Shown here piece after piece: positions 1 through 64,000 of a stretch of 64,000 nucleotides of DNA; position 1 is the first letter of the stretch, and each line of letters opens with the position of its first letter. A program made the translations under genes and the position numbers. Source of the stretch: Alphaproteobacteria bacterium (lineage in GTDB: Bacteria > Pseudomonadota > Alphaproteobacteria > Caulobacterales > Aquidulcibacteraceae); NCBI GenBank assembly GCA_018969015.1, contig JAGWZE010000014.1, positions 1 through 64,000 on the forward strand, read 5' to 3'. The notes beneath the pieces were generated by a model. That model saw only the letters and a list, made by a program, of their open reading frames with translations, ran no database searches and was not told the origin of the DNA.

Positions 1-136
1 GGGCCGCGGGCGGCTGGCCTGGCTCGCCCGACGGCCGATCCAGCCGCCCGCTACCCGCCGTGCTCAAAACCAGCTAGATCGGATTAACTCTCCAATCGGG
101 CGCGGGACCCGATGGGGGCGCCTCAACCGTGCGGCC

Positions 137-1348
137 TTGAACGGCGATTTTGCGCAGGCGTTATCTATCTGGTCGGAAATTGCGGGTCGATGGCCGGGTA
201 ATCCCAGGCCACACTTCGCCTATTGTCTGCATGCTCTACGGGACGGCAGATCGCACGAAGCGCTCTCGCATTGGACGAGAGCCTTCGACCTCGGCGGTGT
301 TCCGGGACCGATGTTTTCCTTCGTTCGCGCCGTTCTCGCCGCAGCGGGGAACGACGTGCCGGGCGAACTGCAGGCGCTCGACGCGGCCTTGGAGGATGAT
401 GCGTACTTCCTCCCGGCGTTGCTCCGGAAAGCCGCAGTTCACGAACGTCTCGACAAGCCGCGAACGGCGGCGCGAATTTATCGTAACTGCTTGCGTATTG
501 CGTCTTCTCGGCCCGAGGCTTGGCCTGAGGATCTTTCTAGCCAATTGGCGCATGCCAAAGCCGTGGTTCAACGGAACGCCGAGAGTTTCTTTGAGCATCT
601 TTCCCGTTGTGTAGGCGATGCGATCGATTGCGGCCCTGAAAAGGGGCGCTGGCGAGAAGCGGCCGCCATCCTAGCGGGTGTCTCAACTCCATCATTGTCG
701 AACAGTAATCAGCTTTATGTGCCGCGACTGCCCGCGATCCCATTCTACGGCGTGGATCTGTTCCCTTGGGCGTCGGCGGTCGAAGGCGCCGCAGAGTCGA
801 TCCGCGCCGAGTTTCTCGCCCTTCACGAAGACACAGCGTCGGCTTTTGGTCCCTATATCAGGTACGCGCGCGGCGAGCCCGTCAATCAGTGGGCTGAGCT
901 TAACCACTCCCCTCGCTGGCGGACGTTGGCCCTTTGGCAGTCGGGCGCGCGCATGGACACCTGGCACAGCCGGTGCCCAATCACCAGTGCGACACTCCAA
1001 GCCGTCGACTTGGCCGAAATTGACGGCTTGTGTCCCAATGTGATGTTCTCGGTGCTGGCGCCGCACACGCAGATTCCGCCGCACCACGGCGAGACGAATG
1101 CACGCCTCGTTGTCCATCTTCCGCTGATCGTGCCGCCCGCCTGTTCGTTCCGCGTCGGGTTTGAAACGCGCGCCTGGCAGGAGGGAAAACTCCTGATCTT
1201 CGACGACACGCTCGAACATACGGCGCGCAATGACAGCAACGACGATCGTGTCGTCCTCATTTTCGACGTCTGGAATCCGATGCTGAGCCTCGATGAGCGC
1301 GATGTCGTCCGGCGTTTGGCAATTGGGGCGCGCAGCTTTCGTGACTGA
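137..1348 (+). CDS. TPR-like / aspartyl-asparaginyl beta-hydroxylase-like protein
   Basis: The N-terminal third has TPR-like helical repeats (for example around residues 3-40 and 75-115). The C-terminal third resembles the aspartyl/asparaginyl beta-hydroxylase fold, a cupin-type iron and 2-oxoglutarate dioxygenase. Likely metal ligands are His317 in a PPHHGETN motif and His361 in FDDTLEHTARN, with a conserved LVVHLPL strand between them. The family hydroxylates proteins or small molecules; the substrate here is unknown. The start is doubtful. Position 137 is TTG without a clear ribosome-binding site, and the frame stays open back to base 2 with no ATG or GTG, so the true start may lie before the window. 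The first TPR helix seems to begin a few codons before the TTG, which supports an upstream start. Confidence 0.7.
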   Translation: MNGDFAQALSIWSEIAGRWPGNPRPHFAYCLHALRDGRSHEALSHWTRAFDLGGVPGPMFSFVRAVLAAAGNDVPGELQALDAALEDDAYFLPALLRKAAVHERLDKPRTAARIYRNCLRIASSRPEAWPEDLSSQLAHAKAVVQRNAESFFEHLSRCVGDAIDCGPEKGRWREAAAILAGVSTPSLSNSNQLYVPRLPAIPFYGVDLFPWASAVEGAAESIRAEFLALHEDTASAFGPYIRYARGEPVNQWAELNHSPRWRTLALWQSGARMDTWHSRCPITSATLQAVDLAEIDGLCPNVMFSVLAPHTQIPPHHGETNARLVVHLPLIVPPACSFRVGFETRAWQEGKLLIFDDTLEHTARNDSNDDRVVLIFDVWNPMLSLDERDVVRRLAIGARSFRD

Positions 1349-1376
1349 AGAGGCGCTCGCCGCGATCTGAAATCAC

Positions 1377-1413
1377 CCCAAAACAAAAAGGGCGGCTCTT
1401 GCGAGCCGCCCTT
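1377..1413 (-). terminator. Rho-independent terminator of the TonB-dependent receptor gene
   Basis: A 9-bp perfect stem (1390-1398 with 1403-1411, loop TTGC) is followed on the minus strand by a T-rich tract opposite 1379-1389. It sits about 25 bases after the receptor stop codon at 1437. Confidence 0.85.
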
Positions 1414-1436
1414 CGCGTTGTCCGATCCGGTGAGGA

Positions 1437-4400
1437 TCAGAATTTCGCCGAGACGCCGAGCAGGAACTCGCGACCGACGCCGCCGTCGTAGCCGTTGCCG
1501 ATGCCGTAGACGCCGCGGGGGCCCGCTTCGTCCATGACGTTGTTCACGACCGCACGGATCTTGAAGTTGTCGTTCAGCTCGTAGCTCGCGAAGTAGTTAA
1601 AGTAGCTGTACTGGTCCTGATAGAAGGCCGGGCTTTGTTCCGGATACAGGTTCTGCGCCGTCAGGATGTTCGTGACGGACTCGCTGTTCCAGAACCACTG
1701 CACCGTGTGGTCGAACTTGCCGACCTTCTGACGGATATCCAGACGCGTCTTGTACTCCGGGTTGCCGTGTTCGCCGCCGACGCGGTCGAGCGTCGGGAAG
1801 AACTGGTCATACCGCTGCGTGTGGTAGACCGTGCCGCGGAGGTACAGACGGCCCCAATCCTTCATGAACGAGCCCACGTAGGGGAGATCGCCCAGCAGGA
1901 AGTCGTAGCGGGTCTCGAAGTTCACCGCGCGAACTTCGCGTTGCGACAGGTTCAGGTTGGTGAACTGCGCGATCGCGATTTCGAACGGCGACTGGATGCC
2001 CGCCGCGGCCCCGCCGAGCGTTCCGCCGTTGCCGGGGTTGCCGGTGATGGCGTTGTTCGTCGGGATGATGAACTGCGAACCGGACTGCACACCGAACAGG
2101 AAGGTGTCGCAGGCGCGCGCGCCGCCGACGATCGCGTTCGGGAACTGCGCCGAGTCGAAGCAGCCGCCGAGCATCGTGCCCGGGCCGACGAGGCCGATTT
2201 CGTTGGCCAGGTCGACCGAGAAGAAGTCGGCCGCGATGACGAGGCGCGGGGCCCACTCGGGCTCGTAGGTGAAGCCGAGCGTGTAGGTGTTCGCCTCTTC
2301 GTTCGCGAGACCCGGGTTACCGGCCGCGAGCGCCGGACGCGTGCCCGCCGTACCCGTGAAGGTGGACAGGAACGCGGTCGCGCCTGCGTCGTCGCTCGCG
2401 ATGCCGAGGTTCTTCACCGCGGTGATGCAGTTCGCGCGACGGGTCGCCGGGGCCGGGCCCTGGTTGATCGACGTGGTCGTGCAGGGGTTGTCGCCCGCCG
2501 CGAGGTTCGTGAACGCGACGGTGAACGGACCGACGAGTTCGACGAGCGAGGCCGAACGGACCGTCCGCGAGCGGGCGCCACGCAGCGTCAGCTCTTCGAC
2601 CGGCTTCCACGACACCGAGTAGTTGAAGGTGTCGTCGTCCGTGCCGCGACCCGTGAAGATCGCCGTCTCGGACTGCTGCTCACGCTCGACCTGACGGAAG
2701 GCGTAGCTGAAGTCCAGCGCGCGGAAGCCCGGGAAGTTGAAGTCCTTTCCGAAGATCGGGACGTTCACTTCGACGCCATACTCGGTGAAGTCGAGCTGGC
2801 CCGAACCACGGCCCTGCGGCGCGGTCCGCGCCTGGCCAAGCTGCGTCGTACGGTTCGGCTCGAATTCGGCCGATTCCGTCCGCTTTTGGACGTTGACGCC
2901 GACCTGCGACCAGCCCGCCGGCAGCTTGATCAGATCGCCGTTGAACGACCCTTCATAGGCTTCCAGCGTGTTGATGCCCTTCACGTCCGCCTTGCCGACG
3001 ACATAGGCCTTCGCCGCTTCGGACGGCTTGCCCGAGCCGAAGAGGTTGAGCGGCTTACACGCCGCGACCTGCGCCGCCGTCGGGACGAGGCCCGTGGCGA
3101 TGACGACCGAGCTCAGGTTCGGGTTGCGAACCGTGATGGCTTCCGGCGTGGCCAGCGTCTGCTGACGGCACACCGCCTGGCCGGCCGAGTTCGTCACGAC
3201 GTCGGTCGCGAGCGCGAATTCGACGTCGAGGATGTCCTTCCGGCTGACCTTGTAGCCCGAGCGGCCGTAGGCCGCCGACACGTCCCAGTAGAAGCTGCGC
3301 TCGCCGAGTTTGAAGTCGCCTTCGAGCGCCTGCATGAAGCGGTAGGACTCGAGTTCCGCGGTGGACTCGTTGCCGCCGCCGATGACGTCGTCGAGCGCCC
3401 GGCCGAGGAACAGCACGCGCTGGCCGCCGATCGTCGGCAGCGTGAGGCCCAGGCTGTTGATCGTGTTGAGCGACGCCGCGGTGATGAAGGGGTTCTGGTC
3501 GACATAGATCGGAACCGCCACAGCGCCGGCCTGGACGTTGCCGCCCGGGGCGTTGGTTTGGGCGCCCTGCATCTGCTCGAACGTGTTCTTCGTGTAGAAC
3601 ACTTCCGTCGACGCACGCAGCCAGTCGGTCAGCTTCAGGTTGCCGATCGTGCCGAACGACATCCGCTCCGTGCCCGCCTGAATCTGGCTGTGACCGGCCT
3701 TCGTCGAGTCATAGCCCTGACCGCCGAACATCACGCCGAGACGGCCTTGCTGCGGCGGAACGATCGAGCCCGGATTGTAGGCGACGAGGTTGCCGTTGGT
3801 GTCGAACGCCAGCGGAACCGCAATACGCGGGAACAGCGCCGACGTCGCCGGATCCGTGTTGTTGACCGTCGGCAGATAGCCGGTGGACGACGCGAAGGAC
3901 GGCGCCAGCGTGGCCGACGTCGCGTTCGTGGCGTTGCCGAACGTGCCGAGGAACAGCAGCGGGTTCAGGTTCGGGTTGTTGCGGAAGTACTCGTACGGAG
4001 TCGGACGGTTGCGCTGCAGGAGTTGCAGCGCGAGCGCGCCTTGCTGCGCCGTCGTCAACGACGACACGTTGAGCGTCGGCGCCAGCGCCGCGAACACCGC
4101 GGCCGGGGTCACGCCCGTCGGCAGAGCCGCCGGCGCGAAGAACGCGAGGTTTTGCGGGTCAGCTGCGCGTCCCGCGAGCGCCGGGTTCACCGGAACGGCC
4201 GGGACGAGCAGGTTGTTCGAGGCGTAGCCCGCCGCGAAGATGCCGCGCGTGACGACCGTGCCGCCTTGCGAGACGAGCGGGTTGGCGAGCGCGAGCGGGC
4301 CGAAATACGTGCTGGCCACGCCGTCGGTGCCGGACGCGAGGAAGGACGGGTTGAGCGAGCCGCCGCTGGCGAGGGTCGCCGCCGCGTCCGTGGCGGTGAA

Positions 4401-5204
4401 GGGGTTCGGATCCCGGCGCGCGCCGTCGAGGACGTTCAGGATGCCCGAGCCGCCGTACCGCTCGGCGCGGTCGGCGCTGGCCCAGATCGGCTCCTGCTTG
4501 AAGTAGTCGGCCGAGACCGTGAGGTTCAGGCGGTCCTGGAAGAAGTTCTTGCCCCAGATCACCGAGGCGCGGCCCGATTGGCCGTCGCCTTGGCCGGTCG
4601 AGCTGCCCGTGAGGTCGAAGTTGAGACCTTCGAAGTCCTTCTTGAGGATCAGGTTGACGACGCCGCCCACGGCGTCGGCGCCGTAGATCGCGCCGCCCGT
4701 ACCGGCGACGATTTCAACGCGGTCGATGAGGGCCGGGTTGATGGAGGAGAGGTCGACCTGCGAGCCCGAGGCGTTGCCCGGGACGAACACGGTGCCCGGG
4801 TTGTTCGGCGGGACGCGGCGGCCGTTGATCAGCGTCAGCGTGCGCTGCGTGCCGAGGTCGAGCACGTCCGGATATGCGAAGCTGTCGCCGTTCTGGGATT
4901 GCGTGCCGCGGTTGTTCACGCCGATGCCGAGCAGCGGGATGTCTTCGATCGCGTCGACGATGTTGACGTACTGCTTGCCCTCGATTTCAGCGGCGCCGAT
5001 GCCCACGGTCGGGTTCGGGCTGCTGAAGTTTTCGCGACGCAGACGCGAACCGGTGACGACGATTTCCGTCGACGCAGACGCCGACGTATCCGCCGGCGCG
5101 GCCGGTTGCTGTTGCGCGGCAGCCGGAGCGGCGATGCCGCCAAACGCGACGCCAGCCAGCAGCGTTCCCGCCAAAAGGCGGTTCTTACCCGTGAACAGGG
5201 ACAT
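1437..5204 (-). CDS. TonB-dependent receptor (outer membrane, large form)
   Basis: Outer-membrane active transporter powered by TonB-ExbB-ExbD. Residues 1-30 form a signal peptide ending in APAAA. A TonB-box-like EIVVTGSR follows at about residue 48. The plug domain (roughly 55-195) carries the motifs LINGRR, IDRVEIV and GAIYGADAVGGVVNL. The rest is a long beta-barrel ending in the aromatic signal LLGVSAKF. At 1255 residues it is longer than the usual 700-1000, with large Ala/Asn/Pro-rich loops around residues 250-480. ATG at 5202-5204 is preceded by GGAGG, which supports this start. A strong terminator lies downstream, so the gene is probably monocistronic. The exbB-exbD-exbD-tonB operon at 19.7 kb could energise it. 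The ligand cannot be told from the sequence; oligopeptide, saccharide or siderophore uptake are all possible. Confidence 0.93.
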   Translation of the reverse strand: MSLFTGKNRLLAGTLLAGVAFGGIAAPAAAQQQPAAPADTSASASTEIVVTGSRLRRENFSSPNPTVGIGAAEIEGKQYVNIVDAIEDIPLLGIGVNNRGTQSQNGDSFAYPDVLDLGTQRTLTLINGRRVPPNNPGTVFVPGNASGSQVDLSSINPALIDRVEIVAGTGGAIYGADAVGGVVNLILKKDFEGLNFDLTGSSTGQGDGQSGRASVIWGKNFFQDRLNLTVSADYFKQEPIWASADRAERYGGSGILNVLDGARRDPNPFTATDAAATLASGGSLNPSFLASGTDGVASTYFGPLALANPLVSQGGTVVTRGIFAAGYASNNLLVPAVPVNPALAGRAADPQNLAFFAPAALPTGVTPAAVFAALAPTLNVSSLTTAQQGALALQLLQRNRPTPYEYFRNNPNLNPLLFLGTFGNATNATSATLAPSFASSTGYLPTVNNTDPATSALFPRIAVPLAFDTNGNLVAYNPGSIVPPQQGRLGVMFGGQGYDSTKAGHSQIQAGTERMSFGTIGNLKLTDWLRASTEVFYTKNTFEQMQGAQTNAPGGNVQAGAVAVPIYVDQNPFITAASLNTINSLGLTLPTIGGQRVLFLGRALDDVIGGGNESTAELESYRFMQALEGDFKLGERSFYWDVSAAYGRSGYKVSRKDILDVEFALATDVVTNSAGQAVCRQQTLATPEAITVRNPNLSSVVIATGLVPTAAQVAACKPLNLFGSGKPSEAAKAYVVGKADVKGINTLEAYEGSFNGDLIKLPAGWSQVGVNVQKRTESAEFEPNRTTQLGQARTAPQGRGSGQLDFTEYGVEVNVPIFGKDFNFPGFRALDFSYAFRQVEREQQSETAIFTGRGTDDDTFNYSVSWKPVEELTLRGARSRTVRSASLVELVGPFTVAFTNLAAGDNPCTTTSINQGPAPATRRANCITAVKNLGIASDDAGATAFLSTFTGTAGTRPALAAGNPGLANEEANTYTLGFTYEPEWAPRLVIAADFFSVDLANEIGLVGPGTMLGGCFDSAQFPNAIVGGARACDTFLFGVQSGSQFIIPTNNAITGNPGNGGTLGGAAAGIQSPFEIAIAQFTNLNLSQREVRAVNFETRYDFLLGDLPYVGSFMKDWGRLYLRGTVYHTQRYDQFFPTLDRVGGEHGNPEYKTRLDIRQKVGKFDHTVQWFWNSESVTNILTAQNLYPEQSPAFYQDQYSYFNYFASYELNDNFKIRAVVNNVMDEAGPRGVYGIGNGYDGGVGREFLLGVSAKF

Positions 5205-5569
5205 TCAAGACCTCCAACCCGAAAGCAATGCCCCGGTCCGAGGACGTCGTCAGACGTCCTGCCCAATCGGACTGGGGCATTTCTGGGGCGGCAAGCTAGA
5301 CAGCGCTTAAGCGGTCATCAACGCTTAATGGGGCCGTAACTTTCGCGACTGCGAAGTGCTGCACAAATGTCACATGGTTATCCGTGGCGCGGGCAATTGT
5401 TTATCGACTTTCATTGAAACAGACGCCGCGGCCAATTTGAACATGTTAACTTAAGTTGTAGTGCAGTGTGCTTGCGGTCTTGGCGCGTGAAGCGTGGCGC
5501 GATCACGGACGCGTGATCTGCATTGCGCGTTCGTCTTGCGAACACCTGCGCACGCCGCCGCAAGATCAT
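5205..5569. promoter_or_regulatory. Intergenic regulatory region before the first TonB-dependent receptor
   Basis: There is no credible gene in this stretch, which is more AT-rich than its surroundings. CGCTTAA occurs twice in the same direction, at 5304-5310 and 5322-5328. The first copy lies in the palindrome CGCTTAAGCG (5304-5313). A separate 10-base perfect palindrome, AACTTAAGTT, is at 5448-5457. The receptor promoter should lie here on the minus strand, but no clear -35/-10 pair could be chosen. The repeated TTAA cores are operator candidates only. Confidence 0.35.
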
Positions 5570-5601
5570 GAAAAAAGCCCCGCCAGATCGGCGGGGCTTC
5601 T
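5570..5601 (-). terminator. Rho-independent terminator of sppA
   Basis: Stem GCCCCGCC (5577-5584) pairs with 5590-5597 across a 5-base loop. On the minus strand it is followed by six T (opposite 5571-5576). It lies about 27 bases beyond the sppA stop. Confidence 0.88.
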
Positions 5602-5627
5602 TCAATTCCAGACACTTGGCTGGGGAG

Positions 5628-7394
5628 TCAGCGGACCCGGACGGGCTCGCTTTCGGCCCGGACCGCGCCCGCGCGGTCTTCGGCGGCGATGCGGTGCAGC
5701 ACAGTGGAGATCTTCTCGTCCCCGAGCACGCCGCCAAGCACCGCCGCGGCCCGCGCGCTTTCGGCCGAAGCGCCGAAGGCGGACTTGAAGGCTTCGAACG
5801 GCGAGGGCGTCTCGGGATAGAGCTTCAGGCGCACCTGCTGCTCGGGCTTCAGGCCAGCGAGGGCCTTGGCGCGCGCGATCGCCACGTCGAGGCCGCCGAG
5901 TTCGTCGACGAGCCCGCGCTCCTTGGCCTGGGCGCCGGTCCAGACGCGGCCGCGGGCGATCTCTTCGACCTTGTCGAGCGGGATCTTGCGGCCTTCCGAG
6001 ACCTTCGTCTTGAAGTCCAAATAGCCACGGTCGATCTGCGCGGCGAACGCTTCGCGCTGGCTGTTCGTGAAGGGCTTGAAGCCGGAGTACATGTCCGCCA
6101 GCGGCGAGCCGACCTTCACGGTGTCGGCTTCCACGCCGAGATAGGCGCGGGCGGCTTCGCCGACGACGAACTTGCCGCCGAAGATGCCGATCGAGCCGGT
6201 GATGGTGGTCGGCGAGGCGACGATCGCGTCAGCGCTCGCAGAGACATAATAGCCGCCCGACGCGGCGTACTCGCCCATCGAGACGACGACCTTCTTACCC
6301 TTTTGCTGCGCGAGCTTCACGGCGTTGAGGATCTGATCGGACGCCACGGCCGAACCGCCCGGGCTGGAGACGCGGAAGATGATCGCCTTGACGTCGTCGT
6401 CCTCGGCGGCGTCGAGCAGCGCCTTGGCGATCTCGTCGCTGACCATCTGCGTGTCGCTCTGGAAGGGGCTCGAGTCGGCCGGGCCCGTGACGATGGCGCC
6501 TTCGCCGCCCACGAGGGCGATCACGGGGCCGTCGGTCTTTTTCTTGGGCTCGTAGTCCTTGAACTCGACGAGCTCGGCGCCAGCGCCCGCGCGCTCGAGC
6601 GCGGCGGCTTCGAGATCTTCCGGGCGGCCGAGCTTGTCGACGAGCTTGGAGGCGACGGCGCCGGCGGCGTCATAGGGCGTGCCTTCCAGCGCGGCGCGGG
6701 CCTGCTCGACGCTCATGCGGCGATCGGCGGCGATCGTGGAGACGAACACGCCATAGACGCCATTGAGAAGGCTTTCGGTCGCTTCGCGGTGGGCGGGGGT
6801 GAAGCCCTTCTGCGTGTATTCGTTGACCGCGTTCTTGTACTCGCGGCGCTGCTCGAACTCCGGCTTGATTTTGAACTTGTCGAAGAAGCCGCCGAGGAAC
6901 GTGGTTTCCGCGGCAAGGCCCATCGGGCTCAGTTCGCCAGTGGCCTGCAGCCAGATCTCGTCGGAGCCGGCGATCGAGGCGTAGCCGGCGATCGAGGTTT
7001 CGAAGCCGTCGTTCTGAACGTGGGTCAGGACGAACTTGCCGGACTTGCGGAACGCGGCGATGGCGGCCCGGATCTCTTCGGCCTGGGCCGGCGCCATGCC
7101 GGACGTGTTGGCGCGGATATAGAGACCCTTGACCGCGTCGTCGCGGCCGGCCGCCTCGAGGTTGCGGACGAGTTCGATCGTCGACAGGCTGCCGTCGAAG
7201 CTCGCGAACGGCGAGTGCGACGGCTGGTCCGCCATCGCTTCGCGCAGGTCGAGCTGCAGGACCATGCTGGACGGATTGGCGTTGGCCTTTTCGGCGCTGC
7301 CCGCCGCCATCGAGATCAGTGTGATCGGCAGGATCACGACGAACAGGAGCAGGCCGACGAGAACGCCGGCGACGGTGATCAGGAACTGCTTCAC
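5628..7394 (-). CDS. sppA: Signal peptide peptidase SppA, 67K type
   Basis: Membrane-bound serine protease that degrades cleaved signal peptides. The 588-residue product has one N-terminal membrane segment (residues 4-30) and two tandem ClpP-like domains, as in E. coli SppA. The catalytic dyad appears to be Lys187 (in EYKNAVNEY, first domain) and Ser379 (in EYAASGGYY, second domain). The start chosen is GTG at 7392-7394, giving MKQFLITVAG with AGGGG about 9 bases before it. A longer ATG-started frame from 7466 would add an Arg-rich, non-conserved leader and is rejected. It is probably transcribed alone, with its own terminator. Confidence 0.93.
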   Translation of the reverse strand: MKQFLITVAGVLVGLLLFVVILPITLISMAAGSAEKANANPSSMVLQLDLREAMADQPSHSPFASFDGSLSTIELVRNLEAAGRDDAVKGLYIRANTSGMAPAQAEEIRAAIAAFRKSGKFVLTHVQNDGFETSIAGYASIAGSDEIWLQATGELSPMGLAAETTFLGGFFDKFKIKPEFEQRREYKNAVNEYTQKGFTPAHREATESLLNGVYGVFVSTIAADRRMSVEQARAALEGTPYDAAGAVASKLVDKLGRPEDLEAAALERAGAGAELVEFKDYEPKKKTDGPVIALVGGEGAIVTGPADSSPFQSDTQMVSDEIAKALLDAAEDDDVKAIIFRVSSPGGSAVASDQILNAVKLAQQKGKKVVVSMGEYAASGGYYVSASADAIVASPTTITGSIGIFGGKFVVGEAARAYLGVEADTVKVGSPLADMYSGFKPFTNSQREAFAAQIDRGYLDFKTKVSEGRKIPLDKVEEIARGRVWTGAQAKERGLVDELGGLDVAIARAKALAGLKPEQQVRLKLYPETPSPFEAFKSAFGASAESARAAAVLGGVLGDEKISTVLHRIAAEDRAGAVRAESEPVRVR

Positions 7395-7465
7395 GAACTC
7401 GACCCCTCGACGCGACCGCACCCATCGCGACCGCAGCGCCACGGTCGCGGGGCGCGATCGGGGCA

Positions 7466-7484
7466 CTTATCGAAAAATGATAAG
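7466..7484. promoter_or_regulatory. Inverted repeat upstream of sppA
   Basis: CTTATC (7466-7471) and GATAAG (7479-7484) form a perfect inverted repeat around an A-rich 7-base centre, 72 bases before the sppA start. It could be an operator overlapping the sppA promoter. There is no direct evidence for a regulator. Confidence 0.3.
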
Positions 7485-7581
7485 GCGTCTGTAGGGCGGC
7501 GCAAGGGGGGCGGTCGTCGCGAAGGCCCGCTCACGCTATCGTGCGCACCTTGTGGGCGCACTTTGCGCCGCCGGCGGCATG

Positions 7582-7611
7582 AAAAAAGCGGGCTCCCGGA
7601 GGAGCCCGCTT
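7582..7611 (-). terminator. Rho-independent terminator after tRNA-Pro
   Basis: An 11-bp stem, AAGCGGGCTCC with GGAGCCCGCTT, is followed on the minus strand by a T tract opposite 7582-7587. It starts 7 bases after the encoded CCA end of the tRNA. Confidence 0.85.
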
Positions 7612-7617
7612 TTCAAA

Positions 7618-7694
7618 TGGTCGGAGCAGCAAGATTCGAACTTACGACCCCCACGTCCCGAACGTGGTGCTCTACCAGGCTGAGCTATGCTCCG
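7618..7694 (-). tRNA. tRNA-Pro (anticodon CGG)
   Basis: A 77-base cloverleaf can be folded by eye. Acceptor CGGAGCA pairs with TGCTCCG. The D arm contains AGCTCAGCCTGGTAGAGC. The anticodon stem CCACG/CGTGG carries the loop TTCGGGA (anticodon CGG). The T arm has GTTCGAATC. The CCA end is encoded in the DNA (7618-7620). It reads codon CCG. Confidence 0.96.
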
Positions 7695-7887
7695 AAACGG
7701 GGGCGTTGCTTAGCGCCTCACCGGAGGGATCGCAAGGGCTTCCGCATCCCGAACGCCGCCCCGCGTCAACCAACCGGCCAAGGCGAGCGGGCGTGCGGTG
7801 CGGGCGTGACAAGGCGGTTGCATCGAACCGATCGGGCGATTAAACACCCGCTCTCTCGCACCTCGGCGTCGTTTGCGCCGGGGCCGT

Positions 7888-7962
7888 TGGGGTGTCGCCA
7901 AGCGGTAAGGCAGCGGTTTTTGGTACCGCCATTCCTAGGTTCGAATCCTAGCACCCCAGCCA
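7888..7962 (+). tRNA. tRNA-Gln (anticodon TTG)
   Basis: Acceptor TGGGGTG pairs with CACCCCA (7952-7958), discriminator G, and an encoded CCA (7960-7962). The D arm has GCCAAGCGGTAAGGC. The anticodon loop TTTTGGT gives anticodon TTG. The T loop is GTTCGAATC. It is transcribed away from the neighbouring tRNA-Pro. Confidence 0.96.
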
Positions 7963-8040
7963 CCTCTTTTCCGATTTGATCTTGAAGTGTTGCGCCGGTG
8001 TGCGCCGTGGCGGCGTGCCGGTCGCGCTGGGGCGCCCAAG

Positions 8041-8075
8041 CAAAAGAGCCCGACGCGCGAAGCGCGCCGGGCTCG
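8041..8075 (-). terminator. Terminator of the second TonB-dependent receptor gene
   Basis: GAGCCCG (8046-8052) pairs with CGGGCTC (8068-8074), extended inward by CGCG/CGCG with one mismatch. On the minus strand it is followed by TTTT. It lies about 35 bases after the stop at 8110. Confidence 0.75.
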
Positions 8076-8109
8076 TGTTGCCGCCAGGTGGATGTTCGGC
8101 TGAACGCTC

Positions 8110-11100
8110 CTAGAAGCTGGACGACAGCCGCACGAAGAAGGAGCGGCCGACCGCGGAGACCGGGATCGACGTCTCGGTGAAGAACGGCTCTTCGTCGAGC
8201 ACGTTGTTCACGCCGGCGATGACCTTCAGCGAGTCCTTGCTGGTCCAGGTCAGGGAGAGGTCGTGCACCCACGTCGCCGGCGCCGTGTTCGGGGTCCAGT
8301 CGCTGACGCTCTCGATTTCCACGCTGCGCAGCGCCTGCTCGGACTGGTAGTTGGCGAACCAGCCCAGGGAGAAGGCGCCCGCGGTCCATTCCGCCGAGAC
8401 CGTGTAGGCCCATTCCGGGAAGTTCAGTTCGAGCTTGGCCGGATTGGCGCGGTTCGGTTCGGCGGCGAAGGGGAAGTCGTCGCGCTTCTCGAGATAGGTG
8501 CCGGCGACGCCGAGCCGGACGTCGCCGCCGTTCGCGAGGCCCACGTCATCGAGGGCGAACGAATAGGCGACGTCGAAGTCGATCCCGGACGCCTCGAGCC
8601 GGGCGAAGTTCAGCTCCTTCACCGTGATGGCGTTGATGAGGCCGTACTGGCCGCTGGTCTTGGGAACCGAGAGGTTGCGGGCGAACAGCGCGCAGTACTG
8701 GTTGTTGAGCGTCGCGGCGTCGTAGCAGTTCGCCACGATCTCATCCTGGGTGATGACCGAGATCGCGTTGTCGATCTTGATGTTCCAGTAGTCGACGGTG
8801 GCGGTCAGGCCGGGCAGGAACCGCGGCGCGAGAACGACGCCGGCCGTCCAGGAGTCGGAGGTTTCTTCCTGCAGCGTCGGGTTGCCGACGCGGGTGCCGG
8901 CGAACTGCGCCGTGCGGCGGTTGGTGAAGGGCGTCGTCGCCAGGTCGAGACCGAGCGCGGTGCTGCAGTTGGCGAGGCGGTTTGCCGGCGCCGGGCCGAG
9001 GCCGATGTTCGTCGACAGGCACGGATCGCGCGGGTTCGAGTTCACCGACTGCGGCGCGAGGAACAGCTCGACGATGTTCGGCGCGCGCACCGTCTGGCTC
9101 ACGCCGCCGCGGATGCGGATGTCCGACACCGGCGCCCAGACGCCGTCGATCTTGTAGCTCGACGTGGATCCGACGGTCGAATAGTCGCCGGCGCGATAGG
9201 CGGCGCCGACATTGAGCACCTTGGCGAACGGCGCATCGGCGAGGATCGGCAGGTTTACTTCGACGAAGGCTTCCTTCACGTCGAACTGGCCGGTGACCGG
9301 CGCCGTGGTGCGGCGCTCGAAGCCGTTGCCGTTGCGGTTGACGATGTCCGGCTGGAAATCGCTCTTTTCCTCCCGGTATTCGCCGCCGAAGGCGAGGCCG
9401 ATCGGGCCGCCGGGCAGGGAGAAGAAGGCGCCGGTGTCGCCGGTGATGACGCCCTGCACGACCGTCTGCTCGATCAGCGCTTCCGAGCGCGCGATGTAGC
9501 GCTGGAACGCCTTGGCCGCCTCGGACGCCTTGTTGAGCCCGAAGAGATTGAGCGGCACGCACTCGGACGGCGCGTAGCTTTGCGCCGGAACAGGAGAGAA
9601 CGCGTCCGGATCGAGGAACGAGGCGATCGGCTGCTCGCCCGTCACGCTGATGCGGCAGGCCGGGCGGCCCTGGGCGTCGACCGTGGCGTCCGCAGCGGCG
9701 AAGAAGCGGTCGCGCAGGCGGTTTGCGCCGAACACGGATTGTTCGGTGCGCCCGTAATTGACGGAGACGTCGTAGCTCCAGTTCGGGGTGATCTCGCCTT
9801 CGGCGCCGATGACGCCGCGATAGGTGCGGCGGGTGTTGCGGACCGTCGGATCGAAAATGTCGACGTGGTCGCGCGCCATCGTGACGAGGAAGGTGGAGGG
9901 ATCATAGGTCGGGTCGGCGGCGAGCTGGGCCGCGATCTCCTGATTGATCAGCGCGCGCAGGTCCGCCGGGATGAACGGGTTGTCCGTCCGGAACGAGAGC
10001 GTGTCGTCGAACGTGTTGTAGTAGTTGAACTCCTTGCCCCGGTTCTCGACCGCCTTGAGCTCGGTGTAGACGCGGAAGGACTTCGAGAACTCGTAGTTGG
10101 CGTTCAGGTTGACGGCGAAGGAGCGCGTGTCGGGCGTCAGGCTGTCGCCGTCCGTGCTCTGCTCGGCGCCGTCGCCGCCGAACTGATAGATGCCGTCGGC
10201 GATGACGCCGTCCTGGAAGGGCCGCAGGCGGCCGGTCTTGCGATCGATCACCCAGCAGCCCGGAACGAAGCCCGGCAGGCCGCGGCCGATCGCGCTTTCG
10301 CGGCAGTCGTTGATCCCGTTGTTGTTGACGTCGGCGGGGCCCGCCAGTTCACCGGCGGAGGCGGCGAACAGGAACCCGTACGGGTCGAGGCCGATGAGGC
10401 CCTGATTGGCCGAGATCGCGAACACGGAGCCTTGGCCAAAGGCGAGCGGCGAGGCCGACTTTGCCCGATCGATCAGCGCCTGCGGCGTGTTGGCGAAGCG
10501 CGGCGTGCCCGCGGTGGTGAGGATGGTGCGGCCGACGACGTTGAGCGCGCTCTGGCCGGCGGGCAGCGGATCGCCGTTCTGGAAGCGCAGCGCCGGGTTC
10601 GAGATTTCGTCCGTGATCGGAACCTTGTTGCCGGCGAAACGGTCGCGGTCGGAATAGAGGATGCCGCTGCGGTCATCGATCTGAACGCCGAAGGTGATGT
10701 TGCCTTTGCCGCCGTCGAAGTTCGCGCCGGCCAGATAGGAGGCGAAGAGGCTCTCGGAATCGCCCTGGCCGGAGGCGCCGAACTGCATGTCGAGCTGCTG
10801 GCCCTCGAAGTTCTCCTTGAGCACGAAATTGACGACGCCGGTGACGGCGTCGGAGCCGTAGATGGCCGAGGCGCCGCCGGTGAGGACGTCGACGCGCTCG
10901 ATCATGCCGGACGGGATCGTCGACACGTCGACGGCGGCGGAGCCCGGCGAGCCGGCCACGTGGCGTCGGCCGTTCACGAGCACCAGAGTCCGTGCGGAGC
11001 CCAGGCCGCGCAGATCGAGGGCGACGCGGCCGGTGACGGCGCCGTCGCGCAGCGACTGTTCGACGTTGTTGGAGGCCTGCAGCGCCGGGATCTTGTCGAG

Positions 11101-11334
11101 CGCGTCGGCCACGGACGTCTGGCCGCGCTGGGCGAGCTCGGCGGCGGACAGCATCTGGATCGGCTGGGGCGCCTGGCTTGCGGCGCTTTTGATCCGCGTG
11201 CCCGTGACGACGATCTCCTCGGCCGAGGCTTGCGTCGGCGCGGAGGCGGGCGTCTGGGCGAAAGCGAGCGGCGCGGTCAGCGCCAGGAAAGCCGACGAGG
11301 TCAGCAGCCGTTTGGTGATGCGAGCCAGATGCAT
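8110..11334 (-). CDS. TonB-dependent receptor
   Basis: Outer-membrane TonB-dependent transporter of 1074 residues. A signal peptide (MHLARITKRLL to about residue 27, ending LAFAQ) is followed by the TonB-box-like EIVVTGTR. The plug domain has LVNGRRHV, MIERVDVL and SAIYGSDAVTGVVNFVL, and the barrel ends in VRLSSSF. The ATG at 11332-11334 follows GGGGGAG at a good spacing. An upstream in-frame ATG at 11433 would add 33 residues with no signal-peptide character and is rejected. It is similar in type to the receptor at 1437-5204 but clearly different in sequence, so it probably takes a different ligand. Repeated AAGGCA half-sites upstream suggest specific regulation. Confidence 0.93.
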   Translation of the reverse strand: MHLARITKRLLTSSAFLALTAPLAFAQTPASAPTQASAEEIVVTGTRIKSAASQAPQPIQMLSAAELAQRGQTSVADALDKIPALQASNNVEQSLRDGAVTGRVALDLRGLGSARTLVLVNGRRHVAGSPGSAAVDVSTIPSGMIERVDVLTGGASAIYGSDAVTGVVNFVLKENFEGQQLDMQFGASGQGDSESLFASYLAGANFDGGKGNITFGVQIDDRSGILYSDRDRFAGNKVPITDEISNPALRFQNGDPLPAGQSALNVVGRTILTTAGTPRFANTPQALIDRAKSASPLAFGQGSVFAISANQGLIGLDPYGFLFAASAGELAGPADVNNNGINDCRESAIGRGLPGFVPGCWVIDRKTGRLRPFQDGVIADGIYQFGGDGAEQSTDGDSLTPDTRSFAVNLNANYEFSKSFRVYTELKAVENRGKEFNYYNTFDDTLSFRTDNPFIPADLRALINQEIAAQLAADPTYDPSTFLVTMARDHVDIFDPTVRNTRRTYRGVIGAEGEITPNWSYDVSVNYGRTEQSVFGANRLRDRFFAAADATVDAQGRPACRISVTGEQPIASFLDPDAFSPVPAQSYAPSECVPLNLFGLNKASEAAKAFQRYIARSEALIEQTVVQGVITGDTGAFFSLPGGPIGLAFGGEYREEKSDFQPDIVNRNGNGFERRTTAPVTGQFDVKEAFVEVNLPILADAPFAKVLNVGAAYRAGDYSTVGSTSSYKIDGVWAPVSDIRIRGGVSQTVRAPNIVELFLAPQSVNSNPRDPCLSTNIGLGPAPANRLANCSTALGLDLATTPFTNRRTAQFAGTRVGNPTLQEETSDSWTAGVVLAPRFLPGLTATVDYWNIKIDNAISVITQDEIVANCYDAATLNNQYCALFARNLSVPKTSGQYGLINAITVKELNFARLEASGIDFDVAYSFALDDVGLANGGDVRLGVAGTYLEKRDDFPFAAEPNRANPAKLELNFPEWAYTVSAEWTAGAFSLGWFANYQSEQALRSVEIESVSDWTPNTAPATWVHDLSLTWTSKDSLKVIAGVNNVLDEEPFFTETSIPVSAVGRSFFVRLSSSF

Positions 11335-11437
11335 GAGTTCTCCCCCTCGAAGTCGTGGCCTAAAGAGGGAAATCGAATTGGCTCTCGGACGATAATCAAA
11401 TCCCGAATGCATGAGGCGGCGACTTGCGTACACAAGA

Positions 11438-11474
11438 TGCCTTCAATTAAGGCAAAGGTGTCGCAACTAAGGCA
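11438..11474. promoter_or_regulatory. Operator-like repeats upstream of the second receptor
   Basis: TGCCTT and AAGGCA form an inverted repeat at 11438-11454 (5-base centre). Another AAGGCA follows in the same orientation at 11469-11474, exactly 20 bases from the previous one. That is two helical turns, so the sites lie on the same face of the DNA. They are 104-140 bases before the receptor ATG. The binding protein is unknown. Confidence 0.4.
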
Positions 11475-11514
11475 ATAGTTGGGCGCTGCCTCATCGGCTA
11501 ACCACTTGGCGAAC

Positions 11515-11549
11515 AAGGAAAAAGGCCGGCGTCGCCGCCGGCCTTTCTC
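11515..11549 (-). terminator. Terminator of the SRPBCC/GyrI-like gene
   Basis: An 11-bp perfect stem (11521-11531 with 11536-11546, loop TCGC) is followed on the minus strand by a short T-rich stretch. It lies about 25 bases after the stop at 11572. Confidence 0.7.
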
Positions 11550-11571
11550 AGTTCGTGTCGTGCGCGCCGGG

Positions 11572-12642
11572 TTACGGCGTGGTCGTCGCCGGAGCGGGCG
11601 CGGCCGGAGCCGGCGCCGCTGGAGCGGCCGGAGCCGGTTCGGCCGGCGCCGCAGCCGGAGCCGCGGGCGCGGCCGGCGTCATCGTCGCGCCCGGCGAGGA
11701 CAGCGCGCGCAGCGTCGTCAGGTCGCCCTTCACGATCTGGTAGATGTGGCGCTTCACGGAGCCGCCGGCTTGCGTCGGGTCGTCGAGATAGACCTCGAAG
11801 GACGGGCCGGCCTTTTCACCGCGGGACGCCGCGATCGCCGCTTCGATCTGGTCGTAGATCGGCAGGACCTGATCTTCCGGGCCTTCATAGAGGACCTTCA
11901 CCGCCGTGCCCGAGGGCGTCTGGCCGGACTTCACGCCGATCAGCAGCTTCGGGGCCGGGCCGGTGTAGGGCTGGCCGGCGAGGAAGGCGTACTTCTTGGC
12001 CGCGTCGTCCCACTTCGTTTCGACCGCGATCGGCGAACCGTCCGGCTTGAGGCCGTTGGCGGAGATCATCGTCTGGATGATTTTCGTGGCCTGCGAGACG
12101 CCTTCCTTGATGGAGGTCGCGTCGTTGGGGGTCTCGGCGTCGAGATAGAGGAACGGCTTGGCCGCCACGTCGACGACTTCGAACTTCAGGGCGCCGAAAT
12201 CCGCAGCCGGAAGCTTTTCGGCTGCGGTCGCGAGCGCCTGCAGGCCGGTCTCGAGGACCTTGCCCGTCGCGCCGCCGCCGAGCGCGCCCTGGATGCGGGC
12301 GATCGGGCTGGAGCCGAGGGGCGTCACCGCCGCGAGCGTGACCTTCACGCCGTCGCCGGATTTGGCGAGCGTGTAGGTGGCGTCGATGCTGGTCTTTTCG
12401 TCGAGCGCGATGACCGCCTTCACCGGCTTGTCCGCGCCTTCGGCCGTCACCGTCTGCGTCCCCGCAGCAAACGGCGAGCCCGCCGGCGTCGAGGCCAGCA
12501 TGGCGTACACGCTGGTCACGGGCCGCGGAATCTGGACCGACCGTTCGACCTTCGCTTCTTTCGGCAGCACGAAGTAGCCGACGCCCAAGGCGACGACGAC
12601 GATCGCGACGACCGCAATCAAGATTTGCACGAGGCCCTTCAT
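11572..12642 (-). CDS. SRPBCC-GyrI-like fusion protein with Ala/Pro tail, membrane-anchored
   Basis: The start at 12640-12642 follows GGGGGAG. Residues 3-27 are one membrane segment (ILIAVVAIVVVALGVGYFVLP). Residues about 30-170 look like an SRPBCC (polyketide cyclase/START-like) domain, recognisable by KVERSVQIPRPVTSVYAML. Residues about 180-320 look like a GyrI-like effector-binding domain. The last 35 residues are almost only Ala, Pro and Thr. Both domain types bind small hydrophobic or drug-like ligands. Together on a membrane anchor they suggest a ligand-binding protein at the outer face of the inner membrane, but the substrate and partner are unknown. The gene stands alone with its own terminator. 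Confidence 0.65.
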   Translation of the reverse strand: MKGLVQILIAVVAIVVVALGVGYFVLPKEAKVERSVQIPRPVTSVYAMLASTPAGSPFAAGTQTVTAEGADKPVKAVIALDEKTSIDATYTLAKSGDGVKVTLAAVTPLGSSPIARIQGALGGGATGKVLETGLQALATAAEKLPAADFGALKFEVVDVAAKPFLYLDAETPNDATSIKEGVSQATKIIQTMISANGLKPDGSPIAVETKWDDAAKKYAFLAGQPYTGPAPKLLIGVKSGQTPSGTAVKVLYEGPEDQVLPIYDQIEAAIAASRGEKAGPSFEVYLDDPTQAGGSVKRHIYQIVKGDLTTLRALSSPGATMTPAAPAAPAAAPAEPAPAAPAAPAPAAPAPATTTP

Positions 12643-12785
12643 GGCACTCCCCCGGAATGAACAGACCGGAGCGTTACAGGTTGAGACGCCCGGGTTCAAC
12701 CGCTCCTCGGCGCCTCGACAGCGCTTTTCGACACGGTTTCGCCCAAAGTGTTACTTTGGCGACATGACCTGAACGCCCCTGCGGC

Positions 12786-14999
12786 TCAGAATCCGCCGCC
12801 CGCCTCGGGCGACCCCACCGCCTTGACCGCAAAAGCGAAATCGAAGGCGATCTCCTTGAGATAGTCGAACCGGCCGGCCGAGCCGCCATGGCCCGCCTCC
12901 ATGTTGATCTTCAGGAGATAGGGACCTGCGTTTGGCGCCTTGTCGCGCAGCCTGGCGATCCACTTCGCCGGCTCCCAGTAGGTGACTCGCGGGTCGGAAA
13001 GGCCGCCGGTCGCCAGGATCGGCGGGTAGGGCTTGTCTGCGACGTTGTCGTAGGGGCTGTAGGCCGCGATCGTGTCGTACGCCGCCGCGTCCTCGAGCGG
13101 GTTGCCCCATTCGGGCCATTCGGGCGGCGTCAGCGGCAGGCTGGCGTCGCTCATCGTATTGATCACGTCCACGAAGGGCACCGCGCCGATTACGCCGCCC
13201 CACAGTTCCGGACGCATGTTGGCGATGGCGCCCATGAGCAGGCCGCCGGCCGAGCCGCCATAGGCGACGATGTTGCGCGGGCGCGCGTACTTGCGGGCGA
13301 CGAGATCGTCCGCAACGGAGATGAAGTCCTTGAAGGTGTTGACCTTCTTCTCCTTCCGGCCGTCGAGGAACCAGCCCCAGCCCTTGTCGGAGCCGCCGCG
13401 GACGTGCGCCAGAGCCCAGATCCAGCCGCGCTCGACCAGGGACAGGCGCTGGATCGAGAAGCTGGCCTCCATCGGGTAGCCATAGGAGCCGTAGCCGTAG
13501 AGCAGGACGGGCGCGGAGCCGTCCAGCGGCGTGTCCTTGCGCATGAGCACCGTGACCGGGATCTCCACGCCGTCATGGCCCTTGGCGTAGAGGCGCTTCG
13601 TGACGTAGCGCGCCGGATCGTGGCCGGAGGGGATCTCCTGCGTTTTGCGCAGGGTGCGGGTCTTCGTGGCGAGGTCGTAGTCGAACCACTGCCGCGGCGT
13701 CGTCATCGAGTTGTAGACGTAGCGGATCGTGGTCGTGTCCCACTCGTATCCGCCTTCGAGGCCAAGCGCGTAGGCCTCCTCGTCGAAGGCGATGGTGTAC
13801 TCCTCGCCCTTCTTGTTGCGGACGACGACGCGCGGCAGCGCGTTCTCACGCTCCAGCCGCACGAGATAGTCCTTTACGGCGCCGACGCCGGAGACGAGCG
13901 TGCCGGGGCGGTGGGGCAGGAAGTCCTTCCAGGCCTTGCGGTCCGTCGCGGTCTCGCTGGCCGTCATGAGCTTGAAGTCGACCGCGCCATCGGCGTTGGT
14001 GCGGATGATCCAGCGCCCGTCCCAATGCTCGAGGTCGTAGCGGAGATTGGGCTCGCGCGCGGTGAAGAGCTTGGGCTTGGCCGTCGGCGTCGCGGCCGGG
14101 ATCACCCAGGCCTCGCTCTGCTCCTGGTTGCCGGTCTCGATGACGATCCAGCGGTTGCTCGCGCTGACGCCGACACCGAGGAAGAAGCCCTCGTCCTTTT
14201 CCTCGTGCACGAGCACGTCGTCCTTGGCGCCGCCGCGCGCGGGGCGACGATAGATCTTGGACGGGCGGCCGTTGTCGTCCCGGAAGGTCCAGAAGATCCA
14301 TTTGGAGTCGGGCGACCAGGCGAAGCCGCCGTAACAGTTGCGGATCGGGTCGGGCAGGTCCTTGCCGGTCGCGAGATCGCGGACATAGACGGTCCAGACT
14401 TCCGAGCCCTGGTCGTCGACGGCGTAGGCGTAGAGCGCGTGGTCGGGCGCGTGTTCGGCCTGGCCGACGTCGTAAAAGGCCTTGCCTTTGCCCTGGGCCT
14501 CGGCGTCGACGAGCACCTGCTCGCCATCGGTCTTGCCGCGCGGCCGGCGGACATAGAGCGGGTACTGCGCGCCGGTCTGGAAGCGGGTGTAATACTCCCA
14601 GGGGCCGTCGGGCGTCGGCACCGCGGAATCGTCTTCCTTGATGCGGCCCTTCATCTCTTCGAACAGCTTGTCCTGCAGCGTTGCGGCGCTGGCGAGCATC
14701 GCCTTCGTGTAGGCGTTCTCGGCCTCGAGGTGGGCGCGGACGTCGGCGCGCAGCACGGACGGATCGCGCAGGACGGTCTGCCAGTTGTCGTCCTTCATCC
14801 ACGCGTAGTCGTCCACGCGCGTGCGGCCCAGCTGGGTGATGGTTTTCGGCTCTTTCTTCGCGACAGGCGGCACGGGACGGTCCTTTTTCGGAACGGCGGG
14901 AGACGGCGGCGGCGCGACCGGCGCGGCGGCGGTGGCGCAGCCCGCGGCCATGGCGGCGAGACCGGCGGCGCCGGTGAGAAGTACGCGACGACGATTCAT
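12786..14999 (-). CDS. ptrB: Oligopeptidase B-like S9A serine peptidase (probable lipoprotein)
   Basis: Prolyl-oligopeptidase family. The beta-propeller covers about residues 50-470, with the alpha/beta hydrolase domain after it. The catalytic triad appears to be Ser583 (GGSAGG), Asp669 (GGLSDPRVTYWEP) and His704 (EAGHGG). The closest known type is oligopeptidase B (protease II), which cuts short peptides after basic residues. At 737 residues it is longer than E. coli PtrB because of an N-terminal export signal. That signal is MNRRRVLLTG followed by a hydrophobic stretch and a lipobox-like MAAGC with Cys21, then a Pro/Lys-rich linker. The start at 14997-14999 follows GGGGGTG. Its export with two peptide-uptake-type receptors nearby suggests a role in feeding on peptides, which is an inference. 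Confidence 0.88.
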   Translation of the reverse strand: MNRRRVLLTGAAGLAAMAAGCATAAAPVAPPPSPAVPKKDRPVPPVAKKEPKTITQLGRTRVDDYAWMKDDNWQTVLRDPSVLRADVRAHLEAENAYTKAMLASAATLQDKLFEEMKGRIKEDDSAVPTPDGPWEYYTRFQTGAQYPLYVRRPRGKTDGEQVLVDAEAQGKGKAFYDVGQAEHAPDHALYAYAVDDQGSEVWTVYVRDLATGKDLPDPIRNCYGGFAWSPDSKWIFWTFRDDNGRPSKIYRRPARGGAKDDVLVHEEKDEGFFLGVGVSASNRWIVIETGNQEQSEAWVIPAATPTAKPKLFTAREPNLRYDLEHWDGRWIIRTNADGAVDFKLMTASETATDRKAWKDFLPHRPGTLVSGVGAVKDYLVRLERENALPRVVVRNKKGEEYTIAFDEEAYALGLEGGYEWDTTTIRYVYNSMTTPRQWFDYDLATKTRTLRKTQEIPSGHDPARYVTKRLYAKGHDGVEIPVTVLMRKDTPLDGSAPVLLYGYGSYGYPMEASFSIQRLSLVERGWIWALAHVRGGSDKGWGWFLDGRKEKKVNTFKDFISVADDLVARKYARPRNIVAYGGSAGGLLMGAIANMRPELWGGVIGAVPFVDVINTMSDASLPLTPPEWPEWGNPLEDAAAYDTIAAYSPYDNVADKPYPPILATGGLSDPRVTYWEPAKWIARLRDKAPNAGPYLLKINMEAGHGGSAGRFDYLKEIAFDFAFAVKAVGSPEAGGGF

Positions 15000-15149
15000 G
15001 GAGACACCCCCGTTTCGCGCGAACTCTGGTTCGCGCGGATCACTTGTCAATTCACGCCACGGCGCCGCGCCCGCGTTTGGCCTCGTGCTGGACGGCGTGC
15101 GAGCGTTTCAGCCGCGCGCCGCGTCGCAGCGCTCGTCTCCCCCTCCCAA

Positions 15150-15170
15150 CCCTCCCCCGCTGGGGGAGGG
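15150..15170. repeat. Short GC-rich inverted repeat
   Basis: CCCTCCCCC (15150-15158) and GGGGGAGGG (15162-15170) form a perfect 9-bp hairpin with a 3-base loop, in the 186-base gap between msrB and the peptidase gene. It has the look of the short palindromic elements common in alphaproteobacterial intergenic DNA. Nothing else was seen in that gap. Confidence 0.6.
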
Positions 15171-15185
15171 CTTCGCAATGCCGCC

Positions 15186-15593
15186 TCAGCGCGGAATGAA
15201 CTTTAAAGCCGCGCCGTTGATGCAGTAGCGCAGGCCGGTCGGCGGCGGGCCGTCCTCGAAGACGTGGCCCTGGTGGCCGCCGCAGACGGCGCAATGGACC
15301 TCGATGCGGGTCATGAACAGCTTGCGGTCGACTTTCGTGCCGACGACGCGCTTGTCGACCGGCGCCCAGAAGGACGGCCAGCCCGTGCCGCTGTCGAACT
15401 TCTCGGCGGAGCGCCACAGGACCGTGCCGCAGCCGGCGCAGGCGTAGTCGCCCTTGCGCTTCTCGTCGTTGTAGTTGCCCGGCGTGAAGGCGCGCTCGGT
15501 GCCTTCCTGGCGGAGCACGCGGTACTGCTCGGGCGTGAGAAGGCGGCGCCATTCGGCGTCGGTCTTCTGAATTCGGTAGGCGGTTTCGGCCAT
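15186..15593 (-). CDS. msrB: Peptide-methionine (R)-S-oxide reductase MsrB
   Basis: Reduces methionine-R-sulfoxide in oxidised proteins. The whole 135-residue product is the MsrB domain. The structural zinc site is Cys52/Cys55 (CAGC) and Cys101/Cys104 (CAVC). The catalytic cysteine is Cys124 in [14 protein letters not shown] and [13 protein letters not shown] are family signatures. There is no signal peptide, so it should be cytoplasmic. It ends in ALKFIPR, where many homologues have SxALxF. Confidence 0.96.
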
Positions 15594-15664
15594 GGGTCTC
15601 GCTCCTTGAGGGCGGATATGGGTACGACGGCGCGAAAGTCCCGGTTGCGCGGCGCAGGCGGGCT

Positions 15665-16486
15665 TCAGTCGAGGCGCAAAAGCACGGCGGTGGCGTCGTC
15701 GGAGCGTTTCCAGCGCGGATGGCGCGCGCCGTCACGGTCGGCGGTCTCGATGGCGCGCAGCTCGGTCAGGAGCGGGGCGAGCCCCTCCGCGACTGCCGCG
15801 CGGACGAGGCCGCCGGGATCGTACGCGCCATAGACGTCGCTGAGGGCGGCGAACCCGTCGGTTGCGAGCAGCAGATGGGTGGGGCGCTCGAGCGGAACCG
15901 TCCGCACACGAAGCGCGTCGGCGCAGCGCGGGTCGATGCCGAACGGTGCGCTGTCCGCGTAGAAGGCGCCGCGCTGGGCGCGCAGGAAGGCGAGCGCGTC
16001 GGCGGACTTGTAGCGCGTGCCGCCGCCATCGGCGGCGTGGGCGGCGGCGTCCGCGTGCTCTTCGTCCTTGCCGCGCGCGCGGCCGCCATGGACGGCGCCG
16101 TCGTGCGTGAACAGACGGCAGTCGCCGAGATCGGAAATGACAACGCCGTCGCCACGCTCCTGCACGAGCAGCAGCGCGGCGAGCGGCCAGCGCCAATGCG
16201 GAGTCGTCTCGGGATCGGCGTGGGCGGCGAAGCCCTCGCGCAGCGCCGTCGATGCGGCGCGTACGAGGGAGACCGGATCGGCGTCGGCGATCGCCGGCTG
16301 CGCGCAGAGCCAGGCATTGGCCGCCCGCGCGATCCAGGCCGCGTCCGACGCGGTGGGCGTCAACGGCGCGTCGAGGTCCGTCGCGCCGTCGATGACCCAG
16401 GCCGCGCCCGGCGCCGCGCCGAACGCGTCATCGTTCTGGCCGGCGCGATCGCCGCCGGCGCTGATCGCGTCGAGCAGCGTCAGCAC
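15665..16486 (-). CDS. PP2C-like protein phosphatase
   Basis: Metal-dependent (PPM/PP2C-type) phosphatase domain over the full 273 residues. The metal-binding aspartates appear in GQNDDAFG (N-terminus), [27 protein letters not shown] and [10 protein letters not shown]. Such proteins usually remove phosphate from Ser/Thr or act as ligand-regulated switches. The start is GTG at 16484-16486, 4 bases after the maoC stop, without a strong ribosome-binding site, so translation may be coupled to maoC. Confidence 0.8.
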
Positions 16487-16490
16487 GGGC

Positions 16491-16937
16491 TTACGGGTAG
16501 ATGATCGAGATCGTCTCGGCGACGCACGCCGGGCGGTCCTCGCCCTCGATTTCGATCGTGCACTCGTTCTTCATCTGCAGGCCGCCGGCCTTGGCTTCGA
16601 CCGAGAGCAGCTTCTGGCGCATGCGCACGCGCTTGCCGACGCGCACCATGCTCGTGAACCGCACCTTGTCCGAGCCGTAGTTGATGCCGCGCGTCACGCC
16701 CGTCACGCGCAGGATGCCGGCGCCGAGCATGGGGATCAGCGAGAGCGTCAGGTAGCCATGGGCGATCGGGCCGCCGATTTCCTTGGTGGCGCGCGCTACG
16801 TCGACATGGATCCACTGATGGTCGCCGGTGGCTTCCGCGAACTGGTTCACGCGCTCCTGGGTGATCTGCACCCAGTCCGAAACGCCGAGCTCCTGGCCGA
16901 CGAGGGACGGCAGTTCCGAATAAGCGACTTCACGCAT
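16491..16937 (-). CDS. MaoC family (R)-specific enoyl-CoA hydratase/dehydratase
   Basis: Single hot-dog fold of 148 residues. The hydratase motif has the likely catalytic Asp39 and His44 in ATGDHQWIHVD, followed by GGPIAHGYLTLSLIP. It should hydrate 2-enoyl-CoA in fatty-acid or polyhydroxyalkanoate metabolism; the NodN-type subgroup is similar. ATG at 16935-16937 follows GTGGAGGAC, fixing the start. A longer frame from 17090 is rejected as Arg/Pro-rich leader. The PP2C-like gene follows 4 bases downstream. Confidence 0.88.
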   Translation of the reverse strand: MREVAYSELPSLVGQELGVSDWVQITQERVNQFAEATGDHQWIHVDVARATKEIGGPIAHGYLTLSLIPMLGAGILRVTGVTRGINYGSDKVRFTSMVRVGKRVRMRQKLLSVEAKAGGLQMKNECTIEIEGEDRPACVAETISIIYP

Positions 16938-17076
16938 GGCGGTCCTCCACAAGGTTATAGGCGCGAGGAGGTACCGGAGGGCGGCGCCCTCGTCAAAGCA
17001 CGCCGCAACGGAACCGCCCCCGCGCCGGCGCGGTTTGCCCCCGAGCGTCGGGCGCGGCCGCGGACGGGAGCGACGG

Positions 17077-17604
17077 ATGACGAGCGTCACGGGCTATTTT
17101 TCGGATTGGGACCAGGCCGACAAGGCGGTGGCGGCGCTGCTGGCCGATGGCGCGCCGCGTCAGGACATCAGCGTGATCGCCAATCGCAAGCATGGCGGGG
17201 AGAAGGTCGGCGGCGTCGAAACGACCGGCGTGGAGGCGGGCGCGGCCACGGGCGTCGTTCTGGGAGGCGCCGTGGGCGTCGCGATCGGGCTCGGCGCGCT
17301 GGTGATCCCCGGCGTCGGGCCGATCCTGGCGGCGGGGCCGCTGGCGTCCGCGCTCGCGGGCGGGGCGGCGGGCGCCGCGGCCGGTGGCGTGGCCGGCGGG
17401 CTGCTCGGCGCGCTGACGGACATCGGCGTGCCGAAAGACCACGCGGAGCGCTATGTGGAGGGCGTCCGCAAGGGCGGCGTCCTCGTCACGCTGCGCAACG
17501 TGACGCTGTCGGGCGCAGAGCGGGCGGAGCGCATTCTGCGGGAGCACGGGGCGCAGGAGGTGTTTTCGGGCGAGGCCGGCGGCGAGGCGGTTCGCGCCGG
17601 GTAG
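17077..17604 (+). CDS. YflT-like general stress protein with glycine zipper
   Basis: The N-terminus (TGYFSDWDQADKAVAALL, ending in DISVIANR) matches the general stress protein 17M/YflT-type fold. Residues about 52-112 form a Gly/Ala-rich hydrophobic stretch of glycine-zipper character, probably membrane-inserting. A short C-terminal domain (KDHAERYVEGVRKGGVLVTL) resembles the second half of the same family. The function is not established. The ATG at 17077 follows CGGGAGCGAC. It is divergent from the MaoC gene. Confidence 0.7.
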   Translation: MTSVTGYFSDWDQADKAVAALLADGAPRQDISVIANRKHGGEKVGGVETTGVEAGAATGVVLGGAVGVAIGLGALVIPGVGPILAAGPLASALAGGAAGAAAGGVAGGLLGALTDIGVPKDHAERYVEGVRKGGVLVTLRNVTLSGAERAERILREHGAQEVFSGEAGGEAVRAG

Positions 17605-17629
17605 GTTCGGCTCGGTGGCGGTGGTGGTT

Positions 17630-17753
17630 CACCCCTCATCCGGCGCTATCGCGCCACCTTCTCCCACAAGGGGAGAAGGTCGCCGCTGAGGTCCTTCTCC
17701 CCTTGTGGGAGAAGGTGGATCGCGCGCGCAGCGCGCGAGACGGATGAGGGGTG
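17630..17753. repeat. Long nested palindromic intergenic element
   Basis: A 124-base inverted repeat. Outer arms 17630-17642 and 17741-17753 are perfect (13 bp). Inner arms 17654-17679 and 17693-17718 are perfect (26 bp). Each inner arm is itself a small hairpin with CTTCTCCC and GGGAGAAG. It fills the gap between two converging genes, so transcription from both sides would form strong hairpins. It looks like a REP/RUP-type mobile palindromic element. Confidence 0.85.
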
Positions 17754-17768
17754 TCAGCGCGCGCCCGT

Positions 17769-19307
17769 TCAAATCTTCGTTTGCCGGCCGGCCCAGTACT
17801 GGTCGCGCAGGATGCGCTTGTAGAGCTTGCCCGTCGGGTGGCGAGGGAGCTCCTGCATGAAGTCGATCGAGCGCGGGCACTTCACCGCGCTGAGATTGGC
17901 GCGGCAGAAGGCGAGCAGCTCCTGGGCGAGGTCGTCGGACGCGTCGGCCCAATGGAGCGGCTGGATGACGGCCTTCACCTCTTCGCCGAAATCGTCGTTG
18001 GGGATGCCGAACACGGCGGCGTCGGCCACTTTGGGGTGCGTGACCAGAAGGTTCTCGACCTCCTGCGGGTACACGTTGACCCCGCCGGTGATGATCATGA
18101 ACGCCTTGCGGTCGGTCAGGTAGAGATACCCGTCGGCGTCGACATAGCCGACGTCGCCGAGCGTGGACCATGTCGGGTTCGAGGGGTGGCGGCTCTCGGC
18201 CGTCTTTTTCGGGTCGTTGTGGTACTCGAACTGGCCGCCGTCCGCGAAATAGACGGCGCCGGATTCACCGGTCGGGACTTCGGCGCCCGTCTCGTCGCAG
18301 ATCCGCAGGGAGCCGAGCAGCGCCTTGCCGACCGATCCCTTGTGGGCGAGCCATTCCGGGGCGGAGATCGAGCAGAAGCCGTTGCCCTCGGTGCCGGCGT
18401 AGTACTCGTTGATGATCGGCCCCCACCACGCGATCATCTGTTCCTTGATCGGGATCGGGCACGGCGCGGCCGCGTGGATGATCGCCTTGAGCGAGGAGAC
18501 GTCGACGCCGCGGCGGACCTCTTCCGGGAGTTTCAGGAGCCGCACGAACATCGTCGGCACCATTTGCGACGCCGTGATCTTGTGCTGCGGGATCAGCTTC
18601 AGGAACGTCTCCGGATCGAACTTCTCCATGATGACGGTCGTCGCGCCCATCTTCTGGACGGTCATGCACCAGCGCAGCGGGGCGGCGTGGTAGAGCGGCG
18701 CGGGCGAGAGATAGATCGTGTCCTGGTTGAGCCCGTAGAGGGCCGAGACCAGCATCCGCAGGGAGGTGTCGGAATCGATCGGGGCGCCGGACAGGGGCAC
18801 TTTCACGCCCTTCGGCCGGCCGGTCGTGCCGCTCGAATAGAGCATGTCGGCGCCGGCGCTCTCATCCGGGACCGGCGTTTCCGGCATCGCCGCGCGCGCC
18901 GCTTCGAAGCGGGCGAAGCCTTCGATGTCGCCGTCCGCACTGTAGCCGCGCACGCCCGCCTCGGCGGCGGCCTCGCGGGCGACGGCGGCGAGGCCGGGCG
19001 AGGCGATCAGCGCCTGGGCTTTCGAATCCTTGAGGATGTAGGCGACTTCGCCGGCCGTTAGTTTCGAGGAGATGCAGGCGAAATACAGCCCGCTGCGCTG
19101 CGCCGCCCAGGCGATCTCGAAATAGGTGGCGCTGTTCTCCATGAAGATGGCGATGCAGTCGCCCGTTTTGAGGCCCCAGGAGCGGAACAGCTGCGCGCCC
19201 TGGTTCGACCGCCTGTCGAGCTCGCCGAACGTGACCACATGGCCCGACCCCGCCATCACGATGGCCGGCTTGTGCGGATTTGTCTCGGCGTGCACGCGCG
19301 GATGCAT
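17769..19307 (-). CDS. AMP-dependent acyl-CoA synthetase/ligase
   Basis: ANL-superfamily enzyme of 512 residues that activates a carboxylic acid as acyl-AMP and then acyl-CoA. The phosphate-binding loop is at about residues 157-168 (YSSGTTGRPKG). Other signatures are NEYYAGTEGNG (A5), TLGDVGYVDADGYLYLTDR (A8 hinge) and the catalytic lysine in HPTGKLYKR (A10) near the C-terminus. The ATG at 19305-19307 follows GGGAGGAAAG. With the MaoC hydratase and the enoyl-CoA hydratase in this window it fits fatty-acid or aromatic-acid breakdown. The substrate is not fixed by the sequence; medium- or long-chain acids are likely. Confidence 0.92.
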   Translation of the reverse strand: MHPRVHAETNPHKPAIVMAGSGHVVTFGELDRRSNQGAQLFRSWGLKTGDCIAIFMENSATYFEIAWAAQRSGLYFACISSKLTAGEVAYILKDSKAQALIASPGLAAVAREAAAEAGVRGYSADGDIEGFARFEAARAAMPETPVPDESAGADMLYSSGTTGRPKGVKVPLSGAPIDSDTSLRMLVSALYGLNQDTIYLSPAPLYHAAPLRWCMTVQKMGATTVIMEKFDPETFLKLIPQHKITASQMVPTMFVRLLKLPEEVRRGVDVSSLKAIIHAAAPCPIPIKEQMIAWWGPIINEYYAGTEGNGFCSISAPEWLAHKGSVGKALLGSLRICDETGAEVPTGESGAVYFADGGQFEYHNDPKKTAESRHPSNPTWSTLGDVGYVDADGYLYLTDRKAFMIITGGVNVYPQEVENLLVTHPKVADAAVFGIPNDDFGEEVKAVIQPLHWADASDDLAQELLAFCRANLSAVKCPRSIDFMQELPRHPTGKLYKRILRDQYWAGRQTKI

Positions 19308-19456
19308 GGTTACTTTCCTCCCGCGGACCGTTCGGTCTCTGGCGTTGGGCGTAACGTGCAGCCGTAACGTCAGTCAAATCATCGCGTACAGACGCCTCCA
19401 CAGGCGATTTTTCGCCGCTCTGTGGTCATGCCGGCGCGCTGACTGCGCGCACGGCA

Positions 19457-19485
19457 TTGACAACGGCGCCATTTCCGAAAATTTA
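19457..19485 (+). promoter_or_regulatory. Candidate promoter in the gap before exbB
   Basis: A perfect TTGACA (19457-19462) is followed after 17 bases by a weak AATTTA (19480-19485). It lies in the 375-base gap (19308-19682) between the divergent acyl-CoA synthetase gene and the exbB operon. No gene or other repeat is seen in this gap. The -10 match is poor. Confidence 0.3.
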
Positions 19486-19682
19486 GCTCCCGGCGTGAAG
19501 CGTCGGCGACGAGACCGCAAAGCGGCATGGCTGATGCACAAGGGAGGACGGCGGCTCTGATGGGTCGGCCCTCGCTTTTGCATCCGTTGATGTGCGTTTA
19601 GCGGGCCTTAATTCGCCGCAAACTTCCGACACGATTGCAATCTGACCGGGCTTTTAGGGGCCGGGCGACTAAAGGGCAGACC

Positions 19683-20525
19683 ATGAACGCGTTGACTTAT
19701 TCGTTGCTGTCTCTCTATGCGCAGGCTGCCGCTCCGGCCGCTCCGGCTGCTCCGGAAGCCCCCGCTGCTGCTCCGGCCGCCGCCGACGTCGAAGCGGCGC
19801 GCGCCGCCGCCGCCGCGGAAGCGGCCAAAGCGAACGCCGGTGAGTCGCTCAACCTGCTCGACCTTTGGGCCAAGCTGAACGACGTCGAAAAGGGCGTCAT
19901 GGTCATCCTCGGCGTCTGCGCCGTCTACTCGATCGCCCTGCTGATCGAAAAAGTCGTCGTGATGCGTCAGAACAACACGAAGATCAAAGACTTCCTGGCC
20001 GCGTTCCGGAAGGCGAACTCGGTCGAGGAAGCCGAAGCGATCGTGCGCAAGCTGCCGGCCTCGGGCATCAAGTCGATGTTCGAAGCGGGCATGGCGGAAG
20101 TCCGCAAGACGCAGGACCTCGGCCTCTACACGATGCGTGACGCGCGCGACCACACGATGCAGCGCGTCGGCTCGGCGATGACGATCAAGCAGAACGAGCA
20201 CCTCGAAGACATCGGCTCCTCGATGACCTTCCTCGCCTCGATCGGTTCGAACGCGCCGTTCATCGGTCTGTTCGGCACGGTGTGGGGCATCATGAACTCG
20301 TTCCTCGGGATCGTCGCCACGCAATCGACCTCGCTCGTCGCCGTCGCCCCGGGTATCGCCGGCGCGCTGCTCGCGACCGCGGCCGGTCTCGCCGCCGCCA
20401 TCCCGGCCGTTCTCATCTACAACTTCTCGGCCAAGCAGATCTCGAAGATCGGCGGCAAGTACGAAGACTTCGCGTCGGAGTTCATCGCTCTCGTTTCGCG
20501 CGACATGGATCGGCGCGGCGCTTAA
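19683..20525 (+). CDS. exbB: ExbB/TolQ-type proton channel subunit
   Basis: Inner-membrane subunit that, with ExbD, uses the proton gradient to drive TonB. The 280-residue product has an N-terminal Ala/Pro-rich stretch (about residues 12-50). Three membrane segments follow: around 65-90 ([20 protein letters not shown]), about 175-200 (including [12 protein letters not shown]) and about 215-240. The MotA/TolQ/ExbB signature [13 protein letters not shown] is clear. The ATG at 19683 follows AAAGGGCAG. It is the first gene of exbB-exbD-exbD-tonB, with gaps of 39, 18 and 15 bases between genes. Confidence 0.95.
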
Positions 20526-20564
20526 GCGTCGCGCTTTTCCCGCGGAACCTGAGGGAGAAGGGTC

Positions 20565-21092
<528 letters not shown>

Positions 21093-21110
21093 CCGAGAGG
21101 ACCAGGCGCA

Positions 21111-21590
21111 ATGGCTGGCAAACTCGCGGGTGGCGGCAAGGGCCGGAAGGGCATGGCGCCCAACTCCGATCCGAACGTCATCCCCTTCATCGACATCATG
21201 CTCGTGATGTTGATCATCTTCATGGTCGCAGCCCCGCTGCCGACCGTGGACATCAAGGTCGACCTGCCGCCTCCGGGCAAGCCGGTGTACACCGAACCGA
21301 CTGACAAGCCGACGGTCGTCGCGCTGTCGGACCAGGGCGGCGTGATCACCTACTTCATCGGCGGCGAACAGGTTTCCAAAGAAGCGCTGACCAATCGGCT
21401 GCTCGAGATCGCGCGTCAGAACAACCCGACCTATGCGGGTGACCTGACCACGCTCTTCGTCGAAGCCAAGATCTTCGTCGACGCCGACCAGAACACCGCC
21501 TACGCGAACGTCGTCGGCCTCATCAACGATATCGACACTGCCGGCTTCAAGAAGGTCAGCCTTCTTGTCAAAGACGCGCAGAGCAGCTGA
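21111..21590 (+). CDS. exbD: ExbD/TolR family protein (second copy)
   Basis: A 159-residue ExbD with the same membrane motif (DPNVIPFIDIMLVMLIIFMV), including the key Asp. The periplasmic domain differs from the first copy and lacks its cysteines, so the two are old paralogues rather than a recent duplication. Operons with two exbD genes are known in several Proteobacteria; heteromeric ExbD in the complex is possible. It starts 18 bases after the first copy. Confidence 0.94.
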   Translation: MAGKLAGGGKGRKGMAPNSDPNVIPFIDIMLVMLIIFMVAAPLPTVDIKVDLPPPGKPVYTEPTDKPTVVALSDQGGVITYFIGGEQVSKEALTNRLLEIARQNNPTYAGDLTTLFVEAKIFVDADQNTAYANVVGLINDIDTAGFKKVSLLVKDAQSS

Positions 21591-21605
21591 GAGGAAACGT
21601 AAGCG

Positions 21606-22211
21606 ATGTTGCGCTTTCGATTGGCGGCGTTGGCGCTCTCGGGCCTGATCTGCACGGGTCTGATCTACCTCGCCGCGACACACAAGATCACCGGCATCGC
21701 CGACATGTTCGAGGACATCAAGGCGGTGACGGTCGTCACGGAGAAGAAGCCGCCGCCGCCGCCCCCGCCGCCGCCGCCGCCGCCGCCGGATCGTCCGCCG
21801 CCGCCGCCGCCGCCGGCCATGCGTACGGTCGTCAATGAGGACGCGCCGCCGGTGTTCACGGACATCCCCGTGGCGCCGCCTGCGCCGCCCGCGCCGCCGG
21901 CTCCGCCCGCGCCTCGGGTGATCTCGAACCCGACCTGGATCAAGCGTCCGGGCGCGCGCGAGTTCGACCGCTACTATCCGTCCCGCGCCGCCGAGCGTGA
22001 GAAGGAAGGCCGCGTCGTTCTCGATTGCACGGTCAACGCGAACGGCACGATCAACTGCCGCGTCGCGTCGGAAGATCCTTCGGGCTGGGGCTTCGGCGAA
22101 GCCGCGGTGAAGATCTCGCGATCGTTCCAGATGGCGCCGCAGACGGTCGACGGTCGTCCGGTCGACGGCGGGACGGTCACGGTGCCGATCACGTTCCGCC
22201 TCGGCGGCTGA
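21606..22211 (+). CDS. tonB: TonB energy transducer
   Basis: Links the ExbB-ExbD motor to outer-membrane receptors. One N-terminal membrane segment (about residues 5-25) is followed by a proline-rich periplasmic spacer. The spacer has runs of 13 and 7 prolines and then APP repeats, on GC-only triplet repeats that could slip. The C-terminal TonB domain includes the strand REKEGRVVLDCTVNANGTI. It lacks the X-Lys-Pro repeat of E. coli TonB but has the same layout. It is the last core gene of the operon and presumably serves both receptors of this window. Confidence 0.93.
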   Translation: MLRFRLAALALSGLICTGLIYLAATHKITGIADMFEDIKAVTVVTEKKPPPPPPPPPPPPPDRPPPPPPPAMRTVVNEDAPPVFTDIPVAPPAPPAPPAPPAPRVISNPTWIKRPGAREFDRYYPSRAAEREKEGRVVLDCTVNANGTINCRVASEDPSGWGFGEAAVKISRSFQMAPQTVDGRPVDGGTVTVPITFRLGG

Positions 22212-22390
22212 TCACCACCGGACGCTGATCCGCAATTTCGACGGAATCACCCGTAAAGGGTTCTTGGTCGGCGCGCCGTCGTTCTTCGGATCGACAGCGC
22301 GCCGCGCCGTTTCGACGGGCGGACGCCCGCGATGCGGCGGCATACATCGCCCTCCAAGGGCGAGCGCGAAACGCAGGGAGAGGTTCGACG

Positions 22391-22804
22391 ATGAAGCATG
22401 TGTTCAGCGCTGCGGCGCTTTTCGTTCTGGCCGCCGCGCCGGCTCTGGCGCAGACGACGACTCCCGCGCCGACGACGCCGGCGCCGGCCGCCGCCGCGCC
22501 GTCGACGTGCCCGGCGATGCCCGCCGCGCCGCCCGCGTTGCCGGTCGACGGAACCGCCGCGAAGCAGGCCGACATGATGAAGGGTCAGGAAGCGTTCAAC
22601 ACCTGGATCGCCGCCGCGCGTCCGGCCGTTGAGTGCCGCCAGAACGAAGTGAAGGCGATGAACGCCGAACTGCTGGCGATGCAGGCCAAAGTGAAGGCCC
22701 GCGCCGAGCAGTACAATCCCGACGTCGCCAACTACAACGGCGTGGTCGACAAGTGGCGCATCGTGGTCGAGGCCTATCAGGCCAAGACGGCGAAGAAGAA
22801 GTAA
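22391..22804 (+). CDS. Secreted Ala/Pro-rich hypothetical protein
   Basis: A 137-residue protein with a clear signal peptide (MKHVFSAAALF, ending ALAQ at about 21). A Thr/Pro/Ala-rich linker follows, then a mostly alpha-helical domain with two cysteines (STCPAM and VECRQN) and a coiled-coil-like region (NEVKAMNAELLAMQAKVKAR). No family was recognised. It lies 180 bases after tonB on the same strand and has its own terminator, so it may be part of the same transcript or separate. A periplasmic role linked to TonB is only a guess from position. Confidence 0.75.
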   Translation: MKHVFSAAALFVLAAAPALAQTTTPAPTTPAPAAAAPSTCPAMPAAPPALPVDGTAAKQADMMKGQEAFNTWIAAARPAVECRQNEVKAMNAELLAMQAKVKARAEQYNPDVANYNGVVDKWRIVVEAYQAKTAKKK

Positions 22805-22842
22805 GACCTCGCCCGCGGCAGCGGGCGCGGATGATGATCGAA

Positions 22843-22879
22843 GCGGCGGCGATCCGAAGGGGTCGCCGCCGTTTTCGTT
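22843..22879 (+). terminator. Rho-independent terminator
   Basis: CGGCGGCGA (22844-22852) pairs with 22863-22871, followed by TTTTCGTTT. It lies 40 bases after the stop of the secreted hypothetical protein and probably ends the exbB-tonB region. Confidence 0.85.
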
Positions 22880-22909
22880 TGCGCGGCGGCGGGTGAAGAC
22901 GCGGGCATC

Positions 22910-23004
22910 CGTCATCCTCGGCGCGCCGCAGGCGTGCCGGGGATCCAGGGATCGTGCTGCGCTCGCTGGATCCCCGGCCTCGCTCCGCTCGGCCGAGGAT
23001 GACG
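22910..23004. repeat. 95-base palindromic element, copy 1
   Basis: Arms 22910-22946 and 22968-23004 begin and end with GTCATCCTCGG/CCGAGGATGAC and contain GGGGATCCAG/CTGGATCCCC. The left arm is, over all 37 bases, the exact reverse complement of the right arm of a second 95-base element at 62970-63064. Non-coding, between a terminator and the enoyl-CoA hydratase gene. Confidence 0.88.
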
Positions 23005-23074
23005 GGCGCCCGCGCCGGCCTCTTGACCGCCGCTGGGTCAGGCGCGCTTCCTCGTGTGACACAAGGAGGAAACC

Positions 23075-23965
23075 ATGGCTCGCCGCACCACGCTCGAAAC
23101 CGTCCTGATCGATGTCGAGGCCAATGTCGCCACGATCACGCTGAACCGTCCCGACAAAATGAACGCCTTCACCGGGCAGATGATGCTCGACCTCATCCAG
23201 GCGTTCGACATCACCGACGGGGACGATGACGTCGGCGCGGTGATCGTGACGGGCGCGGGCCGCGCGTTCTGCGCCGGCGCCGATCTTTCGGCGGGCGCGA
23301 AGACGTTCGACTACGAAGCGCGCGATGATCGTCCCGAGCGGGGCGGCAAGGAGTCGCTCGAGTATCTGCGCGATGGCGGCGGTCGCCTGACGCTGCGCAT
23401 CTTCGAGAGCGTGAAGCCCGTGATCGCGGCGGTGAACGGCGCGGCCGTCGGCGTCGGCGTCACGATGCAGCTGCCGATGGACATCCGCATCGCCTCCGAG
23501 GACGCGAAGTTCGGCTTCGTCTTCGCGCGGCGCGGCATCGTGCCGGAAGCGTGCTCGTCCTGGTTCCTCCCTCGCCTCGTCGGCATCTCGACGGCGCTGG
23601 AGTGGTGCTATTCGGGCCGCGTGTTCACGGCGCAGGAAGCGCATGCGCGCGGGCTCGTGCGCTCGCTGCACGCGCCCGGCGATCTGCTCGGCGCCGCGCA
23701 TGCGATCGCGCGCGAGATCGTCGACAACACCGCGCCGGTTTCGGTGTCGCTGACGCGCCAGATGCTGTGGCGCATGCTCGGCGCCGATCATCCGATGGAG
23801 GCGCACAAGGTCGACAGCCGCGCGATCTTCGAGCGGGGCAAGCAGGCCGACGCGAAGGAAGGCGTGATGTCCTTCCTCGAAAAGCGGGCGCCGAAGTATC
23901 CCAACAAGGTGTCGAAGGACATGCCGTCCTTCGTGCCGTGGTGGTCGCAACGTCCGTTTGAGTAA
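23075..23965 (+). CDS. Enoyl-CoA hydratase/isomerase (crotonase family)
   Basis: A 296-residue crotonase-fold protein. The oxyanion-hole motifs are GAGRAFCAGADLS and AVNGAAVGVGVTMQLPMDIRIA, and the acidic residue in GIVPEACSSWFLPRLVG sits where the catalytic glutamate is expected. It should hydrate or isomerise unsaturated acyl-CoA. The C-terminal 60 residues (QADAKEGVMSFLEKRAPKYP) are typical. A strong ribosome-binding site, AAGGAGGAAACC, precedes the ATG. It fits functionally with the acyl-CoA synthetase at 17.8 kb but is not in its operon. Confidence 0.92.
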   Translation: MARRTTLETVLIDVEANVATITLNRPDKMNAFTGQMMLDLIQAFDITDGDDDVGAVIVTGAGRAFCAGADLSAGAKTFDYEARDDRPERGGKESLEYLRDGGGRLTLRIFESVKPVIAAVNGAAVGVGVTMQLPMDIRIASEDAKFGFVFARRGIVPEACSSWFLPRLVGISTALEWCYSGRVFTAQEAHARGLVRSLHAPGDLLGAAHAIAREIVDNTAPVSVSLTRQMLWRMLGADHPMEAHKVDSRAIFERGKQADAKEGVMSFLEKRAPKYPNKVSKDMPSFVPWWSQRPFE

Positions 23966-23976
23966 GGCTGCCGCGC

Positions 23977-25251
23977 CTATTCGAGCGCGGGCGGTTCGAG
24001 CCGCCAGATCGGCGTGAACAGCGCGAGCGCAAGAGCGCTCGCGCCCAGCCCGACCGCCGGTACGAGCGCCACCCAGCCCGCGCCGAGGCCGAAGCTTTTC
24101 AGAACGTCGAAGCCGATCCCGACGAGCGCGGATCCCAGCGGCGCGCCGCCCATGAAGCCCATCGCGTAGACGGCGATCACGCGCCCGAGGAATTCGGGCT
24201 CGGCGTTGGCCTGCGTGATCGTGCGGCTCATCGCGATCGCCACGCCCGCGCCGCCGCCGACGAGGATCGTGGAGAGCGCAAAGCCCCAGAGCGGCTTGTC
24301 GATCGCCAGCGTCGCGAACACGACCGCGCCGAGCAGGTGGCAGATCAACAGCGCGCGGCCGGGCCGGCGCAGGGGGCGCACGCGGCCCAGCACCACCGCG
24401 GAGACGAACGAGGCGCCCCAAAAGCAGGCATAGAGCGCGCCGAGCTCGGCGGCGCCGCCGCCGTAGACCTCGCGAATGATCAGCGGAAACAGCACCTGGA
24501 ACGCGCCGACGATGAAGACGCCCACATAGGCGGCCGACCACAGCATCGATCCGATGATGGGGTGGGTGAACGCGTAGGCGAGGCCTTCGCAAATCTCGGC
24601 GAGCGCCTGGGCCGGGCGGCGCGGCCGCTTCGCCGGCTTCGGCGCGCGCAGTTTCAGCGCCAGCGCCGCCGCGCCGACGACCGCGAGCGCCTGGCAGACG
24701 AGCAGCGGCGCGGAGCCGAACCGGTCGGCGAGGCGCGCAACGAGAATGCCGACGATCTGCGCGCCGATCTGCACCGCGGTCGTCACCGTCGCGGCCTGCG
24801 CGAGCGAGACCTTGCGTCCGGCCGCGGCTTCCCGGTCGACGACTCCGTTCAGCGCCGCGTCGCGCAGGGGCTGCATGAAGGCCGCGAGCGAGCCCATCAC
24901 CACGCCATAGGCCAGGAGCAGCGGGAAGGTCATCGCGCCGGCGGAGATGAGCGCGGACATGACGAGGGCGGGCACGGCGAACGCGATCTGCAGGCCGGCC
25001 AATGTCGGTCCCGCCTGCGCGCGCTCGGCCACCAGACCGCCGAACAGCAGCAACGCGAACATCGGCGCCGTCAGCGCCGTCTGCGCCGCGCCGACCTCCG
25101 CGCCGCCTTGCGCCAGATCGAACGTAACGATCGACGGGTAGAGAACGAATTGCAGTCCAAAGGCGAAGAAATACAGCGCGACGAGACCGTAATAGATCTC
25201 GAGTTCGCCCAGCCCTTTCGGCAAGCCATCGGGCCGCGTGTTTGCGCTCAT
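23977..25251 (-). CDS. MFS transporter (EntS/DHA3-like)
   Basis: A 424-residue polytopic membrane protein with about 12 hydrophobic segments in two halves. MFS features include the Ala/Gly-rich helices and a loop after helix 2 (LVAERAQAG), where many family members have GxLaDRxGRR. The start is ATG at 25249-25251 behind AGGTGG. A longer frame from 25563 is rejected: it would overlap the divergent DUF2336 gene and lacks membrane character. The layout fits DHA3-type exporters. The substrate is unknown. Confidence 0.88.
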   Translation of the reverse strand: MSANTRPDGLPKGLGELEIYYGLVALYFFAFGLQFVLYPSIVTFDLAQGGAEVGAAQTALTAPMFALLLFGGLVAERAQAGPTLAGLQIAFAVPALVMSALISAGAMTFPLLLAYGVVMGSLAAFMQPLRDAALNGVVDREAAAGRKVSLAQAATVTTAVQIGAQIVGILVARLADRFGSAPLLVCQALAVVGAAALALKLRAPKPAKRPRRPAQALAEICEGLAYAFTHPIIGSMLWSAAYVGVFIVGAFQVLFPLIIREVYGGGAAELGALYACFWGASFVSAVVLGRVRPLRRPGRALLICHLLGAVVFATLAIDKPLWGFALSTILVGGGAGVAIAMSRTITQANAEPEFLGRVIAVYAMGFMGGAPLGSALVGIGFDVLKSFGLGAGWVALVPAVGLGASALALALFTPIWRLEPPALE

Positions 25252-25339
25252 CGTCCACCTATGGCGCCCAAACGACGGGCCGCCAATGCCGATCGACGCG
25301 TTAACGACATCCTTACGCTCCACGCGCGAACAATGACCG

Positions 25340-26524
25340 ATGGTGCAGCCTCTCGAGCTCCAGGCGCCGCCGGACGACCCGGACGCGGCCCCCGCAGCCG
25401 CCGCGCGGCTCGCCATTACCGAGCGTCTGTGCGAGGTCGTCGCGTGGCCCTCCACGCGCATCTCGCAGCATGAGCGGCAGTTGGCGGGCGACCTGCTCGT
25501 CGGGCTGTTGAAGTTCTGCCCGGAGGCCACAAGGCGGTCATGCGCGCAGCGGCTCGTCGGCATCGTCGATGCGCCGAAGCCCGTTCTGCGCTATCTCGCG
25601 CGGGACGAAATCTCGATCGCCGAGCCGTTGCTGCGCGAGTCGAAATCGTTCGACGACCTCGACCTGATCGAGACCATCCGCGTCGCCACGCCCGGGCATG
25701 TCGAGCTCATCGCGCAGCGCAAGCAGGTCAGCGAAACGGTCACCGACGCGATCGTGCGCCGAGGCGTCCTCAGCGCGATCGAAGCCATGGCGGCCAACGC
25801 CAACGCCCGTATCGCGGCGTCGACCATGGACGTGCTCGTGCGCGTCTCCCGCGAACACCCGACGCTCGCGGCGCTGCTGGCGCGGCGCGAGGAACTGCGG
25901 ATGGCGCAGGGGCTGACGCTGTTCTGGTGGTCGAGCCGGGAGGCGCGCACCGCGATCCTGCGCCGCTTCGCGATCGACCGCGTCACGCTGCTGGCCGAGA
26001 TGAAGGAGCTGTTCGCGCTCGCCGCGACGCCCGCGATCGCCGATCCGGAAGTGCGCAAGGCGCTGCAGTTCATCGAGCGCCGTCAGCGGGCGCGCCACAG
26101 CTCGTCGGTGACGGGGGCGACGACGGTCGAGGCGCTGCTCGACGCCATCGCCGCGCAAGGCGGGTTGAGCCGGGCGCTGGTCATCGATCTGGCCCGCATG
26201 TGCGGCGTGCGGCCCGCTACGTGCGCGCGCATTCTCGTGGACCGCGGCGGCGAGCCGCTGGCCGTGCTGGCCAAGGCGATCGGGCTCAAGCGCGAGTCGT
26301 TCGCGAAGCTGTGGCGATTGGCGCGGTCACGCGACGTGGCCGGCTTCGAGCCGGTCTCGATCCTCTACGAGACGTTGTCCGCCACCAAGGCGCAGACTGT
26401 GCTGCGCTATTGGGACTGGGGCCTGACGGCCGGCGCCGAATCGGGCGCGGGCGAGACCGACGAGGATATGGACCTCGCGCCGGCGCGCCGCTTCTTCTCG
26501 CTCGTGCGCGCGCAAGAGCTGTGA
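25340..26524 (+). CDS. DUF2336 domain protein (HEAT-like helical repeats)
   Basis: A 394-residue all-helical protein whose centre (about residues 40-290) matches the DUF2336 family. Marker motifs are RLVGIVDAPKPVLRYLARDEISIAEPLL (quoted here in parts: RLVGIVDAP and ISIAEPLL), VSETVTDAIVRRG and the C-terminal LSRALVIDLARMCGV. The family is found mainly in alphaproteobacteria and has no firm general function. A second member lies at 42974-44068. It diverges from the MFS gene with an 88-base gap and stands 86 bases before the Mrp-like operon. Confidence 0.8.
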   Translation: MVQPLELQAPPDDPDAAPAAAARLAITERLCEVVAWPSTRISQHERQLAGDLLVGLLKFCPEATRRSCAQRLVGIVDAPKPVLRYLARDEISIAEPLLRESKSFDDLDLIETIRVATPGHVELIAQRKQVSETVTDAIVRRGVLSAIEAMAANANARIAASTMDVLVRVSREHPTLAALLARREELRMAQGLTLFWWSSREARTAILRRFAIDRVTLLAEMKELFALAATPAIADPEVRKALQFIERRQRARHSSSVTGATTVEALLDAIAAQGGLSRALVIDLARMCGVRPATCARILVDRGGEPLAVLAKAIGLKRESFAKLWRLARSRDVAGFEPVSILYETLSATKAQTVLRYWDWGLTAGAESGAGETDEDMDLAPARRFFSLVRAQEL

Positions 26525-26610
26525 GCGACTCACCGGCTCAACTGGCGAATCCGTCACCACATCGTTAAGACCGGTCGCGACGCCACGGCGTCACGCGGAG
26601 GTCGTCGGCC

Positions 26611-27099
26611 GTGATCCAAGGCCTGTTTCTCGCGCTGGCGCTCGCCGTGCTTTGGGCGGTGCTGGCGCCGGCGTCCGGTGCGCCATTGACCGCCGCGATG
26701 CTGATCGCCGGCGGGATCAGCGTCGTCGTCGTCACCGCGTTGACGGCGCGCGCCGGGCTCTTGAGCGGGCGCGCGGGCGCGGCCGTGGCCGTGACCCTTG
26801 CGGACGCCGCGCGCGCCGCGGGCGCCGCGCCGATGTCGGCGTTGCGCGTGCTGGCGCGCGTCGTCGCCGGCCCCGCGCCGCGGCCGGCCCTCGTGATCGT
26901 GCAGGTGCGCACGGCGGGCCAGGCGCATGCGGCGCGTGTGGCCGCCGCGCTCTCGCGCGGGGCCGATTCCTACACGATCGATGGCGACGACAAGACAATG
27001 CTCGTGCACGTGCTCGACGAGCCGGCGACAAGCCCCGACGCCTTGCACGCGGTTGCTGCGCGGTTTGCGGCGCGCGACGCCAAGCGGTCCGGCGCATGA
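26611..27099 (+). CDS. mrpE: Mrp-type antiporter subunit E
   Basis: A 162-residue protein with two N-terminal membrane helices (GLFLALALAVLWAVLA and LTAAMLIAGGISVVVV) and a soluble C-terminal domain of MrpE/MnhE type (VVQVR-like VIVQVRTAGQAHAARVAAAL and GDDKTMLVHVLDEP). It opens a nine-gene operon whose members overlap by 4 to 17 bases, or are 1 base apart. The start is GTG at 26611. Subunit E is needed for assembly of the Na+/H+ antiporter complex in the inner membrane. Confidence 0.78.
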   Translation: MIQGLFLALALAVLWAVLAPASGAPLTAAMLIAGGISVVVVTALTARAGLLSGRAGAAVAVTLADAARAAGAAPMSALRVLARVVAGPAPRPALVIVQVRTAGQAHAARVAAALSRGADSYTIDGDDKTMLVHVLDEPATSPDALHAVAARFAARDAKRSGA

Positions 27100-27395
27100 T
27101 CGCCGCGGTCGCGTCCATCGGCGCCCTTCTGGTCGCCGCGCCGGCGCTGGTGCGCTTGTGGCGTGGGCCCACCGCGGCAGATCGGCTGGCGGCGGGCTAT
27201 CTCATCGGCATCGCGATCGCCGCCGCGCTCGCGGCCTGCGGCGCCGCGGCGAAGTCCGATGCGGTGGTGACGCTCGCGATCGTGCTGGCGCTCGTGCAGA
27301 ACGTGGTGTTCGTCGCCGCGCTCAAGGCCGCGCGGCGCAACTCCTATCAGCCGGCGCTGGCGGCGCTGCGGCGCGCGCGGGACTCCGCCGGATGA
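27096..27395 (+). CDS. mrpF: Mrp-type antiporter subunit F
   Basis: A 99-residue protein with three membrane segments. It has the MrpF/MnhF signature of Arg-Gly-Pro-Thr plus AADR (LWRGPTAADRLAAGYLIG). It overlaps the subunit E stop by 4 bases (ATGA) and is therefore translationally coupled. Part of the Mrp-like membrane complex. Confidence 0.85.
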   Translation: MIAAVASIGALLVAAPALVRLWRGPTAADRLAAGYLIGIAIAAALAACGAAAKSDAVVTLAIVLALVQNVVFVAALKAARRNSYQPALAALRRARDSAG

Positions 27396-27727
27396 CAATC
27401 GATGCGGGCTTGATCGGCGCCGTCCTGACCGGCGCCGGGTTTCTTGCGCTGGCGATCGGCGCCGTCGGTCTCGTGCGGTGGCCGGACGTGTTCACGCGTC
27501 TGCATGCGGCGCATGCGGCGGTCGTCGTCGGCGCGCCGGTGGCGCTCCTGGGCGTCGCGATCGCCTCGCCGACCTGGACGATCGCGGTGAAGGTCGTGGC
27601 GCTCGGCGCCGTGATCGCCGCGCTGGCGCCGACGGCCGTGCAAATCATCGGCGCGACGGCGCACAATTCCGGCGAAACCGCCCGCGTCGGCGACGGGCGC
27701 GAGACGCGGGGCGGGCCGACGTCGTGA
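27392..27727 (+). CDS. mrpG: Mrp-type antiporter subunit G
   Basis: A 111-residue protein with three membrane segments and the MrpG/MnhG signature: GAVGLVRWPDVFTRLHAA, a conserved Leu-Arg-x-Pro-Asp-x-x-x-Arg-x-His-Ala pattern, followed by PTAVQIIGATAHNSGE (family: P.ahaia.aA...G). It overlaps subunit F by 4 bases and the next gene by 4 bases. Confidence 0.87.
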   Translation: MTIDAGLIGAVLTGAGFLALAIGAVGLVRWPDVFTRLHAAHAAVVVGAPVALLGVAIASPTWTIAVKVVALGAVIAALAPTAVQIIGATAHNSGETARVGDGRETRGGPTS

Positions 27728-28653
27728 GCCTGCTCGATCTCGCCGTTCTCGCGTTCGCCGTGATCGGGGCCGGCGCCGCCCTGGCCGCCGCCGCCGCGCG
27801 CACCACGCTCGCCGCGGCCATCGCGCTGGGCGTCGCGACCTCGGCCGTGGCGGGCGTCCTTGCCCTGCACGATGCGCAGCAGACGGCGCTGGTGGCCGTC
27901 ACCTGGGGCGCGGGGTGTCTCGTCGTGGCGTTCGCCGCGGTGCTGATCGCGCCGGAGAAGGCGGCGCGGCCGCGGTTCGCGTTCGGCGCGGCGCTGGGCG
28001 TGATCGGCGCCGGCGCGCTGTTCGCCGCCGCCGCGGCCGATGCGCCGAGCCCCGCGGCGCTGGCGCGCACGGCGCCTGCAGAGGCGCCGGACGTCGTGGT
28101 CGTTCTCGCGCTCGTCCTGCTCGGCGGCGCGGGCGTGATGGCGCTGCTCGGCCACGGAGAGCGCAGCGCGCTGACCGGGCCGCGCGCCGCGCCGGGCGCG
28201 TTTCCCGGCCGCGAACACGCCGTCGCGCGCGGCGTGGGCAAGGGGTTGACGCCGGTGCTCGCGATCGTCGCGTTGGCGCTGGCGGCGGCGAACGGCGTCG
28301 GCGGCGCGGTGGCGGGCGGCGCGCTGCTCGGCGCTGCGCTGGCGTTGCATGCGCTGGTGTTCGGCCTGGATGCGGCGCTGCGTCTTGCCCCGCCGCGTCT
28401 CGTCAGCGCCGCGGGGTGGGTCGGCCTCGGCGCCGTGCTGGCGCTTGGCCTTGCGCCTGGTCTGGCCGGCGGCGCCGCATTCGATCTCGCCGTCTTCGGC
28501 GGTTGGGCGAGCGCCGCGGCGGAGGGCGCGGTGCGCGCCGCGGCGCTGCTCGTGGCGTTCAGCGCCGCCGCTGCGGTGTTCTATGCGGTGGCCGCGCGCC
28601 TTGCGCCGCTGCCCGCGGCCGATGACGACACGCCGGGAGGCCGGCATGGCTGA
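27724..28653 (+). CDS. Mrp/Mbh-like fusion: subunit A C-terminal (MbhD/E-type) plus MnhB-like
   Basis: A 309-residue protein with about nine membrane segments. Residues 1-75 resemble the DUF4040/MbhD module. About 115-145 align with the MbhE-like segment (APDVVVVLALVLLGGAGVMALL). About 170-300 align with MnhB/MrpB (AVARGVGKGLTPVLAIVALALAAANGVGGAVAGG). In most Mrp systems these modules belong to the C-terminus of subunit A and to subunit B. The usual GHN-PGGGF-type MnhB motif is replaced by NGVGGAVAGG, so the protein is divergent. The start is GTG at 27724, overlapping mrpG by 4 bases. The assignment rests on position, hydropathy and by-eye alignment. Confidence 0.6.
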   Translation: MSLLDLAVLAFAVIGAGAALAAAAARTTLAAAIALGVATSAVAGVLALHDAQQTALVAVTWGAGCLVVAFAAVLIAPEKAARPRFAFGAALGVIGAGALFAAAAADAPSPAALARTAPAEAPDVVVVLALVLLGGAGVMALLGHGERSALTGPRAAPGAFPGREHAVARGVGKGLTPVLAIVALALAAANGVGGAVAGGALLGAALALHALVFGLDAALRLAPPRLVSAAGWVGLGAVLALGLAPGLAGGAAFDLAVFGGWASAAAEGAVRAAALLVAFSAAAAVFYAVAARLAPLPAADDDTPGGRHG

Positions 28654-29011
28654 GATCATCGGACATGCGCCGTTCGCGCTTCTGGCGCTCGTGGTCGCCG
28701 CGTGCGCCGGCATGGCGATCGGCGGCGGCGGTATGTTGCGGCGCGCGCTCGGCCTGTTCGGCTTGGCGGTGGGAGCGGCGGCCTTCGCCGCCGCGCTGAC
28801 AACGGGCGCGGGCGCGGGTGACCGCACGGCCTTGCCCGTGCTGGCGGCCGGCGCGACTGCGGCGCTGGTCGCGCTCGCACTCGCGATCCGCGCGCGCGAA
28901 GCCTATGGCGCGACCGACACCGCCACGATTACCGCGAAGGACGCGGCCGACGACGCCGCCGAGACCGCCGCCGACGCCGCGCCGGGCGCCGCTTCAGCGC
29001 GGAGCCGGTGA
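28646..29011 (+). CDS. Mrp subunit C / NuoK-like small membrane protein
   Basis: A 121-residue protein with three membrane segments (FALLALVVAACAGMAIGGG, ALGLFGLAVGAAAFAAAL, LPVLAAGATAALVALALAIRAREAYG), the layout of MrpC/NuoK. The LTAIVIG motif normally seen in helix 3 is replaced by AAGATAALV, and the helix-2 glutamate of NuoK is missing. The C-terminal tail is Ala/Asp-rich. It overlaps the previous gene by 8 bases; the ATG at 28646 follows GGGAGG. Position between the B-like and D-like genes supports the call. Confidence 0.58.
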   Translation: MAEIIGHAPFALLALVVAACAGMAIGGGGMLRRALGLFGLAVGAAAFAAALTTGAGAGDRTALPVLAAGATAALVALALAIRAREAYGATDTATITAKDAADDAAETAADAAPGAASARSR

Positions 29012-29012
29012 C

Positions 29013-30518
29013 ATGATGTCCGTCTCCGGATGGATCGCCGCCAACCCGGCGCTCGCCCTGGTGTTGCCGCTGTTGGGCGCCGTCGCCGCGGTGCTGTCGG
29101 GGCGCCGTGTCCAGGCCGCGATCGCCGCCGGCGTCGCGTTGGCGCTCGGCGCCGCCGGTGCGGCCGCGCTGGCGGCGCGCACGATCGCCGAGGGGCGTCT
29201 CGAAGGCGGGTTTGGCGCGGATGGCGCGTGGCGCTACGAGATCGACGCCTTCGCCGCCTGCGCACTCGTGCTGGTGCTCGCGCTCGCCGCGGTGCTGGCG
29301 TTCGTCGCCGCAACCGGCGCTGCAACCGGCGCTGCAACGGGCGCTGCGAAAGGGGCCGCTGCTGTGACTCCGTCGCGCGAGGCCGCTGCGGCCGAGGGCG
29401 CCGTCGCCGCGTTCGAGCCGGCCGCCATCGCGCTCTCCGCGGCGCTGGCGGCGTTCGCGCTGACGACGGCCGATCTCGTCACCGCGGCCGCTGCGGTCTG
29501 GGGCGCGGCCGTCGCTGCAGTCGCCGCCGCCGCCGTCGCGCGCGCCGATGCCGACAGGCGCGTCATCTCCAGCGCCTTCGAGGCGCTCGTGGCGCTCTGC
29601 CTTGCCGGCGCGCTCGCCGTGATCGGCGCCGCCCTGATCGCCGCCGCGACGGGCGGCGCCTTCTGGATGGTGCGCGAAGCCGCCGACATCCGCAGCCCGC
29701 GCGCGCTGGCGTTCGGACTGGGGCTGGCGCTCGCCGGGTTCGGCGCCATGGCCGCGCTGGCGCCGCTGCACACCTGGGCCGCGCCGCTCGTGGGGCGCAG
29801 CCGCGTGTGGACGCCGCTCGTCGTCGTGGTCGCCGCGCTCGCCGTCGCGCTGCGCTTCGCGGGCGCGGCGTTGCAGACCGGCGACGCCGTCGTGCCCTGG
29901 CTCGTCTGCGTCGTGCTGGCGACGCTCGGCGCCGCGAGTCTCGCAGCCGGCGCCCTGCAGGCGCTTTCGGCGCGGGAAGATGCGCGCCTTGCCGCCTATG
30001 TGGTGACGGGGCAGTTCGGCCTGGTCGCGCTCGGGTTCGGATTCGGCACGCCGGAAGGCGCGACGGCGGCGATCCTGCACGCCGGCCTCGCCACGCTGGC
30101 GTTCGGCGTGATCGCGGCCGTCTGGCCCGCGGTGGGACGCGCCGGTTTCGACGGCCTGGGCGCGCGCGCGCCGGGCCTCGCGGCCGCGACGACCGCTGCG
30201 CTGCTGAGCCTGATGGGCGCGCCGCTGACGGCGGGCTTCGCGGGCAAATGGCTGCTTGCGGCCGCAGCGCTCGAACGCGGCTGGTACTGGGCCGCCTGGC
30301 TGCTCGCGGCGGCGGCGCTTGCGGGCGTGGTCTATACGGCGCGCGTGCTGGAGCGCATCTGGATGCGGCCGAGCGCCAGCGCCGCGCCGCGCCTTGCTCC
30401 GTCCTCGGCGCTCGCCTGGGCCGGCGGGATCGCGTGCGTCGCGCTGGGCTTCGACGCGCGCGGCGCCGAAGCCATCGCGCACGTTGCGGCGCAGGCGCTG
30501 TTGGGGGCGATCCGATGA
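29013..30518 (+). CDS. NuoL/M/N-type (MrpD-like) membrane subunit, divergent
   Basis: A 501-residue polytopic protein with about 13-14 membrane segments. The family core is recognised in GFGAMAALAPLHTWAAP, where functional pumps have FGIKAALxPLHxWLP. The lysine that carries protons is Met here. The helix-5 glutamate also appears replaced (VWGAAVAAV). A loop at about residues 96-125 holds a short tandem repeat (see 29310-29345). Two ATG codons at 29013 and 29016 are both possible starts. It starts 1 base after the previous stop. Confidence 0.68.
   Translation: MMSVSGWIAANPALALVLPLLGAVAAVLSGRRVQAAIAAGVALALGAAGAAALAARTIAEGRLEGGFGADGAWRYEIDAFAACALVLVLALAAVLAFVAATGAATGAATGAAKGAAAVTPSREAAAAEGAVAAFEPAAIALSAALAAFALTTADLVTAAAAVWGAAVAAVAAAAVARADADRRVISSAFEALVALCLAGALAVIGAALIAAATGGAFWMVREAADIRSPRALAFGLGLALAGFGAMAALAPLHTWAAPLVGRSRVWTPLVVVVAALAVALRFAGAALQTGDAVVPWLVCVVLATLGAASLAAGALQALSAREDARLAAYVVTGQFGLVALGFGFGTPEGATAAILHAGLATLAFGVIAAVWPAVGRAGFDGLGARAPGLAAATTAALLSLMGAPLTAGFAGKWLLAAAALERGWYWAAWLLAAAALAGVVYTARVLERIWMRPSASAAPRLAPSSALAWAGGIACVALGFDARGAEAIAHVAAQALLGAIR
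29310..29345 (+). repeat. Three 12-base tandem repeats within a coding region
   Basis: Units at 29310-29321, 29322-29333 and 29334-29345 differ at one base (unit GCAACCGGCGCT). They encode Ala-Thr-Gly-Ala repeats in a loop of the membrane protein above. The 12-base length keeps the frame when copy number changes. Confidence 0.85.
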
Positions 30519-31966
30519 GCCTTGCGCTGCTCCTGACCATCGCGCTTTTGGCGCCCGTCGCGCAGGCGATCGCCGGGCTCGTGCGCCCGGCGACGGTGCG
30601 CGACCTCGCCACGATCTCCGCCGCCACGATCGGCGCCGTCGCCGCGCTCTCCGCCTGCGGACAATACGCCGCCGGCGCGCGCGTCGATCTCGTGGCCGCC
30701 GCGCCGCTCGCAGACGTCACGCTCGCGTTCCGCGCCGAGCCGCTCGGCCTCGCCATGCTGGCGCTGATCGGCGCGCTGAACGCGCTGTCGAGCGTCTATG
30801 CCTCGGCCTACCGGCGGGTGCGCCAGGAGCGGCCGACGGCGCGCACGCTGGTGTTCTCCGGCCTCTTGACCGCCTGCGCCGGCGCGGCGGTGACGTCGGC
30901 CAATCTGTTCGCCTTCTTCGTCGCCTATGTGGGCCTCGCGCTGGCGGCGTTTCCGCTGATCGGATCGTCCGGACCCGGCGCCGGTCGCGCGGCGCGGGCG
31001 CAGCTCGCCTGGATGCTCGGGCCTGCCGTCGTGTTCCTTCTGCCGGCGGCGGTATGGACCTCGACGCTGGCGGGCGGCGCGACCTTCGCCGTCGGCGGCA
31101 TTCTTCCGCGCGAGACTGCGCCCTGGATCGTCGACGCGCTGGTGGCGCTGTTCGCGCTCGGCCTCGTTGGCGCGGGCATGATGCCGGCGCACCGCTGGCA
31201 GATCGACATCTCCCACGCGCCGACGCCGATCGCGCTGCTCGTGCAGTCGATTGCGGTCGCGCCCGTCGGCGCCGTCGGATTCCTCAAGATCGCAGTGGGC
31301 GTGTTCGGCGCGCCCGCGCTTGCGGCCTCCAGCGCGGGCAAGGTGGTGCTCGCCGTGGCGCTGGTGGCGCTCACCGCCGCGCCGCTCTTGGCGCTCGCGC
31401 GGCAAAGCCTTTCGGAACGGCTCGCCTACACGACGCTCGCTGCGACGGCGTTCGTCTTCGCCGCCGCCGTGCTCGGCGCGCAATCGGCCGTGCTCGGCGC
31501 GGCGCTGCAGCTGCTGGCGCATGGCCTGGCGAAAACGACGCTTCTGATGGCGGCGGGCACGATCGAGACCGCGACGGGGCGGCGGGACGTGGCGCGGTTC
31601 GGCGGGCTCGGCCAGCGCATGCCTTGGACCTTCGCGGCGCTGGGGATCGCGGCGCTCAGCCTTGCCGGGCTTGCGCCCGCCGCGGGCGCATGGCCGCTGT
31701 TGTGGATCGTCTCCGGCGCGGGGGCGACGGCGGCGGCGCCAGTCGTGGTCGCGTTCGCGGCGGCCGCCTTCTTCACGTTCGCGCTGATCGGACCGGCGGC
31801 GCTGCGCGGGTTCGCCGAGCCGCCCGAGGTCAATCCCTTCACGCGCCCGGACGGGGCGACGCTCGGCTGCATCGCGCCCACGGCGCTGGCGGCCTGCGCG
31901 ACCCTCGGGCTCGTCGCCTTCGTCGATCCGCTGGCGCGGTTTCTCATCACGGGGCTGATGCCATGA
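30515..31966 (+). CDS. NuoL/M/N-type (MrpD/MrpA-like) proton-conducting family subunit, divergent
   Basis: A 483-residue protein with about 13-14 membrane segments. Family motifs are NLFAFFVAYVGLALAAFPL (helix 4/5) and GAGMMPAHRWQIDISHAPTPIALL (helix 7/8, family: iKAg.fPlH.WLp.AH..aPtPiSAll). By eye, the helix-7 lysine is Gly and the helix-5 Glu is Val. QLLAHGLAKTTLLMAAG retains the helix-12-type His/Lys region, so that part of the proton path is conserved. It overlaps the previous gene by 4 bases. Confidence 0.75.
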   Translation: MSLALLLTIALLAPVAQAIAGLVRPATVRDLATISAATIGAVAALSACGQYAAGARVDLVAAAPLADVTLAFRAEPLGLAMLALIGALNALSSVYASAYRRVRQERPTARTLVFSGLLTACAGAAVTSANLFAFFVAYVGLALAAFPLIGSSGPGAGRAARAQLAWMLGPAVVFLLPAAVWTSTLAGGATFAVGGILPRETAPWIVDALVALFALGLVGAGMMPAHRWQIDISHAPTPIALLVQSIAVAPVGAVGFLKIAVGVFGAPALAASSAGKVVLAVALVALTAAPLLALARQSLSERLAYTTLAATAFVFAAAVLGAQSAVLGAALQLLAHGLAKTTLLMAAGTIETATGRRDVARFGGLGQRMPWTFAALGIAALSLAGLAPAAGAWPLLWIVSGAGATAAAPVVVAFAAAAFFTFALIGPAALRGFAEPPEVNPFTRPDGATLGCIAPTALAACATLGLVAFVDPLARFLITGLMP

Positions 31967-32286
31967 CCACCGCATCCCCACCGCCTCCGCCGCGCCCGCA
32001 ACGGCCCGCCGCGCCCGCGCGGAGCGTCGGCGACACGCTGTTCGGCTGGACGCAGCAGCCGGCGACGGCCGCGGTGTTCGCGGTCGGTCTCGGCATGACG
32101 CTCGCCGCGCTCGTGGCGCTCGAGGCGCTGGTGCCGCGGCAGGGCGCGGGATCGGTTCTGGACGGGCGGCTCGGCGCCTATGCGGCGCTCGGCGCGGTCG
32201 GCGCGGCGCTGGCCTTCGGTGCGGCGTTCGTGCTGCGCCGCATTCCTGGACTGCGGGACGAGGCGGGCGATGCCGATCAGCCTTAA
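31963..32286 (+). CDS. Small two-to-three-span membrane protein within the Mrp-like operon
   Basis: A 107-residue protein. A Pro/Arg-rich cytoplasmic-type N-terminus (residues 1-20) precedes two or three hydrophobic helices (about 33-58 and 68-92) and an acidic tail. No family was recognised. It overlaps its neighbours by 4 and 17 bases and so must be made with the complex. It could be an accessory subunit particular to this lineage. It is not obviously any of the canonical Mrp subunits A-G. Confidence 0.72.
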   Translation: MTTASPPPPPRPQRPAAPARSVGDTLFGWTQQPATAAVFAVGLGMTLAALVALEALVPRQGAGSVLDGRLGAYAALGAVGAALAFGAAFVLRRIPGLRDEAGDADQP

Positions 32287-33976
32287 CCCCGGCTTCGCGC
32301 TGCTGGCGGCGGCGCTGATCGCGCTGATCGCGCCGGCGGGCCTGCGGGCGGCGCTGGCGGTGGCGGCGTCGATCGCCGCCGGCGCGCTCGCCCTCACGCC
32401 GGATTTCGGCGCGCACGACGTGTTCCGGCAAGTGGGCCTTACGGTCGTGCCGTTGCGCCTCGATGCGGCGGCGCAGGTGTTCGGGATCGCGATCGCGGGC
32501 GCGGGCGTCGTGCTCGGGCTCGCGACCTCCCACCGGCGCGACGCGTTCGAGGACGCCGCGCTTCTGGCCCATCTCGGCGGCGCGATGACCGCGATCTATG
32601 GCGGCGATCTCGTCACGTTCGTGGTTGGCGCGGAAGTGTCGATCCTCGCCGGCGCAGCGCTCGTGCTGTGCGGACGCACGCCGGGCGCGCGGGCGGCGGC
32701 AGGGCGCTTCGTCACCTGGCATGCCCTGGCGGGAGCGCTGTTCGTCGTCGGTGTCGGGCTGGTGTGGGCGCAGACGAACGACGTGAAGTTCGATCGCATC
32801 GATGCGAGGACACCCGGCGGTCTGTGCCTTCTCCTGGCCATGCTGATCCGCGCCGGCGGGCCGCTCGCGCATGTCTGGATCAAGGACGCGGCGCCACGCG
32901 CCGGCGTGATCGGCTTCGCAGCACTTGGCCCCATCACCACGACGCTCGCGCTCTATGCGCTGATCCGCATGTTCGTCGGCGAACCGGCGCTGGCGACGAT
33001 TGGCGCGGTCGCGGCGGTGTGGGGCGTGGTGTTCGCCGCGGCGGCGTCGCAGCCGCGGGTAATGCTGTCCTACGGCCTGATCGCGCAGACCGGCCTTCTC
33101 GTGATGGCGCTGGGCGTCGGCGCGCCGCTGGTGCTGGCGGGGGTGTCGGCGGCGGCGTTCACGGGCCTGTTCACTGCGGTGCTCGGCGGGCTGCTCGTCG
33201 GCTGGGCCACACGACCTGGCGCGGACGATCCCGCGGCGCCGCCCGTGTGGGGCGCGGCGCCGGCGACGACGGCGCTTGCCGTCCTGGCCGCGGCCGCCGC
33301 GGTCGCCGCGCCGGGCCTCGCCACCTTCGCCTCGGCGTCGTTGCTGCAGGACGCGTTCGCGCGGCAGGCTTCGGACTGGATGCTGGTGGTGTTCGTTCTG
33401 GCCTCGGCCGGCGTGGCGGCGGCGGCGGGCGTGCGCGCGCCGCTCACGGCCTATTTCGGCGCGCGTCGGGTGCGGGGCGCGGCGCCGTCCTTCGCGTTCG
33501 TGCTCGCCTGCGCGATCGCGGCGTTCGTGCTGATCTCCGTGGGCGCGGCGCCTGATTGGCTGTTCGCCCTGGTGCCGCCGAGCCCGATCATGTTCGCGCC
33601 CTACGACTGGGACCATGTCGCGACGCGGCTGCAGTTGGCGGCCGGCGCGCTCGTCGTGCTCGCGCTGGCGAGCGTTCTGGCGCAGCGGGCCGCGCGCCGG
33701 GCGGCGGGCGCCCAAGGTGGCGGCCTGCGCGATGTCGATTGGCTCTACCGCACGATCGGTCCGCGGCTGATGGCGGCGGCGGCGGCGGCGGTTGCGGCGG
33801 CGTTTACGGCGTGGGTCGTGATGATGACGGCGGTTTCGGCCGCGGCGGGGCGGCTTGCGGCGGTCGCGGCGGCGCGGCTGGACAGGCCGGCGGCGCCGGG
33901 CGGGCGGCGGGCCGGCGTGCTCGTCGCATTCGGCGCATGTGGGTTGATGCTGCTTTGCGCAATGACAATGTCGTGA
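32270..33976 (+). CDS. NuoL/M/N-type (hydrogenase-4/MrpD-like) membrane subunit
   Basis: A 568-residue protein with about 14 membrane segments. GDLVTFVVGAEVSILAGAALVL keeps the helix-5 glutamate. The helix-7 region LIRAGGPLAHVWIKDA has Arg where the family has the proton-carrying Lys, a conservative change unlike the Met and Gly in its two paralogues. The C-terminal half is longer than in the others. It starts at ATG 32270 inside the end of the previous gene (17-base overlap) and closes the operon. Confidence 0.72.
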   Translation: MPISLNPGFALLAAALIALIAPAGLRAALAVAASIAAGALALTPDFGAHDVFRQVGLTVVPLRLDAAAQVFGIAIAGAGVVLGLATSHRRDAFEDAALLAHLGGAMTAIYGGDLVTFVVGAEVSILAGAALVLCGRTPGARAAAGRFVTWHALAGALFVVGVGLVWAQTNDVKFDRIDARTPGGLCLLLAMLIRAGGPLAHVWIKDAAPRAGVIGFAALGPITTTLALYALIRMFVGEPALATIGAVAAVWGVVFAAAASQPRVMLSYGLIAQTGLLVMALGVGAPLVLAGVSAAAFTGLFTAVLGGLLVGWATRPGADDPAAPPVWGAAPATTALAVLAAAAAVAAPGLATFASASLLQDAFARQASDWMLVVFVLASAGVAAAAGVRAPLTAYFGARRVRGAAPSFAFVLACAIAAFVLISVGAAPDWLFALVPPSPIMFAPYDWDHVATRLQLAAGALVVLALASVLAQRAARRAAGAQGGGLRDVDWLYRTIGPRLMAAAAAAVAAAFTAWVVMMTAVSAAAGRLAAVAAARLDRPAAPGGRRAGVLVAFGACGLMLLCAMTMS

Positions 33977-34010
33977 TGATGTTCTGAAGCAAGTCCGCAA
34001 CAAGAGCTTG

Positions 34011-34032
34011 GATTGACTTTGTCTCGATTGAC
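34011..34032 (+). promoter_or_regulatory. Direct repeats upstream of mucR
   Basis: GATTGAC occurs at 34011-34017 and again at 34026-34032, 15 bases apart, 73-94 bases before the mucR ATG, in AT-richer DNA. Both copies contain TTGAC, so either may also be a -35 element, but no good -10 was found at 16-18 bases. MucR-type regulators often repress their own promoters, so an operator is plausible. Confidence 0.35.
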
Positions 34033-34104
34033 GGACGCTTTACCTTTTAAATCACGGTCGTCTATACGTGTCCCGAGGTGGTGTTTAAGGGACGCATTCT
34101 ACCA

Positions 34105-34554
34105 ATGGACGATCGTCAAGAACTTATCGAAATGACTGCCGAAATCGTATCGGCGTATGTCGGGGCCAACCAGATCGATCATCATGAACTGCCGGGGTTG
34201 ATCGAGACTGTGTTCGGCGCGCTGCGGGACGTTTCCGACCGTCGGGAAGGTCCGATTGAACCGGATCTGACGCCGGCGGTTCCGATCAAGAAGTCCGTCA
34301 CGCCCGAGTACATCGTTTGTCTCGAAGACGGGAAGAAGTTCAAATCGCTAAAGCGCCACTTGCGCACGCGTTACCACATGACGCCGGAAGAATACCGGGC
34401 GAAGTGGGGACTGCCCCACGACTACCCGATGGTGGCGCCGAACTACGCCAAGGCCCGCTCGGACCTCGCCAAGAAGATGGGCCTGGGCACGGCGCGCCCG
34501 GCGCCGCCGACCGGCGGACGCGGCCAGCGCACCCCCTCCGACAGCAACGACTAG
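34105..34554 (+). CDS. mucR: MucR/Ros family zinc-finger transcriptional regulator
   Basis: A 149-residue DNA-binding protein. The MDDRQELIEMTAEIVSAYVG-type N-terminus mediates oligomer formation. The Ros-type zinc finger is formed by Cys72, Asp75 (in place of a second Cys), His85 and His91 in VCLEDGKKFKSLKRHLRTRYH. The start is ATG 34105; an in-frame GTG at 34078 would add nine unconserved residues. The family is a global silencer of exopolysaccharide, motility and cell-cycle genes in alphaproteobacteria. It stands alone between the Mrp-like operon and a small HTH gene. Confidence 0.93.
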   Translation: MDDRQELIEMTAEIVSAYVGANQIDHHELPGLIETVFGALRDVSDRREGPIEPDLTPAVPIKKSVTPEYIVCLEDGKKFKSLKRHLRTRYHMTPEEYRAKWGLPHDYPMVAPNYAKARSDLAKKMGLGTARPAPPTGGRGQRTPSDSND

Positions 34555-34689
34555 TGCGGAGCGACGGTTCGAACCGCCCTCTTCCTAGGGGATAGAGCGC
34601 GGAATACGCAGGAATTTATCCTCTCCGACGTGTGCGACCTTAACGTTGACGCACGCCCGCTCCTTTGCGGCGCAAGAGAGAGGACACCA

Positions 34690-35055
34690 ATGGCCGCCCC
34701 GTTCCGTTTCGCGAGAGACAAAGCCGCCGCGCGCTTGGCCATGCACATGGCCGCCTACGCCTGTCACATCGACCCGGCGGAAGTGGAGGCGCGCACGCGC
34801 GGATCGGCCGAGGCGGCGGCGGCGCGGCAGCTGGCGATGTATCTCGCGCACGTGGCGATGAACATGAGCCTGGCGCGCGTGGCGATCGCGTTCGAGCGGG
34901 ACCGGTCGACGGTGGGGCATGCCTGCCGGGTGATCGAGGACCGCCGCGACGACCCCGCCTTCGACGCCCATGTCGAACTGCTGGAGGACCTGTTGCGGGA
35001 GGCCCCGCCGCCGGGCGTCGTTGCGGGGTATGGCATGCAGGCGGCGCGACGCTGA
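34690..35055 (+). CDS. Orphan DnaA domain-IV-like helix-turn-helix protein
   Basis: A 121-residue basic protein. Residues 46-84 (RQLAMYLAHVAMNMSLARVA, then FERDRSTVGHACRVIE) align by eye with the DNA-binding domain IV of DnaA, whose signature is FGRDHTTVxHA. Here the two middle residues read Asp-Arg-Ser-Thr-Val. No AAA+ domain is present, so it cannot replace DnaA but might bind DnaA boxes or similar sites. The ATG at 34690 follows AGAGAGGAC. Its stop is adjacent, with no gap, to the stop of the converging sufE gene. Confidence 0.72.
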   Translation: MAAPFRFARDKAAARLAMHMAAYACHIDPAEVEARTRGSAEAAAARQLAMYLAHVAMNMSLARVAIAFERDRSTVGHACRVIEDRRDDPAFDAHVELLEDLLREAPPPGVVAGYGMQAARR

Positions 35056-35484
35056 TCAGCCGGCGGCGGCGGCGGCCGCCTTCATTCGCCCGACGAGCGC
35101 GGCGAGCCCGTTTGACCGCTGCGGCGTGAGCGCCTCGTCGAGGCCCAGCCGCGCCATCACGGCGGGAAGGTCGGCCTTTGCGATTTCCGCGGGCGTGCGG
35201 TCCGAGAGCAGGCGGATCATCAGCGCCACGAGGCCGCGCACGATGTGCGCGTCGGAATCGCCCCGGAACACCATGCGCCCGCGTGCGGCGTCGTAGGCGC
35301 TGGTGAGCCAGACCTGGCTGGCGCAGCCGCGCACGCGGTTGGCCTCGGTCTTGTCGGCGTCCGGCAGCGGCGGCATGTCGCGACCGAGCTCGATCACGTA
35401 GCCGTAGCGCTCCTCCCAATCGGAAAAGAGGGCGAACTCGTCTTCGAGGTCGCGCAGGGCGGTGTCGAGGTCAGCGGTGGCCAT
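35056..35484 (-). CDS. sufE: SufE family cysteine desulfurase accessory protein
   Basis: Accepts persulfide sulfur from the desulfurase SufS for Fe-S cluster assembly. The 142-residue product is a single SufE domain, with the acceptor Cys54 in RVRGCASQVWL, preceded by YGYVIELGRDMPPL. The ATG at 35482-35484 is the first plausible start. It converges end-to-end with the DnaA-like gene: the two stop codons are directly adjacent at 35053-35058. Confidence 0.94.
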   Translation of the reverse strand: MATADLDTALRDLEDEFALFSDWEERYGYVIELGRDMPPLPDADKTEANRVRGCASQVWLTSAYDAARGRMVFRGDSDAHIVRGLVALMIRLLSDRTPAEIAKADLPAVMARLGLDEALTPQRSNGLAALVGRMKAAAAAAG

Positions 35485-35501
35485 GGCCGCGACATGAGAC
35501 G

Positions 35502-35527
35502 AAAAAAAGGGGGCCGCAAGGCCCCCT
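35502..35527 (-). terminator. Rho-independent terminator of the secreted protein gene
   Basis: An 8-bp perfect stem AGGGGGCC/GGCCCCCT with loop GCAA is followed on the minus strand by seven T (opposite 35502-35508). It ends the gene stopping at 35556 and separates it from sufE. Confidence 0.92.
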
Positions 35528-35555
35528 GGAGAAGATCGCAATCGCGAGCCGCAGC

Positions 35556-36626
35556 TTAGTTCTGGGCGACGCTGGCGCTCTTGCCGACGACGCTGCGCAC
35601 GCACATCGCGCGCTGCTTCAAGGCTTCCTGGCCGAGGCAGGCCAGATTTTCGCTCGCCGAAGCGGCGGCGGACGCGCACTGGGCGAACGTCTGGGCGGCG
35701 CTGGCGAAGCAGTTCGAGGTCGCCTTGTTGTCGAGCACCTTGTCGACGTCGGCGCCGGACATGGTGTCGATCGCGCCGATCGCCTTGAGCGCGGCGAGCG
35801 AGAGCATGCTGTCGATCGCGGTCGCGTATTCGGGGTTGGTGTTCCACTGCACCTCGGGCGTGAACGTCGCGGCCGGGGCGTCGGGCGCGGGGACCGCCGG
35901 GATCGACGTTTCCCAGAACAGACGGCCGCCGAGACCGGACGGATCGATCGACGAGACCGGGGCGCTGACGAGGCGGGCGCTGAGCTCCGGCGGCAGGGCG
36001 CGCGGTTCGGTGGTGGCGAGCTGGTTCAGGCGCTTGTAGCGGGCGCGGCCGGCTTCCAGAGGCGAACGCTGCTTGGCCCACGCGGCCTTGGCCAGATCCA
36101 TGGCCTGGCTCTTGTACTTGTCGCCGACCGAGTCGATGCGGTCGGCGTCCGCGGCGGCGGCCGCGAGCACATAGCGGGTGGCCTCGTCGCCGCCCTGCAG
36201 CGACTTGGCGTAGTAAGGGATGGTCGAGAACCAGGTGACGGCCTTGGCCTGCCCGTGGGCGGCGGCGACCTTCTTCATTTCCTCGACGAATTTCGGGGAC
36301 TGCGCCGCGACCGACGCGCCATACGCGATCCAGCCGCGGGCGAGCGCGCTGGCGTTGTGGCTGGCGACCGTGTCGAGCGACTTCTCGACTTCCGCAGCCG
36401 ATTTCGGGCGCGGGCTTTCACGCAGCGTGGTGACGTCGCTCTGGAAGGCGGCGTAGGCGCCGAGCGCCTTGGCGAGCGCTTCCGCGCCAGTCGGGCCGGC
36501 GGGTTGCGGGGCCGGCGCTTCGACAGGCGGCGGGGCCGGCGGCGTCTTGGACTTCTTGGGCGCGGCGAAGGCCGGCGCGCTCATCATCAGGGCTGCAGCC
36601 AAAGACGCCGTCAGAAGGACTTTCAT
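35556..36626 (-). CDS. Secreted alpha-helical hypothetical protein with C-terminal cysteine cluster
   Basis: A 356-residue protein with a signal peptide (MKVLLTASLAAALMMSA, cleaved near AFA/APKK). A Lys/Pro-rich linker (residues 23-45) and a mostly helical body follow. Four cysteines lie in the last 50 residues (SNCFAS, AQCASA, LACLGQ, AMCVRS), which suggests disulfides in the periplasm. No family was recognised with confidence. It has its own terminator and diverges from the histidine kinase gene. Confidence 0.75.
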   Translation of the reverse strand: MKVLLTASLAAALMMSAPAFAAPKKSKTPPAPPPVEAPAPQPAGPTGAEALAKALGAYAAFQSDVTTLRESPRPKSAAEVEKSLDTVASHNASALARGWIAYGASVAAQSPKFVEEMKKVAAAHGQAKAVTWFSTIPYYAKSLQGGDEATRYVLAAAAADADRIDSVGDKYKSQAMDLAKAAWAKQRSPLEAGRARYKRLNQLATTEPRALPPELSARLVSAPVSSIDPSGLGGRLFWETSIPAVPAPDAPAATFTPEVQWNTNPEYATAIDSMLSLAALKAIGAIDTMSGADVDKVLDNKATSNCFASAAQTFAQCASAAASASENLACLGQEALKQRAMCVRSVVGKSASVAQN

Positions 36627-36794
36627 GCGGGGCTCCTCTGCCGCGAACGGGGGCGCGGCTCCGGGCTTGCTGAGTTCGCGGCGTTCGGCCGCTTTGGGGG
36701 ACGAAGGCGACTCAACCGACCGGAGCGGGCCTTTCCCTTCTCCGAAAATGCGGCCTAGAAGTTAAGGACCTTTTGCACTTCTCCTGGTGACGAT

Positions 36795-38417
36795 TTGTCC
36801 ATCCGCGTCCTCTCCGGCAAGGCCGAGCCCGCCGCCGCGCTGTCTGCGCAGCACGGCGCGCTCGGCTGGCTGGCTGCAACGGTCGGCGTGGCGGCTGCCT
36901 TGTGGCCGGGCGGACCGGCGATGGCCGGATGGGTGGCGGCGGCGATGGCCGCTCCCGCCGTCGTGACGCTCATCCTCGCGCCGCAACTGGACCGAATCTG
37001 GGCGATCGCGGTCGGCGCGTTCGCCTGGACCGTCTTCGCCTTCCTCGCCGCCACCTTCAGCGGCGGAGCCGCGTCACCGGCGGCGTTCGCCTTTCTCGTC
37101 GCGCCGGCGCTTGCGGCGCTGACGGGGGATCGGGCGATCGCGGCGGACTGCGCCCTGTTCTCGATCGTCGGCTATGTGCTGGCCGCTGCGGGCGCGCCCT
37201 TTGCGCCCGCGATCGCGCCAGCGCCGGTCGCGGCCGCGATCGGTGCGGCGGGCGGGCTGTTGGCGGCCTTCTGGGCGACGCGGGTTTCGACGGCGGTTTC
37301 GGTCTCGCCAACCGCGGCGCTGCGGCGCGCCTCCGAGGCGTCCTCGGCGGCGCCCGTGCGCGCCGTCGCGGCGGTCGCGCCGTCGGCGGTGCGCCTCGAT
37401 GCGGACATGCGGATCGTCGCCATCGGCGCGCGCGCCGCCGCCATGCTCGGGGGCGCAGGGCTGGCGCGCGGCGCAGCGTTCGTGACGGCGCTTGCGACCC
37501 ATCTGGAGCCCGACGATCTCGAAGCGGTGCAGCTGGCGCTGGGCGCCGCCGCCGCCGGAGACGAAGGCCGCGCGGAAGTGCGCCTGTCCGGTCAGATCCT
37601 CGTGATCGACGCCACGCCGGATGACGGCGGCGCGCTCGCGCTCGTGACGGACGTGACGCCCTGGGCCGCGAAGCTCGCGGCGATGGAGCAGGATGCGGCG
37701 GCGGCCCGCGAAGCGCGCGCGGCGCGCAGCCGGCAGACCGCCGAACTCTCGCACGAACTGCGCACGCCACTGTCGCACATTCTCGGCTTCACCGAGATCA
37801 TGCAGCGCGAGCTCTATGGCCCGCTGCCGGCCAAGTATCAGGAGTATGTCGGGCTCATCCAGACGAGCGGGCGCAATCTGCTCGAGCTGATCGGCGGCCT
37901 GATGGACCTGTCGAGGCTCGACGGCGGGCGCTACGTGCTCGAGCCGGAACGCTTCGACGTGCGCGACATCGCCGCCGAGGTGGTGCGCCTCTCTTCGGAC
38001 GCCGCCGCGCGCAAGGCGATCACGCTCGAAGCCGATCTGCCCGACGACGCGCTCGAGGTCGACGCCGATCCGCGCGCGCTGCGGCAGATGCTCGTCAATC
38101 TCACGACCAACGCGCTGAAGTTCACGCCCGGCGACGGGCGCGTCATCGTTCGCGCCCGCCAGGACGGGGACGATCTGGTGCTCGAAGTGCAGGACAACGG
38201 GCCGGGCATTGCGCCGGAAGATCGCGCGCGGCTGGGGCAGGCGTTCGAGCGCGGCGCCGGCGTGGCGGCGATCGAGGGCGTGGGCCTTGGCCTGGCGCTC
38301 ACGCGCGGCTTCGCCGAACTGCATGGCGGCGGGCTGGCGTTCCTGGATGCGCCCGGCGGCGGCGCGCTCGTGCGGGTCACGCTGCCGGTGGTCGCCCAGC
38401 CGCGGCCGGGCATGTAG
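36795..38417 (+). CDS. Six-TM sensor histidine kinase (DivJ/PleC-like core)
   Basis: A 540-residue kinase. Residues about 20-165 contain six hydrophobic helices, then a PAS-like segment (about 190-285), a coiled coil, and the HisKA domain with phospho-acceptor His320 in ELSHELRTPLSHILGF. The ATPase follows with N box NLTTNALKFTP, G1 DNGPGIAPEDR and G2 GVGLGLAL. The GFTEIMQRELYGPL sequence after the H box is typical of cell-cycle kinases of the DivJ/PleC/CckA group. No response regulator is adjacent, so its partner is elsewhere, such as a DivK-like protein. The start is TTG at 36795 behind GGTGA; no ATG is available in frame. Confidence 0.85.
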   Translation: MSIRVLSGKAEPAAALSAQHGALGWLAATVGVAAALWPGGPAMAGWVAAAMAAPAVVTLILAPQLDRIWAIAVGAFAWTVFAFLAATFSGGAASPAAFAFLVAPALAALTGDRAIAADCALFSIVGYVLAAAGAPFAPAIAPAPVAAAIGAAGGLLAAFWATRVSTAVSVSPTAALRRASEASSAAPVRAVAAVAPSAVRLDADMRIVAIGARAAAMLGGAGLARGAAFVTALATHLEPDDLEAVQLALGAAAAGDEGRAEVRLSGQILVIDATPDDGGALALVTDVTPWAAKLAAMEQDAAAAREARAARSRQTAELSHELRTPLSHILGFTEIMQRELYGPLPAKYQEYVGLIQTSGRNLLELIGGLMDLSRLDGGRYVLEPERFDVRDIAAEVVRLSSDAAARKAITLEADLPDDALEVDADPRALRQMLVNLTTNALKFTPGDGRVIVRARQDGDDLVLEVQDNGPGIAPEDRARLGQAFERGAGVAAIEGVGLGLALTRGFAELHGGGLAFLDAPGGGALVRVTLPVVAQPRPGM

Positions 38418-38420
38418 GCG

Positions 38421-39260
38421 TCAGCGCAGCGCGGCGAACGCGCGCGCCGCGGCCAGATCGCCGACCTCGATCAGATAGGTGCGCACGCCGCCTTCGGGCG
38501 TCGGCAGTTCGACGCCGATGGCTTCGCGCGTGTCGAGCGCCACGAGGCGCTCGAAGGCGCTGTTGTCGAAGGCGAAGACGGTGCGCGCCGGCGTGCGGGA
38601 CGAGCCGGCTTCGATCCGCCGCGACGAGGCGAAGATCGCCGTCGATTCCGTCGGCATGGGCAGGCGATCGCTGAGCCGGGCCTTGGCGCGCCCGGGGGCG
38701 TCGAAGCCGGGCTGCGGCGCCCGGGCGGGGTCGCGCACACGCAGGCGCGCGCCGCTCGCGCGCACGGGGTCGGGCACGGAGAAGACGAGTTCCGCGCCGG
38801 TCTCGGTCTCGCGCACGCCGAGGCGGACGCCGGGCGCGCCCGGCGCGTCCTGCCAGACGATCCAGCCATCCGGATCGGGCGTGCGGCGCGACGTCCAACT
38901 CGCTGCCTGACCGGGGAAGGTCATGGTCGACAGCCGGCGCCAGCCCTCGTAGCCGGCGCGGGCGCTGGCGGCGGCGTCGGCCAGCACGGGCGCGTTGCAG
39001 GCATGGGAGCGGCCCGCGCGGACGGCGTCACGGTCGAGCGTGGCCAAGCGGTCGGGCGTCCAGCCGGCGCGCACCAGCACGGCGCGCGACTGCGAGGTCA
39101 TCGCCGACAGCGCCGCGCGGGGCCCCTGCTCCAGGAGGTTGCAGCCTTCGTCGGCCGCTAGAAGCGCGCGCCGCTGGGCGTAGGTGAGCGCGGCCGGGTC
39201 TTGCGCGGCGAGGGCGGGCGCCGCCAGGATTGCGGCGGCGAGGAACCAACGGGACAACAT
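38421..39260 (-). CDS. Secreted hypothetical protein
   Basis: A 279-residue protein with a clean signal peptide (MLSRWFLAAAILAAPALAAQ). The start at 39258-39260 was chosen for this; a longer frame to 39437 overlaps the divergent DUF1491 gene. The mature part is rich in Arg, Ala and Asp, with an N-terminal helical region (about 25-110, two cysteines) and a probable beta-sandwich C-terminal half. No family was recognised. It converges with the kinase gene, 3 bases between stops. Confidence 0.7.
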   Translation of the reverse strand: MLSRWFLAAAILAAPALAAQDPAALTYAQRRALLAADEGCNLLEQGPRAALSAMTSQSRAVLVRAGWTPDRLATLDRDAVRAGRSHACNAPVLADAAASARAGYEGWRRLSTMTFPGQAASWTSRRTPDPDGWIVWQDAPGAPGVRLGVRETETGAELVFSVPDPVRASGARLRVRDPARAPQPGFDAPGRAKARLSDRLPMPTESTAIFASSRRIEAGSSRTPARTVFAFDNSAFERLVALDTREAIGVELPTPEGGVRTYLIEVGDLAAARAFAALR

Positions 39261-39318
39261 CGGCCGGACGCTAGCCGATGGCCGTTTCGACGAGGTGAAC
39301 GCCGCCAGAGGAGCAGGC

Positions 39319-39669
39319 ATGGCCGTCCTGAAGACGGAAATCTGGGCGCAGGCCCTGATGCGCAGGGCGGCGGTGGCGGGCGCGTTCGCCGGCGTGGTCC
39401 GGCGCGGGGACGCCGACGCCGGGGCCGTGCTCGTCAAGGTCGCGACGCTGGATGGCCGGGCGCGGCTCTACGCGCCCGCGCAGAACGCGGCCGGCGAGCG
39501 CGTGTGGCTTGATCTCTCGAGCGGGCCCCTGGGCTGCGACGAGCCGACCGTCGACGCGCACGCGCGCCGTCGCGCCGAGACCGACCCCGACCTCTGGATC
39601 GTCGAGATCGAGGACCGGGCGGGGCGCACGTTCCTGACCGAGCCGATCGAAGTCCAGGCGCCGCGCTAG
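39319..39669 (+). CDS. DUF1491 family protein
   Basis: A 116-residue cytoplasmic protein of the alphaproteobacterial DUF1491 family. The N-terminus has LKTEIWAQALMRRAAVAGAF, a positive start TEIWvqA.lRr, followed by GDADAGAVLVKVATLDG, and near the end RAETDPDLWIVEIEDRAGRTF. The function is unknown. ATG 39319 follows AGAGGAGC. The stop codon overlaps the first base of a palindromic element. Confidence 0.85.
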   Translation: MAVLKTEIWAQALMRRAAVAGAFAGVVRRGDADAGAVLVKVATLDGRARLYAPAQNAAGERVWLDLSSGPLGCDEPTVDAHARRRAETDPDLWIVEIEDRAGRTFLTEPIEVQAPR

Positions 39670-39780
39670 AGCATTTTCCGTCCTTTTGGAATCGGCCGGA
39701 AAGGTCCGAACATGCTCAAGATCAACAGCTTGAGCGCGTTGCGACTCTTCTGGCCGAGCCCAACCGCTCGCAACGCGCTC
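39669..39780. repeat. Composite palindromic intergenic element
   Basis: GAGCAT (39669-39674) is answered by ATGCTC (39712-39717), with partial pairing inside. A second perfect 13-bp inverted repeat lies at 39732-39744 and 39768-39780 (GAGCGCGTTGCGA and complement). Elements starting with GAGCAT and ending in ATGCTC are common between genes in alphaproteobacteria. It fills the gap between the DUF1491 gene and the converging TIR gene and may end transcription from both sides. Confidence 0.7.
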
Positions 39781-39793
39781 CAGGGCCGCAGCG

Positions 39794-41224
39794 TCAATCG
39801 CTGAAGCCGAGGCGCTTCAATTCTTCCTTGGCGCGCGGAAAGCCCTGATCGACGGCGAGGCGGTAGTACTTCACCGCCTCGTCCAGGCTCTTTTCGACGC
39901 CGTAGCCGTTCTCGTAGAGGGCGGCGAGGTTGTTGGATGCATTGCCGTCTCCGGCCTCGGACGCCGTGCGGTAGTACTCGGCCGCCTTCGCGTAGTCCTG
40001 CTCGACGCCCCAGCCGTTGTAGTACATCCAGCCCAGGCCGCGCGTGCCGACCGCCGAGCCCTCGTCCGCGAGCTTCTGATACCAGAGCACCGCGGTGGCG
40101 TAGTCCTTCTGAACGGCCCGGCCGTTCTCGTACATCCAGGCGAGATTGAACTGCGCCTTCTGGTAGGCCTGTTCCGCCGCCTTGCGCGTCCAGCTGATCG
40201 CGAGCGAGTCGTCCGGCGTGTAGCCATAAACGCCGTTCAGGAAGCAGACGCCGAGATCGTACTGCGCGCGCGCATCGCCGGCGTTCGCCGCCTCTTCGAG
40301 CAGGCGGTTGGCTTCCGCAGCGTCGGCGGTGAACCCGCCGACGCCGTTGCGCTGATAGAAGGACAACAGATAGGTCGCGATCGTCGAGCCCTGGCCCGCG
40401 GCGCGTTCGCACCAGGTCCGCGCCTGGACCGCATCCGCCGTCACGCCCTCGCCGGCGTCATAGGCCAGGCACAGAAGCGTCTGGCCCAGCGCGTCGCCGT
40501 CTTCCGCGCCTTTGCGGATCAGATCGATGTTCGAGGTCTGCAGCGCCGCGTCGATCATCGGTTTGAAGTCGAGGCTGGCGATCTGCTTCGTCGACAGGCC
40601 GTAGGCGCTCGCGGCGTCCGCGGTTCCGCCGGTTGGTTCTTCGGTGGTGGGCGTCGGCGCGTTCGGATCGGCCGGCTTGAAGATCTGATAGGCGCCGGCG
40701 ATCAACAGCACGGCCAACAGGCCGCCGCCGATCAGGCGCGGCAGGTTGCTGGCGCGTTTTTCCACCGTCTCCAGCGCCCGCTTGGCCTGCGGCGGAAACT
40801 GCAGACCGGTCGGTTTGGGCGGCGGTGTGGCCTCGCGGCCGGAAATCGCCTCGATCGCCCGCACGACGCGGTTGAAGCTTTCCTCGCTGGCGGCGCTCGG
40901 CCAATGGGAAAGGTCTTCGGCCTGGAGCTGGCGGAAGCCGAGCGGGGCCTCGACCGAGTCGATCAGGACCGGGATCAGCACGCCGCGATCGCGGCCCACC
41001 GCGGCCTCGTCGAGCACCCAGGGACGTGCGGCGGACGTCTTCGACCACACCACGATGACCGCTTTCACGCTGGCGAGGACGGTCTGGATCTTCTGGGCGT
41101 AGGTTTCGCCGGGCAGGAGCTCGGGATCCCACCAGACCGAAAAGCCGCGTTGTTCGAGCGCCTTGGCAAGCTGCTCGACCCGCGCGCGGTCGTCGCGCGC
41201 ATAGGAAATGAAAACGTCGGCCAT
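39794..41224 (-). CDS. TIR-domain protein with transmembrane helix and Sel1-like repeats
   Basis: A 476-residue protein. Residues 1-125 are a TIR domain (ADVFISYARDDRARVEQLA). Its WVLDEAAVGR motif places Glu73 where NAD-cleaving TIR enzymes have the catalytic glutamate. Residues 162-182 are one membrane helix (IGGGLLAVLLIAGAYQIF). From about 215 to the end are Sel1-like TPR repeats, about six (motifs such as AQYDLGVCFLNG and ASNNLAALYENGYGV). With no signal peptide, the TIR domain should face the cytoplasm and the Sel1 repeats the periplasm. It may sense envelope partners and signal or cleave NAD inside, but TIR domains can also be plain adaptors. No defence genes are adjacent. Confidence 0.85.
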   Translation of the reverse strand: MADVFISYARDDRARVEQLAKALEQRGFSVWWDPELLPGETYAQKIQTVLASVKAVIVVWSKTSAARPWVLDEAAVGRDRGVLIPVLIDSVEAPLGFRQLQAEDLSHWPSAASEESFNRVVRAIEAISGREATPPPKPTGLQFPPQAKRALETVEKRASNLPRLIGGGLLAVLLIAGAYQIFKPADPNAPTPTTEEPTGGTADAASAYGLSTKQIASLDFKPMIDAALQTSNIDLIRKGAEDGDALGQTLLCLAYDAGEGVTADAVQARTWCERAAGQGSTIATYLLSFYQRNGVGGFTADAAEANRLLEEAANAGDARAQYDLGVCFLNGVYGYTPDDSLAISWTRKAAEQAYQKAQFNLAWMYENGRAVQKDYATAVLWYQKLADEGSAVGTRGLGWMYYNGWGVEQDYAKAAEYYRTASEAGDGNASNNLAALYENGYGVEKSLDEAVKYYRLAVDQGFPRAKEELKRLGFSD

Positions 41225-41349
41225 GGCCGCAGCTCCCCGCTTTGAGCCCCAATTTGAGTAATGGTCTTAACCATAAGCCCCGCGGGGGGAAAGTCGCTCG
41301 GCTTGCGTCGGGCCGCGGGCGGACGTAAGGCCGCGGCCCTGGAGGCGGC

Positions 41350-42957
<1,608 letters not shown>

Positions 42958-42973
42958 GGGCGTCGCGCGCAGG

Positions 42974-44068
42974 TCAGGCCGCGACGGCCGACTCCGCGGA
43001 GCGACGCACCTTGTAGAAGCGCATCGCGCGCTGCGCGGCCTCGACGGGCACGCGCAGATAAAGGCGGCCGAACTCCTCGGCCTGGGCCGTCGCGCGTTCG
43101 CCGCCGCCGATCAGGACGGCGAGGGTGACGAACAGTGGGCGCTCGAAGCCGGAGGCGCGGCACAGCATGGCCAGCGCATCCATGTCCTTGCGGGCCGTGA
43201 TCATGCGCGCGACCTCGATGTCCACCCCCGTCATTTCGGCAAGGCCGAAGAGGAAGGCGTGCTGCTTCTTGTCCCGCAGCAGCGAGACGAGATAGGGCCC
43301 GTCGAGCCCGCCGGACGCCGCGCGGCGGGCGATCAGCGCGCGCGCTTCGGCCATTTCCTGGGTCTCGCCCTGCACGGCCTTCTGCATGCGGCGGCGCGCG
43401 CGCATCAGCGCCATGTCGAGATCTTCGGGATCGAGCTGGGCGTTGCGCTCGAGGATGGCTTCGCGCAGCCGCGTCTCGACTGCGAAATACATCTCGTTGA
43501 GGAGGTCCACGGGCATGTCGGCGCGACCGACGACGCCTTCGTGCAGCTTGCTGTTCTCCAGCGCGCGATCGACGACCTTCTCCATCGTCGGGCGCGAGAT
43601 CTTCGCGCCGGCGTTGCGGACGAGGACGTCGACGGTCTCGTCGTCGCCGCGGTCCACGATGACGTCCGACACGGTCTCGCTGACGGTTTCGCGACGGGCG
43701 ATGGCGCGCGCATGCTCCTGGCCGCGCTTGTTGATCACGCCGATGAGATCGTCGTCGGTGAGGGCCGTGCAGTTCAACAGAACCTGTTCGGCCACCGGGA
43801 AGCGGTGGTGCGCGAGGTCGCGCATGAGATCGACGGGCGGGTTGTTGGCGCGCGCGAAACGCTGGGCCAGCTCGACGAGGACGCTGTCCTGCATGTCGAC
43901 AGCCACGGCGCGGAGGACGTCGCCGAACAGGTGGGTCTCGCGCTCGGTGCGCGACTCTTCGGTTTCGAAGAAGAGGTCGGTGACTTCGCGGAGAAGATCG
44001 CGGCGTTGCTCGCTGGACGGCTGCGAGGCCAGATCAATGAGTTTTGCGAAGCGCGATGTGGTTGACAT
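42974..44068 (-). CDS. DUF2336 domain protein (second member)
   Basis: A 364-residue helical-repeat protein. DUF2336 marks include PVAEQVLLNCTALTDDDLIGVI, VSETVSDVIVDRGDDETVDVLVRNAGAKI and LVSLLRDKKQHAFLFGLAEM. It shares the VSETVxDxIVxRG motif and general layout with the protein at 25340-26524 but is otherwise quite different, so they are distant paralogues. It converges with prfC (16 bases between stops). Function unknown. Confidence 0.83.
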   Translation of the reverse strand: MSTTSRFAKLIDLASQPSSEQRRDLLREVTDLFFETEESRTERETHLFGDVLRAVAVDMQDSVLVELAQRFARANNPPVDLMRDLAHHRFPVAEQVLLNCTALTDDDLIGVINKRGQEHARAIARRETVSETVSDVIVDRGDDETVDVLVRNAGAKISRPTMEKVVDRALENSKLHEGVVGRADMPVDLLNEMYFAVETRLREAILERNAQLDPEDLDMALMRARRRMQKAVQGETQEMAEARALIARRAASGGLDGPYLVSLLRDKKQHAFLFGLAEMTGVDIEVARMITARKDMDALAMLCRASGFERPLFVTLAVLIGGGERATAQAEEFGRLYLRVPVEAAQRAMRFYKVRRSAESAVAA

Positions 44069-44113
44069 GACCTTAACCCGTCCCGAACCGACACGTTAAC
44101 GGGCAGAGGTAAA

Positions 44114-45943
44114 TCAATCGTCAGCGTCACTCGCCAAAGCCTCGCGGCGGGCCTCAATTTCGAGCCATTCGGTCTCTGCTGCGTCCTTGTCGGCGCGTGA
44201 CTTGTCCAGGAGTGCCGAAGCTTCGGCGAAGCGCTTGGCGTCGCGGGCATAGAGGCCGGGATCGGCAAGCGTCGCCTCGAGGCGCGCGATCTCCGCGGCG
44301 AGGCGCGGCAGAAGCGCCTCGATCTCTCCCAGCCGGCGCTCGTCGCGATAGCTCAGTTTTCGCGGCTTTTTCGGCGCCGCGGCGGGCGGCGGCGGGCGGT
44401 TCGCGGCCGGTCGCGGGGCCGGCGCGCGCCAGCCGCCATGCTCGCGCTCGAAATCGGCGTAGCCGCCCGGGCTTTCGGCCCAGCGGCCGCCGCCGACGGC
44501 GCCGATCACCTGGGTGGCGACGTCGTCGAGGAAGGCGCGGTCGTGGCTGACGACGAGGACGGTGCCTTCATAGGTGTCGAGCGCCTCTTCCAGGGCGTCG
44601 AGCGTGTCCATGTCGAGATCGTTCGTGGGTTCGTCGAGCACGAGCAGGTTGGCCGGCTTGGCCAGCGCGACAGCCAACAGCAGGCGGTTCCGCTCGCCGC
44701 CGCTCAGCGCCGACACCGGCTGGCGCAGGTGCTGGGGGCCGAAGGCGAAGTCGCGGGCGTAGGCCGCCACATGCCGGGCCTTGCCGCGCACCATCACCTG
44801 ATCGCCACCCAGCGGACACAAGGCCTCCTGCATCGTCTCGGCCCCGCGCAGGCCGGCGCGCGTCTGGTCCAGATAGGCGATCTCCAAATTCGTCCCGTGC
44901 CGGACGATCCCGCCATCGGGCGAAATCCGGCCGAGCAGGAGATCGATCAGCGTGGTCTTGCCGGCGCCGTTCGGGCCGACGATGCCGACGCGGTCGCCGC
45001 GCATGATCTTCAGCGAGAGGTCCGCGACGGTGGGCGCGGTCGCGCCGGGCCAAGTCTTGGAAAGGCCGCGGGCCTCGATCACGACACGGCCGGACTCGCC
45101 CCCCGTCTCCGCCTCGATCGCCGCGACGGATTTCGCCCGCGCCGCCATGAGCGCGCGGCGGGCGGCGCGCAATTCCACGAGGCGCGAGCGGCGGCCCTCG
45201 TTGCGGGCGCGACGGGCGGTGACTCCGCGCCGCAGCCAATGCTCCTCGGCGCGCAAATGCGTCTCCATCCGCGCGAGCGTGCGCGTCTCCTCGTCCTCAA
45301 TGCCCTGGGCCCAGGCGTCGAACGCCGCGTAGCCGCGGTCGAGCCGCCGCACGACGCCCTGGCGCAGCCAGAAGCAGCAGGTGGAGGCGCGTTCGAGGAA
45401 GCGGCGGTCGTGGCTGATGACGAGCACCGCGCCGGAATAGGCGGCAAGACGCGCCTCGAGCGCCTCGATCGCCGGGATGTCGAGGTGGTTCGTGGGCTCG
45501 TCGAGCAGCAGCACGTCGGGCTCGTGGGCGAAGGCGCGGGCGAGCGCGGCGCGCCGCGTTTCGCCGCCGCTGAGCCCTTCGGCGCTGCGTGCGGGATCAA
45601 GGCCCCAGGCCTGCAGCGCAGCCGCGGCCGCATGATCTGGAGCCGGAGGGCCGGCGCCGAACGGCGCGGCGGCGTAGGCGCCGAGCGTCGCCCAGCCGGA
45701 GAGGTCCGGCTCCTGCGCGACGACGCCGAGCGTGAGGCCGCTCGCGCGGGCGACGTCGCCCGCGTCCGGCTCGAGATCGCCGGCGAGGATGCGCAGGAGC
45801 GTCGACTTGCCGGCGCCGTTGCGGCCGACGAGCGCGGCGCGGTCTCCGCGCGCCAAGGCGAGGTCGACGCCCGTGAACAGCGGCGCGCCGCCCAGCGTCA
45901 GGCGTGCGTCCTTGATCTGCAAAAGCGCGGCGGGACGGGACAT
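44114..45943 (-). CDS. uup: ABC-F family ATPase (Uup-like)
   Basis: A 609-residue protein with two ABC domains and no membrane domain. The first has Walker A at 40-48 (GRNGAGKST), signature LSGGE and Walker B LLLDEPTNHLD. The second has GPNGAGKTT, LSGGERNR and LVLDEPTNDLDMDTL. An Arg-rich linker lies between them, and the C-terminal 85 residues form a coiled coil (LGEIEALLPRLAAEIARLEATL), typical of Uup. ABC-F proteins act on ribosomes or branched DNA. It ends 45 bases before the start of the DUF2336 gene and begins 10 bases after the PBP gene stop, so it is probably co-transcribed with it. Confidence 0.88.
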   Translation of the reverse strand: MSRPAALLQIKDARLTLGGAPLFTGVDLALARGDRAALVGRNGAGKSTLLRILAGDLEPDAGDVARASGLTLGVVAQEPDLSGWATLGAYAAAPFGAGPPAPDHAAAAALQAWGLDPARSAEGLSGGETRRAALARAFAHEPDVLLLDEPTNHLDIPAIEALEARLAAYSGAVLVISHDRRFLERASTCCFWLRQGVVRRLDRGYAAFDAWAQGIEDEETRTLARMETHLRAEEHWLRRGVTARRARNEGRRSRLVELRAARRALMAARAKSVAAIEAETGGESGRVVIEARGLSKTWPGATAPTVADLSLKIMRGDRVGIVGPNGAGKTTLIDLLLGRISPDGGIVRHGTNLEIAYLDQTRAGLRGAETMQEALCPLGGDQVMVRGKARHVAAYARDFAFGPQHLRQPVSALSGGERNRLLLAVALAKPANLLVLDEPTNDLDMDTLDALEEALDTYEGTVLVVSHDRAFLDDVATQVIGAVGGGRWAESPGGYADFEREHGGWRAPAPRPAANRPPPPAAAPKKPRKLSYRDERRLGEIEALLPRLAAEIARLEATLADPGLYARDAKRFAEASALLDKSRADKDAAETEWLEIEARREALASDADD

Positions 45944-45953
45944 GGCGGGGTCG

Positions 45954-47981
45954 TCAGCGGATCGGCGGGGCCGCGGGCGCGCGGGTTTCGTCGTCCTCGT
46001 CGCCGAAGACCGATCCGAACGCGGCGCTGAGCGCGTCGTAGAAGTCGGCGATCTCGAACTGGCGGCGCGTCGGGACGGGCGGCGGCTCGATGCCGGCGAG
46101 CTTCGTGTTGGGCAGGTCCCGTTGGGCGAAGGTCATGTACTCGGCCCAGATCTCCGCCGGCGGCCCGCTGCCGGCGATCTGCGGCATCGGCGTGTAGTCG
46201 TCATAGCCGACCCAGACGCCCGTCGTGTAGTCGGCGGTGAAGCCGATGAACCAGGCGTCGCGCCAGTCCGAGCTGGTGCCGGTCTTGCCGGCGGCGTCGC
46301 GTCCGGGCAGGCGCGCGCGCACGCCGGTGCCGGTCTGGATCACGCGGCCCATCATGCCGGTGAGGCGGTGGGCGAGATCCTGGTCATAGATCTGTTCCGG
46401 CTCGCTCGGCGTGCGCTGGTAGAGCATGGCGCCGCGCGTATCGCGCACGGCGTCGACGAGATGGGCGTCGATCCGCGCGCCCTCGCGCATGACGACGGAG
46501 AAGGCGTTCGTCATGTCGAACAGCGTCACCTCGCCCGAGCCCAGCGAGATCGCCGGCACGGGCTGCAGCGGCGTGGTGATGCCGAAGCGCTTGGCGAGCT
46601 CGACGACCTTGTCCTGCCCAATCTCTTCGGCGACCTGCGCGGCGACGGTGTTGAGCGATTGCGCGAAGGCGGTGCGCAACGTCACGGCGCCGCGATAGCC
46701 TTCGCCGTAGTTCTTCGGGCTCCAGCCGCGGATGTTGATCGGCTCGTCGTAGCGGACGTCGTCCGGCGTCAGATCGTTCTCCAAAGCGGCGGCGTAGACG
46801 AACGTCTTGAACGTGGAGCCCGGCTGGCGCTTGGCCTGCGTCACGCGGTTGAACTTGCTCTTGGCGTAGCTCGTGCCGCCGACGAGCGCGACGATCGCGC
46901 CGTCGCGGTCCACGCTCATCAGCGCGCCCTGAAGGGGTTTCTTCTTGCCGCCGGCGGCGAGCGTGAACGATCGCACGATGCGCGCGGCCTCGGCCTGCAG
47001 CACGGGATCGATGGAGAGCGTGATCACGAGGTCCTGCGGCAGCGGGCCTCCGAGACGGCGCGCTTCGTCCATCGCCATGTCGAAGGCGTAGCCGAGCTCC
47101 CCTTCCGCGCGCAGCGGCTTCGACACCTTGATCGGCGTCTCGGCGAAACGGTCGCGGTCTTCCGGGGTGATGAAGGTCTGGTCCACCATCGCCTGGAGCA
47201 CGACGAGCTGGCGCTCTTTGGCGCCTTTGAAATTGCGCGTCGGCGCGAGTTCGGTGGGCGCCTTCGGCAGCGCGGCGAGCAGCGCCGCCTCCGGCGCGGT
47301 GAGGCGGCTTGCCGGCTTGCCGAAATAGCGGCGCGAGGCGGCGTCGACGCCATAGGCCTGTTCGCCGAGATAGATGCGGTTCAGATAGAGCTCGAGGATC
47401 TGCTCCTTGGTGAGCTGGCGCTCGATGCGGCCCGCGAGGATCATTTCCTGCACTTTGCGGCGCAGGGTGCGGTCCGGCTTCAGGAACAGGTTCTTCACGA
47501 GCTGCTGCGTGATCGTGGAGCCGCCCTGGCGCGTGCGCCCGCCGGCGCCGAGATTGACGGCGGCGGCGCGGATCAGCGCCTGCCGGTCGACGCCGCGGTG
47601 CTCGTAGAAGCGGCGGTCCTCGATCGCGAGGAAGGCCTGCGGCACGAACGGCGGCAGCTCCTGCAGGCGCACGGCTTCGCCGTAATAGGGGCCGCGTACG
47701 CCGATCAGCTCGCCCGTGCGATCGACGAAGGTGACGGACGGCTGCCGGTTCATCGTCCACAAGGCGCGCGGATCGGGAACGCGGGGCAGGCCGTCGAACA
47801 GCCAGAACCAGGCGCCCCACATGGCCGCGACCGCAGCGAGGGCGCCGACCGTCAAGGCGCCCAGCACGACCAGCGGCGAGCGTTGGCGCAACAGGCGGTC
47901 GATCTGCGCGCGCGCGCCGACGGCCGCATCGCTTGCGGGCCCGGGGCCGCTCGGAGCCGGGCCGGGGCTTTGGTCTGACAC
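45954..47981 (-). CDS. Class A penicillin-binding protein (PBP1A-type)
   Basis: Bifunctional peptidoglycan synthase of 675 residues. A Pro-rich cytoplasmic tail precedes one membrane helix (about 36-62). The glycosyltransferase domain has catalytic Glu121 in AIEDRRFYEHRGVD, then GGSTITQQLVKN and KEQILELYLN. The transpeptidase domain has Ser389 in GSTFK, SLN in AQSLNTVAA and KTGTS. The start is GTG at 47979-47981 behind GGAG. It is divergent from the GTA cluster, which starts 193 bases away. Confidence 0.93.
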   Translation of the reverse strand: MSDQSPGPAPSGPGPASDAAVGARAQIDRLLRQRSPLVVLGALTVGALAAVAAMWGAWFWLFDGLPRVPDPRALWTMNRQPSVTFVDRTGELIGVRGPYYGEAVRLQELPPFVPQAFLAIEDRRFYEHRGVDRQALIRAAAVNLGAGGRTRQGGSTITQQLVKNLFLKPDRTLRRKVQEMILAGRIERQLTKEQILELYLNRIYLGEQAYGVDAASRRYFGKPASRLTAPEAALLAALPKAPTELAPTRNFKGAKERQLVVLQAMVDQTFITPEDRDRFAETPIKVSKPLRAEGELGYAFDMAMDEARRLGGPLPQDLVITLSIDPVLQAEAARIVRSFTLAAGGKKKPLQGALMSVDRDGAIVALVGGTSYAKSKFNRVTQAKRQPGSTFKTFVYAAALENDLTPDDVRYDEPINIRGWSPKNYGEGYRGAVTLRTAFAQSLNTVAAQVAEEIGQDKVVELAKRFGITTPLQPVPAISLGSGEVTLFDMTNAFSVVMREGARIDAHLVDAVRDTRGAMLYQRTPSEPEQIYDQDLAHRLTGMMGRVIQTGTGVRARLPGRDAAGKTGTSSDWRDAWFIGFTADYTTGVWVGYDDYTPMPQIAGSGPPAEIWAEYMTFAQRDLPNTKLAGIEPPPVPTRRQFEIADFYDALSAAFGSVFGDEDDETRAPAAPPIR

Positions 47982-48174
47982 GTCACAACTCCGGAGGGCC
48001 GCGCCATCGCGCGCGGCAGGCGGCCGGCGGCGATCTTAGGGGTTCGCTCCGTGGGTGCATAGGGCGCACCTCATCCCGGCCTCGAAACCGCCGTAGGCCA
48101 AGGCGCACAAGGCCGGCGCGCGGCCGGGCGGCGAAACGATCCGACCGGCTCCGGCGCGCGCCTAGCCTTGGCGC

Positions 48175-48489
48175 ATGAGTTCGCCGACCCGCCTGCGCGC
48201 CGACATCTCCGATCTCGAAGCGGCCCTCGACGCGGCCCGCGCCGCGCTCGCGGCCGGCGAGATGGGCGAGGCCGAGCGTGCGGCCAAGGCGCTCTCCGCC
48301 GTCACCCGCGCCGCCGAAGCGCTCGCTGATCTCGGCCGCGCCCTTGCTTCCCCCGTTTCCGACGAGACCCGTGCAGCCGACGACGCCCAAGCCCGCGCCG
48401 ACGTGGAGCGCCGCATCCGAAACCTTGTCCGACGTGCGCGCCGCGCGGGCTATCGCGCAGGCGCCGGCCGCGCCGGAGATCCGCGATGA
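48175..48489 (+). CDS. GTA g1-like small terminase subunit
   Basis: A 104-residue Ala/Arg-rich protein, mostly one long helix or coiled coil (LEAALDAARAALAAGEMGEAERAAKAL) with a basic tail. It stands directly before and overlaps the large terminase gene, which is the place and size of g1 (TerS) in the Rhodobacter capsulatus GTA. Sequence similarity cannot be claimed by eye; the call rests on position, length and helical nature. GTA small terminases lack the specific DNA recognition of phage TerS. Confidence 0.65.
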   Translation: MSSPTRLRADISDLEAALDAARAALAAGEMGEAERAAKALSAVTRAAEALADLGRALASPVSDETRAADDAQARADVERRIRNLVRRARRAGYRAGAGRAGDPR

Positions 48490-49687
48490 GTTTGCGCTCT
48501 GGGCCGGCCCCGGCCAATTGCCGCCGCGCGGCGACTGGCGCGTGTGGGTGTTCGTCGGCGGGCGCGGCGCGGGCAAGACGCGCGCCGGCGCCGAGTGGGT
48601 TCACGCCTGCGTCGCGGCCGGCGTCGCGCGGCGCATCGCGCTCGTCGGTCAATCCCAGCTCGACGTGCGCAACGTCATGATCGAAGGCGCTTCGGGTCTC
48701 CTCGCCGTCGGTCGCACGCGGCCCACCTACGAACCGAGCCTTCGGCGCGTGTCGTGGCCCAATGGCGCGCAGGCCTTCGCCTATTCCGCGGAGGAGCCGG
48801 ACGGCCTGCGCGGCCCGCAGTTCGACGCCGCCTGGGGCGACGAGTTCTGCGCCTGGCCGGATCCGGACCTCGTGCTCGGCGTGCTGCGGCCGGCGCTGCG
48901 GCTGGGCGCGCACCCGCGGCTTGCGATCACCACGACGCCGCGCCCGATCGCGGCGCTCGCCACGCTCTGCGCCACGCCGGGCGCCGTCACGACGCGCGCC
49001 ACGATGGCCGAAAACGCGGACAATCTCGCGCCCGGCTTCGTCGAGGACATGCGCGCCTTGTGGGGCGGCACACGCTTCGGCCGCCAGGAGCTCGACGGCG
49101 AATTGCTCGCCGCTCCCGACGGCGCCTTGTGGACGCGCGACGGCCTCGCGCGCTGCCGTGGCGCAGCGCCCGCGACGCTCGACGAGATCGTCGTCGCCGT
49201 CGATCCGCCCGCCTCGGCCGGCGCGGATGCGGATGCGTGCGGCGTGATCGTCGCCGGCGCCGTCGGCGAGGGCGCGGCGCGCCGCGGCGTGGTGCTCGAA
49301 GACGCCACCGTCCAGGGCCTGACGCCGCTCGGTTGGGCGCGCGTCGCGTGTGACGCCGCCGCGCGCTGGCGCGCCAGCCGCATCGTCGCGGAGTCCAACC
49401 AGGGCGGCGAGATGGTGCGCACCACGCTCCTCGTCGCCGGGGCGCCGGTTCCCGTGCGGCTCTTGCGGGCCCAGGTCTCGAAGACGGCGCGCGCCGAGCC
49501 GGTCGCGGCGCTCTACGAGCGCGGTCGCATCACCCATGCGGGCGTGTTCGCCGCCCTCGAAGCCGAGATGTGCGCGTTCGGCGAGGCTCATGCCGGCCGC
49601 GCCAGTCCGGACCGCGTGGATGCGCTCGTCTGGGCGCTCACCGACGTGATGCTCGCCCGCGCCGCACCCGGCGTGCGCGTCCTGTGA
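48425..49687 (+). CDS. GTA g2-like large terminase
   Basis: DNA-packaging motor of about 420 residues. Walker A GGRGAGKTRAGAEW is at about residues 45-58, and the acidic pair is in AAWGDEFCAW. The nuclease domain is marked by VVAVDPPAS, RIVAESNQGG and DRVDALVWAL, the acidic residues of the RNase H-like fold. The start is uncertain: TTG 48425 or GTG 48434, both inside g1; the frame is open back to 48278. Packaging by GTA terminases is by headful of host DNA. Confidence 0.9.
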   Translation: MSDVRAARAIAQAPAAPEIRDEFALWAGPGQLPPRGDWRVWVFVGGRGAGKTRAGAEWVHACVAAGVARRIALVGQSQLDVRNVMIEGASGLLAVGRTRPTYEPSLRRVSWPNGAQAFAYSAEEPDGLRGPQFDAAWGDEFCAWPDPDLVLGVLRPALRLGAHPRLAITTTPRPIAALATLCATPGAVTTRATMAENADNLAPGFVEDMRALWGGTRFGRQELDGELLAAPDGALWTRDGLARCRGAAPATLDEIVVAVDPPASAGADADACGVIVAGAVGEGAARRGVVLEDATVQGLTPLGWARVACDAAARWRASRIVAESNQGGEMVRTTLLVAGAPVPVRLLRAQVSKTARAEPVAALYERGRITHAGVFAALEAEMCAFGEAHAGRASPDRVDALVWALTDVMLARAAPGVRVL

Positions 49688-49698
49688 GGAGACTTGCG

Positions 49699-50850
49699 AT
49701 GTTCGACTGGTTGAGGACGCGCGCGGCGCCGCGGCCGCCCGAGGTCAAGCGCCTCGTGGCGTGGCAGGGCACGCCGCGCGCGATGTGGTCCCCGCACGAT
49801 CCCGCCGCGTTCGCGCGCGAAGGCTATGGCAAGAACCCGATCGCGTACCGGTGCGTGCGCCTGATCGCCGAATCCGCCGCGAGCGCGCCCCTGCGCGTCG
49901 ATCCGCCGGATCATCCGCTCGCGGCGCTGCTGGATCGTCCGAATCCGGATCAGACCGGCGTTGCGCTGCTCGAAACCCTGTTCGGCCATCTGCACGTGGC
50001 CGGCAACGGCTTCCTCGAGGCGGTCGCCGCGGACGGCGAGCCGCCCCTGGAGCTGCACGCCCTGCGTCCCGATCGCATGGCCGTCATTCCGGGGGCGGAC
50101 GGCCCGGCCGGATGGGAGCATCGCGTGGACGGGCGCGTGCGCCGGCTTCTGCGCGATCCGCTCGGCGATCCGGGCCCGGTGCTGCATCTCAAGCTGTTCC
50201 ATCCGCTCGACGATTTCTGGGGGCAGTCGCCGATGGAGGCGGCCGGCGCGGCGATCGACGTGCACAATGCCGGCGCCGCCTGGAACAAGGCCCTGATCGA
50301 CAATGCAGCGAGGCCTTCCGGCGCGCTCGTCTTCGCCGCGCCCGGCGAGCGCCTCAGCGACGAACAGTTCGATCGCCTGAAGGCGGAACTGGAGCGCGCC
50401 CACCAGGGCCCGGAAAACGCCGGGCGCCCGCTGCTCCTCGAAGGCGGGCTCGACTGGAAGCCCATGAGCCTCACGCCGGCGGACATGGACTTCGCCGAGG
50501 CGCGCCACGCCGCCGCGCGGGAGATTGCGCTCGCCTTCGGGGTGCCGCCGATGATGCTCGGCATTCCCGGCGACAACACCTACTCGACCTACAAGGAAGC
50601 CAATCTCGCGTTCTGGCGGATCGCCGCCGCGCCGCTCGCGCAGAAGACGGCGCGCCTCTTGGAGATTTGGCTCGGCGCCCGCTGGCCTGGCTCGCGCGCG
50701 CGGGTGCGCGTCGATCTCGACGCCGTGCCGGCGCTGGCGGCGGAGCGGGAGACGCTGTGGGCGCGGCTCGAGGCGGCGAGCTTTCTCGACCGCGCGGAAA
50801 AGCGCCGCATCGCCGGCCTCGACGCAGCGCCGCCGGAGGCCCGCCCGTGA
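49699..50850 (+). CDS. GTA g3-like portal protein (HK97 family)
   Basis: A 383-residue HK97-type portal. Motifs are NPIAYRCVRLIAESAASAP near the N-terminus, GNGFLEAVAADGEPPLELHALRP (quoted in parts: VAGNGFLEA and ELHALRPDRM) and FGVPPMMLGIPGDNTYSTYKEA. It forms the dodecameric ring through which DNA enters the capsid. The ATG at 49699 follows GAGGAG. It overlaps the next gene at its stop codon. Confidence 0.93.
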   Translation: MFDWLRTRAAPRPPEVKRLVAWQGTPRAMWSPHDPAAFAREGYGKNPIAYRCVRLIAESAASAPLRVDPPDHPLAALLDRPNPDQTGVALLETLFGHLHVAGNGFLEAVAADGEPPLELHALRPDRMAVIPGADGPAGWEHRVDGRVRRLLRDPLGDPGPVLHLKLFHPLDDFWGQSPMEAAGAAIDVHNAGAAWNKALIDNAARPSGALVFAAPGERLSDEQFDRLKAELERAHQGPENAGRPLLLEGGLDWKPMSLTPADMDFAEARHAAAREIALAFGVPPMMLGIPGDNTYSTYKEANLAFWRIAAAPLAQKTARLLEIWLGARWPGSRARVRVDLDAVPALAAERETLWARLEAASFLDRAEKRRIAGLDAAPPEARP

Positions 50851-51077
50851 TGGACAAGCGCATCACCGCTGCGCTGGCGTTCGCCATTCTCGTGCAGGCC
50901 GCCGGCGCGCTGATCTGGACGGGGCGCGCGGCGCAACGCCTGGAGCAGGTGGAGCGGCGCCTTGCGGAACAGGCGGGCGTGGCCGAGCGGCTGGCCCGCA
51001 TGGAGACGGAGATCATCGATCTCACCCGCGCCGTCGAGCGTCTCGATCCCGTGCAGCCGCGGCGGCAGACGCCGTGA
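50850..51077 (+). CDS. GTA g3.5-like small protein
   Basis: A 75-residue protein with one hydrophobic helix (AALAFAILVQAAGALIW) and a coiled coil (LEQVERRLAEQAGVAERLARME). It lies between portal and protease genes, exactly where RcGTA has orf g3.5. The ATG overlaps the last base of the portal stop; GTG 50847 is an alternative start. The role in GTA production is unknown. Confidence 0.75.
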   Translation: MDKRITAALAFAILVQAAGALIWTGRAAQRLEQVERRLAEQAGVAERLARMETEIIDLTRAVERLDPVQPRRQTP

Positions 51078-51511
51078 GCCTCATCGTCGAAGGCTATGCG
51101 GCGCTGTTCGGCGCGCCGGATCGCGAAGGCGACGTGATCGCCGCCGGCGCGTTCCGCGCCGCGCTCGCGGGCGCGGACAAGCTCCCGATGCTGCTCGAGC
51201 ACGATGCGCGGCTGCGCGCCGGCGTGTGGCTCCATCTCGAAGAAGACGCCCGCGGCCTGTTCGTCCAGGGCCGGATCGACACGAACGCGGCGGCCGGATC
51301 GCTCGCGGCGCGCCGGATCGCCCGCGGCGTCGACGGCCTTTCGATCGGCTACCGCGTCCGCGCCGCGCGCGCACGGCCCGGCGGCCGCGAGCTGTTCGCG
51401 ATCGACCTCGTCGAAATCTCCATCGTCTCCGAGCCGATGGCGCCCCGCGCCCGGCTCACCCGCATCGGATGGTCCGAGGCGGAACTCTCCAGATTGGGAG
51501 AACCTGCATGA
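51074..51511 (+). CDS. GTA g4-like prohead protease (HK97 family)
   Basis: A 145-residue caudovirus prohead protease. The fold motif GYAALFGAPDREGDVIAAGAF is typical, with likely catalytic His43 (LLEHD) and Ser90 (DGLSIGYRV). EISIVSEPMAPRA closes the domain. It cuts the capsid protein delta domain during maturation. It is shorter than RcGTA gp4. The start is GTG, overlapping g3.5 by 4 bases. Confidence 0.92.
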   Translation: MSLIVEGYAALFGAPDREGDVIAAGAFRAALAGADKLPMLLEHDARLRAGVWLHLEEDARGLFVQGRIDTNAAAGSLAARRIARGVDGLSIGYRVRAARARPGGRELFAIDLVEISIVSEPMAPRARLTRIGWSEAELSRLGEPA

Positions 51512-52722
51512 CCCATGACGTGAAGGCGGCCTCGTCGCCGTCCGCCGAGGAGGCGCTGCGCCTCTTCGAGGCGTTCAAGGACGCGAACGACGAGCGTCTT
51601 GCGGCGATCGCCGCAAAGCGCCCGGATCCGCTGCTGGAGGACCGCGTCGCGCGCATCGAAAGCGCGTTGCAGCGCGTCGAAACCAAGGCGGAGCGCGCCG
51701 AGCGCGCCGGCGTCGTCGGGTTGCGGCCCGGCGTCGGCGCCGATCCGGCCGAGCCCGCCCACAAGAGCGCCTGGGCGGCCTATCTGCGCCGCGGCGACGA
51801 AAGCCAGATGGCCGCGCTCGAACTCAAGGCGCTGTCGGCGGGTTCGCCGACCGACGGGGGCTATATGTCGCCGCCGGACCTCGATCGCCGCATCGAGAAG
51901 CGTCTCCAGGAAACCTCGCCGATGCGCCAGATCGCGACGGTGCGCACCACCGGCGCCACGATCTTCCACCGCATCTTCTCCACGACTGCAGCCGGCGCGG
52001 GCTGGGCCGCCGAAACGGCGGGGCGTCCGCAAGGCGCGACGCCCACGCTGTCGATGATCGAGGCGACGACGTTCGAGCTGTTCGCGAACCTCGCCGCGAC
52101 ACAGACCTTGCTGGACGACGCCTATGTCGACGTCGAGGAGTGGATCGCCAGCGAATGCGAGGAGGCGTTCTCCGGCCAGGAGCGCGCGGTGTTCGTCAAC
52201 GGGGACGGCGTCGGCAAGCCGAAGGGCTTCCTGGCCTATCCGGTCGTCGCCGACGCCTCGCAAGGCTGGGGTCAGCTTGGCTACCTGGCCACCGGCGTCG
52301 CCGGGGGCTTTCCCGCCACGGCGCCCGTCGAAAAGCTGATCGACCTCATCTTCGCGCCGAAGGCGATCTATCGGCAGAATGCGCGCTTCGTCATGAACCG
52401 GCGCACGCTCGCGGCCGTCCGCAAGCTGAAGGACCAGACCAACGCCTACATCTGGCGGCCGGCGGATGCGGCCGGGGACTCGACCGTTCTCGGCTACCCC
52501 GTCACCGAGATCGAGGACATGCCGAACATCGCCACGGACACGATGGCGATCGCGTTCGGGGACTTCCAGCGTGGCTATCTGATCGTCGACCGCGCCGGCG
52601 TGCGCGTGCTGCGCGATCCCTACAGCGCCAAGCCCTACGTGCTGTTCTACGTGACCAAGCGCGTCGGCGGCGCCGTGCAGAACTTCGACGCGATCAAGCT
52701 GTTGAAGTTCGGCGCGAGCTGA
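51508..52722 (+). CDS. GTA g5-like major capsid protein (HK97 fold)
   Basis: A 404-residue HK97-type capsid protein. Residues about 10-75 are the coiled-coil delta domain that the protease removes. The mature part starts near LKALSAGSPTDGGYMSPPDL. Further capsid motifs are AGWAAETAGRP, FVNGDGVGKPKGFL, RQNARFVMNRRTL and AIAFGDFQRGYLIVDRAG. It overlaps the protease gene by 4 bases. The frame is complete with no sign of decay. Confidence 0.95.
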   Translation: MTHDVKAASSPSAEEALRLFEAFKDANDERLAAIAAKRPDPLLEDRVARIESALQRVETKAERAERAGVVGLRPGVGADPAEPAHKSAWAAYLRRGDESQMAALELKALSAGSPTDGGYMSPPDLDRRIEKRLQETSPMRQIATVRTTGATIFHRIFSTTAAGAGWAAETAGRPQGATPTLSMIEATTFELFANLAATQTLLDDAYVDVEEWIASECEEAFSGQERAVFVNGDGVGKPKGFLAYPVVADASQGWGQLGYLATGVAGGFPATAPVEKLIDLIFAPKAIYRQNARFVMNRRTLAAVRKLKDQTNAYIWRPADAAGDSTVLGYPVTEIEDMPNIATDTMAIAFGDFQRGYLIVDRAGVRVLRDPYSAKPYVLFYVTKRVGGAVQNFDAIKLLKFGAS

Positions 52723-53261
52723 TGGGCGTCGTCGTCGTCACCCCGCCCGCGACCGAGCCCGTCTCGGTCGCGGAGGCGGCGGCCCTGGCGCGCGTCCCGG
52801 CCGATCAGGACGCCGCCATTTTCGCTGCGCTCATCGCGGCTGCGCGCGAGATCGTCGAGGCCCGCACGGGCCTGGCGCTGGTCTCGCGCCGGGTGCGCGA
52901 AACGCGCGCCGTGGCCGAACTCGATGAAGGGGCGTTCGCCGCCGCCTTCGCGCCGGTGCGGCAAATTTATGCGGCGCGTTGGACATCCGCGTCCGGCGCG
53001 TCGGGCGCGCTCACCGTCGCGCTCGCCGCGGCCGATCCGCCCGGTCGCGTGCGCGCCACGCCGCCGACGGTGGCCGACGCCGTCGAGATCGAGATGCAGG
53101 TGGGCTTCGGCGCCCCGTCGGACGTCCCGGCGGCGTTGCGCCACGCGGTGCTCGACCTGGTGCTCGCGCTCTATCTCGGCCGCGGCGAGGCCGGTGCGCC
53201 GGTGCTGACGGCAAAAACCGCAGCGCTCCTGGCGCCGTTCGTGCGGCGGCGCGCGCCATGA
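52722..53261 (+). CDS. GTA g6-like head-tail connector protein
   Basis: A 179-residue protein of the phage gp6-like connector type (TEPVSVAEAAALARV, AARE-IVEARTGLALVSRR, PAALRHAVLDLVLALYLGRG). It binds below the portal as an adaptor. Its ATG shares one base with the capsid stop. In known GTA clusters the next genes are g7-g11, but here the next ATG, 53258, overlaps this stop and begins the g12 homologue. Confidence 0.88.
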   Translation: MGVVVVTPPATEPVSVAEAAALARVPADQDAAIFAALIAAAREIVEARTGLALVSRRVRETRAVAELDEGAFAAAFAPVRQIYAARWTSASGASGALTVALAAADPPGRVRATPPTVADAVEIEMQVGFGAPSDVPAALRHAVLDLVLALYLGRGEAGAPVLTAKTAALLAPFVRRRAP

Positions 53262-53890
53262 GCGGGTTCCATGACATCGCGTTTCCCGCCGCGCTTGCGC
53301 GCCGCGCGCGGGGCGGGCCCGTCGATACGACCGAGATCATCGCGCTTGGCGCGGGTCGCGAGGCGCGCCTTCAGCGCGGCGCGGTGGCGCGGCGGCGGTA
53401 CGAGGTGGCGCCAGGCGTCTTGGCGCCGGACGAGGCGGCGGCGCTCGCCGCGTTCTTCGTCGCGCGGCGGGGCCGGGGCTTTGCGTTTCGCCTGCGCGAT
53501 CCGCTCGACCAGCGTTCGGGCGGGCCGCTCGCGCCGCTCACCGCGACGGATCAGAAGCTGGGCGTCGGTGATGGCGCGCGTCGCGCGTTCCAGCTCGTGA
53601 AGCGCTACGGCGACGCCGCCGCCGCGGTCCTGCGGCCGATCACGGCGCCGGTTGCGGGAACGACGCGCGTCAGTCTCGACGGCGCGGAGCTGGCGGCGAC
53701 GGCGTTTTCGTGCGACGCCGCGACCGGGGTGGTGACCTTTGCAGCGGCGCCGGGCGCCGGCGCGGTCGTCCGCGCTGGGTTCGTGTTCGATACGCCGGTG
53801 CGCTTCGACTGCGACCGCCTCGATCTCGCGCCGACCGAGGATGGCCAAGTCCGGTGCGCGCCGTTTGCGCTGGTCGAGGTCACGCCATGA
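53258..53890 (+). CDS. GTA g12-like distal tail protein (DUF2460/TIGR02217)
   Basis: A 210-residue protein, near the normal length of gp12. Signatures are GFHDIAFPAALARRARGGPVD, RRYEVAPGVLAPDEAAALAAFFVARRGRGFAFRLRD (recognised as YEVAPGVL and FVARRGRGFAFRLRD) and TPVRFDCDRLDL. It forms the distal ring at the tip of the tail tube. It directly follows g6 with a 4-base overlap; no g7, g8, g9, g10 or g11 is present between. Confidence 0.93.
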   Translation: MSGFHDIAFPAALARRARGGPVDTTEIIALGAGREARLQRGAVARRRYEVAPGVLAPDEAAALAAFFVARRGRGFAFRLRDPLDQRSGGPLAPLTATDQKLGVGDGARRAFQLVKRYGDAAAAVLRPITAPVAGTTRVSLDGAELAATAFSCDAATGVVTFAAAPGAGAVVRAGFVFDTPVRFDCDRLDLAPTEDGQVRCAPFALVEVTP

Positions 53891-54498
53891 CGCGGCGCAC
53901 GCTCGCCGTCACGCTGAGGCGACGCGACGGCGTCACGCTCGGCTTCACGGATCAAGAGACGACGCTCGTGGTCGACGGCGTCCCGCATGCGCCCGCGCCG
54001 ATCGCCCTTGCCGATGGCGTCGCCACGTTCGGCGTGGAGGACCTGCCGCCCGTCGTGACCGGCGTGCTCGACGACGACGCGCTGAGCGCCGTCGATCTCG
54101 ACGCGGGGCTTTGGGACGGCGCGGACGTGCGCGTGCGCCGTGTCGACCTCGAAGATCCCTCCGTAAGCGTGATCGTCATGGTGGGCCGCCTTGGCGCCGT
54201 GCGGCGCGGCGACGGGGTGTTCGAAGCGGAAATCGAAGGGCCGAAGGCGGCGCTCGCGCGCCCGATCGGCCGCGTGTTCGCCCGCACCTGCGACGCCGAT
54301 CTCGGCGACGCCCGCTGCGGCGTCGATCTCACCGCGCCGGCCAACGCAGGCGCGGTGTGCGACAAGACGCTCCTCACCTGCCGGACACGGTTCGGCAACG
54401 CCGTCAATTTCCGCGGCTTCCCGCACATGATCGGGCCTGACGTCCTCGTGCGCGCCGCCGACGCGGACGGACCGGCCGACGGCGGCGCACGGGGATGA
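53887..54498 (+). CDS. GTA g13-like baseplate hub protein (DUF2163/BR0599), shortened
   Basis: A 203-residue hub protein with DUF2163 features (RRDGVTLGFTDQE, GLWDGADVRV, RVFARTCDADLGDARCGVDL) and the C-terminal BR0599 signature RFGNAVNFRGFPHMIGPD. Four cysteines (TCDAD, ARCGV, VCDKT, LTCRT) match the sites that bind an Fe-S cluster in RcGTA and lambda-type hub proteins. Family members are usually about 280-300 residues. Here about 60-70 residues that normally separate GVDL from CDK are missing, with only TAPANAGAV between. The frame is intact. It overlaps g12 by 4 bases. Confidence 0.88.
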   Translation: MTRRTLAVTLRRRDGVTLGFTDQETTLVVDGVPHAPAPIALADGVATFGVEDLPPVVTGVLDDDALSAVDLDAGLWDGADVRVRRVDLEDPSVSVIVMVGRLGAVRRGDGVFEAEIEGPKAALARPIGRVFARTCDADLGDARCGVDLTAPANAGAVCDKTLLTCRTRFGNAVNFRGFPHMIGPDVLVRAADADGPADGGARG

Positions 54499-54959
54499 CG
54501 ATCCTGGACCAGGCCCCGCCGGTGCGCATGGCGATCGTCGCCGCTGCGCGCCGATGGATCGGAACGCCGTATCGGCATCAGGCGAGCGTGCGCGGCGCCG
54601 GCGCCGATTGCCTCGGCGTCGTGCGCGGGGTGTGGCGCGAGGTGATCGGGCCGGAGCCGGAATCGCCGCCCGCCTACGCGCCGGACTGGCATGATCCGCA
54701 CGGGGACGATCTCCTCGGCGCGGCGCTCGGGCGCTGGATGGCGTCCGTTCCGCCGGACCAGGCCGCGCCGGGCGACGTGCTGCTGTTCCGGATGGATGCG
54801 CTCTCGCCGCCGCGCCACGCCGACCTCCTCGTATCGCCGGGGACGATGGTGCACGCCTATTGGGCCCGCGCCGTCGTCGAGAGCCGGTGTTCGCCCTGGT
54901 GGCGCGCGCGCTGCGCCGCCGCCTTCGCCTTTCCCGGAGCCGAGCCATGGCCCAGCTGA
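54495..54959 (+). CDS. GTA g14-like NlpC/P60 peptidase
   Basis: A 154-residue NlpC/P60 peptidase with Cys39 (GADCLGVVRGVW), His108 (PRHADLLV) and His120 (MVHAYW). It matches phage cell-wall peptidase TIGR02219, used to pass the recipient peptidoglycan. It overlaps g13 by 4 bases and g15 by 13 bases. Confidence 0.93.
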   Translation: MTILDQAPPVRMAIVAAARRWIGTPYRHQASVRGAGADCLGVVRGVWREVIGPEPESPPAYAPDWHDPHGDDLLGAALGRWMASVPPDQAAPGDVLLFRMDALSPPRHADLLVSPGTMVHAYWARAVVESRCSPWWRARCAAAFAFPGAEPWPS

Positions 54960-57900
54960 TCCTCTCGCGCGTGGCCGCCGCAGCCGCGCGCGCCGTCGCG
55001 CCGCAAACCTTCAAGGCGATCGCGGCCCGCCTGGCCGCGCGCGCCGGCGCCGCGCTCGGGCGCCGGATCGACGCCGCGTTGTTTCCGGAGCGCCGCAGCG
55101 TCGGGCCGCGCCTCACCGATCTTCACGTGCAGGGGTCGCAGGAAGGCGAAAGCCTGCCGATGCTGTTCGGACGCATGCGGATCGCCGGGCAGGTGATCTG
55201 GGCGGCGCGCTTCAAGGCGCACGCCACCACGAAACGCAGCGGCGGCAAGACCGGCGCGAAGGTCACGACGACGCGCTACACGATCAGCTTCGCCGTGGCG
55301 CTGTGCGAGGGCGTGGCGCACGGGATCGGGCGCGTCTGGGCCAACGGCGCGCCGCTCGATCTCTCCGGCGTGGCGTGGCGATTCCATCCGGGCACGGAAG
55401 ACCAGGCGCCGGACCCGGTCATCGAGGCGGTCGAAGGCGTCGACGCCGCGCCGGCCTATCGCGGCGTTGCGTACGTGGTCTTCGAGGACCTGCCGCTGGA
55501 CGCCTTTGGCGACACGCTCCCGCAACTGTCGTTCGAGGTCCTGCGGACGCCGCCGGCGGCGCCGGGCCCGGCGCGCCTTGAGGATCTGACGCGCGGCGTT
55601 TGTCTCATCCCCGGCGCCGGCGAGTTCGCCTATGCGACGCAGATCGTGCGGCGCGTCGATGACGGCAGGCTCGCCGCGGCGGAAAACTGCCATGTCGACG
55701 CCCGCCGCGCCGATCTCGTGGTCGCGCTCGACGATCTGGCGCGCGCCGCGCCCGGCTGCCGTACCGTGACGCTGGTGATCGGCTGGTTCGGCGACGATCT
55801 GCGCGCGGGCCTCTGCAAGGTGCGGCCCGGAGTCGATCGCCGTGACAAGACGACCGCGCCGCTCGCCTGGCGCGTGAGCGGCGTCGATCGCGCGTCCGCC
55901 TATCTGGTCTCGACGCATGACGGCGCGCCGGCCTATGGCGGATCGCCCAGCGACGACAGCGTGCTGCAGGCGATCGCCGCCCTGAAGGCGCGCGGCTACG
56001 CGGTGACGCTCGCGCCGTTCCTGTTCATGGACGTGCCCGCGGGCGCGACGAAGCCCGACCCGAACGGGACGGGCGCGCAGCCGGCCTATCCCTGGCGCGG
56101 GCGCCTGCGCCCGGCGGCGGCGGATCGCACGGCCGGCGTGGCGAGCGACGTCGCGGCGTTTTTCGGCACGTGCGGCCCGCAGCACGTTCTCCCCGGACCG
56201 CACGGCCCGCTCTATGCGGGACCTGACGAATGGTCCTGGCGGCGTTTCGTGCTCCACGTCGCGGGGCTCGCGCGCGCGGCGGGCGGCGTCGATGCGATCC
56301 TCATCGGCTCGGAGCTGCGCGGGCTCACCACGGCGCGCGACGCCGCGGGCGCGTTCCCCGCGGTCGCGCAGCTGCGCGCGCTGGCGCGGGACGTGCGCAC
56401 GATGCTCGGGCCGGGCGTGAAGATCACCTACGCCGCCGATTGGACCGAATATGCCGGCGTCTCGGGACCGAACGGCGAGAAGATCTTTCACCTCGATCCG
56501 CTGTGGGCCGATCCGGTCATCGATGCCGTCGCGATCGACTGGTATCCGCCGCTCACGGATTGGCGCGATGGCGAGGCCCATCTCGACACCGCGATCGCCG
56601 AAAGCCCCGACGATCCCGCCTATCTCGACGCGCGCGTGGAGGGCGGTGAGGCGTATGCGTGGTTCTACGCCAACGCCGCCGATCGCAGCGCACAGAAGCG
56701 CACGCCGATCGCGGACGGCGTGGCCGGCGAAGCCTGGATCTGGCGCGCCAAGGATCTGCGCGCATTCTGGTCCAACCGCCACTTCGACCGCCCCGGCGGC
56801 ATGCGCGCGACGACGCCGACGGCGTGGGTTCCCGGCTCCAAGCCGATCTGGCTCGCCGAGCTCGGCGCGCCCGCAGTCGACAAGGCCGGCAACGCGCCCA
56901 ATGTTTTCCCCGACGCCAAAAGCAGCGAGAGCGCCGCGCCGCCCTTCTCCTCGGGCGCGCGCGACGACATCGCCCAGCGCCGCGTGCTCGAGGCGATCCT
57001 GCGCCACTACGCCGAGGGCGGGCCGAACAATCCGAGCGCGACGCTGTATGCCGGCGCGATGATCGACATGAGCCGGACGTGTCTGTGGGCCTGGGACGCG
57101 CGACCGTTCCCGGCGTTTCCGGCGCGCGCCGACGTGTGGGCCGACGCGGACGCGTGGCGCACCGGACATTGGCTCAACGGCCGGCTGGGCGCCGGCGATC
57201 TCGCCGCGGTCGTGGCGGATGTGTGCGCGCGCGCGGGATGCGCCGAGATCGACGTGACGCGGCTGACCGGCGTGGTGGCGGGCTATGTCGTCGATGCGCC
57301 GACGACCGCCGCCGACGCGCTGGCGCCGCTGATGTCGGCGCACGCATTCGGCGTGACGGCGCAGGCCGGGCGTCTCGTGTTTCTGCCGGAGAACGGGCGC
57401 GCGCCGCGCGCTTTGGCGGCCGAGGATCTCTGCGTCGCGCCCGCGGTCCGCGTCGAGCGGCCGGCGCGCGGGGCGCTCGCGGCGGATGCGGCGGTGCGCT
57501 TCGTCGATCCGGAGAACGCCTACCGTATCGGCGCCGTCGTGACGCGCGGGGCGGATGCCGGCGACGCCGCCGGTCTGATCTCGATCGACGCGCCGTTCGC
57601 GCTCGGCGCCGCTCAGGCCGCCGCGCTCGGCGCCGCCGCGCTGGCGCGCCAGGCACGCGCCTCGGTGCGCTTCGCGGTTCCCGAAACGCGGACCGATCTC
57701 GCGCCGGGCGATGCAGTGCGCCTCGACGGACTGGGCGCCGCCACGTTCCGCATCGAACGCATCGAGACGCATGCCGCGACGCTGCAGATCGAGGCCGTCG
57801 AGCGCGGCGACGACGTGGCGTTGCGCGCGGGCGCGACACCGGCGCCGCCTTCGCCGGACCTCGCGCCTGATCCGCGCCTGATCCCGCTCGATCTGCCCCC

Positions 57901-58780
57901 GCTGCCCGGCGCGGAAGAGGACGCGCGCCCGCTCGTCGCCGTCGTGGCGCGCCCGATGCGCGCGCTCGACCTCTACGCCAACGGCGCGCTCGCCGCCCGT
58001 GCGGAGCGCGCCGCCACGGTGGGCGCGCTCGAATGGGCGCTGTGGCCGGGGCCGGTCGGCGTGTGGGACCGCGGCAACGTCGTGCGCCTGCGCATGCCGG
58101 GGGCGCCGCTCGCGAGCGTGGACGATGACGCCGCGCGCGCGGTCGCCAATCTGTTCGCCATCGGGCAGGCGGACGGCGGCTGGGAGCTCGTCGGCATACG
58201 CCAGCTCACGCTCGTCGGCCCCGACCTCTACGAGGCGGCGTGGCTCCTGCGGGGGCTGGCGGGCTCCGAAGGCGCGATGGGGCGGCCGGCGCCCGTGGGC
58301 GCCCCCGTCGTGCGCCTGGACGACGCGCTCGTCCGGCTCGATCTCGATCCCGCCTTGGCCGATGGCGCGCGGCTCGCGGCGGTGGCGGCCGGCATGGCGT
58401 CCGAAACCGCCTTGCGGGAGTGGCCGATCGCGTGGCGACGCGTCTGGGCCCGACCGTTCGCGCCCTGCCATTTGCGCGCCCGCCGCCGTGCGGACGGCGA
58501 CGTCGTCTTGAGCTGGATCCGCCGCGCCCGCCGGGGCGGCGACGACTGGACGGTGAGCGATCCGCCGCTGGGCGAAGAGCGGGAACGCTACCGGCTGGAG
58601 ATCCTGAACGCCGGCGCGCCGGTCCGCATCGTCGAGACCGAGGCGCCCGGCTGGACCTACGCCGCAGCCGATCAGATCGCCGACTTCGGCTACCGACCCG
58701 GCTGGCTGGCCTGGCGCGTGGCGCAGATCTCATCCGCCTATGGGCCAGGGGGGCGCAGCGAATCGAGCGGGGCGCTATAG
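54947..58780 (+). CDS. GTA g15-like host-specificity / megatron protein
   Basis: A 1277-residue tail-tip protein, close to RcGTA gp15 (about 1300). The N-terminal region (1-250) contains LTDLHVQGSQEGESLPMLFGRMR (baseplate part; key LPMLFGRMRIAGQVIW). Residues about 390-690 are the GTA TIM-barrel-like domain, with VDAILIGSELRGL, TYAADWTEY and VDAVAIDWYPPL-type strand motifs and RTCLWAWDARPFPAFP. Residues about 800-960 are the phage tail domain (RLVFLPENG, RVERPARG). The C-terminus ends in a fibronectin-like fold (PGWTYAAADQIADFGY). It starts inside g14. The frame is open throughout, arguing against decay. Confidence 0.93.
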   Translation: MAQLILSRVAAAAARAVAPQTFKAIAARLAARAGAALGRRIDAALFPERRSVGPRLTDLHVQGSQEGESLPMLFGRMRIAGQVIWAARFKAHATTKRSGGKTGAKVTTTRYTISFAVALCEGVAHGIGRVWANGAPLDLSGVAWRFHPGTEDQAPDPVIEAVEGVDAAPAYRGVAYVVFEDLPLDAFGDTLPQLSFEVLRTPPAAPGPARLEDLTRGVCLIPGAGEFAYATQIVRRVDDGRLAAAENCHVDARRADLVVALDDLARAAPGCRTVTLVIGWFGDDLRAGLCKVRPGVDRRDKTTAPLAWRVSGVDRASAYLVSTHDGAPAYGGSPSDDSVLQAIAALKARGYAVTLAPFLFMDVPAGATKPDPNGTGAQPAYPWRGRLRPAAADRTAGVASDVAAFFGTCGPQHVLPGPHGPLYAGPDEWSWRRFVLHVAGLARAAGGVDAILIGSELRGLTTARDAAGAFPAVAQLRALARDVRTMLGPGVKITYAADWTEYAGVSGPNGEKIFHLDPLWADPVIDAVAIDWYPPLTDWRDGEAHLDTAIAESPDDPAYLDARVEGGEAYAWFYANAADRSAQKRTPIADGVAGEAWIWRAKDLRAFWSNRHFDRPGGMRATTPTAWVPGSKPIWLAELGAPAVDKAGNAPNVFPDAKSSESAAPPFSSGARDDIAQRRVLEAILRHYAEGGPNNPSATLYAGAMIDMSRTCLWAWDARPFPAFPARADVWADADAWRTGHWLNGRLGAGDLAAVVADVCARAGCAEIDVTRLTGVVAGYVVDAPTTAADALAPLMSAHAFGVTAQAGRLVFLPENGRAPRALAAEDLCVAPAVRVERPARGALAADAAVRFVDPENAYRIGAVVTRGADAGDAAGLISIDAPFALGAAQAAALGAAALARQARASVRFAVPETRTDLAPGDAVRLDGLGAATFRIERIETHAATLQIEAVERGDDVALRAGATPAPPSPDLAPDPRLIPLDLPPLPGAEEDARPLVAVVARPMRALDLYANGALAARAERAATVGALEWALWPGPVGVWDRGNVVRLRMPGAPLASVDDDAARAVANLFAIGQADGGWELVGIRQLTLVGPDLYEAAWLLRGLAGSEGAMGRPAPVGAPVVRLDDALVRLDLDPALADGARLAAVAAGMASETALREWPIAWRRVWARPFAPCHLRARRRADGDVVLSWIRRARRGGDDWTVSDPPLGEERERYRLEILNAGAPVRIVETEAPGWTYAAADQIADFGYRPGWLAWRVAQISSAYGPGGRSESSGAL

Positions 58781-58854
58781 TCGCTTGCGCTCGTCGACGG
58801 GCGCGTTACCTCTCCCTGGACACCCCACGTCGACAGAATGCGAGCGCGACCGGT

Positions 58855-59754
58855 TTGAGTTGGGATCCCTACGCGGCCCTGGGCGTCAGTCGCTCCGCGG
58901 GCGCAGACGACATCCGCAAAGCCTACCGCCAGCTCGCCAAAGAGCTGCACCCGGACGTGCGGCCCAACGACAAGGCCGCCGAGGAGCGCTTCAAGCGCGC
59001 CACCGCGGCCTTCAATCTCCTTTCGGATCCGCAACAAAAGGCGCGCTTCGATCGCGGCGAGATCGACGCAGACGGCAACGAGCGCGTGGGCGGGTTCCGC
59101 TCCAGCGGCCGGCAGTCCGGCGCCTACCAGAACGCGGGCGCCGGCGAGACCGTGTTCGATTTCGGCGACATTTTCGCCGATCTGTTCGGCTCCAGCGGCG
59201 GCGGCGCACGGGCCGGGGCGGGCGGCTTCGGCCGCATGCGGGGCCGCGACCTGCGCTTCACGCTGGAGATCGATTTCCTGGATTCGATCAACGGCGCCCG
59301 TCGCCGGGTCAATCTGGCCGAGGGGCGCACGCTGGACGTGGCGATTCCGCCGGGCGTGGAGAGCGGGCAGGTGCTGCGCCTCAAGGCCCAGGGCGGGGCC
59401 GGCGTCTCGGGCGGCCCGCCCGGCGATGCGCTGGTCGAACTCACCGTGAAGCCGCACCCGCATTTCCGCCGCGAGGGCGAGAACATCCTCCTCGATCTGC
59501 CCATTTCGGTCGCCGAGGCGGTGGAGGGCGCGCGCATCCAGGCGCCGACGCCGACAGGCCCGGTCGTGCTCACCGTTCCGGCGGGGGCCAACACCGGCAT
59601 GGTCTTGAAGCTCAAGGGCAAAGGCGTGGCCGGCACGGGCGACCAGTTGGTCAAGCTGATGGTCACGCTGGCCGACCCGAACGACGAGGAGCTGCGGCGC
59701 TTCGTGAAGAAATGGCCGGGCCGCGAGAAAACGCCGCCCCGTCCGGGCGGCTGA
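58855..59754 (+). CDS. DnaJ-type co-chaperone (CbpA/DnaJ C-terminal domain)
   Basis: A 299-residue type-II J-protein. The J domain (residues 3-65) has the HPD motif in ELHPDVRPND, a Gly/Ala-rich linker follows, and the two C-terminal substrate-binding domains are marked by LRFTLEIDFLDSINGARRRV and PPGDALVELTVKPHPHFRREG. No zinc-finger domain is present, as in CbpA. It stimulates DnaK. The start is TTG at 58855, since no ATG is in frame nearby; the frame is open further up into g15. It lies 74 bases after g15 and is probably not a GTA gene. Confidence 0.88.
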   Translation: MSWDPYAALGVSRSAGADDIRKAYRQLAKELHPDVRPNDKAAEERFKRATAAFNLLSDPQQKARFDRGEIDADGNERVGGFRSSGRQSGAYQNAGAGETVFDFGDIFADLFGSSGGGARAGAGGFGRMRGRDLRFTLEIDFLDSINGARRRVNLAEGRTLDVAIPPGVESGQVLRLKAQGGAGVSGGPPGDALVELTVKPHPHFRREGENILLDLPISVAEAVEGARIQAPTPTGPVVLTVPAGANTGMVLKLKGKGVAGTGDQLVKLMVTLADPNDEELRRFVKKWPGREKTPPRPGG

Positions 59755-59830
59755 CGCGCGCCTTTCCCCTGTTGGCCGTGGGGGCCTTGCGTTCAGCGCC
59801 CATTCAGCGCACTCGACCTAGCATCGCCTC

Positions 59831-60151
59831 ATGAACGCTCGTGCCCTCTTTCTCGCCCTGGCGCTGTTCGGCGCCGCCGCTCCGGCGGCGGTGGCGCAGC
59901 CGGTGATCGACCTGCGCTCGCGGCTCACCGCCGATGACGCGCGCGACGCCGTCCGGGCCGGCCGCAAGAAGCCGCTCGAGGCGCTGTTGCCGTCGATCCG
60001 CAGCCAACTCGGCGGGGCCCTCATGAAGGTGGAGGGCGCGGGCGAGCGCGACGGCCATCCGATCTACATCCTGCGCTGGAAGACGGACGACGGTCGTCTC
60101 ATCTTCATCGAAGTGGACGCCGAAACCGGCGCCATCCTGAGCGGGCGTTAA
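59831..60151 (+). CDS. Periplasmic PepSY-domain protein
   Basis: A 106-residue secreted protein: a signal peptide (MNARALFLALALFGAAAPAAVAQ) followed by one PepSY-like domain (MKVEGAGERDGHPIYILRWK and IFIEVDAETGAILSGR). PepSY proteins act as inhibitors or sensors in the envelope. It lies 3 bases before a PhoP-like response regulator, itself overlapping a sensor kinase, so it probably modulates that kinase in the periplasm. Confidence 0.85.
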   Translation: MNARALFLALALFGAAAPAAVAQPVIDLRSRLTADDARDAVRAGRKKPLEALLPSIRSQLGGALMKVEGAGERDGHPIYILRWKTDDGRLIFIEVDAETGAILSGR

Positions 60152-60154
60152 CCG

Positions 60155-60832
60155 ATGCGCATACTCGTGGTCGAAGACAATCCGGACCTGCGCGAGCAGT
60201 TGACGAAGTCCCTCGAACAGGCCGGCTACGCGGTGGACGCGGCGGGAAATGGCGAGGACGGTCAGTTCCTCGGCGAGACCGAACCCTATGACGCCGTCGT
60301 GCTCGATCTCGGCCTGCCGAAGGTCGACGGCGTGACGGTGCTCAAGGCGTGGCGCGCGCAGGGCAAGGCGACGCCGGTGCTGATCCTCACCGCGCGCGAC
60401 CGCTGGAGCGACAAGGTCGAGGGCTTCGACGCCGGCGCCGACGATTACCTCGCCAAGCCGTTCCACACCGAAGAGCTCCTGGCCCGCCTGCGCGCGCTGC
60501 TGCGCCGCGCCGCCGGCCATGCGACCTCCGCCATCGATTGCGGCGACCTGCGCATCGACACCCGCGCCGCACGCGCCACCATCAATGGCGAGCCGATCCG
60601 GCTGACCTCGCACGAGTACAAGGTGCTCGCCTATCTGATGCACCACCGCGGGCGCGTGGTGTCGCGCAACGAGCTCGTGGAGCACATCTACGACCAGGAC
60701 TTCGATCGCGACTCGAACACGATCGAGGTGTTCGTCGGGCGCCTGCGCAAGAAGATCGGCCAGGACCGCATAATGACGGAGCGGGGCCTCGGCTATCGCC
60801 TGATCGACCCTGCGGAGACGCCCTCGGCGTGA
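60155..60832 (+). CDS. OmpR/PhoP family response regulator
   Basis: A 225-residue transcriptional regulator. The receiver domain (1-118) has phospho-acceptor Asp51 (VVLDLGLPKVDG) and Lys101 (LAKPFHTEEL). The winged-helix DNA-binding domain (126-220) has LTSHEYKVLAYLMHHRGRVVSR (key SHEYKVLAYL) and SNTIEVFVGRLRKKIG. It overlaps the sensor kinase gene by 4 bases. The group resembles PhoP, which answers to low magnesium or antimicrobial peptides in other bacteria; the signal here is unknown. Confidence 0.93.
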   Translation: MRILVVEDNPDLREQLTKSLEQAGYAVDAAGNGEDGQFLGETEPYDAVVLDLGLPKVDGVTVLKAWRAQGKATPVLILTARDRWSDKVEGFDAGADDYLAKPFHTEELLARLRALLRRAAGHATSAIDCGDLRIDTRAARATINGEPIRLTSHEYKVLAYLMHHRGRVVSRNELVEHIYDQDFDRDSNTIEVFVGRLRKKIGQDRIMTERGLGYRLIDPAETPSA

Positions 60833-62205
60833 GCGCGCGGCCCCCTGGCCAGTCTCTTGCCGCGCGTCTCGTCCTTGCGGCGGCCGCGTGGAGCCTGCTC
60901 ATTCTTGCGCTCGGCGGGTGGGGCCTGTCCTCGCTCTACCGGCAAAGCACGCTCGCCCAGCTCGACGCGCAGATCTCCGTTGCGATCGATGGCCTGCTCG
61001 CCGCCGTGGAGCCGGAAGGCGGCGAGTTGAAGCTGCCCGAACAGCCGAACGATCCGCGCTACAAGCAGCCCTATTCGGGGCGGTATTGGCAGATCGACGC
61101 GATCGAGGACGGCAAGCCGGTGGCGCTGATGCGCTCGGCGTCGCTGTGGGATCGCGAGCTCGCCTGGCCGCGCGGCGCTTCGGTGACGCCGCCGCCCGGC
61201 GTGGTGTTCGCCGATGCGCCGGGTCCGGACGGTCAAGAGCTGCGGATCGGCCTGCAGGTGATCCGGGTTCAAGGCGTCACGGCGCCGATCGCCTTCATCG
61301 CCGCCGCCGACCGCGCCGAGGCCATGCGCGACGTCAATCGCTTCACGCTGACGCTCACCGTCGCGCTCGCCGCTCTGGCGGCCGGGCTCATCGCGGCGGT
61401 GGTGCTGCAGGTGCGCGTCGGCCTCGCGCCGCTCGCGGAGTTGCAGGCGGACGTCGCCGCCGTGCGCCGCGGCGCCGCCGCGCGGCTCGAAGGCGAGTAT
61501 CCCAGCGAAGTCGCGCCGCTGACGGACGAACTCAACAAACTCCTCGATCACAACCGCGACGTCGTCGACCGGTCGCGCACGCTCGTCGGCAATCTCGCCC
61601 ATGCGCTCAAGACGCCGATCTCGGTGCTGCTGAACGAGGCGCGCGCCACGCCCGGACCGCTCGCCGACCTCGTCGCGCGCCAGACCGAGGCGATGGCGCG
61701 CAATGTCGATCACTATCTGTCGCGCGCCCAGGCCGCCGCCCGCGCCGAGACGATCGGAGCCCGCACGCCGGTCGCGCCGGTGCTCGAGGACATCTCCCGT
61801 ACGCTCGAGCGGCTGTATGGCCGGCGCAAGGACGTCGGCATCGAAGTGACGGCCGCCGCGGGCGCGGTGTTCCGCGGCGAACGCCAGGACCTCGAAGAGA
61901 TGGTCGGCAACCTGATGGAGAACGCCTGCAAGTACGGCGGCGGCGGCGTGTGGGTCTCGGCGACCGCTCCGGTGGCGGCGCGTGAGATCACGATCCTGGT
62001 AGAAGACGACGGCCCAGGCCTCGCCGAGGAGGACCGGGCGGTGGCGCTCACGCGCGGCGGCCGGCTCGACGAAACCGAAGCGGGCCAGGGGCTTGGGCTC
62101 GCCATCGTGGCCGATCTCGCCCGCGCCTATGGCGGCCGGCTCGACCTGGAGCCGAGCGTCCATGGCGGCCTGCGCGCTCGTTTGACGCTCCCCGCCACGG
62201 ATTGA
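60829..62205 (+). CDS. PhoQ-like sensor histidine kinase
   Basis: A 458-residue kinase. TM1 is at about 12-32 (LVLAAAAWSLLILALGGWGL). The periplasmic sensor spans about 33-170, TM2 about 175-200, then HAMP. The phospho-acceptor is His258 in NLAHALKTPISVLLNE. The ATPase carries NLMENACKYGG, EDDGPGLAEED and GQGLGLAIV. The start is GTG at 60829, overlapping the response regulator. NLAHALKTP is the PhoQ-type H box. Confidence 0.92.
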   Translation: MSARPPGQSLAARLVLAAAAWSLLILALGGWGLSSLYRQSTLAQLDAQISVAIDGLLAAVEPEGGELKLPEQPNDPRYKQPYSGRYWQIDAIEDGKPVALMRSASLWDRELAWPRGASVTPPPGVVFADAPGPDGQELRIGLQVIRVQGVTAPIAFIAAADRAEAMRDVNRFTLTLTVALAALAAGLIAAVVLQVRVGLAPLAELQADVAAVRRGAAARLEGEYPSEVAPLTDELNKLLDHNRDVVDRSRTLVGNLAHALKTPISVLLNEARATPGPLADLVARQTEAMARNVDHYLSRAQAAARAETIGARTPVAPVLEDISRTLERLYGRRKDVGIEVTAAAGAVFRGERQDLEEMVGNLMENACKYGGGGVWVSATAPVAAREITILVEDDGPGLAEEDRAVALTRGGRLDETEAGQGLGLAIVADLARAYGGRLDLEPSVHGGLRARLTLPATD

Positions 62206-62236
62206 GCCGCGGCCCCCGAGCGGCTAAGCGCCTGTA

Positions 62237-62953
62237 ATGATGCCGACCAGTTTCATCGTCTTCGCCCTTGCGGCGCTCCTGGCGGGCCTCGCGCTCTGGT
62301 GGGTGCTGCGCGCCTTCGCCGGCGCGGGGGCAGGCGCCAGCGCCGCCAGCGCGGGCACGCGCCGCGCCGGGCTCGTCGCCGCCGCGGTTGCGGCGGTCGC
62401 CACGATCGGCCTCTATGCCGCGACCGGGAAGCCGAACCTGCCGGACCAGCCCTACAAGTCGCGTCTGGACGCGTTGAAGCAGACCGATCCCACCCGGATG
62501 TCGCCGGAGCAGATCATGGCGGTCCTGGCCGAACGGGCCCGCCAGGACCCGCGCGATCCGCGGCCGCACATCTTCACGGGCCAGATCCTCGCCGAACTGG
62601 GCCGCGACCAGGAGGCCGCGCGCGCCTACGAGGCGGCCCTGCGGCGCGATCCCATGAATCCGGAGGCGCTTCTGGGCCTCGGTCGGGTCGCGGTGAGCAT
62701 TCAGGCGGGCGCCATCACGCCGGAAGCCTTGTCGCTGTTCCAGGCGGCCGCGATGTCCGCCCCGAATGACCCGACGCCCTGGCTCTACCAGGCGCTCGCC
62801 GCCACCCAGGAGCGCCGCTGGGCCGACGCCCTGAAGCTCTGGCCGGAGGTGGAGAAGCGCCTGGCGCCGGACGATCCCCGTCACGCCATGGTGGCCTCCA
62901 TGATCGCCGAGGCGAAGAACCCGCCGCCTGCGGAGCCGGCGCCGACGCGGTGA
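62237..62953 (+). CDS. ccmI: Cytochrome c biogenesis protein CcmI/CycH-like (TPR)
   Basis: A 238-residue protein with two membrane helices near the N-terminus (IVFALAALLAGLALWWVLR and GLVAAAVAAVATIGLYAATG) and TPR repeats (PRPHIFTGQILAELGRDQEAARAYEAALRRDP recognised as AELGRDQEAARAYEAALRR). CcmI presents apocytochrome c to the heme lyase CcmF. Its position before ccmE and ccmF supports this. The first residues are MM, so ATG 62237 or 62240. It is shorter than typical CcmI, lacking part of the N-terminal loop. Confidence 0.82.
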   Translation: MMPTSFIVFALAALLAGLALWWVLRAFAGAGAGASAASAGTRRAGLVAAAVAAVATIGLYAATGKPNLPDQPYKSRLDALKQTDPTRMSPEQIMAVLAERARQDPRDPRPHIFTGQILAELGRDQEAARAYEAALRRDPMNPEALLGLGRVAVSIQAGAITPEALSLFQAAAMSAPNDPTPWLYQALAATQERRWADALKLWPEVEKRLAPDDPRHAMVASMIAEAKNPPPAEPAPTR

Positions 62954-62969
62954 ATTGCGAACGCGCCGC

Positions 62970-63064
62970 CGTCATCATCGACCGCGTAAAGCGCGGTCGG
63001 GGATCCAGGCCGAGCGCCGCGATCGCTGGATCCCCGGCACGCCTGCGGCGCGCCGAGGATGACG
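62970..63064. repeat. 95-base palindromic element, copy 2
   Basis: Arms 62970-63006 and 63028-63064; total length is the same as copy 1 at 22910-23004. Its right arm is the exact 37-base reverse complement of the left arm of copy 1, while its left arm has drifted. It lies between ccmI and ccmE in an otherwise compact operon. The rest of the 212-base gap contains nothing else recognisable. Confidence 0.88.
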
Positions 63065-63165
63065 GGCGGGAGGGCCTCGCGCCCATGTGAGCAGGCTTTA
63101 TCGCCGCAGGGCGCTGGCGCGGCGCGGGCGGCGGCGTATGTTCGGCCCACGAACGGAGGAGGCCC

Positions 63166-63657
63166 ATGGCCAAGCGGATGACGAGACAGCAGCGACGGCT
63201 CGCCGTAATCGGCGTGGCCGGCCTCGTGCTGGCCGTGACGGCCGGCCTCGTCCTGTCGAACCTGAAGCCGGTCTATTTCCGGGGGCCGACCGAGCTCGCG
63301 ACATCCGCCAAGGTGGGCGAACTGGTCCGCATCGGCGGGCTGGTGAAGGAGGGCTCGGTGGCGCGGGACGCCCAGGGCAACCTGCTGTTCGAAGTGACCG
63401 ACACCGCCAACGCGGTGAAGGTCCGCTACGCCGGCGATCCGCCGGACCTTTTCCGCGAGAACCAGGGCGTCGTGGTCGAAGCCAAACTGACGAAGGACGG
63501 CGCCTTCGAGGCCTCCCGCGTGCTCGCCAAACACGACGAGAAATACATGCCGAAGGAAGTCGCCGAGGCCATCAAGCGCAAAGGCGAATGGCGCGGGCCC
63601 TCGGATACGCCGGTGCCCGCGGCCCAGACCACGACGACGTCCGGAGCCGGCTCGTGA
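63166..63657 (+). CDS. ccmE: Cytochrome c maturation protein CcmE
   Basis: Periplasmic heme chaperone anchored by one helix (residues 10-30). The covalent heme-binding His123 is in LAKHDEKYMPKEV, the hallmark of CcmE. RIGGLVKEGSV and LFEVTDTANAVKVRYAG form the OB-fold. 163 residues is the normal length. The ATG at 63166 follows GGAGGCCC. The stop overlaps the ccmF start by 4 bases. Confidence 0.95.
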   Translation: MAKRMTRQQRRLAVIGVAGLVLAVTAGLVLSNLKPVYFRGPTELATSAKVGELVRIGGLVKEGSVARDAQGNLLFEVTDTANAVKVRYAGDPPDLFRENQGVVVEAKLTKDGAFEASRVLAKHDEKYMPKEVAEAIKRKGEWRGPSDTPVPAAQTTTTSGAGS

Positions 63658-64000
63658 TCGCAGAACTTGGCGGATTTCTCGGCCTGCTCGCGCTGGTTCT
63701 GGCGCTGAGCCAGGGGGCGCTCGGTCTCGTCGGCGGTCATCGCGACGATGCGCGCCTGAGTGCGGCGGCCGCGGCGGCGGCGCAAGCCTGTGCGGTGGCG
63801 CTGCTGGTGTCGTTCGCAGCGCTGATCGCGCTGTTCGTGCGGTCGGATTTCTCGGTCGCCGTCGTCGCCAACAACAGCCACACCTTCAAGCCGCTGATCT
63901 ACAAGATCGCCGGCGTTTGGGGGAACCACGAGGGCTCGATGCTCCTGTGGTGCCTCATCTCGGCGACGTTCGGCGCCATGATGGCCAATCTGCGCGGCGG
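63654..64000 (+). CDS. ccmF: Cytochrome c heme lyase subunit CcmF (5' part, cut by window end)
   Basis: The first 115 residues are visible and the frame runs past the window. Membrane helices (GFLGLLALVLALSQGAL and AALIALFVRSDFSVA) and the motif KIAGVWGNHEGSMLLW, close to the start of CcmF, identify it. The start is GTG at 63654. CcmF attaches heme to apocytochrome c together with CcmE and CcmI. Confidence 0.92.
   Translation, partial: MIAELGGFLGLLALVLALSQGALGLVGGHRDDARLSAAAAAAAQACAVALLVSFAALIALFVRSDFSVAVVANNSHTFKPLIYKIAGVWGNHEGSMLLWCLISATFGAMMANLRG

Follow-up and report, generated by a model that had tools for sequence, protein, structure and literature searches.

An RcGTA-like head-tail gene cluster occupies positions 48175-58780 of the window, i.e., the whole stretch of 64,000 nucleotides that was analysed, as eleven open and mostly overlapping frames on the forward strand. 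The head genes begin with g1 (48175..48489), a small terminase-type gene of 104 aa whose frame matches the g1 of relatives weakly by tblastn and has no match in a Pfam search. It is followed by the large terminase g2 (48434..49687, with an uncertain start at GTG 48434 or upstream; PF03237 and PF17289, Terminase_6), which is the sole Terminase_6N match genome-wide, the portal g3 (49684..50850; Phage_portal, PF04860, E 1.1e-80), the small conserved gene g3.5 (50850..51077), found at the equivalent position in relatives, the prohead protease g4 (51074..51511; Peptidase_S78, PF04586) and the major capsid protein g5 (51508..52722; Phage_capsid, PF05065, E 6e-83). A PDB sequence search with g6 (52722..53261) gave no match, but its AF2 model (mean pLDDT 94) matches the RcGTA head-tail adaptor of 6toa/6tba (E 8.5e-10, TM 0.78). 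The tail-tip genes are g12 (53258..53890), a distal tail protein (Dit; DUF2460, PF09343) matching Rcc01695 of RcGTA in 6tba (E 1.7e-40) and also in fold, the baseplate hub g13 (53887..54498; PF09931 and PF09356, Gp84_N/BR0599), the peptidoglycan peptidase g14 (54495..54959; NLPC_P60, PF00877) and the megatron g15 (54947..58780; RcGTA megatron 6tba_8A, E 4e-267; GTA_TIM/Rcc01698_C). With 203 aa, the hub falls about 90 aa short of that of the nearest relatives (about 290 aa); short g13 hubs are also found in families f2 and f3, whose tails are complete. Pfam, the solved structures and the g6 model thus agree with a sequence-only reading of this DNA, which had recognized g1-g6 and g12-g15 of RcGTA type in this interval.

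Eleven genes in 10.6 kb make this an RcGTA-like head-tail cluster in the sense of at least nine RcGTA homologues with neighbours no more than 5 kb apart (Kogay 2019, PMC6821227). It is not a complete one in the sense of all 14 of 17 genes, g1, g3.5 and g7 being exempt (Kogay 2024, PMC10883770), as g8, g9, g10, g10.1 and g11 are absent. The cluster is inherited vertically and is not a prophage, given its shared neighbours and the congruence of GTA and housekeeping trees; most relatives in f1 and f4 have PBP1A next to it.

Regarding the junction between g6 and g12 (53240..53270, forward strand), which lies where relatives carry g7, g8, g9, g10, g10.1 and g11, g6 ends at 53261 and the ATG of g12 lies at 53258. 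Stop and start thus share ATGA at 53258-53261, leaving no space for g7-g11, and the overlap of 4 bases and the missing genes described by the sequence-only reading are confirmed. That reading had also proposed to compare the junction in relatives and to search the whole genome with tail-gene profiles, and both comparisons bear it out. Tail genes precede g12 in 17 of 19 same-order loci (counting one contig-edge locus that shows g11 only), usually with about 2 kb between g6 and g12 taken up by neck, tube, chaperone and tape-measure genes, so that the absence of g7-g11 is a deletion. By this comparison, the cluster has lost the genes for its stopper, terminator, tail tube, chaperone and tape measure. 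The register of the junction, RRAP* in the window versus RRNL* at the end of g11, in phase before the g12 start, suggests that one deletion fused the 3' end of g6 with that of g11, in frame with the last g11 codons.

It was also envisaged by that reading that the particle could be completed by tail genes elsewhere in the genome. The possible scatter of GTA genes over a genome and the unlinked position of the tail fibre here speak for such a completion. It is nonetheless very unlikely: over the window's own genome (99.97% complete), a fused g6-to-g12 profile returned g6 and g12 alone, PF06199 gave nothing at E<=1 and the gene g9 profile gave no match, i.e., no g7-g11 homologue was found, and a genome with one large terminase has no prophage of that type as an obvious donor. 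A siphovirus-like tail is likewise not indicated by this genome, in which no tube or tape-measure gene was matched. Even less credit can be given to an assembly error in which reads collapsed over the junction. Although the genome is a draft of 69 contigs, the frame and the stop/start overlap are exact at the junction, there is no repeat of the required size, the missing 2 kb is on no other contig, and two genomes of the sister genus show similar losses in other assemblies.

A second clean loss affects the regulators. A gafY-type gene for a DnaA-like activator (34690..35055, forward strand; assigned from synteny and open frames) stands in the order MucR, gafY and then directly sufE, the gafY stop adjoining the sufE end, where relatives have gafZ (DUF6456). 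gafZ is cleanly missing at 35055/35056 (region 34554-35080). DUF6456, via which gafA homologues are annotated (PMC9638019, PMC9765227), was found by domain search neither in the window genome nor in G043, a genome of the sister genus, so that of GafA/GafYZ control only gafY is present, gafZ being absent from both the genome and its syntenic place. The sequence-only reading had described the cluster as not decayed, which holds for its eleven open frames but not for its activator gene. In Caulobacter crescentus, GafZ, GafY and IHF together transcribe the cluster (PMC11150451); without GafZ, expression of the window cluster must differ from that of the Caulobacter GTA. The loss need not be fatal, because genera g6 and g14 of the family have complete clusters in which a DUF6456 gene was undetected. 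Upstream of g1, a promoter-like core (AAACGATCCGACCG ... CTAG; 48130..48180, forward strand) is conserved in front of relatives' clusters and may act as their promoter; it agrees with the family motif at 12 of 14 bases, and 0 of 200 shuffles were as good. In genera g10 and g12 (e.g., L090 and L030), a conserved palindrome, TGGCCGAATTCTGGCC, lies about 90 bases before the core AATCAATCCGACCG and is a candidate activator site. It is not present upstream in the window genome, genus g9 or G001; as G001 is an outgroup, its absence from the window was not scored as a loss. Finally, the window genome, like G015 and G043 of the sister genus, retains a DUF2793 tail-fibre gene unlinked to the cluster. 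Among the genomes sampled, this gene was found in 13 of the 16 that have a complete cluster versus 4 of the 11 that have none.

With regard to selection on the remaining genes, a GY94-type codon model was applied to 2,796 codons from 12 genomes, replacing pairwise NG86 dN/dS, which was saturated for the window. The dN/dS was 0.110 for the background, 0.195 for the window branch and 0.092 for the two tips of genus g9, where single-gene stem estimates come from branches too short for reliable values. A dN/dS of 1 was rejected both for the window branch (2dL 250) and for the genus g9 tips (2dL 1406), and the value of the window branch is significantly above background (2dL 31). The structural genes on the window branch are thus under purifying selection, relaxed relative to the background. 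The rise is confined to GTA genes, neither PBP1A (0.108 in the window versus 0.078) nor rpoB+rpoC (0.056 versus 0.050) differing significantly. No stop codon is found across the 3,556 codons of the window cluster. With the window codons, a stop would probably have arisen once neutral substitutions exceeded about 191, i.e., 1.5% of the branch, and a neutral phase therefore covers at most about 1.5% of the branch. The cluster is not an old pseudogene: coding selection acted through nearly the whole branch, until very recently or still, and more weakly than in complete clusters.

These values bear directly on a GTA that was just switched off, where the losses of gafZ and g7-g11 ended production recently and the frames are open for lack of time. 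Two separate clean losses specific to the GTA, a dN/dS raised in GTA genes alone, the decayed remnants in G048, G230 and G238 and the frequency of whole-cluster loss in the family, about 20 of whose 60 genomes have no cluster match whatever, all fit such an ending. However, a neutral phase of at most about 1.5% of the branch cannot alone account for a dN/dS of 0.195 where the background has 0.110. Intact tail-less clusters are found twice in a small clade (G000, the window genome, and G015), more often than so short an interval would lead one to expect, and in some genera of the family a complete cluster goes together with no detectable DUF6456 gene. A just-switched-off GTA is nearly as likely as the reduced GTA considered below. 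The very young deletion suggested by the sequence-only reading is compatible with the limit set by the lack of stop codons, which bears on a neutral phase and not on the age of the deletion itself. That reading had also named complete relatives together with relaxed selection in this strain as evidence against it: the relatives are complete and selection is relaxed in GTA genes only, and the objection applies just in part.

Three proteins, those of g6, g12 and g13, have changed most. At sites invariant in 16 relatives with complete clusters, the window differs at 14 of 41 in g6, 13 of 50 in g12 and 12 of 40 in g13, versus 7-9% in g2, g3 and g15 and 16% in g5. Within g12, all changes fall in the tube-like ring (13/34) and none in the insertion domain (0/16; Fisher p 0.004, with domain limits set after seeing the data), and G015 and G043 have just 2-3 changes at invariant g12 sites. 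The pattern in the g12 ring agrees with remodelling of the ring interface in the window lineage, or with no more than released constraint, which could equally account for the changes in all three proteins.

How often the tube is lost was surveyed in 298 genomes of the order, each at least 90% complete. The fused profile matched in 226 of them and gene g9 in 209; the former search scored two candidates per genome and cannot alone prove tail loss, and the gene g9 profile was added. Seventeen genomes have a profile match but no gene g9, and just three of these, all of one family, carry largely intact clusters, namely the window genome, G015 and G043. Ten of the other 14 were inspected, three of them (G238, G230 and G290) more closely: the G238 cluster, with g15 broken, is without g1, g2, g7 and g9-g11, the G230 cluster is decayed and G290 resembles a prophage. 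Among 148 loci spanning g5/g6 to g12 in genomes and IMG/VR contigs, gene g9 is missing in two, G015 and one decayed contig. G048, of the same family as the window, retains a scrap of g11 together with g12-g15. Tube loss is thus rare and whole-cluster loss common. The IMG/VR search returned no close relative of the window's genus. In G048 (L078), g1-g10 and most of g11 are deleted up to PBP1A and g12-g15 are open, a tail-tip-only remnant. L249 of G238, on a complete chromosome from another family, is a second independent tail-less GTA cluster, with g8 broken, g15 frame-broken and no g1-g2.

The closest parallels come from genus g9, which is sister to the window's genus both in the GTA protein tree (SH-aLRT 90) and in the rpoB+rpoC+rplJ+rplL tree (87/98). 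G015 retains a short g7 and is missing g8-g11, while G043 retains g8 and is missing g7 and g9-g11. Both are missing g1 and g2 in the cluster, a loss older than their split because the PBP1A-g3 region is homologous between them. The frame of g15 is interrupted in G043, and a third genome, G008, has lost the whole cluster. A single ancestral loss of g9-g11 in the common ancestor of the two genera is plausible, and in event counts one shared tail loss ties with separate losses, at four each. Relocation of TerL was considered for the loss of g1-g2 in genus g9 and was rejected, as the lone TerL of G015 and G043 falls in another clade. This lone large terminase, with HTH-type N-terminal repeats (frames of 604-630 aa), lies beside the gyrB region (L232:8100-10450 in G043; L233:8540-10354 in G015), and the cluster-less G008 has three relatives of it. 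In G015 (C20, L201/L224), an rpoB fragment groups outside its genus, and the MAG bin may be contaminated.

Taken with these relatives, the reading tentatively favoured here is that of a reduced GTA under weakened coding selection which probably still makes a reduced product, perhaps a short-tailed particle. In RcGTA, the 12-fold adaptor is followed by one stopper, one terminator, five tube and one Dit ring, all with a single fold (PMC7296036). Direct docking of the g12 ring on the adaptor is conceivable because stopper, terminator, tube and Dit rings share fold and origin. The head built of g3, g4 and g5, with its portal and the adaptor g6, would then receive the g12 ring straight on the adaptor, and the outcome would be a podovirus-like short-tailed particle in which hub, peptidase, megatron and the separately encoded fibre may serve adhesion. 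In favour of such a reduced GTA, the tips of genus g9, also without tube genes, have a dN/dS as low as complete clusters, and their g1-g2 loss predates the split of the two species. The stop-free frames and the rejection of a dN/dS of 1 on the window branch, the two trees that join the genera, the retained fibre gene and promoter core, the concentration of changes in g6, g12 and g13 and the small number of tube rings in RcGTA point the same way. Counting against it are the deletion of gafZ, the rise of dN/dS in GTA genes only, as expected of a weakening function, the loss of the cluster in G008, the frame break of g15 in G043 and the decayed G048, G230 and G238. The tape measure is thought to hold the DNA, and its loss weighs against the same reading. 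The strong purifying selection on tail-less genus g9 and the changes seen in g6, g13 and the g12 ring lend support, short of establishing it, to the proposal of the sequence-only reading that the tail tip joins straight to the connector.

A more far-reaching variant, which appears doubtful, is a stable tube-less GTA lineage. Here the common ancestor of the window's genus and genus g9 would already have lost tube and tape measure, Dit would have come to sit on the adaptor or on a lone neck ring, and selection would since have kept the short-tailed head-plus-baseplate particle, with or without DNA transfer as its use. What maintains selection on GTA genes has yet to be settled (Redfield and Soucy 2018, PMC6209664). 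Tube-less lineages with head and baseplate under purifying selection separate DNA delivery from any other role that the cluster may have, and the question becomes testable. As surveys discarded incomplete clusters (PMC10883770), tube-less forms would stay unnoticed. A tube-less particle, if made, would represent an evolutionary step from long-tailed to short-tailed architecture, and the selection retained in tail-less clusters raises the question of what role a stub particle may have.

Among known systems, RcGTA of Rhodobacter capsulatus (rcc01682-rcc01698) resembles the window in the order of g1-g6 and g12-g15, the folds of g6 and g12, the megatron g15 and a separate DUF2793 fibre, whereas the window has no g7, g8, g9, g10, g10.1 and g11, a short hub and a gafA-type function reduced to gafY. 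CcGTA of C. crescentus shares with it the order-level lineage, the gafY gene and the promoter-like core but, unlike the window, encodes tail-tube genes and GafZ, both deleted here. No tail is visible on CcGTA particles by TEM although tail genes are present (PMC9632790); this would accord with an order that tolerates a very short tail, though it is no test of it. Decayed RcGTA-like remnants (G048, G230, G238 and the IMG/VR locus L257) have also lost their middle genes and partly kept g12-g15, but with broken frames or mere fragments of head genes. The genus g9 clusters (G015 L037/L120, JAEUMP010000023.1; G043 L077) have in common with the window the head and baseplate genes, the absence of g9-g11, clean gene ends and purifying selection, and differ from it in being also without g1-g2, in the presence of a short g7 (G015) or g8 (G043) and in an unaltered g12 ring domain. 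By gene content the window cluster is RcGTA-like, and its tube-less form is rare but not unique.
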